The notes beneath the pieces are model-generated. The model was not told where the DNA came from. It was given only the letters and a program-made list of their open reading frames with translations, and searched no databases. A stretch of DNA of 34,763 bases from Pseudomonadota bacterium. Lineage in GTDB: Bacteria; Pseudomonadota; Alphaproteobacteria; SMXQ01. Each line of letters begins with the position of its first letter. Position 1 is the first letter of the stretch. Position numbers and translations under genes: made by a program. The DNA is taken from contig JACZQV010000007.1 in the NCBI GenBank assembly GCA_022545545.1, forward strand, positions 1-34,763, given 5' to 3'. Shown piece after piece: positions 1-34,763 of this stretch.

Positions 1-236
1 AGTGTCCGGACATCCACCCTCCGCAGCGGCAGTGCCGCTGCTGCGGAGGACGGGTCGTCAAGCGGCGCCGACGCCCTCCGGTGGCCGCGAAAAACGACCC
101 TTCGGGCGGCCTTGCGGGCCCTTACGCTCACCTCGCGCGGCCCTTGTGATGCGCCCCCATCACGGCGGACCACGCTCCGGGCCTGAAGAACCCGCAAGGC
201 CGTCAGATGTGCCATCCTCCTATGAAAGTAAGTACT
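1..236 (+). repeat. Repeat element copy A (left end beyond the window)
   Basis: From the palindrome TGTCCGGACA at 3-12 to the terminal AGTACT at 231-236 this matches most of the complete copy at 12824-13090 in the same orientation. Shared landmarks are GTCAAGCGGC near 57, the GGCCGCGAAAA arm near 83, the arms CGGCCTTGCGGG (107-118) and CCCGCAAGGCCG (191-202), and a GTGATG/CATCAC stem (146-151, 158-163). The right end, TATGAAAGTAAGTACT, fills 221-236 and stops two bases before the ychF start codon. Compared with the other copy it has an extra stretch at about 14-55 that forms a strong hairpin (18-49). Open frames across it look like chance frames in GC-rich DNA. Confidence 0.85.
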
Positions 237-237
237 G

Positions 238-1338
238 ATGGGCTTTAACTGCGGCATCGTCGGCCTGCCCAACGTCGGCAAATCGACGTTGTTCAACGCG
301 CTGGTCGCGAGCGCGGCGGCCGAGGCCCAGAACTATCCCTTCACCACCATCGAGCCCAATAGCGGGCGCGTGCCGGTGCCCGATCCCAGGCTCGACGCCA
401 TCGCCCGGATCGCCGGATCGGCCAAGGCGACCCCGACCTATCTCGAATTCACCGACATCGCCGGCCTCGTCAGGGGCGCGAGCAAGGGCGAGGGGCTGGG
501 CAACCAGTTCCTCGCCCACATCCGCGAGGTCGACGCCATCATTCACGTGCTGCGTTGTTTCGCCGACGACGACGTCGCCCATGTCGAGGGCCGTATCGAC
601 CCGATCGCCGACGCCGAGACGGTCGAGACCGAGTTGATGCTGGCCGATTTGGAGAATTTGGAGAAGCGTTTCGTTGGGCTGACCAAGAAGCTTCGCGGCG
701 GCGATAAGGAGGTCGCGGCGTTGCACGCGGTGACGGAGCGGGCGCTTGAAGCCTTACGCCAGGGCCGCCCGGCCCGGGACCTCGAGATGAGTGACGCCGA
801 CGCCCGGCTGATGGGCGAGCTTCAGCTCCTGACCGCGAAGCCGGTGCTTTACGTCTGCAACGTCGAGGAAGAGGCGGCGGCCGGCGGCAACGCCTCCTCC
901 GAATGCGTCATGGCGAAGGCCAAGGCGGAAGGCGCCGGGGCCATCGTCATCGCCGCCGAGATCGAGGCCGAGGTCGCCGGGCTCGAGGATGCGGCGGAAA
1001 GAGAGGAATATCTCATCGCGCTGGGGCTCGAGGAGACCGCCTTGACCAGGCTGGTTCACGCCGGTTATGCGCTTCTCGGCCTGATCACCTTCTTCACCGC
1101 CAATCCCAACGAGGCCCGCGCCTCGACCGCCGTCGACGGCGCCCTGGCGCCGGCCTCGGCCGGCATCATCCACTCCGACATGATGCGGGGTTTCATCGCC
1201 GCCGAAACCATCGCCTATGAGGACTTCATCGGTTGCGGCGGCGAGTCCGGCGCCAGGGACGCCGGCAAGATGCGAAGCGAGGGCAAGGATTACGTCGTCA
1301 AGGACGGCGACGTCATCCGTTTCCGCTTCAATGTTTGA
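238..1338 (+). CDS. ychF: Redox-regulated ribosome-associated ATPase/GTPase YchF (Obg family)
   Basis: A 366-residue protein, the normal YchF length. The N-terminus [17 protein letters not shown] is the family's hallmark, with the P-loop at residues 9-16. [22 protein letters not shown] carries the switch region, and a coiled-coil segment interrupts the nucleotide domain. The C-terminal third (about 280-366) is a TGS domain ending in [12 protein letters not shown]. YchF binds ribosomes and hydrolyses ATP in preference to GTP; it acts in the cytosol in translation and stress responses. The start is fixed by the conserved N-terminus. It begins two bases after a repeat-element end, so its leader, and probably its weak ribosome site (GAAAG about 10 bases upstream), lie inside the repeat. 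pth, the common neighbour, is not seen on the right side. It converges with the aldolase gene; the 116-base gap shows no clear terminator. Confidence 0.97.
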
Positions 1339-1454
1339 CCGCCGCGCGCGGCCGTACCTTGGAGTTCCTGGCCGAGCAAATCGGCTGAGGCGCCGTTTCA
1401 GCGTTTCCCGGCGCGCCCGGCGGTCTCTTCGCGCCGCTGGCCGAAAGTGAGCCG

Positions 1455-2144
1455 CTAGGCCTTCCGGGTCTTTCGCGGTTTCCGGGGCTTGCGGGGTCTT
1501 GCCGGCGCGGACGCGTGGCCGTAGCCCTCGAACTTCTTCAACACCCGCGCCATCTCCTTCGCCGGCAAAATCCTCGGCTTGCCGATCTGAAGGGCGCGCC
1601 AATACTGGGCCGCCAGCGTCTCGACCGCGAGCGCCAATTCCAGCGCCTCCGCCAAGCCCGGCCCCAGCGCGATGATGCCGTGATTGGCCAACAGGCATGC
1701 CCTGCGATCCGCAAGCGCGCCAAGAGCGTTCACGGAAAGCTTCGGGGTGCCGAAGGTGGCGTAGGGCGCGCAGCGAATATCACGCCCCCCGGCGACGGCG
1801 ACCATGTAATGGAAGGCGGGGATCGGGCGCCCGAGACAGGCGAGCGTGGTGGCGAACATCGGGTGCGCGTGCACCACCGCGCCGGCCTCGTCCCTGGCGG
1901 CATAGATGTCGAGGTGGATGCGCCATTCGCTCGACGGCGCGCGGGGGCCGGTGACGGCGCCATCGGCCTTCATCTCGACGATGTCGGAGGGGCGCATGGC
2001 GTCATAGGCCATGCCGCTCGGCGTGATCAGGAGGCCTCCGGCGACGCGCACGCTCAGATTCCCCGAACGGCCGTGATTGAGCCCGAGGGCGTTCATGCGA
2101 AGCGCGGTCTCGATCAAGCGCGCGCGAAGCTCCCGGTGTTTCAT
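1455..2144 (-). CDS. Class II aldolase/adducin family protein, probable 5-(methylthio)ribulose-1-phosphate aldolase
   Basis: A 229-residue zinc-dependent class II aldolase. Visible residues are SGNLSVR near 27-33, the catalytic Glu73 (SSEWRIHLD), the zinc ligands His92 and His94 (HAHPMF) and His155 (ANHG). The start at 2144 is four bases after the mtnA stop and has AAGGGG eight bases upstream; an in-frame ATG 14 codons earlier would lie inside mtnA. The tail is an odd Pro/Arg/Lys repeat (RPRKPRKPRKTRKA). Linkage to mtnP and mtnA suggests it cleaves methylthioribulose-1-phosphate to dihydroxyacetone phosphate and 2-(methylthio)acetaldehyde, as in the Rhodospirillum rubrum and E. coli DHAP shunt. 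An MtnB-type dehydratase has the same fold and cannot be fully excluded, but none of the other universal-pathway genes (mtnC, mtnD) is nearby. Confidence 0.85.
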   Translation of the reverse strand: MKHRELRARLIETALRMNALGLNHGRSGNLSVRVAGGLLITPSGMAYDAMRPSDIVEMKADGAVTGPRAPSSEWRIHLDIYAARDEAGAVVHAHPMFATTLACLGRPIPAFHYMVAVAGGRDIRCAPYATFGTPKLSVNALGALADRRACLLANHGIIALGPGLAEALELALAVETLAAQYWRALQIGKPRILPAKEMARVLKKFEGYGHASAPARPRKPRKPRKTRKA

Positions 2145-2148
2145 CCTC

Positions 2149-3243
2149 TCAACCCCTTCGCTCGGGATAGAGGGACAGGAGGCCAACCGCGGACGCCTCG
2201 CACACCCCGCGCTCGGTGATCAACGCGGTGATCAGGCGCGCCGGCGTTATGTCGAAGCCGTAATTGGCGGCGGCGCTGCCATCGGGCATCAGATCGACGC
2301 GCGCCACCGAGCCATCCTCGGCGCGCCCCGCGATCCCCGACACTTCCGCCGGATCGCGCTCCTCGATCGGGATGTCGGCGCCGTCGCTCATCGTCCAGTC
2401 GATGGTCGGCCCCGGCAAGGCGACGTAGAACGGCACGCCGTTGTCCTTCGCCGCCAGCGCCTTCAAGTAGGTGCCGATCTTATTGCAGACATCGCCCGCC
2501 CCGGTCGTGCGGTCGGTGCCGGTGATGCAGAGATCGACCTTTCCCCGCTGCATCAGATGCCCGCCGGCGCTATCGACGATCACCGTGTGGGGCACGCCGT
2601 GGCCGGCAAGCTCCCACGCCGTGAGGCGGGCGCCCTGATTGCGCGGCCGGGTCTCGTCGACCCAGACATGCACCGGGATCCCGGCGTCATGGGCCATGTA
2701 GATGGGCGCCAGCGCGGTACCGTAATCCACCGTCGCCAGCCATCCGGCGTTGCAATGGGTGAGGATGTTGACCGGCCCGTTGTCGCCTTTCTCCTCCGCT
2801 ACGGCACGGATCAGCGATAGCCCGTTGCCGCCGATGGCGCGGCAAATGGCTACGTCTTCGTCGGCGATCGCCGCCGCCCGGGCATAGGCGGCGTCGGCGC
2901 GGGCGCCTTGGGGAAGGTTTCTGACCGCCGCGGCCATCTCGTCCAGCGCCCAACCAAGGTTCACCGCCGTCGGCCGGGTCGCCATCAGGGTCTCGCACGC
3001 GCGATCGAGCGCATCGCCGGAAGCATCGGCGCGCAACGCCAGGCACACCCCGTAGGCCGCCGTCGCGCCGATCAGCGGCGCGCCGCGCACCTGCATCGCC
3101 GCGATCGCCCGCACCGCGTCCTCCAGGGTCCGAAGACGCACGGTCTCGAAGGCGAAGGGCAGCTTGGTCTGGTCGATGATCTCGACCGACCAGCCGTCAT
3201 CGCCAAGCCCGATGGTGCGAAGGTGTTTGCCCGCGACCAACAT
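2149..3243 (-). CDS. mtnA: S-methyl-5-thioribose-1-phosphate isomerase
   Basis: A 364-residue member of the eIF2B-like sugar-phosphate isomerase family. It converts methylthioribose-1-phosphate (aldose) to methylthioribulose-1-phosphate (ketose) in methionine salvage. Family signatures are [15 protein letters not shown] near 52-66, the active-site Cys segment [17 protein letters not shown] near 158-174, and the Asp-bearing [21 protein letters not shown] near 235-255. [13 protein letters not shown] matches the usual N-terminus, supporting the ATG at 3243. It lies 25 bases after mtnP and four bases before the aldolase, so the three are probably co-transcribed and the last two translationally coupled. 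Confidence 0.96.
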
Positions 3244-3268
3244 CCGTACTGCCCCGCGATCTCAAGCC

Positions 3269-4171
3269 TTATACCAAAGGACCTTTGGTATTAAGCACCC
3301 GCCCGGCGACGGCGTCGAGCTTTTCGACCAGCGCCGGATCGCGGGCCTCGGGCGCCGTGATCACGGCGCCATCGAGGGCCCGGCGGCAGCCTTGGGCGCA
3401 ATCACCGGTGCCGGCGACGAGCCTCGGCGCCAGTTTGCCGATCAGCGCCTTGGCCTTATCGGCGTTGTCATGCAGGGTGTCGATGATCGCCGCCACCGTC
3501 ACGTCGTCGTGATCGGGGTGCCAGCAATCGAAATCGGTGACCATGGCGACGGTGGCGTAACAGATCTCGGCCTCGCGCGCGAGCCTGGCCTCGGGCATGT
3601 TGGTCATGCCGATCACGTCGCATCCCGATTTGCGGTAAAGTTCCGATTCGGCGAGGGTCGAGAATTGCGGCCCCTCGATGACGAGATAGGCGCCGGGGCG
3701 CGCCACCGCGATGCCCGCCTCCTTCGCCGCCGCCTCGATCTCATCGCCGAGCCGTGCGCACACCGGGTGCGCCATCGACACATGGGCGACGAGGCCGGTG
3801 GCGAAGAAGCTTTCGGGCCGGGCGAAGGTGCGGTCGACGAACTGATCGACGATGACGAAGGCGCCGGGGCCGAGTTCCTCCTTGAGGCTGCCGACGGCGC
3901 TGAGGGAGACGATGTCGGTGACGCCCGAACGCTTGAGCGCGTCGATGTTGGCGCGGTAGTTGACCTCCGTCGGCGGTATCCGGTGGCCGCGGCCGTGGCG
4001 CGGCAGGAACGCCAGCCGTTTGCCGTCAAGGACGCCGAAGAGGATTTCGTCCGACGTCTCGCCGAAGGGCGAGGCCACCCGCCGCCAGCGCGTGTCGGCG
4101 AGGCCCGGTATATCGTAAAGGCCGCTGCCGCCGATGATGCCAAGCACGGGGTTGTTCTCGTCATCCGCCAT
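3269..4171 (-). CDS. mtnP: S-methyl-5'-thioadenosine phosphorylase
   Basis: A 300-residue purine nucleoside phosphorylase-type enzyme of the MTAP family. It splits 5'-methylthioadenosine with phosphate into adenine and 5-methylthioribose-1-phosphate. Motifs are GIIGGSGLYDIPGL (phosphate loop, near 12-25), RHGRGHRIPPTEVNYRAN (near 59-76), LSAVGSLKEELGPG, IEGPQFSTLAESELYR, and the base-pocket stretch MTNMPEARLAREAEICY with VTDFDCW after it. Its product is the substrate of the next gene, mtnA. The start at 4171 is 43 bases after the cytochrome c1 stop and has GAGGGGCCCCG just upstream. The 3' end includes most of a 21-base palindrome. Confidence 0.95.
   Translation of the reverse strand: MADDENNPVLGIIGGSGLYDIPGLADTRWRRVASPFGETSDEILFGVLDGKRLAFLPRHGRGHRIPPTEVNYRANIDALKRSGVTDIVSLSAVGSLKEELGPGAFVIVDQFVDRTFARPESFFATGLVAHVSMAHPVCARLGDEIEAAAKEAGIAVARPGAYLVIEGPQFSTLAESELYRKSGCDVIGMTNMPEARLAREAEICYATVAMVTDFDCWHPDHDDVTVAAIIDTLHDNADKAKALIGKLAPRLVAGTGDCAQGCRRALDGAVITAPEARDPALVEKLDAVAGRVLNTKGPLV
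3271..3291. repeat. 21-bp perfect palindrome at the mtnP stop / mtnP-mtnA junction
   Basis: ATACCAAAGG, one central base, then CCTTTGGTAT. It spans the last mtnP codons and part of the TAA stop, 28 bases before the mtnA start. The one-base loop and absence of a T-run argue against an intrinsic terminator. It could be an operator, an mRNA processing or stabilising stem, or chance. No second copy was seen in the window. Confidence 0.5.
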
Positions 4172-4214
4172 CGGGGCCCCTCGAGCGGCGCGGCTGCGCG
4201 TAAGGCTCGTAAGC

Positions 4215-5078
4215 CTAGTGCAAATCCGCCCAGATCTTGCGCTTGAGCGCGAATAAAAGCCCGGTCAGGACGAGCAGGAACAAGATGACCTTGATGCCGA
4301 GCCGCTTGCGCTCCTCCATCTCGGGCTCGGCCGCCCAGGCGAGGAAGGTGGTGACGTCCTTCGCCATCTGCTTGACCGTCGCCTTGGTGCCGTCGGCGAA
4401 TTCCACCCCGTCATCGGCCAACGGCGGCGGCATGGCGATCTGATAGCCGGGGAAGTAGAGGTTGAAATTCATGCCTTCAGCCACCTGGAAGTCTTTTATT
4501 TCTTTCTTGTCTTTTTCTTCCCTATCCTTATTTTTTTTCTTCTGTTCCTCCCTGTATTTTTCCTGGAAATCGGCCGGCGGTTCATCGTGATATCCCGTGA
4601 GCACGGCGTAGATGTAATCGGACCCTTCCCATCCCATGCGCCTGTACCGCGCCTTGGTGAGGACCGAAAGATCCGGCGGAAAGGCGCCGTTATTGGCCGC
4701 CCGCGCGGCTTGGTCGTTGGCGAAGGGGGGGACGAACCTGTCCGACGGCAGGCCCGGACGGGGGAACATCTCGCCGTCGTCATTGGGCCCGTCGGTGACC
4801 TCGGCCTCGGCGGCGAAGGCCTTGACCTCTTTTTCCGAATAGCCGAGCGCCGAAAGGTTGCGGTAGGCGACCAGCTTCATGCTGTGACAACCGGCGCACA
4901 CCTCCCGGTAGACCTGAAACCCCCGCTGCAGCGACGCTTTCTCGTATGCGCCGAAGATGCCGGAGAACGACCAGTCCTGGAGCGGAGGGGCCTCGAACTC
5001 GGCGGCGGAAACGGAAGCGCCGACCCCAAGCCCGATGACCGCCGCCGATAACGCGGCAAGGATGCCCCGGCGCATCAT
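4215..5078 (-). CDS. petC: Cytochrome c1 of the ubiquinol-cytochrome c reductase (bc1) complex
   Basis: A 287-residue precursor starting at the first ATG of an ATGATG pair that overlaps the petB stop (ATGA), so it is translationally coupled; a longer upstream frame is only petB sequence in another phase. Residues 1 to about 26 are a signal peptide ending VSA. The haem c site CAGCH lies in [11 protein letters not shown] near 51, the Met ligand in IAMPPPL, and a C-terminal membrane anchor ([15 protein letters not shown]) precedes a basic tail. It passes electrons from the Rieske centre to soluble or membrane cytochrome c in the periplasm. An unusual 24-residue Lys/Glu-rich insertion (coded at 4491-4562) sits between the haem domain core and [10 protein letters not shown]. 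Confidence 0.96.
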
Positions 5079-6349
5079 TCGGCCCCTCCCGTCCCGGCCT
5101 CGGCCGGTGGGGCGGGACGCTCGAGCACCGCCTTCGAGATGCTGTCGGGCAACGGTCTCGGCTTCTCGAACCAGCCGATCAGCGGCATCAGCACCAGGAA
5201 ATGGAGGAAATAATAAGCCGTCGCGACTTGGCCGATGATGAGGATATGCCCCTCGGGCCTGTTGGCGCCGACCCAGCCAAGGACGAGGCAGTCGACCACG
5301 AACACCCAGTAAACCTGCTTGTAGATCGGCCGGAAGCGGGCGCTGCGGACTTTCGACGTATCCAGCCACGGCAGGGCGAACAGCAACATAAGCGAGCCGA
5401 ACATCGCTGTGACGCCGATCAGCTTGGCGGGGATGAACCAGATGTCGAAGGTGATCGAGCGCAGGATGGCGTAGTAAGGCAAAAAATACCAATCCGGCAC
5501 GATCTCCGCCGGCGTCTGAAACGGGTTGGCGCGGACATAGTTTTCGGCCTCGCCGAGGAAGTTGGGGGCGAAGAAGACGAAGACGGCGAAGACGATAAAG
5601 AACACGCCGAGGCCTAATGCGTCCTTGATCGTGTAATAGGGATGGAAGGGGATCGAATCCCGCTCTTCCTTACGGTCGATGCCCAAGGGATTGTTGGACC
5701 CGTGCATATGGAGCGCCACCAGATGCAGCATGACGACGCCGACGATAACGAACGGCATCAGGTAATGGAGGCTGTAGAAGCGGTTCAGCGTCGGGTTGCC
5801 GACCGCGAACCCGCCCCACAGCCAGGTGACGATCTGATCGCCGATAAGGGGAATGGCCGAGAACAGGTTGGTGATCACCGTCGCCGCCCAGAAGCTCATC
5901 TGCCCCCAGGGCAGCACGTAGCCCATGAACGCGGTCATCATCATCAGGAGCAGGAGGATGATGCCGAGCCACCACAACACCTCGCGCGGCGCCTTGTAGG
6001 AGCCGTAATAGAGCCCCCGGAAGAGATGGATGTAGACCAGAAGGAAGAACATCGAGGCGCCGTTCAGGTGCACGTACCGCATCAGCCAGCCGTAATTGAC
6101 GTCGCGCATGATCCGCTGCTCGATACTGTCGTACGCCATGTCGACATGGGGCGTGTAATGCATGGCGAGGACGATGCCGGTGGCGATCATGACGACCAGG
6201 ACGATGCCGGCGAGCGAGCCGAAGTTCCACCAGTAGCTCAGGTTCCTGGGCGTCGGGTACTCGTTCAACTCGTGCTGCATGAAGGTGAAGACCGGCAGCC
6301 GCTCGTCGAACCAACTGACGGCCTGTTTCGGCCATTCGGACACGGTCAT
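5075..6349 (-). CDS. petB: Cytochrome b of the bc1 complex
   Basis: A 424-residue polytopic membrane protein with about eight helices. It carries the two b haems and the quinol oxidation (Qo) and quinone reduction (Qi) sites. His ligands lie in VLAMHYTPH and YVHLNGAS (helix B region) and in [11 protein letters not shown] (helix D). The Qo motif usually read as PEWY in alphaproteobacteria is PDWY here (5486-5497). The N-terminus contains [20 protein letters not shown], as expected. The start is 13 bases after the petA stop, with GGAGAAAC as ribosome site. It is encoded between petA and petC in the classic fbc order. Confidence 0.97.
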
Positions 6350-6362
6350 CTAACGGTTTCTC

Positions 6363-6938
6363 CTAGCCAATACGCACGACTGTGTCGCTGAGGAACTCGT
6401 ATTCGGGGATCGGGAGGTTCTTGGGCGCCGGGCCCTTGCGGATGCGCCCCGAGGTGTCGTAATGGGAGCCGTGGCAGGGACAGAACCAGCCGCCCCATTC
6501 GCCCTTCGGCTGGCCCGACTTCTGGCCCAGCGGTATGCAGCCGAGATGGGTGCATATGCCGACCATGATCAGCCATTCGGGACGCTTGGCCCGGTCCTTG
6601 TCCAATTGGGGATCGATAAGATCGGCCTTGTCGTCCTTGCGCGCGGCGTCGATCTGCGCCTGGGTGCGGTGTTCGATGAACACCGGCGCGCCCCGCCACT
6701 TGACGGTGATGCGCTGGCCCTTGGCGATGGGCGAGAGATCGACCTCGATCGAGGAAAGGGCGAGGACGTCGGCCGAGGGGTTCATCGAATCGACGAACGG
6801 CCAAATGGCGAAGGCGGCGCCGACGGCGCCGAACGCCGTCGTCGCCAGCAACAGGAAATCGCGCCGGGTCTCCCCTTCTTCGCCACCGTCAGCGGCGCCG
6901 GGGGCTCCTGACGCGGAACTCTCTACCGTATCGGACAT
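6363..6938 (-). CDS. petA: Rieske iron-sulfur subunit of the bc1 complex
   Basis: 191 residues. A Ser/Gly/Glu-rich N-terminus leads to a twin-arginine type signal [25 protein letters not shown] (near 24-48) that stays as membrane anchor. The 2Fe-2S cluster ligands are in CTHLGC and CPCHGS, with the loop Pro/Gly region between; the C-terminus [16 protein letters not shown] is typical. It takes the first electron from ubiquinol at the Qo site of PetB and hands it to cytochrome c1. It is the first gene of petABC; AAAGGG eight bases before the ATG is the likely ribosome site. trmL diverges from it. Confidence 0.97.
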
Positions 6939-7132
6939 TGAAGAACCCTTTGCTTGCCCGCCGCGCCGGTCCGATTTGCGTCATCACGCCGGATCGATAC
7001 CCGGCCAAGAAGACAACCGCTTGGGCGCGCCTCCCGGCCGGTGGGGCCGAGGATGAGTCTTGCGAGACGAGGATGTAATATAAAATCAGGATCAAGCAAA
7101 GCCCTAAGATCGGGTTTGAAGGACTTCCACCT
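6939..7132. promoter_or_regulatory. Divergent petA / trmL intergenic region
   Basis: 194 bases between divergent genes. It includes a short AT-rich island at about 7074-7086 (TAATATAAAATC) that stands out in this GC-rich DNA and could supply a -10 element for either strand; no convincing -35 at the right spacing was found. GAAGGA at 7118-7123 is the trmL ribosome site. Promoters for the bc1 operon and for trmL-hemF should lie here, but the exact sites cannot be read with confidence. Confidence 0.4.
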
Positions 7133-7633
7133 ATGCGCCTCGCCCTTTTCGAACCGGACATCCCCCAGAACACCGGCGCGATCCTGCGCCTCGCCGCCTG
7201 TCTCGGCGTCGGGGTCGACATCATCGAGCCTTGCGGTTTCGTTTTCACCGACGCCCGCCTCAAGCGCGCCGGCATGGACTATCTCGACGAGGTCAGCATC
7301 ACCCGCCATTCCTCCTGGGCCAAGTTCACCGAAAGCCTGCAAGCCGGCAGGCTGAGTGGAAACGCCGGCCGCCTCGTGCTCCTGACCACCAAGGCGAACG
7401 TGGCCTACACCGATTTTGTCTTCGACGCTTTGGATACCTTGATCGTCGGGCGGGAAAGCGCGGGCGCGCCCCGTACAGTCCACGAAGCGGCGGATGCGCG
7501 CATCAAGGTGCCGATGCAAGAAGGCATGCGCTCCTTGAATGTTGCCCTCGCCTCGGCGATGGTGTTGGGTGAGGCCCTGCGTCAGACAGGGCGCTTTCCC
7601 GCGACGGAGGCCAGAGGAAAACCGGCGACATGA
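7133..7633 (+). CDS. trmL: tRNA (cytidine(34)-2'-O)-methyltransferase
   Basis: A 166-residue SPOUT-class methyltransferase. It 2'-O-methylates the wobble nucleotide of certain tRNA-Leu isoacceptors with S-adenosylmethionine. The N-terminus [25 protein letters not shown] is diagnostic. The knotted C-terminal SAM region contains [13 protein letters not shown] and [18 protein letters not shown] (the latter near 124-141). GAAGGA nine bases before the ATG fixes the start. It overlaps hemF by an ATGA, so the two are coupled. Confidence 0.95.
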
Positions 7634-8511
7634 CCCCGCCTCTCGAGGATCGAAAAGAACGGGCCAGCGCCTGGTTCGGAGAGCTTCGCGATCTCATCTG
7701 CGCCCGCTTCGAAGCGCTCGAGGACGCGCTTGACGGCGTCAACGCCGAACGCTTCGCCGGGACCGAACCGGGGCGGTTCGAGGGCACATCCTGGACCCGG
7801 CCGGGCGGCGACGGTCAAGAAGGTGGCGGCGGCGGGGTGATGTCGGTGATGCGCGGGCGCGTGTTCGAAAAGGTCGGCGTCAACGTCTCCACCGTCTTCG
7901 GCGCGTTCTCCGACGAATTCCGCAAACAGATCCCGGGCGCCGCCGACGACGGGCGGTTCTGGGCGTCGGGCATCTCGCTGGTCGCCCATCCGCAATCGCC
8001 GCTGGTTCCGGCGGTGCATGTGAACACCCGCCACGTCGTCACCACCAAGGGCTGGTTCGGCGGCGGCGCGGACCTGACACCGATGGTTGAGGATGAGACC
8101 GACACCAGGGATTTCCACGCCGCGATGAAAGCCGCCTGCGACGCCCACGACCCGGATTACCACCCGCGTTTCAAGGACTGGTGCGACGAGTATTTCTATC
8201 TCCCCCACCGCCAGGAGCCGCGCGGCATCGGCGGCATCTTCTTCGACTACTTGGATTCCGGGGACTGGCGGGCGGACTTCGCCTTCACCCAGGACGTCGG
8301 AAGGGCGTTCCTGGATATCTACCCCAAGATCGTCGAGCGGCACATGGCCGAGCCCTGGACCGAGGAGCAGCGCCGCCACCAGATCGTCCGCCGCGGGCGC
8401 TACGCCGAGTTCAACCTGCTCTATGACCGCGGCACCCAGTTCGGCCTCAAGACCGAGGGCAATGTCGAGGCCATCCTGATGTCCCTGCCGCCGCTGGCCG
8501 CCTGGCCGTGA
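7630..8511 (+). CDS. hemF: Oxygen-dependent coproporphyrinogen III oxidase
   Basis: 293 residues, the usual HemF size. It converts coproporphyrinogen III to protoporphyrinogen IX by two oxidative decarboxylations using O2. Signatures are [64 protein letters not shown] (quoted here in two parts: [25 protein letters not shown]), and [18 protein letters not shown] near the C-terminus. Haem supply next to the bc1 genes fits the region's respiratory theme. It starts inside the trmL stop (ATGA). Confidence 0.97.
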
Positions 8512-8536
8512 GGGGCACGTCACACGCCCGAAGGCG

Positions 8537-8554
8537 ATAGCTTGACAAAGCTAT
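8537..8554. terminator. Small stem-loop between hemF and the fic gene
   Basis: ATAGCTT GACA AAGCTAT forms a perfect 7-bp stem with a 4-base loop, placed between the convergent hemF and fic ends and touching the fic stop codon. It is AT-rich and lacks a T-run, so it is a weak terminator candidate at best. It may mark the edge of the lower-GC segment. Confidence 0.3.
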
Positions 8555-9216
8555 TAGGGCTGGCCGGTTGCCGCCTGATGAACATGCACTAACTGTTCAG
8601 CTAAATTATCGCTGAGCAATTTTTCGAGTGCACTTACATCGATCCGATCCTCTTTATACGCCTTATCAGCAGCTTCCAATGCATCGTAATAGGGGAATTT
8701 GTTGGCAGCGATTTGCTCCGGGATGGTCTTTGTACCAGGTAATAGGTACCCGAGCCGAATACAAAGAACGGTGTAAGAGATTGCCCGTGCGGTCCGTCCA
8801 TTGCCATCGGAGAATGGATGTATCCAGTTCGTGCGCCACATTAAATACGCAGCGAGGTGGACTGGGGGGCAGTCCCAATTATCGTTGACATAGTCGCACA
8901 TCTCTTCCACCAACCAGGGAACATCCTCCTGAGGAGGCGGTTGATGTGCGCTACCGCTGATCTCCACCGGATGCGGCCTATAGACCCCGGCATGTTCGTC
9001 TGTCCCCAAAGTAGCCAAACGATGGAGCTCCAGCGCTATAGAGGGTCGAAGCTTAAAAGGTCGGTCAGACTGCAACGCGTCATCAATAATCTTAATGACA
9101 GCATCGAACTGCCGCAGAGCATTCCGTGCTTCAAGCCGCGCAATTTCATTAGGATCAGTCGGAATCTCTACTGGATGCGGTACACTCTTGCGCTCGCCCT
9201 CAGTCTTTCGAACCAT
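8554..9216 (-). CDS. Fic-domain protein, probable AMPylating toxin
   Basis: 220 residues from the ATG at 9216, chosen because it overlaps the antitoxin stop by 17 bases; frames further upstream are antitoxin codons in another phase. The complete Fic motif HPFSDGNGRTAR is at 133-144, so the catalytic His and phosphate-anchoring residues are present. A flap-like segment (YRPHPVEISGSAHQPPP, near 79-95) precedes it. Fic enzymes usually transfer AMP from ATP to a Ser/Thr/Tyr hydroxyl of a target protein; the target here is unknown. Base composition is visibly lower in GC than flanking genes. Together with the small upstream gene it looks like a class I Fic toxin-antitoxin pair on horizontally acquired DNA. 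Confidence 0.9.
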   Translation of the reverse strand: MVRKTEGERKSVPHPVEIPTDPNEIARLEARNALRQFDAVIKIIDDALQSDRPFKLRPSIALELHRLATLGTDEHAGVYRPHPVEISGSAHQPPPQEDVPWLVEEMCDYVNDNWDCPPVHLAAYLMWRTNWIHPFSDGNGRTARAISYTVLCIRLGYLLPGTKTIPEQIAANKFPYYDALEAADKAYKEDRIDVSALEKLLSDNLAEQLVHVHQAATGQP

Positions 9217-9385
9217 CCTCAGCCGCCATAGCTTCTGCCTCGCGATCGATCGTTCGCCGCGTAATTCGGTCGTTTTCGATCTTGGAATTGCCATAAGCAA
9301 AGCTTCGACGCTGTTCTTCCTTTTGCTCACGCGTCATCCGGGTGGACTTTAGCCTGTCGAGGAGAGCCGTAAGTTTTTCAGACAT
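9200..9385 (-). CDS. Small Fic-antitoxin-like protein
   Basis: 61 residues, charged and helical. The start at 9385 is the second of two adjacent ATGs and has AGGA six bases upstream; 9388 is the alternative. The segment SFAYGNSKIENDRIT resembles the inhibitory helix of Fic antitoxins, whose motif is [S/T]xxxE[G/N]. Here Glu-Asn is present, but the Ser/Thr position reads Asn (NSKIEN). In class I systems a separate antitoxin inserts this Glu near the Fic active site and blocks productive ATP binding. The gene overlaps fic by 17 bases, antitoxin first, as expected. The role is inferred from context and motif. Confidence 0.75.
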   Translation of the reverse strand: MSEKLTALLDRLKSTRMTREQKEEQRRSFAYGNSKIENDRITRRTIDREAEAMAAEDGSKD

Positions 9386-9564
9386 CATTCATCCTATCGT
9401 GTGCGGTCACGCAAAAAGCGCATTTGTTCACCTTACGCCTTCTTTCTAAGCCGAATCAACACCGTACACCCTGTCCATCCTCAAATGTATCCGCTCTTAT
9501 ATATAGGCGGTCCTGAAAATCGTTCACCACCGTGCCACGGCTACACTGTACCCCTTCCGCGATT
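9386..9564. promoter_or_regulatory. AT-rich region upstream of the Fic pair
   Basis: About 180 bases, clearly AT-richer than the window average, including CTTATATATAGG at about 9495-9506. It should hold the promoter of the antitoxin-fic operon on the minus strand. No clean -35/-10 pair or long inverted repeat could be assigned. Its right edge meets the 3' end of the decayed hydrolase gene. Confidence 0.35.
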
Positions 9565-10213
9565 TTAGTCCAGCCACGACCGCCAGGCGGGCCATTGGCC
9601 GATGAGTTCGGCGATCAGGCCGTAGCCCTCGCCGTCCGGATAGACGCCGTCTCCCGCCCCGAGGCATTGGGCCCAGCGCCGATCACCGGCGAGCGCGGCG
9701 AAGAGATCGAGGAACGGCACGCCGAGATCCTCGGCGATGGCGCCATAGGCCGGCGCCAGCATGGCGAGCCGCTTGTCGTGATAGTCGGGCTCCAGCCCAT
9801 GGGCGGCGGCTTCCGCGGTGATGCGCTCCGCCACCGGGGCGGGTCCGATCCACAGCACCGGCTTCCATGCCGCCGCTTCCTCGATGATCTTGCGCGCCGT
9901 GATCTCGGACCGGGCGGGCGAGGCGCGAAACAGTGCGCCTGTATCGCAGGCCATGTCGTTGACCCCGAAGGCGAAGATCAGCGCCCCGGGGGTGTCGCCG
10001 GGGACATCGAAGGCGAGCCTCGCCTCGCATTCGGCGCGCCAGCGCCTGGCGATCTCCGCCGTCGTCTGCCGCCTGACCGCGAGGTTGCAGAGCGTCACCT
10101 CGTGCCCTTCCTTGCGCGCTCGTGCACAGCCTTTCGGGCCAGCCGAGGTGGATGGTGTCATCGACGCCGCGCAGGATGGCGTCACCGACGAAACAGATGC
10201 GAAGTTTGGTCAT
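9565..10213 (-). pseudogene. Decayed SGNH/GDSL-type hydrolase
   Basis: The start MTKLRICFVGDAILRG lies in one frame (from 10213). The rest, GHEVTLCNLAVRR through FGVNDMA to DGVYPDGEGY, continues in another frame to 9565, so a one-base shift is needed at about 10112-10132. Two triad positions are also changed: block I reads GDA instead of GDS (Ala codon 10178-10180), and block V reads DGVY instead of DGVH (codon 9640-9642). Block III Asn (GVND) remains. The gene is 22 bases after the cca-family gene and may once have been in its operon. A sequencing error could explain the frameshift but not both residue losses. If intact it would have been an esterase or lipase-like hydrolase of about 210 residues. 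Confidence 0.8.
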
Positions 10214-10235
10214 TCGCCGTCCATGGCAAGCACAC

Positions 10236-11531
10236 TCACCGCATTACCAGTTCCCGGAGCCTCTTTAGGCACGCTTCGCGGTCGGGGCCGAAATCCTGGT
10301 CCAGCCACCACGCTTCGATCCGTTCGAGAAGGGCGCCGAGGGCGGGTCCGGCGCCGACGCCAAGGGCAAGGACGTCCTCGCCCCTGACCGGAAGGGAGGG
10401 CGTGATCCAAGTATCGGCGGTGGCGAGTTGGGCGCGGTAACCATCGGATGCGGTCTCGGGCAGTCCGGCATCGGCCGCCTTGGCCCCGGCCCACTCGATC
10501 AGCGCCAGGTCGCGAAAACTATCGGCGCCCAATCGGTAGAGCCGGCGCCTGACGGCTTTTGGATCGGCGGCCGGCCCCAGACCCCCGGCGCGCCCGGCGA
10601 GGGCTTTGAGGCGATCGGCATCGGCGTTCGACAGCCTGAGGCGCGCCGCCACCGCTTTTGCCCCGGCGCCGTCGACATCGAGCACGGAAGCGAGGCGGCG
10701 CAGCCCATCGGGCGAGACGCCGGGCGCCTCAGGGGCGTCCTCGATGGCGCATAAGGCGGCCAGGCGCGCGAAGGCGCGGGCTTCCGGAAGGACATGGGGG
10801 AGTATCCCCTCCTCGGCCATGATCGCCAACGCCGCCGCCGCGCCGGGGGCGGTGAGAAGCTTCATCAGTTCCCCCCGCACCCGTTCGCCGGACAGCTTCC
10901 CCAATTCGCCCGCCAGATCCTTGCACGCCGAAAGCGCCCTGGCGTCGGGCGGCGGGCGGTCGAACTCGGCGAAGAAGCGGAAATAACGCAGGAGGCGCAA
11001 AACGTCCTCGGCTATGCGCTCGTGCGCATCGCCGACGAAGCGGACCCGGCCCTCTTTCAGGTCCGCCAAGCCGCGGCAGGGATCGAACAGCTGACCGTCG
11101 GGCGCCAGGAACATCGCGTTGATGGTGAAATCGCGCCTGGCCGCGTCCCTCGCCCAGTCGTCGGTGAAGGCGACCTTGGCGTGGCGGCCATCGGTCTCGA
11201 CGTCGAGGCGCAGCGTCGTGATCTCGAACCTGGCCTCGTCGATCACGGCGGTCACGGTGCCATGGGCGACGCCCGTCGGAACCGCCTTGATCCCCGCCTT
11301 TTGCAGCAGCGCGATCACCCTTTCGGGGAGTTCGACGGTAGCGATGTCGATGTCCTTGACCGCGCGCCCGAGCACAGCGTCGCGCACGCAACCGCCGACG
11401 AAGCGCGCCTCGGCCCCTTCCGATGTCAAAGCGGCGATGACGGCGCGGGTGGCTTCGGCCTCCATCCAATCCCGGGGCGCGATCCGGCCCGCGGGCGCCA
11501 GCGGCGCGCTACCGGGCTCACCGGGTTTCAT
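10236..11531 (-). CDS. cca: CCA tRNA nucleotidyltransferase / poly(A) polymerase family protein
   Basis: 431 residues of the class II nucleotidyltransferase superfamily. FVGGCVRDAVLGRAVKDIDIAT (near 43-64; GG and DxD motifs) binds the nucleotide and metals. ARRDFTINAMF near 132 and the RIAEDVLRLLRYFRFFAEF segment complete the head and neck; the C-terminal half is the helical tRNA-binding body seen in alphaproteobacterial members. It probably repairs or adds the tRNA 3' CCA end; a pure poly(A) polymerase role is the alternative. It begins 61 bases after the Nudix gene. The ATG at 11531 and an internal Met (residue 23, MEAEATRAV) are both possible starts. Confidence 0.93.
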   Translation of the reverse strand: MKPGEPGSAPLAPAGRIAPRDWMEAEATRAVIAALTSEGAEARFVGGCVRDAVLGRAVKDIDIATVELPERVIALLQKAGIKAVPTGVAHGTVTAVIDEARFEITTLRLDVETDGRHAKVAFTDDWARDAARRDFTINAMFLAPDGQLFDPCRGLADLKEGRVRFVGDAHERIAEDVLRLLRYFRFFAEFDRPPPDARALSACKDLAGELGKLSGERVRGELMKLLTAPGAAAALAIMAEEGILPHVLPEARAFARLAALCAIEDAPEAPGVSPDGLRRLASVLDVDGAGAKAVAARLRLSNADADRLKALAGRAGGLGPAADPKAVRRRLYRLGADSFRDLALIEWAGAKAADAGLPETASDGYRAQLATADTWITPSLPVRGEDVLALGVGAGPALGALLERIEAWWLDQDFGPDREACLKRLRELVMR

Positions 11532-11592
11532 CGGCCTGGCTCCGTTGCCGGCGGCAAATGAAGCGGCGCGCGGTTGAAGAGGACGCCCGGCA

Positions 11593-12213
11593 TCAGCGCC
11601 AAAGCAGTCCCGACAGGCGCACCAATATGCGCGCGGTGAAACCCCATATCCGGCGGTCCTCGAAGATCAGCTCATAGAAGTGGCGCTTGCGCCCGTCGCG
11701 GATGCCGGCATGGCGCCGGAAGTTGGCGGGATCGAGGGCGAAGGACAGCGGGCATTCGAACACCTCGGCGACCTCATGGGGGTCGGGGTGTATTTCGATC
11801 GGCGGCGTGATCATGCCGATGACCGGCGTCACCAGGAACCCGGTCACGGTGGCATGGTCCTCGATCTGGCCGAGGATGCGCACCCGGTCCGGCGCGATGC
11901 CGGTCTCCTCCTCCAACTCGCGCAGCGCCGCCGCCCGCGCGTCCTCATCCACCCCCTCGATGCGCCCGCCGGGGAAGCTGATCTGCCCGGCGTGATCGGC
12001 AAGATGGTCGGTGCGCCGGGTCAGCAGCACCGTGACGCCGCCGGAGCGCACGATCAGGGGCACCAGCACGGCGGCCGGGATCAACGTCTCGTTCACCTCG
12101 AGCGCCAGATCGTACTCTTCGGCGCCGACGACCGTGTCCGCGTCCACCACCGGCGCCAGCGCATCCAGCGCGGCGGCGAGCCGCCGGGCGATGACTTCGG
12201 GGGTCAGCTTCAT
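11593..12213 (-). CDS. Nudix hydrolase, CoA pyrophosphatase type
   Basis: 206 residues from the ATG that overlaps the DUF1285 stop (ATGA); an in-frame upstream Met lies inside that gene. The segment LLTRRTDHLADHAGQISFPGG is the UPF0035 signature of CoA-type Nudix enzymes (quoted: TRRTDHLADHAGQISFPGG), and the Nudix box continues GGRIEGVDEDARAAALRELEEETG. C-terminal HFYELIFEDRRIWGFTARIL is also typical of the subfamily. Likely activity is cleavage of coenzyme A or its derivatives to 4'-phosphopantetheine and 3',5'-ADP. It sits in a run DUF1285-nudix-cca, a familiar alphaproteobacterial order. Confidence 0.92.
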   Translation of the reverse strand: MKLTPEVIARRLAAALDALAPVVDADTVVGAEEYDLALEVNETLIPAAVLVPLIVRSGGVTVLLTRRTDHLADHAGQISFPGGRIEGVDEDARAAALRELEEETGIAPDRVRILGQIEDHATVTGFLVTPVIGMITPPIEIHPDPHEVAEVFECPLSFALDPANFRRHAGIRDGRKRHFYELIFEDRRIWGFTARILVRLSGLLWR

Positions 12214-12791
12214 GTCTCCGGCGTCCCCAGCGCAAAGAAATGTCCCTCGCTCCATACCCCGTAAAGCCGTTCGCCCTCCACCGTCTCTTCCTCCCCGAGC
12301 GCCACGAGTTCATAATACACCGGACGCGCGATCAGGGCATCGAGGCCGTCGCGCACATGGATGTAGGGGCTGGGCTCGCCGGTCTCTTGGTCGAAGGTTA
12401 CATGGATGGGGTGGTCGGCGTCCGCCGTGAGGACGTCATCCAAGTTGGTGCGAAAGCGCAAGCCTTGCCCCTCGCCCACGCCCGAGACCGTAAGCTCGAC
12501 GGCGACGAACGGCGCGTCGTCGACCTCGATCCTGCCTTTTTCCGCCGGCGTCTCCAGCCAATAGACGCCTTCGGAGTCGCGGCGCAGCACACCGGCGAAC
12601 AGCTTCACCAACCGATTGCGGCCAATCGGCGAACCATGGTAAAACCACGTTCCGTCGCGGCCGATCCGCATATCGAGATCGCCGCATGGTCGGGGCCCGT
12701 CGGGACGGCCGCGTGCATCGGCGCTTTCGGCGCGGGCGTCGAATTTTTTGGCTAACTCCGCCGCCTCTTTTGCCGTGTCCTCGTTTTCCAT
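12210..12791 (-). CDS. DUF1285 family protein
   Basis: 193 residues, cytosolic, with a charged N-terminus (about 1-35) before the conserved part. Recognisable family stretches are CGDLDMRIGRDGTWFYHGSPI, RLVKLFAGVLRRDSEGVYWLETPAEKG (in part: RLVKLFAGVLRRDSEG), VDDAPFVAVE and HVRDGLDALIARPVYYELV. DUF1285 proteins have a known fold in structural surveys, but their biochemical role is not established, and I do not assign one. The gene is upstream of and coupled to the CoA-type Nudix hydrolase. Its start lies 32 bases from the left end of the repeat element, so its promoter may be inside or disturbed by that element. Confidence 0.9.
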   Translation of the reverse strand: MENEDTAKEAAELAKKFDARAESADARGRPDGPRPCGDLDMRIGRDGTWFYHGSPIGRNRLVKLFAGVLRRDSEGVYWLETPAEKGRIEVDDAPFVAVELTVSGVGEGQGLRFRTNLDDVLTADADHPIHVTFDQETGEPSPYIHVRDGLDALIARPVYYELVALGEEETVEGERLYGVWSEGHFFALGTPET

Positions 12792-12823
12792 TTATTCGCT
12801 GTAATTTCTTGCCGTTTGGTCTT

Positions 12824-13090
12824 AGTACTTACTTTCATAGAAGGGTGCGACATATGATCGCTTTTCGCGGCCTCCGGGGTGGAAGCGTCGCGCCGGCGAT
12901 GTCCGGACATCGTCAAGCGGCGGTGACGCCCTCCGGTGGCCGCGAAAAGCGACCCTGTGGGCGGCCTTGCGGGCCCTTCGGACGTTGTCGCGCGGCCCTT
13001 GTGATGGACCGGCATCACGGCGGACCACGCTCCTAGCCGAAGAACCTGCAAGGCCGTCAGATGTGTCACCCTTCTATGAAAGTAAGTACT
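12824..13090 (+). repeat. Complete 267-bp repeat element with terminal inverted repeats (MITE-like)
   Basis: Both ends begin AGTACTTACTTTCATAGAAG when read inward. The first 24 bases are identical and about 31 of 34 match. Inside are: a 16-base perfect palindrome CGATGTCCGGACATCG (12897-12912) flanked by perfect 15-base inverted arms (12858-12872 and 12938-12952); a long stem with arms 12962-12981 and 13037-13056 (17 of 20 paired); and within that stem a GTGATG/CATCAC hairpin (13001-13006, 13013-13018). No target-site duplication is obvious, unless the self-complementary AGTACT at each end is itself the duplicated target. No transposase gene fits inside. It lies between divergent DUF1285 and rnpA. 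Confidence 0.88.
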
Positions 13091-13096
13091 GGATGC

Positions 13097-13123
13097 GTCA
13101 CCCTGCCGTGTAGAGTAGGTACT
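13097..13123 (+). repeat. Degenerate second right end of the repeat element, upstream of rnpA
   Basis: Seven bases after the complete element the sequence GTCACCCT...GAGTAGGTACT repeats the element's right end (GTCACCCTTCTATGAAAG, TAAGTACT) with several substitutions and one extra base. Its AGTAGGT part falls at the right distance to serve as the rnpA ribosome site. It may be the remnant of an older insertion or of the native site. Confidence 0.5.
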
Positions 13124-13128
13124 TAGCG

Positions 13129-13572
13129 ATGAACCAGGCTCTTGTCCGTCTCAAGCGGCGCGAAGAGTTTCTCCGGGTTGCCGGCGCCAGGCGCAAATGG
13201 GTGGCGCCTGGCTTGATTCTGCAGGCCAGGACCGCGGTGACGCCCGCGCGCGGCCCTCTGGGCAAGGGCGGCGCCACCGGGCCGGCGGCCATCGGCGAGG
13301 GCGTTCGCGTCGGTTTTACCGTTAGCCGCAAGGTCGGCAACGCCGTGGCCCGCAACCGGGCGCGCCGGCGGCTGCGCGCCGCCGCCGCCGAGGTCATGCC
13401 AAGACACGCCAAGGCGGCGCACGACTTCGTGGTTATCGGCCGGTCGGCGACACTCACCCGGCCCTATGCCGCCTTGGTCGGCGACCTCAAGACCGCGCTC
13501 AGGCGCCTCGGCGCCTTCCGCGACGGGCCGGAACGCGAGCGTGCGAGAGAAGTCAAGGTGGATCGCGGATGA
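13129..13572 (+). CDS. rnpA: Ribonuclease P protein component
   Basis: 147 residues, basic. With RNase P RNA it removes 5' leaders from tRNA precursors. The signature is [24 protein letters not shown] (the RNR motif, near 62-85; quoted core [15 protein letters not shown]), and the N-terminus [17 protein letters not shown] is normal. An inserted Gly/Pro-rich stretch at about 38-58 is larger than in E. coli but occurs in alphaproteobacteria. AGTAGGT nine bases before the ATG is the likely ribosome site. rpmH, which normally precedes rnpA, is not here; a repeat element occupies that place. The 3' end overlaps yidD by ATGA. Confidence 0.95.
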
Positions 13573-13907
13573 GGTCTATCGGCGCGGTCATGGGTGGTTT
13601 TCTCCGCTTAGGCGCCTTGGGCCTGATCCGGGGCTATCAGTTCGTGATCTCGCCGCTGCTCACCCCAAGCTGCCGCTTCTATCCGAGCTGTTCCCATTAC
13701 GCGCTCGAGGCGGTTGGCCGGTTGGGGGCGGTACGTGGCGGGTGGCTTGCGCTCAGGCGGTTGTCGCGCTGCCACCCCTGGGGCGCGGCGGGGGTCGATC
13801 CGGTGCCGGACGATGACCACTCGAGCGCGCGCGAGGGCCATCGCGGCGATGACAAACGCCGCCGACGGGCGGCGGCAATCGGCGCCATCTCTCATCCACA
13901 CACCTAA
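13569..13907 (+). CDS. yidD: Membrane protein insertion efficiency factor YidD
   Basis: 112 residues. The core [31 protein letters not shown] (core [16 protein letters not shown]) and [16 protein letters not shown] is the YidD family signature, including the conserved Cys residues. It is a small protein thought to bind the inner face of the membrane through an amphipathic helix and to assist YidC. The Arg/Asp-rich tail after about residue 78 is variable. It starts inside the rnpA stop (ATGA) and is followed six bases later by yidC. Confidence 0.94.
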
Positions 13908-13913
13908 GTCTTC

Positions 13914-15833
13914 ATGAGCGACCAGCGCAACACCCTCCTCGCCATCGTCTTAGCCGTGGCCATCTTGTTCGCCTTCCAGACCTTTTACGTCAATCCCAAG
14001 GCGGAAAAGGAAAAGGCGCGCCAACAGGCCCTATCGGAGCAGACCGGCACTCCGGGCAGGGAACCGTCGGCGCCGTCGCGCGGCGGGCCGCGGGCGGACC
14101 GTCCGGGAGCGCCCGGGGCCGCGCCCGGGGCAAGCCCGTCCATTCCGACGGCGCCCGCCACGCCCCGGCTGTCCAGCGTCACGCCCGAGGCGCCGGGTCC
14201 CGGGGGGCGAGAGCGCCTCCGGGCGGAACGGCTCCGATCGACCTCCAGGGTGAGGATCGATTCGCCCCGGCTGAACGGTTCGATATCCCTGACCGGCGGC
14301 CGCGTCGACGATCTGACGCTGGTCGATTACCGCCAGGACATCGATGCCAAGAACGGGCAGATACGCCTGTTCTCTCCACCGGGTTCGGATTTTCCCTATT
14401 TCGTCCAGTTCGGCTGGGCGCCGTCGGAGCGGAAGGTCAAGGTGCCGGGCCCGGACACGCCGTGGCGGGCGGATATCAAGACGCTGACGCCGTCCCGGCC
14501 GGTGAAGCTGAGCTGGGACAACGGCGAGGGGCTCAGGTTCACCCGCACCTATGCGCTCGACGAATATTATATGTTCACGGTGACCCAGCGGGTCGAGAAC
14601 CGTTCCAAATCGTCGCTCACGCTATACCCCTATGGCTTCATTTCGCGCACCGGCACGCCCGAGACCCTTGGCTACTTCATCCTCCACGAAGGGCCGCTCG
14701 GCGTTTTCAACGGCACCCTCAAGGAGATCGACTACGACGATCTCAGGGACTCCGGGAAGATCGTCCAGAACACCCAGGGGGGATGGATCGGCATCACCGA
14801 CAAATACTGGCTCGCCGCCCTGGTGCCCGACCAAAAGCAAAGCGTGGAGACCAGGTTCGTCCATAGCGCCACCAATGATAACGAGAAGGACCAGAAGTAC
14901 CAAGTGGACTATCGCGGCCCCGGCCTGACCGTGAGGCCGGGCACGAACGCCGAAGTCGAAAGCCACTTCTTCGCCGGCGCCAAGGAGGTGAAGCTCCTCG
15001 ATGCCTATGCCGACTACGAATTCGCCGGTTTTCCCCTCGGCCTGAAGGATCCCGAGCTGCGGCGGCTCAAGGTCCAGCGCTTGGACCTGGCGATCGACTT
15101 CGGCTGGTACTTCTTCCTCACCAAGCCGTTCTTCTACGCCCTCGCCTACTTCCACGACCTCTTGGGCAATTTCGGCCTCGCCATCCTGTTGCTGACGGTC
15201 CTGGTCAAAATCCTGTTCTTCCCGCTCGCCAACAAATCCTACAGGGCCATGAGCAAGATGAAGATACTGCAGCCGGAGATGGTGAAGATCAAAGAGCGCT
15301 TCAAGGACGACAAGACGCGCATAAACCAGGAGATGATGGAGCTCTACAAGCGGGAAAAGGCCAATCCGGCTGCGGGCTGCGCGCCCATGATCATCCAGAT
15401 TCCGGTGTTCTTCTCGCTTTACAAGGTGTTGTTCGTTTCCATCGAAATGCGCCACGCGCCGTTCTATGGCTGGATCCATGACCTCTCCGCGCGCGATCCG
15501 ACGACCATATTCAACCTTTTCGGGTTAATCCCGTTCACCCCGCCGGATTTCCTCTTGCTCGGCGCCTGGCCGCTGATCATGGGGCTTTCCATGTTCCTGC
15601 AGATGAGGCTCAACCCGCAGCCGGCCGATCCGATACAGGCCAAGATCTTCATGTTCATGCCGATCATGTTCACCATCTTGCTGGCGCCCTTCCCGGCGGG
15701 TCTGGTGATCTACTGGGCATGGAACAACGTGCTGTCGATGGCCCAGCAATGGGTCATCATGAAGCGCTCAGGGGCCTTGCCGTCGAAGAAGAAGAAGACG
15801 ACGTCCCCGTCGAAATCCAAAGCCAGGACCTAG
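13914..15833 (+). CDS. yidC: Membrane protein insertase YidC (Oxa1 family)
   Basis: 639 residues, on the long side for the family. Residues 1-26 form the first membrane helix (TLLAIVLAVAILFAFQTFYV). A Pro/Gly/Ala/Arg-rich linker at about 40-105 accounts for the extra length. The periplasmic beta domain spans about 110-385. The five-helix Oxa1 core follows: FGLAILLLTVLVKILFFPLA, then KSYRAMSKMKILQPEM with its cytoplasmic coiled loop, CAPMIIQIPVFFSLYKVLF, and the last two helices. The C-terminus is Lys/Ser-rich. It inserts and folds inner membrane proteins with or without Sec. It is followed after seven bases by engB. Confidence 0.97.
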   Translation: MSDQRNTLLAIVLAVAILFAFQTFYVNPKAEKEKARQQALSEQTGTPGREPSAPSRGGPRADRPGAPGAAPGASPSIPTAPATPRLSSVTPEAPGPGGRERLRAERLRSTSRVRIDSPRLNGSISLTGGRVDDLTLVDYRQDIDAKNGQIRLFSPPGSDFPYFVQFGWAPSERKVKVPGPDTPWRADIKTLTPSRPVKLSWDNGEGLRFTRTYALDEYYMFTVTQRVENRSKSSLTLYPYGFISRTGTPETLGYFILHEGPLGVFNGTLKEIDYDDLRDSGKIVQNTQGGWIGITDKYWLAALVPDQKQSVETRFVHSATNDNEKDQKYQVDYRGPGLTVRPGTNAEVESHFFAGAKEVKLLDAYADYEFAGFPLGLKDPELRRLKVQRLDLAIDFGWYFFLTKPFFYALAYFHDLLGNFGLAILLLTVLVKILFFPLANKSYRAMSKMKILQPEMVKIKERFKDDKTRINQEMMELYKREKANPAAGCAPMIIQIPVFFSLYKVLFVSIEMRHAPFYGWIHDLSARDPTTIFNLFGLIPFTPPDFLLLGAWPLIMGLSMFLQMRLNPQPADPIQAKIFMFMPIMFTILLAPFPAGLVIYWAWNNVLSMAQQWVIMKRSGALPSKKKKTTSPSKSKART

Positions 15834-15840
15834 CCGGGCC

Positions 15841-16530
15841 GTGGGCGAGGTGGGCCGCGTCGAGAACCCGCCGGGCGAGGATAAGGACGACGGCGCCGAG
15901 CGCGATCCGGATTTCGCCCGCTGGCTGTTCGCCCAGCAATGCGCCTTCGTGACGGCCGCCGCCAAGCCCTATCAGCTGCCGGATCTGGAGCTGCCGGAAG
16001 TGGCCTTCGCGGGACGTTCCAATGTCGGTAAATCGAGCCTGATCAACGCGTTGACCGGACGCCGGACACTGGCGCGGACATCCCGGGCGCCGGGCCGCAC
16101 CCAGCAGATCAACTTCTTTGCCCTCGGCGGGCGGCTGGTCCTGGTCGACCTTCCCGGTTACGGTTACGCGCGCGTGGCCAGGACCAGGGTGCGGGCGTGG
16201 ACCCGGCTGGTCGAGGCCTACTTCCGGGGCCGGCCGAACCTGCGCCGCCTGTGCCTGCTGGTGGACGCGCGTCACGGGCTAAAGACGAGCGACGGCGCCG
16301 TCATGGCGATGCTGGACGAGGCGGCGGTGTCCTACCAGGTGATCCTGACCAAGGCCGACAAGGTCAAGCCCGAGATGCTTCTTGGCGTCGAGGAGAGTCT
16401 CGGCCGGGAGCTCTCGGCCCATGCGGCGGCACACCCCGACATCATCATTACCAGCGCGCGGAAGGGCGACGGGATCGAGGCCTTGCGCCGCGCCCTCGCG
16501 GCGCTGGCGAGGCCCGCCCGATTGGGCTAG
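15841..16530 (+). CDS. engB: Ribosome biogenesis GTP-binding protein YihA/EngB
   Basis: 229 residues from a GTG start seven bases after the yidC stop. G1 is [10 protein letters not shown] (near 60), G3 [11 protein letters not shown]4 LTKADKVK, and G5 SARKGDGI. It is a TrmE-Era-EngA-EngB-Septin class GTPase needed for 50S subunit assembly. The first 25 or so residues are a charged extension not needed for the fold, so a later start is possible. Its TAG stop shares its last two bases with the first two bases of a repeat-element end (16529). Confidence 0.95.
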
Positions 16531-16548
16531 TACTTACTTTCATAGAAG
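16529..16548 (+). repeat. Solitary repeat-element end between engB and argB
   Basis: AGTACTTACTTTCATAGAAG is identical to the first 20 bases of the complete element at 12824, with no partner end or internal element sequence next to it. Its first two bases are the last two of the engB stop codon, and its final GAAG, with the following AG, gives a GAAGAG ribosome site nine bases before the argB ATG at 16560. Confidence 0.85.
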
Positions 16549-16559
16549 AGTCCGCCGCC

Positions 16560-17465
16560 ATGAAACGCAAAGGCACATCCGACGACGTCTGGCTCGCCAA
16601 GGCGAAGACCCTTTCCGAGGCGCTGCCCTATATGCGCCGCTATGCCGGAGAGACCTTCGTCATCAAATACGGCGGCCATGCCATGGGCGACCCCAAGTTG
16701 GCCGGGCCTTTCGCCCGCGATGTCGTGTTGCTCAAGCAGGTCGGCATCAATCCCGTCGTCGTTCACGGCGGCGGGCCGCAGATCGGCGAAATGCTCGAGC
16801 GCCTGAAGATCAAGAGCTCGTTCATCGACGGCCTCAGGGTGACCGACCGCGACACGGTGGAAATCGTCGAAATGGTGCTCTCGGGATCGATCAACAAGCA
16901 GATCGTCACCTCGATCAACGAGGCCGGCGGCAAGGCGGTCGGCCTGTCGGGCAAGGACGCCAACCTGATCGAGGCGCGCAAGCTGCGCCGCACCCACCGC
17001 GAGAGCGATTCCAACATCGAGAAGATTCTCGATCTCGGCTTCGTCGGCGAACCCTACCGGATCAACCCCCACATCCTGACCACCTTCGAGGAAACCGACA
17101 TCATCCCGGTCATCGCCCCCATCGGCGTCGGGCGGAAGGGCGAGACCTACAACATCAACGCCGATACCCTCGCCGGCACCCTGGCGCCGGCGGTCGACGC
17201 CACCAGGCTGTTGATGCTGACCGATGTCAAGGGCGTACTGGACACGTCGGGCGAGGTGATCGCCGAGATGTCGGTGAGCGCGGCAAGGAAGTACATCAAG
17301 GACGGCACCATAACCGGCGGCATGATCCCCAAGGTCGAGACCTGCGCCTTGGCCGTCGAGGGCCGGGTGGACGCCGCCGTCATCATGGACGGCACGGTGC
17401 CGCACGCGCTGCTCCTGGAGATCTTCACGCCCCACGGCATCGGCACGCTGATTCACCGGGATTAG
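16560..17465 (+). CDS. argB: Acetylglutamate kinase
   Basis: 301 residues. It phosphorylates N-acetyl-L-glutamate with ATP in the second step of arginine synthesis. Motifs are [10 protein letters not shown] near 38, [13 protein letters not shown] near 68, the Asn/Lys stretch [42 protein letters not shown] (core [12 protein letters not shown]), and [14 protein letters not shown] near the C-terminus. The start [18 protein letters not shown] is set by family alignment and by GAAGAG upstream; longer frames lie in engB. It converges on the DUF2336 gene. Confidence 0.97.
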
Positions 17466-17524
17466 ACCCCAAGGCCGCGCCGCCGGCGATCCCGGCAATC
17501 GAAAAAGCTTACTGAAAGGGGGCA

Positions 17525-17543
17525 CCTACCCAGGAGGGTATGG
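17525..17543. terminator. Candidate hairpin between convergent argB and DUF2336 gene
   Basis: TACCC AGGA GGGTA (17527-17540), with two more C-G pairs across a bulged T, lies in the 83-base gap between convergent genes. No T-run follows on either side, so it is a weak call. Confidence 0.3.
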
Positions 17544-17548
17544 GCGCC

Positions 17549-18856
17549 TCAGGTGGCGAAGAATTCCATCAGCCACTCCATCTCGTCTTTCGAGAGCGGA
17601 TAATCGACGCCGTCCTTGGCGTTGAGCACCTCGCCGATGCCGACATGGGCGAAACGGGTTTGCAGTTGGACGGCGAATCGCATGGAGAACCCTGACTTCC
17701 ACGTCAGCGCCGTGATTCCCTTGGCGCTCTGCGCCGAACTCACCCTTTCGACCACCCGTTTCCCCACGCCGGACTTGAGCGCCAGCGCCAAGGTGACGAA
17801 TTCGTGATTCCCCGTACCCAACGCCTCGGCGACGCGATCCTCGTCGAGCTTATCTTCGGCGTGGAGTCGACGGACAGTCTGGAGCGGCTCCTCGGCCGCC
17901 ATCTTCATCGCCGTCGGGTCGACCACCTCCGTGGCGGCGCCATTATCCGCCGCCGCGCCGTCATCGCCGAGACGCTGGTGCATGACCTCGGTCACCTCGT
18001 TCAATACCTCGGGGTCGAGGTCGGTGCGGTTCCTCAGTTCCATGAGAAGGGAATCGGCGACGAAGGTAGCGAGTTTCCTGACCGCTTTCCTCGGCAGCAG
18101 CGGCCGGCGGGCGAGCGGCGATTGCCACTCCTCGACCTGGATCGAACCCTCGACCAGACCGTCGAGGGTTTCCTCGCGAATCTGGGCGCTGGGATTGGCG
18201 AGAAGCTCGGTGATGGCGGGAACATCATCGGCGGCGACGATGGCGTCGGAGACCCGGGAGGAGACCTCCTTACGGCGCGAGATCGCGGACAGCCCGCCGT
18301 TGACCGGCAGGCGCTTGATGATTTCCAGCAGATCCTCGTCGGTCAGCAGAGGCGAGAACTCAAGAACGGGCTGGGCCACGGACGGCTCGGAGTCCATGGC
18401 GAGGCGCTTGATCACCCCCGGTGGCGCGGCGGTAACGTCCTTCAATGTCTCGGCCAGTATCTGGCGCACCTTCGTCAACTGGTCGCGGGCGAGAACCTCC
18501 AGCACCTCGTAGGTGGTCTGCTGAAGGCGGTCGTGCTCGTCCTGGCTCAACTCCGGCATCAGCCGGGAGATCTTGAGAGCCAGATCGGAGCGAACCCTGT
18601 CGTCGCGGTCATGGGCCAGCAAAAGATGGGCCTGAGCCGGTGTATTGGCGTTGACGGCGATATTGCGGCGGACCTCGGGCGATTCGTCCTCCGCCAGGTA
18701 GTAGAGAACCTCGGCACGGACATCTTCGCGATTCGCCAGGGACCGGCGCACCTTGGCGCTCGGGTGGCGGGCAAGCTGCTTCGTTTCCTCGTAGCTGAGC
18801 GTCGCGTCGGCGCCGAAACCGGCCCAGCCGAACAAGCGGAGCATCAAGGCCTTCAT
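17549..18856 (-). CDS. DUF2336 domain-containing protein
   Basis: 435 residues made largely of helical HEAT-like repeats. Short Arg-Val/Pro-Glu-Val-Arg patterns recur (SAKVRRSLANRED, SPEVRRNIAVNAN, TKVRQILAETLKD, SAQIREETLDGLV), as in HEAT-type repeat scaffolds. The C-terminal third (about 330-435) is a separate conserved part ending LSKDEMEWLMEFFAT. DUF2336 proteins are common in Rhodospirillales and their function is unknown to me; a protein-binding scaffold is the natural inference. The ATG overlaps the stop of the GGDEF gene (ATGA), so it is co-translated with c-di-GMP enzymes and may be their partner or effector. It has no signal peptide. Confidence 0.88.
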   Translation of the reverse strand: MKALMLRLFGWAGFGADATLSYEETKQLARHPSAKVRRSLANREDVRAEVLYYLAEDESPEVRRNIAVNANTPAQAHLLLAHDRDDRVRSDLALKISRLMPELSQDEHDRLQQTTYEVLEVLARDQLTKVRQILAETLKDVTAAPPGVIKRLAMDSEPSVAQPVLEFSPLLTDEDLLEIIKRLPVNGGLSAISRRKEVSSRVSDAIVAADDVPAITELLANPSAQIREETLDGLVEGSIQVEEWQSPLARRPLLPRKAVRKLATFVADSLLMELRNRTDLDPEVLNEVTEVMHQRLGDDGAAADNGAATEVVDPTAMKMAAEEPLQTVRRLHAEDKLDEDRVAEALGTGNHEFVTLALALKSGVGKRVVERVSSAQSAKGITALTWKSGFSMRFAVQLQTRFAHVGIGEVLNAKDGVDYPLSKDEMEWLMEFFAT

Positions 18857-20589
18857 GGCACGGCCGCCCTTCTCTCCGCCGCCGCCGCGGGCGGGGGGGC
18901 GATATCGAACCGGCCCTTGCCGCCGTGCTTCGCCATGTACATGGCCTGATCGGCCCTGGCCATGAGGTCTTCGAGGCTCTCTCCGCTGCCGGGCGCGACG
19001 GCGGCGATACCGAGCGATACGGTCAAGGGATGGGAGGGATCGCCGGAGAAGTCCTCCAGAGCCCGGCAGGCATCCAGCAACTCGCGCGCCCTTTCCTGCC
19101 CGGCAGGAAGGTCTGCGCCCTCCAGCCAGCAGGCGAACTCGTCACCGCCGAGGCGGGCAACCAGGTCTCGGGAACGCACCTTGGCAAGAAGGATCTCGCT
19201 CAGCCTGACCAGCGCCGCATCGCCCCGTCGATGGCCATGAAGGTCGTTGACCAGCTTGAAATTGTCGAGGTCACAGTAGATCAGGACCGCCGAATGGTCC
19301 GTGGCCGAGATCGTCTCGTAGCGGCGCCGGAGTTCGTTGAAGAAGGTTCGCCGGTTGAGCAATCCGGTCAACCCGTCGGTGCGGGACAGTTTCCGCAGCT
19401 TCTCGTGGTTGGCGATCTGTTCGTTGGCGATCCCGAGCTGGTCGGCGACTTCCAGGAGCAACCCGCGAACATTGTCGCTCCAGGGTATACCGCCCGCCTG
19501 GCGCCATAGGAATATCGCGCCGTTGACCGCATGGTGGTAGCGGGTGGCGATCGCCAGCCCTTGGCCGCCATCGATTTCCGCCGTCACCGGCAACTGGGTC
19601 CGCTCGAGCTTGTGAAGCAGCGCCTCGGTGGCCTCGGCATCTGGCAGATCGCCGAATTCCGCCGCCGGGACGATGGCGGGCCCGATGTCCCGCCGGTAAA
19701 TCCTGCAGCCGCTGGCGGCCAGGGCCCGCGCCGTCGCCGCGGCGGCGGCGCCCAGCATGTCGAGGGGGTCGACCTCATCGCGCATGGTGCGCACCATGTA
19801 GGTCAGAAGCCGCTCGCGATTGCGGGCGCGGGCAAGGGCGGAATCGCGCTCGCGGGCCTCGGTGACGTCGCGGCACACACCACGGGCGCCCAGCCACTCC
19901 CCGTCATCGCCGAGGAGAGGCACGCATGAAGCCAAAAGACAGGCCGGCGCCCCGTCGGCGCGGCGGAACCACAGCTCGACATCGGCCAGCGCATCGGTGG
20001 CGGTAAAGGGCATCGGCATCGGCGCGCCCCATTCCTCGACGAAGAAGTCACTGGGCGGCCGGCCCACCAATTCCTCCGCCCGGTATCCCAAAGCGCCCTG
20101 GGGCGATACGAAGGCGAACACCCCGCCGGCATCGGTCTCCCACGCGAAGTCGCTGGAGATCTCCACCAGATCCTTGTAACGCTGGCGCGACTCCACCAGG
20201 GCCGTGCGCAGATTGTGTTCGAGCACGACGTTACGGCCCAGTACCAGGGCGGAGGTTCCGTCCCCCATGGGAAGGATCGTCAACTCTACTCGCCCGCCGG
20301 AAGCCGCTTCGGGCACTACGACGGCCTCGACCCTGGCGGCATTGTCGGCGAGGGACTCGGAGATGGCTTTGGCGACCGCCGGGTGCGCCACCAGCCGGGA
20401 CGCTTCGGCTTCCCCGGCGCCCCATCCGTTGCTGGCGAGCACCCGCCCTTCCCCATCCACGAACATGGCCGGGCCGGGATAACGTGACAACACATTTCCC
20501 GAATCGAAAAGCACGCCCAGGGCGGCTTTTGCTGGACCTGATTTTCCGCCGCCCCGGCGCCATCGCCGTAGGAGCCGCGGAATTCTCAT
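18853..20589 (-). CDS. PAS-PAS-GAF diguanylate cyclase (GGDEF)
   Basis: 578 residues from the ATG one base after the EAL gene stop, with GGAGG upstream; the longer frame is EAL sequence in another phase. A basic N-terminus (MRIPRLLRRWRR) leads to a PAS-like domain (about 34-125), a second PAS (about 138-248, SSDFAWETDAGGVFAFVSPQG), a GAF-like domain (about 262-395) and a GGDEF domain (about 405-565). The active-site GGDEF is intact, the metal Asp lies in YCDLDNFKLVND, and the inhibitory site RxxD is present as RSRD five residues before GGDEF. It should make c-di-GMP from two GTP with product inhibition. No membrane segment is seen, so it is a cytosolic sensor; ligands are unknown. Confidence 0.92.
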   Translation of the reverse strand: MRIPRLLRRWRRGGGKSGPAKAALGVLFDSGNVLSRYPGPAMFVDGEGRVLASNGWGAGEAEASRLVAHPAVAKAISESLADNAARVEAVVVPEAASGGRVELTILPMGDGTSALVLGRNVVLEHNLRTALVESRQRYKDLVEISSDFAWETDAGGVFAFVSPQGALGYRAEELVGRPPSDFFVEEWGAPMPMPFTATDALADVELWFRRADGAPACLLASCVPLLGDDGEWLGARGVCRDVTEARERDSALARARNRERLLTYMVRTMRDEVDPLDMLGAAAAATARALAASGCRIYRRDIGPAIVPAAEFGDLPDAEATEALLHKLERTQLPVTAEIDGGQGLAIATRYHHAVNGAIFLWRQAGGIPWSDNVRGLLLEVADQLGIANEQIANHEKLRKLSRTDGLTGLLNRRTFFNELRRRYETISATDHSAVLIYCDLDNFKLVNDLHGHRRGDAALVRLSEILLAKVRSRDLVARLGGDEFACWLEGADLPAGQERARELLDACRALEDFSGDPSHPLTVSLGIAAVAPGSGESLEDLMARADQAMYMAKHGGKGRFDIAPPPAAAAERRAAVP

Positions 20590-20590
20590 C

Positions 20591-22333
20591 CTACCTCCGT
20601 CCACTGGCTTTTTTGGCCGTCGGTGGAAACTCTTCGTTCGGGTCGTTTTCCCCGCCGGTCTCGTCGAAGGTGGTGATATCCGCGGACGGCCTGCCGAAAA
20701 GATAACCTTGGCCAAAGTCGACGCCGCACTCGCGAAGGAACCCGATGCATTCCTCCTCCTCCACCATCTCGGCGACGGTGGCGATCCCGAGATCGTTGCA
20801 AAGGCCTGCCATCGCTTTCAGGAATGCTCTTCCCTTACCCGTCGAGAGAGCGTCGCGTACGTAAGCGCCGTCGATCTTGACGACATCCACATCCAGTGCC
20901 CTGAGGTACTGGAAGGCCGCCGCGCCGGCGCCGAAGTCGTCGAGACAGACCTTGTGGCCGGCCTGGCGCAGGCTCTGGACCGACCGGTTGACGGCTTCGA
21001 GGTCCACGATCTTGGCCGATTCGGTGATCTCGAACAGAATCTTGTCGCGCAATTCTTCGTGCTTCGCCAACAGCCTCTGTAGGGCCCTGACGAAAGCCGG
21101 AGACCCGATCGAGCTGCCGGAGATGTTCACGGCCACCATGTAATCCCGTCCATTACGGCGGGTCTCGGTGAGCCAGTCGATCACCTTGGCGCACATGGCA
21201 AGGTCGAAGTCACAGACCATCCCGGTCTGTTCGGCGAAGGTGATGGCGCCATAGGGGGTGATGCGGTCCCCGAAGGCGCTGAACCGGGCCAGCACCTCGT
21301 AATGGTGGGGGCTGCGCGTCGCCAGATCGACCACGGGCTGGAAGGCCAATTCGAAGTTCGACTTGGTCACCACGGTTTTGAATTCGGTCATCCTGTCGAC
21401 CGTATCGCCCATCATGGCGGTCAGGGCGGCGGACAGGTTGTCGACGGCGAATCCCTCGGCGTCCTCGGTGCAGAAGCGGTTGATGGTATAGGCCAGCGCC
21501 TTGACCGAATCCGATTCGCTCATATCGGCGACGTCCATCTCGAGCGTCGCCGAACGGACCGTCACGCCGGCATTCTCCGGGTCCAACTTGCGGGTAAACT
21601 CTTGCAGATGCGCGCACAGCCCATCGACGTTCTTGCCCCTGGCGTGGACAAGTCCGTAACTTTCATCGGCGAACTGCCCGGCCATATGGTCGTCGACGGC
21701 TTCCGCCCTGAAACACCTGCTGACGGTGGACATCAACTCATGCTTGGCCCGGTCGTCGAGCCGCGCCCGCAACTCGAGAAGATTCTCGAGCCTGAGCAGC
21801 GTCAGCGCGTACTCCTTGCCGGCCTCACGGCCGGCAAGCAGACATTCGCCGGTCGTCTCGGCGAAACTCAGCGCTCCGGTAAGGCTGTTTTCCCTCCTGG
21901 CGGCGGGTTCCTCCTCCATGCCGAATAGCAGGCCTCCCGGCCCCACCCTCAACGCCAGATAATAATGGCCGCCCATATCGGGCAAATGACAGCCGAGCAG
22001 CGTCAGCGGCGGCGTGTCGCCGTCCGGCCCGTCGAGGTGGATGATGACGCTCTCGAGGCGGTGCCCGGCGGCGGCGTGTTTCATGATCTCGCGCACCAGG
22101 GGACGGTCCCTCGGCGCCACGAGGTCGATAAAGGAAAGGCCCTGAAGATCCTCGGGCGCACTGCCCGTCAACGCCATGGTGGCGCCGGCGGCGAAGGCCA
22201 CGGTCAAATTCGGGGTGAGTTCGAGCAGCATGTCCGAGGCGCAGAATGCGAGCGCGGCATACCGGTCCCGGTCGGCGCGCAGGGCGCGCGCCTGACCGTC
22301 CCATGAAGCTTCGCTATTTTGCCCTCGAGCCAT
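20591..22333 (-). CDS. PAS-EAL c-di-GMP phosphodiesterase
   Basis: 580 residues from the ATG at 22333; a GTG seven codons earlier (22354) is possible, and neither start has a strong ribosome site. Residues about 20-130 look PAS-like (MLLELTPNLTVAFAAGATMALTG). The middle is a helical region that may contain a degenerate GGDEF-like fold. The EAL domain occupies about 325-565: EVLARF (the EAL signature), VNISGSS, FEITES, LDDFGAGAAAF, VVKIDG, VAEMVEEEE, and QGYLFGRP. The metal and catalytic residues appear present, so it probably hydrolyses c-di-GMP to pGpG. It is the first gene of the three-gene set with the diguanylate cyclase and DUF2336 protein. Confidence 0.9.
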   Translation of the reverse strand: MARGQNSEASWDGQARALRADRDRYAALAFCASDMLLELTPNLTVAFAAGATMALTGSAPEDLQGLSFIDLVAPRDRPLVREIMKHAAAGHRLESVIIHLDGPDGDTPPLTLLGCHLPDMGGHYYLALRVGPGGLLFGMEEEPAARRENSLTGALSFAETTGECLLAGREAGKEYALTLLRLENLLELRARLDDRAKHELMSTVSRCFRAEAVDDHMAGQFADESYGLVHARGKNVDGLCAHLQEFTRKLDPENAGVTVRSATLEMDVADMSESDSVKALAYTINRFCTEDAEGFAVDNLSAALTAMMGDTVDRMTEFKTVVTKSNFELAFQPVVDLATRSPHHYEVLARFSAFGDRITPYGAITFAEQTGMVCDFDLAMCAKVIDWLTETRRNGRDYMVAVNISGSSIGSPAFVRALQRLLAKHEELRDKILFEITESAKIVDLEAVNRSVQSLRQAGHKVCLDDFGAGAAAFQYLRALDVDVVKIDGAYVRDALSTGKGRAFLKAMAGLCNDLGIATVAEMVEEEECIGFLRECGVDFGQGYLFGRPSADITTFDETGGENDPNEEFPPTAKKASGRR

Positions 22334-22701
22334 TCCACACCAACATTCGATCACCGGCCCGCGCCGCAGGGGACCTGAGCCCCGCCACGGTCGCGAAACG
22401 GCCGATAATCCGTGTTTTGAACAGACCTCTAACCACCGTATAGGGTACCCTCGCCCTACTTAAGGAAGCGTTACATGGAGGGCCGGAATTGACCCTCTCA
22501 AACCCGCGGAAACCTTGGGTTCCAGGGCCTTCCCATGGCCCGGGACGGCGGAAACCACTGGACGCCATGGTTAACGTCCCCCGCCGGGCGCCAGGGCGAT
22601 GCCCTGGATGAGCCGGCGATGGCCGGGCGACGGTTGACAGGAACCTGAGCCTTGCGCATGTTCTCACCCTTTCCCGATCGCCCTTTATCGAAGACGAGCG
22701 G
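22334..22701. promoter_or_regulatory. Divergent intergenic region, EAL gene / dapD
   Basis: 368 bases with no supported gene. It contains the palindrome AGGGTACCCT at about 22442-22451, and a perfect hairpin CCAGGGC GAT GCCCTGG at 22591-22607. A stretch at about 22530-22625 is rich in CCATGG/CCGGGC/GCCGGCG words like a worn extragenic palindromic repeat. Promoters for both directions are expected; AT-richer bases around 22412-22470 may serve the EAL operon, but no -35/-10 pair is convincing. The 74- and 174-residue frames on the minus strand show no family features. Confidence 0.45.
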
Positions 22702-23555
<854 letters not shown>

Positions 23556-23559
<4 letters not shown>

Positions 23560-24728
23560 CGCCGCTGACCGAACCCCTTGGACTGGCCAGGGCGTTGATC
23601 CGCTGCCCGTCGGTGACGCCAGACGACGCCGGGGCGCTGGATGTCCTCGAGGCGACGCTCGAAGAGCTCGGCTTTTCCTGCCACAAGCTGGTTTTCTCGG
23701 AGGAAGGCACGGCGGATGTCGCCAACCTTTACGCCCGCCTCGGCGAGGCCTCGCCCAATTTCTGTTTCGCCGGGCACACCGACGTGGTGCCGGTGGGCAA
23801 CCCCGAAGGCTGGGACACCGACCCGTTCGGCGCCGAGATCGTCGACGGCCATCTTTGCGGCCGGGGCGCCGCCGACATGAAGGGCGCCATCGCCAGTTTC
23901 GTCGCCGCGCTGGCCCGGTTCCTGGCCCAACGCCCGGACGGCTTCGACGGCTCGATCAGCCTTCTGATCACCGGCGACGAGGAGGGGTTGGCCATCAACG
24001 GCACGGTCAAGGTGCTGGATTGGCTCGGGGAGCGGGGGGAGGCGCTCGATGTCTGCCTGGTCGGCGAGCCGACGAACCCGGAGAAACTGGGCGATATGAT
24101 CAAGATCGGCCGGCGCGGCAGCCTGGTGGGCCATCTCACGGTCTTTGGCACCCAGGGCCATACCGCCTACGGCCACCTCGCCGACAACCCGATCCCGAGG
24201 CTCATCGAGATGCTGGGGGCGATCACAGAGAAGGGCCTGGACGAGGGCACCGACCACTTCCAGCCCTCGGCCATCGAGATCAGCACCATCGACACCGGCA
24301 ATGCGGCGACCAACCTGATCCCCGACCGGACCTCGGCCTCGTTCAACATCCGCTTCAACGACCTGCACACCGCCGCCTCGATCGAGCGCTGGCTGCGCCA
24401 GACCTTCGACAAGATCGGCGGCGATAAGCACGGCGGGCGCTATGAGCTCAAGCTGCAGGTCTCGGGCGAGGCGTTCCTGTGCCCGCCGGGGGAGTGGAGC
24501 GAGCTCGTCGCCGGCGCCGTCGAGAGGACGATCGGCATCCGGCCGGAACTCTCGACCTCGGGCGGCACGTCCGACGCCCGCTTCATCCAGCGCGCCTGTC
24601 CCGTCGCCGAGTTCGGCCTCCCCGGCAAGACCATGCACAAGGCCAACGAAAGGACGGCGCTCGGCGACCTCGAGAAGCTGGCCGATATCTACAAGGCCGT
24701 GCTCGACGACTATTTCGCCGGCCGATGA
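23556..24728 (+). CDS. dapE: Succinyl-diaminopimelate desuccinylase
   Basis: 390 residues, an M20 metallopeptidase-type enzyme. Metal and catalytic residues lie in [11 protein letters not shown] (near 69-79), GRGAADMKG (near 101), GDEEG, GEPTN and MHKANE near the end; the dimerisation lid is between. It releases succinate from N-succinyl-LL-diaminopimelate. The start at 23556 is inside the dapD stop. Longer frames upstream only reflect dapD in another phase. Confidence 0.97.
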
Positions 24729-25288
24729 TTTCGGCGCGGGAGACGGCATTCGCGCTTTCCGGGGCCTTGCGTCTGGCGCGGATGGACCCCGGGGGGCTGG
24801 GCCATTTCGACACCTCCATCGCCGGGTTCTGGCGCTCGTTCTATGCCGCCGTCGTGGTGGCGCCCGCCTATGTCCTGCTGATCGCCTTCGATGCCGCCCT
24901 GCGCCCGGTCGGCGCCGGGCCGATGAGGTGGGTGCTGGTCGACGGCATCGCCTACGTCATCGAGTGGACGGCCTATCCGCTGGCGATGGTCTATATCACG
25001 CGCTGGCTCGCGTGCGGCGACAACTACATCCGCTACATCGTCGCCCACAATTGGGCCAACGTGCTTGGCATCGCCCTCTTCCTGCCGGTCGCCGCCATCG
25101 CCGTGCTCAACCCGGCGATGGCGGGGCTTCTCTATTTGGCGATGATCGCGGTGTTCGTCTATCAGTGGTATGTGGCCCGGACCGCCCTCGAAATCACCGG
25201 CGGAGAGGCCGCGGTGCTCATGGTCTTCAACCTCGTATTGAGTTTCTTCATCAGCGTCGTCGGCGGTGTGATGCTGCATAGGTCCTAG
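24725..25288 (+). CDS. Small multi-pass membrane protein, hypothetical
   Basis: 187 residues starting inside the dapE stop (ATGA). About five hydrophobic segments are visible: [17 protein letters not shown] (near 39-55), [20 protein letters not shown] (near 69-88), [34 protein letters not shown], and [17 protein letters not shown]. The organisation resembles conserved alphaproteobacterial YIP1-like membrane proteins found after dapE, but I cannot name a function. Coupling to dapE suggests only shared expression. Confidence 0.8.
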
Positions 25289-25300
25289 GGTCGGGCCGGA

Positions 25301-25334
25301 CCGAAGGCCGGGAGGTATCGGCCCCTATCTTCGG
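25301..25334. terminator. Candidate stem-loop between convergent genes
   Basis: CCGAAG (25301-25306) pairs with CTTCGG (25329-25334), and a GGCC/GGCC pairing inside extends it. It lies in the 58-base gap between the membrane protein gene and the convergent hypothetical gene. No T-run is present. Confidence 0.3.
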
Positions 25335-25346
25335 AGATTCGTGGCT

Positions 25347-25823
25347 CTAGCCGTAGAATTCGAGGATCTCGGCGCGGACACCGGCGGGCATGCGGTAAAG
25401 ATATTCCGACCTTTGCCCCAGCCACTCACGGTCAAGGAACAACCCCTTGCGCCCGGGGATAAGGCGATCCGCGGTCTTGCCGATGCCGCCGAAGACGCCG
25501 GCGAGCTTCTGGGAGGAGCTCAAGCCCAGGATCTCCTTGAGCTCGCTCGAGGTGATCCCCTCGTCGCCCGCCTGGGCGATTTCCCACAGCAGATTGGCGG
25601 CGAGCCTCTCGGGCCCGTAGCGGCGGCAGATCGCGGCGACTTCCCCGGCGCCGAGCCCGGCCTCCGCCTCTCCGCCGGACGGCGGGGCGAGGCCTTCGGC
25701 AAGCGCCGGCGCTCCCTTGAGGTCGACGACGAGGCGCCCGGCCCGCAAGGCATCGGTGAACTCCCTTATCGTCGTCGTCACGCTGACCACCACCTGGCGG
25801 TCACGGGTGAGATTGATCTCCAT
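25347..25823 (-). CDS. Hypothetical protein with possible winged-helix segment
   Basis: 158 residues with a clear ribosome site (AGAGGA seven bases upstream of the ATG). The N-terminal 35 residues look like a beta/alpha start (MEINLTRDRQVVVSVTTTIR). A Gly/Ala/Glu-rich linker follows at about 43-62. The segment EGITSSELKEILGLSSSQKLAGVFGGIGK (in part: EGITSSELKEILGLSSSQ, near 88-105) has the look of a winged helix-turn-helix. I do not recognise a named family. It is downstream of truA on the same strand but has its own AT-rich leader with repeated motifs, so it is probably separately controlled, possibly by itself. Confidence 0.7.
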   Translation of the reverse strand: MEINLTRDRQVVVSVTTTIREFTDALRAGRLVVDLKGAPALAEGLAPPSGGEAEAGLGAGEVAAICRRYGPERLAANLLWEIAQAGDEGITSSELKEILGLSSSQKLAGVFGGIGKTADRLIPGRKGLFLDREWLGQRSEYLYRMPAGVRAEILEFYG

Positions 25824-26033
25824 GGCCGATTCCTCTTATACACTGTATTTATCTAGTTTACACTACATATACTTTCTTGTGAACTGCCTTAATTTCCCAA
25901 TTATCTGGGAGAAACGACCGATTCCGGCGAATCAATTTACACTACGTATACATTTTCGAAACATGAAATCCGTACTGCCGCGGGCGCCGGTAGGCTTCGC
26001 CGCGGGCCGTGGCCGGGCCAAAAACAAGGGCGT
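25824..26033 (-). promoter_or_regulatory. AT-rich leader with repeated operator-like motif
   Basis: The motif TTTACACTACRTATAC occurs exactly twice (25857-25872 and 25936-25951, starts 79 bases apart). A related TATACACTGTATTT lies at 25837-25850, next to the ribosome site. Between them is the inverted repeat TCCCA ATTATC TGGGA. The stretch from about 25835 to 25965 is far richer in A/T than anything nearby. The simplest reading is a promoter with multiple sites for one regulator, controlling the gene at 25347-25823. Confidence 0.6.
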
Positions 26034-26771
26034 TCAGTAGCGGACTTCGACCAGGTAAAGCCCTTCGGGCGGCGCCGTCGGCCCGCCCTTGGCGCGGTCC
26101 CGCGCCTCGAGCGCCGCCTTGACGTCCGCGGGCCGCCATTTGCCCTCGCCGACGAGCTTCAAGGTGCCGGTGATGATCCGCACCTGGTTGAGCAGGAACG
26201 AGCGCGAGCGCGCGACGATGACGACCTCTTCGCCGGTCCGCGTGACGCTCATCTCATCCAGGGTCCTGACCGGGGACTCCGCCTGGCAGGCGACGCCGCG
26301 AAAGGTCGTGAAGTCGTGCTCGCCCACGAGCGCCTCGGCCGCTGCCGCCATGGCGCCGTGATCGAGCGGCGCGGCCACGCGCAAGGCGCGCCCGCGCTCG
26401 AGCGTCAGCGGTGAGCGCCGGTTGATGATGCGGTAGCGATAGGCGCGGGATTTGGCCGAGAAACGGGCATGGAAATCCCCGTCGACGGCTTCCGAGCCGA
26501 TGACCGCGACGGGCAGGGGTTTGAGGTGATAGTTGATGGCGTCCCTGACCTTCGCCGCGCCGATCTCCTTGGCGAGGTCGAAATGGGCGACCTGACCGGT
26601 GGCGTGGACCCCGGCGTCGGTGCGCCCGGCGCCGAAAAGGGTCACTTTCTCCTGGGCGAAGGCGAGGATCGCCTCCTCCAGGGCCTGCTGCACCGAAAGC
26701 CCGTTGTCCTGGCGCTGCCAGCCGACGAAGGGGCCGCCGTCATATTCGACCGTCAGTTTGAACCGGGTCAT
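26034..26771 (-). CDS. truA: tRNA pseudouridine(38-40) synthase
   Basis: 245 residues. The catalytic Asp lies in [18 protein letters not shown] (near 47-64). [21 protein letters not shown] is the standard N-terminus, and [16 protein letters not shown] the standard C-terminal motif. It isomerises uridines 38-40 in the anticodon arm of many tRNAs. Its ATG overlaps the fmt stop (ATGA), giving the order def-fmt-truA. Confidence 0.97.
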
Positions 26772-27718
26772 GGCCCGTCCCGGCCCGGGCCCGAAAGATC
26801 GCTGCCCTTGCCGAGTCGATAGCCGCGCAGGAACTCATCCGCCGCCATCACCGAGCGCCCCTGGCGCTGCAGGCGCGTCGGCCTCAGCGCGCCGTCGCCG
26901 CAGGCGACCGTCAGGCGATCGTCGATGATGTGGCCGGGCGCCGCGCCGGCGCCGCCTTCGGCGATCTTCGCCGTCAGGACCCTGATGCGGATGCCCTCAT
27001 GCTCGAACCAGGCGCCGGGCGCCGGGCTGAGCGCCCTGACGCGGCGCTCGAGGACCGCAGCATTCTGGCGCCAGTCGAGCTTGCCATCGGCGCGGGTGAT
27101 CTTGGCGGCATAGCACGCGCCAACATCTGGCTGGGGATGGGGTTCCACCGTTCCGCCATCGATACCCGCTAACGCCTTGACGACGAGCCCGGCGCCAAGC
27201 GCCGCCAGACGGTCGTGGAGTTCGCCGGCGGTAGCGGTGTTCGCGATCGGCACCTTTTCGGCCAACAGGATGTCCCCGGTATCGAGCCCCTCGTCCATCG
27301 CCATGATGGTGACGCCGGTCTCGGGGTCGCCGGCGAGGATGGCCCGTTGAATGGGCGCGGCGCCACGCCAGCGCGGCAGCAAGGAGGCGTGGATGTTGAG
27401 ACAGCCGAGCCGTGGCGCCGCCAGCATGGCGGGGGGCAGGATCAGGCCATAGGCGGCGGCGACGGCCGCATCCGCATCGGCCTCGGCGAAGGCGGATTGC
27501 ACCGCCTCGTCCTTCAAATCGGGTGGCGTCAGGACGTTCAAGCCCCGCGCCGCCGCTTCTTCATGGACCGGCGCGCGCCGCTCGGGCTGACCGCGGCCCG
27601 CCGGGCGGGGCGGCTGGCAATAGACCGCAACCACTTCGTGGCCGGCGCCCAGCAATGAACGAAGGGCGGGAACGGCGAAGTCGGGCGTCCCCATGAACAC
27701 CAGGCGCAATGCAGCCAT
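26768..27718 (-). CDS. fmt: Methionyl-tRNA formyltransferase
   Basis: 316 residues. The N-terminus [19 protein letters not shown], the catalytic block [18 protein letters not shown] (near 107-124) and [12 protein letters not shown] are diagnostic; the C-terminal domain binds tRNA. It formylates initiator Met-tRNA with 10-formyl-tetrahydrofolate. It is 14 bases after def, whose product removes the formyl group from finished proteins, and overlaps truA. Confidence 0.97.
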
Positions 27719-27732
27719 CTTCCTCTAAAGCA

Positions 27733-28260
27733 CTAGGCCGGGATTTTCTGGGCCTGTAGTTTACGCGCCTTGATGAGTTTTCGCAGGATGATCCTGCGCT
27801 TGAGCACGCTCAAATAATCGATGAACAGGACGCCGTCCAGATGGTCGATCTCGTGCTGGATACAGGCGGCGAGCCTGCCTTCGGTCTCGAGCCCGCAATC
27901 CTTGTTGTCGTAATCGCGATAGCGCAGCCTGATCCTTTCCGCCCGCGACACCTCGGCGAAGAACTCGGGCACCGACAGGCAGCCTTCCTCGCAGAGGATC
28001 GTTTCCTCCGACGCCCAGAGGATCTCCGGATTGGCCAGCCTGAACGGCTCCCCCGTCTCGTCCTTTTCCGCGACGTCGATGACGATCACCCGCTTTTGGA
28101 CGCCGACTTGCGGCGCCGCAAGGCCGACGCCGGGCGCCGCGTACATGGTCTCCAGCAGATTGTCCATCAGGGCGCGAATTTCCCCATCGACGCCATCGAC
28201 GGGCAGTGACTTGGCCTTGAGGCGCGCATCGGGCGCGGTGATGACGGAGAGAAGGGCCAT
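27733..28260 (-). CDS. def: Peptide deformylase
   Basis: 175 residues. The three PDF motifs are intact: GVGLAAPQ (near 44), EGCLSVP (near 91), and QHEIDHLDG (near 134), giving the Cys and two His metal ligands and the catalytic Glu. It removes N-formyl from nascent proteins. It heads the def-fmt-truA operon. Confidence 0.97.
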   Translation of the reverse strand: MALLSVITAPDARLKAKSLPVDGVDGEIRALMDNLLETMYAAPGVGLAAPQVGVQKRVIVIDVAEKDETGEPFRLANPEILWASEETILCEEGCLSVPEFFAEVSRAERIRLRYRDYDNKDCGLETEGRLAACIQHEIDHLDGVLFIDYLSVLKRRIILRKLIKARKLQAQKIPA

Positions 28261-28295
28261 GGTTACTTCGGCTCGCTCGCTGATGGTTTACACGT

Positions 28296-28385
28296 CGGCG
28301 GTTCGCTTGCCGGCGGTTCGCTGGCCGGCGGTATGCCGGCCGGCGGAGGATTCGCCGGCCGATGGTGTGCCGGCGGCTCGCTTGT
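28296..28385. repeat. Six-unit 15-bp degenerate tandem repeat
   Basis: Units start every 15 bases with CGGCGG or CGGCCG: CGGCGGTTCGCTTGC, CGGCGGTTCGCTGGC, CGGCGGTATGCCGGC, then three more divergent ones ending at 28385. The period is divisible by three, so an open frame passes through it (five-residue repeats such as AVRLP/AVRWP), but no start, ribosome site or domain supports a protein. Confidence 0.85.
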
Positions 28386-28663
28386 TGTTAGGTATGCGAG
28401 GCGGCATGGCGCGTCAAGGTTCGCCCGTCGCCTCTTTTTCGACTTTCGCCGGGCGCCCTGGTCAGCCCGGGTGTGGCCCGATTTGAAATCCCGCCGAAGC
28501 AGGCGCCCTCGACCTCCGCTTTTTATCGGGTCACGTCTGCTTGACCGCCAACGGCGGACATGGGCGCGGGGTCACCCGCACTTCTGCTCGTGACCCGAAG
28601 CTGACTTTGGTGGCTCATCGGTCGTCAGCTGATGTCCTTCAGATTCGGGCGGCCGTTCGATCG

Positions 28664-28675
28664 ATACTGCAGTAT
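28664..28675. promoter_or_regulatory. Palindrome upstream of the phosphodiesterase gene
   Basis: ATACTGCAGTAT is a perfect 12-base palindrome seven bases before the ribosome site GGAGGAGG at 28683-28690. The position suits an operator. Chance is not excluded. Confidence 0.35.
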
Positions 28676-28701
28676 GATTATTGGAGGAGGAACCGCCAAA
28701 A

Positions 28702-30165
28702 GTGACTGGTGCCAAACGACAGCGGGTTTTGATTGTGGTCTTTGACGGGCTGCGTCCGGAATTCGTGACACCCGAGCTAATGCCAAATCTCCATGCGTTC
28801 GCAAGCGGAGGGGTCCGCTACGTGAATAGCCGGTCAACGTTCCCAACCGAGACTCGCGTAAACCAATCGGCGGTAATCACGGGCTGTTATCCCTCGAGGC
28901 ACGGCATAGTGGCCAACAAATTTGTGGTAGCCGACGGGGCATCGAACCGGATTCTCAACACCGGCGACGATATCGAATTGGAAGCTGCTTTCAAGCGATC
29001 ATCGGGGCGGCTGATCGATGTTCCAACCCTTGGAGAACGGCTCGTCTTGGCTCGCCGGTCCTATGCGACGATAAGTGCGGGAACCCCAGGCGGCGGGCGG
29101 CTGATCAACCACATGGCTGAGACAAATGGCTCCTTTCGTTTGGCGCTAAGGCGTCCGGACGCCGCTGTTGCGGTCGGTGTAATGTCTAAGATAGTCGAAC
29201 GGCTTGGACCCTTGCCTGAATATACGCTCCCCGCACTGGACTGGATCAGCTACGCGGTCGATTGCTATCTCGACTATGTCGAGCGGGAGGTTGATCCGGA
29301 CGTCATGCTCCTGTGGCTGTGCGAGCCGGACGAGAGCTTCCACAAGCTAGGCATCGGCTCGAGCGATGCATTGCGCGCCATACGGCACGTCGACTCGGAA
29401 TTCGGACGCATTCTTGCGCGGCAAGAAAAACAGATCGCTGCCGGCAATTTGCAGATCATTGCACTTTCTGACCATGGCCAGATCAGTATTCTTGGCGAGC
29501 CGCTGGATCTCGTGGCCAAATTTTCCGATGCTGGCTTTGGTGCCGGAACAGAAGATAACGCCGATTGCACGATTGTGGTTGGAAACGCAGGCGGGATCTG
29601 GATACGAGATTCTGACTCCCAGCTCGTCGTTGATATTACCGGCTGGTTGAGGAGTCAGGACTGGTGCGGGCCATTGTTCACCCGCGAAGGAGCAGGCGGA
29701 ACGCTGACCCATCGTCACGTCGGGATTGCGCACCGCCGGGCCCCGGATATCGCGATCGTCTTGCGATACAACCACGACAACAATGATTGGGGTTGCAGCG
29801 GAATGACGTTCCATGACTCGAACTATCCCAAAGGTGGCGGATGTCACGGTGGACTGAGCGCCTTTGAGCTGCATAATTTTTTGGCCATGTCGGGGGGTGC
29901 GTTTTCGGAAGCGGAAACAATTACGGTGCCAGCCGGGAATATCGATATCACTCCGACAGTCTTGAGCTTGCTGGGGCTCGACGTACCCGCCGACATTGAC
30001 GGGCGGGTGCTGCAAGAGGCTTTTCGGAACCGGTCTGAAGGCGGCGTCATGCCACAGCTGAGCGAGCACACCTATTCGTCCAGCAACAACGACGGACCCG
30101 TCACATGTCTTTCGGTGACCGAAGTCGGCTCCACCAGCTACTTCAATCAAGCGTGGGTGGAGTGA
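28702..30165 (+). CDS. Type I phosphodiesterase / nucleotide pyrophosphatase family protein
   Basis: 487 residues from a GTG with GGAGGAGG upstream; an in-frame TTG at 28681 lies at that ribosome site and is less likely. It is an alkaline phosphatase superfamily enzyme with two metal sites: IVVFDGLRPE (Asp15), FPTETRVN (Thr nucleophile near 51), CEPDESFHKLG (Asp and His), ALSDHGQ (Asp-His) and the late His in GGCHGGLSAFELHNF. It should hydrolyse phosphodiester or pyrophosphate bonds; the substrate is unknown. There is no signal peptide, so it appears cytosolic. Codon use is less GC-biased than its neighbours, suggesting transfer. It stands alone between two non-coding stretches. Confidence 0.9.
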   Translation: MTGAKRQRVLIVVFDGLRPEFVTPELMPNLHAFASGGVRYVNSRSTFPTETRVNQSAVITGCYPSRHGIVANKFVVADGASNRILNTGDDIELEAAFKRSSGRLIDVPTLGERLVLARRSYATISAGTPGGGRLINHMAETNGSFRLALRRPDAAVAVGVMSKIVERLGPLPEYTLPALDWISYAVDCYLDYVEREVDPDVMLLWLCEPDESFHKLGIGSSDALRAIRHVDSEFGRILARQEKQIAAGNLQIIALSDHGQISILGEPLDLVAKFSDAGFGAGTEDNADCTIVVGNAGGIWIRDSDSQLVVDITGWLRSQDWCGPLFTREGAGGTLTHRHVGIAHRRAPDIAIVLRYNHDNNDWGCSGMTFHDSNYPKGGGCHGGLSAFELHNFLAMSGGAFSEAETITVPAGNIDITPTVLSLLGLDVPADIDGRVLQEAFRNRSEGGVMPQLSEHTYSSSNNDGPVTCLSVTEVGSTSYFNQAWVE

Positions 30166-30507
30166 TAGCCACTGGGGGCACAAGCGGTAAATAACCGCTT
30201 CTGATGCTGTGGACGGCTCCTCCACCGGCATCGCGATGTGCCACATTGCGGTGGTTATTCAGGAACTGCGAATGTCTCCTTGTGGCTATGAGCGGACTCA
30301 AACGCCACTTGGGGATAGCGGCCGCTTTCACCCGCCAGGCCGACATTCGGGCCCGCATGGCGCTTTTGGCGCATCGAATTTCAGACCGAGACACGACCCC
30401 CGCCCCGGCGCCACCGCTTGATTCGGGGTATTCACCGGGGTATCAGTGGTGAGGACCGAATGCATCCCGGCGGCCACCGGAAGCCGGGGCACGGGGGAGA
30501 GCAAACC
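30166..30507. other. Intergenic region between the phosphodiesterase and DapA-like genes
   Basis: 342 bases with no supported gene. The hairpin AAGCGGT AAATA ACCGCTT (30182-30200), 17 bases after the phosphodiesterase stop, is a terminator candidate without a T-run. GCCCCGGCGCCACCGCT at 30402-30418 recurs exactly at 33038-33054 upstream of another gene. The rest shows nothing I can name; open frames across it lack features. Confidence 0.5.
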
Positions 30508-31428
30508 ATGATCGAGGGCATCCTCCATCCGCTGATCACCCCCTTCGACGAGGAGGGCGAGGTCGATGAAAGGGTCTTGCGCGACCTCCTCGACGGGGCG
30601 ATCGAGGCCGGGGTGCACGGCTTTTTCCTGCTCGGCTCCCAGGGCCAGGGGCCGGCGCTGACGTATCAGGAGCGGGCGCGGGTGGCCCAGGTCGGGATCG
30701 AGCATGTCGGCGGCCGGGTGCCGGTCATCATCCATGTCGGCACCACCGATCTCCGCTCGACCACGAATCTGGCGCTGAAGGCCGAGGCCGACGGCGCCGA
30801 CGCCATCGCCGTCATTCCCCCCTATTACTACACCGACCATCTGGCGGGCGAGATCGACGCCCATTTCCTCGGCGTGGCGCGGGAAGTGGGCTTGCCGATG
30901 GTGGTCTACAACAACCCGCCCTACGCCGGCTGCGACATCACCGCCCCTTGGCTGGCCCGCCTCGCCGGCAAGATACCCTCGCTCGCGGGCATAAAGCTGT
31001 CTTATTCCAACCCCGTCGCCCTGTTGCAATACGTCACCATTGTGCCCGAGCGGGTCGCCATCTATTCGGGCTCGGTGGTCAACCTCTGGGGCGCCCAGCC
31101 CTGGGGCGTCAAGGGCGCCATCAACCCGCCGGCGGTGCTCTACCCGGCGCTCGCGGTCGCCATCTGGGAGGCGCTGAAGGCGGGCGATCTCGAAGGCGCC
31201 AAGGAGATACAGGGTCGCATCTATGAAACCGCCCGGCGCATCGCGGCGCTGGTGAAGAAGTTCGGCCGGCCGGTCTACCGCGAGGGCCTTCGCATGATGG
31301 GCTACGACGTCAAGGTGTTCCCGCGCTGGGAAAGCGGCGAGTTGACCGAGGAGGCCAAGGCGGAACTCGAGGACATCGTGACGAAGGCCCGGATCGGCGG
31401 GCGGGCCAAGACGCGCGCCGTCTCCTGA
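30508..31428 (+). CDS. DapA/NAL-family class I aldolase
   Basis: 306 residues from the ATG after GGGGAGAG; an earlier in-frame ATG would add 30 unrelated residues. It is a TIM barrel with the Schiff-base Lys163 (AGIKLSYSN) and Tyr134 (VVYNNPPYAG). The GTTGE motif of dihydrodipicolinate synthase reads GSQGQG at 43-48, so true DapA activity is unlikely despite the dapD-dapE genes in the window. Tyr107 and Ser44 could still form the proton relay. The family also includes N-acetylneuraminate lyase and several 2-keto-3-deoxy sugar acid and aromatic aldolases, so a pyruvate-linked aldol reaction is the safe statement. It converges with the UbiD-type gene 28 bases away. Confidence 0.88.
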   Translation: MIEGILHPLITPFDEEGEVDERVLRDLLDGAIEAGVHGFFLLGSQGQGPALTYQERARVAQVGIEHVGGRVPVIIHVGTTDLRSTTNLALKAEADGADAIAVIPPYYYTDHLAGEIDAHFLGVAREVGLPMVVYNNPPYAGCDITAPWLARLAGKIPSLAGIKLSYSNPVALLQYVTIVPERVAIYSGSVVNLWGAQPWGVKGAINPPAVLYPALAVAIWEALKAGDLEGAKEIQGRIYETARRIAALVKKFGRPVYREGLRMMGYDVKVFPRWESGELTEEAKAELEDIVTKARIGGRAKTRAVS

Positions 31429-31456
31429 GCCCGGTTACGTTTATCCGTTCCGCCGC

Positions 31457-32923
31457 TTAGCGCTTCAGGAAACTTAGCTTATCCGCCCATTTGGCGCGGA
31501 CCTCTTCGGCGTAGTCCCGATCCACCCGGTTGACCTTGGGGAAGCGCTCCTTCCAGTGATAGGGCCTGACCGCGTAGACCACCATCCGGCTGTTGGTGAT
31601 GTCGCCGGCCTCGCGTTTTTCCGGCGTCAGCGTCGGGTCGATGTGCCCGGTCCAGTAGCCGTCGAAGATATCGGTCTGGGTCTTGGGGTCCCAGCGCGTC
31701 GCCATCGCCCACATCACCTCGGCCGAATTGGTGATGTCGATATCGTCGTCGACGACGATGGTCATGCGCCCCATATAGGCGCCCGGCCCACACGCCGTCG
31801 CCACCATGCCGGCCATCTTGGCGTGGCCGGCGAACAGTTGCTCGATGGCGATGACGTTGATGAAGCGGCTGCCGCCACCCTGCATCTTCCACACCCCCTT
31901 GACGCCGGGGACCCCGGCGGCCTCGATCGCGTCCCAGATGGCGGCGGCGCCGGCGAGGTGGGTCTGGCGGCCGGCGAATGTGGGAAGCGCCGGAGGCTGG
32001 CCGACGATGATGGCGTCGTCGCGGTGATAGGCCGCCTCGACCCTGAAGACCGGCTCGGGCCGGGGGGTGGCGCCGTAATAGCCGGTCCATTCGCCGAACG
32101 GTCCTTCCTCGACGCTCTCCTCGGCCCTCGGCGGCACGTGCCCCTCGAACACCAGCTCGGCTTCGGCCGGGATCGGCAGCCCGGTGACCGGCCCCGGCAC
32201 GACGTCGATCGCCCGGCCCAGCGTGGCGCCGGCGACGGCGAACTCATCCACCCCCGCCGGCGCCGCGCCCCTGGCGGTGGCGCCCAATACCGGCGCCTGG
32301 CCGACGCATACCACCATCGGGCAGGCCTCGCCCCGGTCCCAGTATTTCTGGCGGATGATGGCGCCGTGCTTGCCGGGTTCGATGAAGACGGTAAGGGCGC
32401 GCGGGCCTTGGACCTGGACCCGGTAGGTGCCGACATTGACCCAGTCCTGCTCGGGATCGCGGGTGATGACGAGGCATTCGGTGCCGATGTAAGGCCCGCC
32501 ATCCCCGGCGTGCCAGACCGGCGCCGGGAAGGCGCCAAGATCGATCTCGGCGCCGGTCTTGACGTTCTCCATCACCGGCCCGGTGTCGACCTGCCGCGGC
32601 GGGATCGGGCGCCGGGGCGCCTCCCCCTTGCGGCTCTTGCGCAGGGCCTCGACCGCCGCGAGGTCGAGCGGCCCGACCAGGATCGGCGAGGAACGGACGT
32701 TGACGACGATCCTGAATTTGGCATCCGCGCCCTTGATCTCCTCGAACAGCAGCACCGGCGGATAGGTGGCCTCGAGGCTGAGCTCGCAGAGCGCGCCGAT
32801 CTCGAGGTTGGGGTCGGCGCCGCGGATGATTTCGACCTCGCCGCGTCGCTCCGCAAGCTTGAGGAATTGGCGCAGATCGCCGAGCGCGGCGAGACGATCA
32901 TCTTGCTCCTTTCGCCCCTTCAC
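31457..32923 (-). CDS. UbiD family decarboxylase
   Basis: 488 residues, normal for the family. The block EEGPFGEWTGYYG (near 275-287) carries the two catalytic Glu residues. WVNVGTYRVQVQGPRAL with the following Arg segment gives the third member of the Arg-Glu-Glu set, and DDDIDITNSAEVMWAMATR is the conserved C-terminal metal/FMN region. These enzymes use prenylated FMN to decarboxylate (or carboxylate) aromatic or unsaturated acids. Whether this one is the ubiquinone-pathway UbiD or a catabolic paralogue is unclear; no ubiX-like gene is in the window. GAAGGGTG precedes the ATG. Confidence 0.92.
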   Translation of the reverse strand: MKGRKEQDDRLAALGDLRQFLKLAERRGEVEIIRGADPNLEIGALCELSLEATYPPVLLFEEIKGADAKFRIVVNVRSSPILVGPLDLAAVEALRKSRKGEAPRRPIPPRQVDTGPVMENVKTGAEIDLGAFPAPVWHAGDGGPYIGTECLVITRDPEQDWVNVGTYRVQVQGPRALTVFIEPGKHGAIIRQKYWDRGEACPMVVCVGQAPVLGATARGAAPAGVDEFAVAGATLGRAIDVVPGPVTGLPIPAEAELVFEGHVPPRAEESVEEGPFGEWTGYYGATPRPEPVFRVEAAYHRDDAIIVGQPPALPTFAGRQTHLAGAAAIWDAIEAAGVPGVKGVWKMQGGGSRFINVIAIEQLFAGHAKMAGMVATACGPGAYMGRMTIVVDDDIDITNSAEVMWAMATRWDPKTQTDIFDGYWTGHIDPTLTPEKREAGDITNSRMVVYAVRPYHWKERFPKVNRVDRDYAEEVRAKWADKLSFLKR

Positions 32924-33087
32924 CCTTCAACCTCCCTCATCGTTCCCGCCCCGACCCGGACCCTGCCGGCCCGCCCCATCATAGCCCCTCGGGGCGAAAA
33001 CCGTCCAAGCCAAGTTGCCCTGGACGATCCCGGGCCTGCCCCGGCGCCACCGCTGTCAATCGGCCACAAGTGATATAGACTTATCGG

Positions 33088-34113
33088 ATGGTCCCCATAG
33101 CGGCATCAGCGATACTGCTTGTGGCCGTCGCGGCCGCCAACCTTGGCGGTGCGACGGTGACGACGGACACCGTGATCGAGCTCAAGAATCCCCAATCCGA
33201 GAGGCCCGAGGGCATAGGGATCGAGCTCAGGGGAATCGTCATCATTCCCGGCCGCAGCCTGGCGATGCTCGAGCGGCGGAACTCGAAGACGGTTATTCGC
33301 GCCAGCGAGGGACAGAAGGTGGGAGATTGGACGATCGAGCGTATCCTCGCCGATCGCGTCGTCCTTAGCCGGGGAGAGGCCAGGCGGGAGCTCAAGCTAA
33401 GCCACAAGGCCCGCCCCAACCTTGGTCCGGATGGCGGCGTTTTGACCGATGAGCGGCTCATCAGGGACTTCGATCTCGTCGCCTTTCACAACGAACACTC
33501 AAGCGGCATCGCCCGGTATCTTCGCAAATGGGTGATTCCCATACGCATCTATCTCGATAGCCGCGCCGGCGACGCCCGGGAGCAGCGGCGCCTCACCAAA
33601 CGCCACGTACGCCATCTGGCGAAGTTAACCGGGCACGACATCAGTGTGGTCGAGGAGCCCGCCGGCGCCAACGTCGTCGCCGTGTTCGAGAACGAAGGCG
33701 GCCTGTCACGGGTGTTCCAGGATTATTTCCCCGACGCGCCCGAGATGGAGGCTCTCATGAACAAAAGCGTTTGCCTCGGCCGCTACACCGCCAATGGCAG
33801 ATCCGAGATCGTCGGGGCCGTCGTCATTATCCCTCCCGACAAGGCCGCATCGAGAGGAAAGTTGCTCCACTGCATCATCGAGGAACTGACCCAGACCCTT
33901 GGTCTGCCCAACGACTCCGATGAGGTCGCGCCCTCGATATTCAACGACCGGAGCGACTACAGGGACCTGACCGGACACGACATGATTCTCGTCAGGCTCC
34001 TCTATGACCGGCGTCTTTACCCCGGCATGGAACGCCAAGAAGCACTCCGGGTCGCGCGCAAGATACTGCCGCAAATCCGCGGTTCGGTGATCTCGGCCGG
34101 ACCCGCCCCATAG
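33088..34113 (+). CDS. GspC-like domain fused to DUF2927 domain, probable exported protein
   Basis: 341 residues. Residues 1 to about 22 (MVPIAASAILLVAVAAANLGG) are a signal peptide or anchor. Residues about 45-112 (IELRGIVIIPGRSLAMLE, GQKVGDWTIERILADRVVL) resemble the homology region of type II secretion protein C, which binds the secretin. Residues about 145-330 match DUF2927, with LHCIIEELTQTLGLPNDSDE and LTGHDMILVRLLYD as landmarks. DUF2927 resembles zinc-peptidase folds, but the HExxH motif is absent (EELTQ), so I assign no activity. The ribosome site is weak, and an in-frame stop 12 bases upstream makes this ATG the first available. Its stop is immediately next to the break in the neighbouring UGSC-type gene. 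Confidence 0.8.
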   Translation: MVPIAASAILLVAVAAANLGGATVTTDTVIELKNPQSERPEGIGIELRGIVIIPGRSLAMLERRNSKTVIRASEGQKVGDWTIERILADRVVLSRGEARRELKLSHKARPNLGPDGGVLTDERLIRDFDLVAFHNEHSSGIARYLRKWVIPIRIYLDSRAGDAREQRRLTKRHVRHLAKLTGHDISVVEEPAGANVVAVFENEGGLSRVFQDYFPDAPEMEALMNKSVCLGRYTANGRSEIVGAVVIIPPDKAASRGKLLHCIIEELTQTLGLPNDSDEVAPSIFNDRSDYRDLTGHDMILVRLLYDRRLYPGMERQEALRVARKILPQIRGSVISAGPAP

Positions 34114-34763
34114 GGCGCCGCCGACGTTCTGCTGAACCCGCCTGATGGCGCGCCCTATGGGTGCGCCGGCGGGCCGTCGCGGATCGGGACCGAGCAGTCC
34201 GAACCCGGCGTTGAGGCGCATGTCCCGGGCGACCGGTCCATTGACGATGACGGTCGGGAAGGTGCTGGCCGACGTCGTCTGCCATTTGTCATGGTGCATC
34301 GCGGCATCGAGAATGGCCGCCATCGCGGCGATCAGCACCGCCAGGTACTCGGGCCGTCCGCCGGCCATGGCCAGGGCCACGGCCAGGGTCTCGACGGTGG
34401 CGATCCCGCCCCTCGGCATGACCCTCCCGACCTCGGCCTCGGGCGCCATGTCCGTGCCCCTCGATATCCACGCGACGCGCGCCTCGGTCGGCGGCGCCAG
34501 CGGCAATCCGTCGCCCCATAGGTTGTTGAGGAACAACTGGTTGAACCGGGCGGTGGCTTCCTCATGGTTGCCGGCCTCGATGCGAAGCCTCGGCGGCACC
34601 GACGATCCCTTTTGCCTGGCCGCCGGGACCCAGGAGGTCAGGCCGGCGATGAACTCGCCGAGTGCGCGCTGAATGGGAGAGATGTCGCTCTCGACCAGGA
34701 ACCGATCCACCGGGAAGATGACCATGGCGATGTCCCGGTCAAACCCCATGCCCGCGACCGGAC
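34114..34763 (-). pseudogene. UGSC-type protein gene, 3' truncated and running off the window
   Basis: On the minus strand NLWGDGLPLAPPTEARV, GRVMPRGGIATVETLAVALAMAGGRPEYL (core PRGGIATVETLAVALAMAGG), STFPTVIVNGPVARDM and IGRAIRRVQQNVGGA are characteristic of UGSC-family (seleno)protein C-terminal regions. Recognisable similarity stops at NVGGA (34114), exactly where the oppositely oriented DUF2927 gene ends (stop 34111-34113). Beyond it the frame continues to 33706 only as antisense of that gene. The expected tail (a KYSFCFAENEE-like stretch) is missing. Upstream the frame is open to the window edge, so the true start may lie outside. Function of the family is unclear to me; redox chemistry is often suggested. 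Confidence 0.65.

Follow-up and report, generated by a model that had tools for sequence, protein, structure and literature searches.

A two-arm folded core, rather than the end sequence, is common to probable MITE-like elements across Alphaproteobacteria

Introduction

Positions 12824 to 13090 of the window, by which we mean the whole stretch of 34,763 nucleotides analysed here, hold a 267-bp repeat with inverted ends and nested hairpins. An earlier note on this DNA had suggested that the structure of the repeat is maintained, as in a MITE or a structured RNA. The locus raises three questions: whether the repeat is dispersed and mobile, which of its parts is conserved, and what moves it.

Anatomy and fold of the focal element

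The focal element, which defines family 1, consists of a terminal stem (P1) that carries the ends and of two structured arms enclosed by it. Its parts in the window are as follows.

12824..13090, + strand: complete 267-bp element of family 1 (from paired ends, fold and genome copies)
12824..12857, + strand: left strand of terminal stem P1, starting with the 17-nt end AGTACTTACTTTCATAG (31/34 against the right end; covarying pairs)
12858..12952, + strand: arm A, a structured arm in sense orientation (model R2 match at 12857-12953, +, 51.1 bits)
12962..13056, - strand: arm B, which is arm A in the opposite orientation (model R2 match at 12960-13058, -, 47.9 bits)
13057..13090, + strand: right strand of terminal stem P1 (from pairing with the left end)

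The inverted ends, in which 31 of 34 bases pair, the central 16-base palindrome (CGATGTCCGGACATCG at 12897-12912, perfect), its perfect 15-base arms (TCGCTTTTCGCGGCC / GGCCGCGAAAAGCGA) and a second domain with a 20-base stem (85%) around a GTGATG/CATCAC hairpin were all found as the earlier note had described them. The fold of the focal strand has a predicted energy of -172.5 kcal/mol, compared with -105.7 +/- 5.4 kcal/mol for shuffled sequences (z = -12.3), and none of 200 shuffles equals it. Neither the window nor any of 14 related loci has an Rfam match at gathering score. The literature searched holds no earlier account of this element set, which does not prove absence, and the earlier statement that no named family is known agrees with both searches.

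Copies and variants of family 1 within one genus

BLAST searches of the source genome (G000; 2.75 Mb, 196 contigs) gave 112 matches to the element, which correspond to about 45 places, and the 17-nt end occurs 114 times with up to two mismatches, compared with 0 occurrences of a reversed-pattern control. A sister genome, G001, was identified from 28 matching stretches as MAG B40T1L10 (JADFJG01). Among the sampled genomes, family-1 ends are confined to the single genus of these two, and the exact 21-mer end has no further record besides G000 and G001 in the genome-contig collection searched. These and the other sampled genomes are drafts, and repeats break assemblies, so that many copies lie at contig ends.

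Together, G000 and G001 yielded 47 distinct full copies with both ends. Most are 267-271 bp long; larger forms measure 299-307, 342-344, 379 and 421 bp, and small derivatives 45-169 bp. The larger forms contain additional hairpins within arm A. In copies of 299-421 bp (for example L097, 2479-2899), arm A grows stepwise, with hairpins inserted into hairpins, and identical arm-A inserts reappear among copies of both species. At L063 (6679-6735) and L035 (1482-1521), the 17-nt end is repeated in tandem, with periods of 20 bp and 23 bp, ahead of a family-1 copy. Not one family-1 copy falls inside a gene called by a simple, crude codon-usage caller, and by the orientation of their flanking genes the full copies are divided into 23 tandem, 17 divergent and 6 convergent.

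An alignment of 31 family-1 copies showed that 98.1% of the cells at predicted pairs do pair and that seven pairs vary on both sides. Pair 18/256 of stem P1, for example, is A-U in 14 copies and G-C in 14. The earlier note had drawn attention to a loop that differs completely between two copies (GACCGG/CGCCCC) above an intact stem; several such alleles are present among the 31 copies. It had also named two outcomes that would speak against a maintained structure, namely few copies in the genome and changes that fall equally in stems and loops. The first is contradicted by the roughly 45 places and the second by the proportion of cells still paired, and the covariation check that it had proposed showed that pairs in both P1 and the arms covary.

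Insertion mostly at TA dinucleotides

Besides the focal element, the window contains further traces of family 1, some of which can be compared with the sister genome.

1..236, + strand: second family-1 copy, ended by the contig start (87% over 55-236)
about 13-54: extra hairpin module of the second copy
107-203, - strand: arm B of the second copy (match to model R1, whose training included the window arms)
13091..13124, + strand: remnant of an older, decayed copy adjoining the focal element (the matching locus in G001 has a longer remnant)
15831..15832, no strand: empty site, the TA of a TAG stop codon at 15831-15833 (G001 holds a 421-bp family member there)
16529..16545, + strand: solo 17-nt end between two genes, with no counterpart in the sister genome (GGGCTAAAGTCC)

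The copy at 1-236 had been taken for a partial one. It does retain the second domain, as arm B, but base 1 is where the contig starts, and a biological truncation cannot be read from it.

Where they can be aligned, G000 and G001 are about 94% identical, and seven pairs of filled and empty sites were readable. TA lies at the junction in six of the seven empty sites (window 15831, the site opposite the solo end at 16529, which reads GGGCTAAAG, and L036, L042, L046 and L053), while L052 has no TA. Insertion is therefore polymorphic between the two sister species and occurs mostly at TA dinucleotides. The inserted length fits a 265-bp unit whose TA target was duplicated and equally a 267-bp unit without duplication; the transposed unit may be the 265 bp at 12825-13089 plus duplicated TA. 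At filled family-1 sites, 27 of 53 copies have CA in place of TA on one side, where the marginals predict 18.4 under independence, and given these CA flanks any TA duplication in family 1 is imperfect. Outside family 1, T...A is present on both flanks in 10-11 of the 14 elements listed. Twelve element ends supply the TAG stop codon of a neighbouring gene, as expected if the TA of a stop codon serves as a target and G is the next base of the element; the solo end at 16529..16545 likewise restores the TAG stop of the gene upstream.

Insertion at YY|RR without target duplication was our first reading. It was dropped, since TA is found at six of seven empty sites and a TA duplication accounts equally well for the net length. 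Two near-exact empty sites had suggested that a solo unit of 17 nt is itself mobile, but most solos retain a longer part of the element than these 17 nt, which makes truncation their simpler origin. In several gene calls the element end appeared to provide a start codon (ATGAAAGTAAGTACT, -15), which is probably a gene-caller artefact, as no obvious ribosome-binding site is present.

Synteny with the sister genome (window 12824-13129 compared with L120) stops exactly at the focal element, and rpmH precedes rnpA in G001, not in the window. Either the element mediated a rearrangement here, or short reads were misjoined at the repeat.

Taken together, the element shows several features of a MITE, namely small size with inverted ends, dispersed copies and insertion polymorphism. 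Copy number, insertion polymorphism, intergenic position and stem covariation support a MITE-like element whose structure is maintained, in keeping with the earlier view that it may be a MITE or a structured RNA.

A superfamily with shared arms and different ends

Relatives of the element lie well outside its genus. A distant BLAST match in G011, from another family of the class (75% over 123 bp), turned out to be a whole element with equal layout but other ends. Similarly, the genus itself contains a second repeat, family 2, which has the end AGAGCACTATCYGRCCAG and the same two-arm layout, and a search with it detected related elements in 18 of 289 sampled genomes. Those that can be delimited are mostly 261-274 bp long and combine a ~30-bp terminal stem with a pair of ~97-nt arms, of which arm B is homologous to arm A as its reverse complement. 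Between families, identity is 0.34 in the terminal stems (0.25 when shuffled) and 0.67 in the arm core.

Thirty arms were aligned by sequence. In this alignment 22 of 25 pairs have changed on both sides, and 90.4% of cells pair, compared with 70.7% after shuffling and at most 45.4% with slid pairings. The covariation score is 0.572, whereas slid pairings reach no more than 0.152. Conservation extends to unpaired positions, which are kept across genera: YAGG (columns 26-29) and RAC, with R at column 72 and both A (column 73) and C invariant. The arm model matches in 29 of 240 genomes of the class, which represent 26 of 203 alphaproteobacterial genera; copy numbers per genome are lower bounds, as at most 17 places were scored in each. 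At the loci examined, paired arms follow one another in the order + then -, about 8 nt apart. A one-armed member of the superfamily is located on a plasmid of Nitratireductor thuwali (L302, about 2437-2620), where part of it is annotated as a gene for a hypothetical protein. Agrobacterium sp. MA01 has an element on a plasmid as well (L301).

Matches of model R1 in the window are circular, because its training contained those arms. Model R2 was trained without family 1 and without G011, and therefore provides a non-circular test of membership. It recognises the focal arms, + then -, with 51.1 bits (E about 1e-10) and 47.9 bits (7e-10), by far the top scores in the window; scoring by sequence only gives 18.3 bits for arm A and 27.9 bits for arm B. 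The folded core, rather than the end sequence, is thus what elements across the class have in common.

Possible roles of the arms

We consider the element to be, probably, MITE-like, non-autonomous and TA-inserting, built around a conserved structured core and moved in trans by a putative DDE transposase. It is an inverted dimer, in which a terminal stem bearing the ends encloses two ~97-nt arms, + then -, and would insert at TA dinucleotides in the context YTAR. The ends would be the substrate of a DDE transposase, IS630-like or IS5/IS427-like, with a different transposase for every element lineage. The arms would be retained as strand-specific hairpins that work either at the level of single-stranded DNA, during transposition, or at that of RNA, in transcripts from either side. 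The latter is conceivable because any transcript entering the element first meets a sense-oriented arm. More tentatively, and as one possibility, the two-arm folded core may define a class-wide superfamily whose ends were replaced over evolution. Its members would then be structured hitchhikers that change their mover, with arms serving as strand-specific hairpins for a new factor of the host or of mobile elements.

The same covariation and the unpaired arm positions kept with it would also suit a structured RNA device that came first, as a bidirectional transcription barrier or 3'-end stabiliser, and then spread as a repeat, so that the arm fold would be its selected function. The + then - order, by which incoming transcripts meet the sense arm first, fits such a device, as does the excess of G-U over A-C at paired columns in the sense orientation of both arms (31:8 and 31:12), a count that is biased by the choice of structures with RNA parameters. 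However, no Rfam family matches, and copies lie between genes of all orientations rather than chiefly downstream of them, so we regard this origin as unlikely. The arms are on opposite strands, and a full-length RNA would therefore give a G-U excess in one arm only. As a lead, constraint may instead act on the two arms separately, each on its sense strand, either as single-stranded DNA or in transcripts from either side.

What moves the element

TA targeting is characteristic of IS630 and of IS5/IS427-type transposases, which is why the preferred reading, a MITE-like element moved in trans, places a DDE enzyme of this kind at the ends. Among the end sites listed in the G000 and G001 drafts, no inward pair of ends spans a gene as a parent transposon with family-1 ends would; MAGs often lose repeats. 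The ends of the L261 family resemble IS5-family termini in the cyanobacteria Nostoc and Stanieria, a weak similarity (E about 1). A match of L260 ends to a plasmid IS5 gene lies inside coding sequence and was taken as chance, plasmid matches to the ends of L259 and L267 yielded nothing, and three viral-contig matches to the 17-mer are unrelated sequence. An IS110 derivative is not supported, as the DEDD transposase (PF01548) has no match in G000 or G001. The Y2 transposase of IS91 (PF04986) gave no match in the carrier genus, and control sequences likewise gave none.

Y1 transposase genes, by comparison, are present in both species of the genus, and with the inverted doublet, the solo ends, the intergenic position and the clover-leaf fold they recall REPINs (PMC3116915). 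The element might accordingly be a giant REPIN, whose inverted REP-like halves a Y1 (RAYT/IS200-type) transposase would mobilise in single-stranded form, the solo ends being decayed singlets. The Y1 loci L205-L207 nevertheless have no 17-nt end within five mismatches and no similarity to the element in the flanks examined; only 11 of 29 carriers have a Y1 gene, and eight arm-rich genomes (G063, G066, G069, G089, G091, G115, G193 and G205) have no match to one. The REPIN pattern moreover lacks a TA target preference, and we judge this origin quite improbable. The Y1 transposase-like genes at L205, L206 and L207 encode about 313-326 aa; L206 and L207 are flanked by inverted copies of GGGGTCAAGTCTTGACAATTATCATTTT and form a separate mobile unit. 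In L205, short tandem repeats run within one reading frame at 1968-2564 (GPKMET...), and short units are arrayed in tandem at about 2780-3200 (G001).

A neutral palindrome, whose arms covary through hairpin repair or arm-to-arm gene conversion and have no function, could draw on the mosaic alleles among copies, on a symmetry that hairpin repair could renew and on P1 pair 18/256, which flips as a unit, but is highly improbable, as conversion would erase asymmetric features such as the internal-loop A at 73, R at 72 and YAGG at 26-29, all kept across genera, and as length is constant at 261-274 bp.

Comparison with known systems

The trans-mobilised element with a structured core that we favour can be set against several described groups of repeats. 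Tests of membership in RAYT/REPIN, IS110, Rfam and CIR spoke against all four. Compared with REPINs (PMC3116915), its half-units are ~133 nt long rather than the 20-40 nt of REPs, and it has no linked RAYT. CIR elements of Caulobacter and Brucella are ~110 bp long, are described without a terminal stem and have GANTC at the apical loop (PMC2229807). Like them, the focal element is intergenic and alphaproteobacterial and has two long hairpin arms; unlike them, by description alone, it is 267 bp long and has a 34-bp covarying terminal stem. The GANTC motif is absent from window 12824-13090. RIME and other rhizobial palindromic mosaic elements are likewise alphaproteobacterial and intergenic, with two large palindromes; RIME1, at 106 bp, differs in length. 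For the IS5 family (IS427-like), the likeness is confined to the weakly similar L261 ends, and the searches gave no IS of this kind that has the ends of family 1.

As a rule, it is their conserved ends that identify bacterial MITEs, whereas the interior is free to vary; between genera, the present set shows the reverse, with a conserved interior fold and differing ends. This makes it possible to test whether a structured core can have a function of its own in mobile DNA. It also accounts for a group of repeats found at many contig ends of alphaproteobacterial draft genomes, and the covariance models allow the superfamily to be annotated. The closest counterparts of the set in general form are the TA-targeting MITEs Correia/NEMIS, RUP and ERIC/RU-1, which are short, non-coding, intergenic and strongly folded and have inverted ends (PMC2229807). 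The focal element shares with them its non-coding nature, terminal inverted repeats, folding, intergenic position and insertion at TA, but is ~2x longer, encloses a pair of structured arms in opposite orientation within its terminal stem and belongs to a set in which the core rather than the ends is kept between genera.
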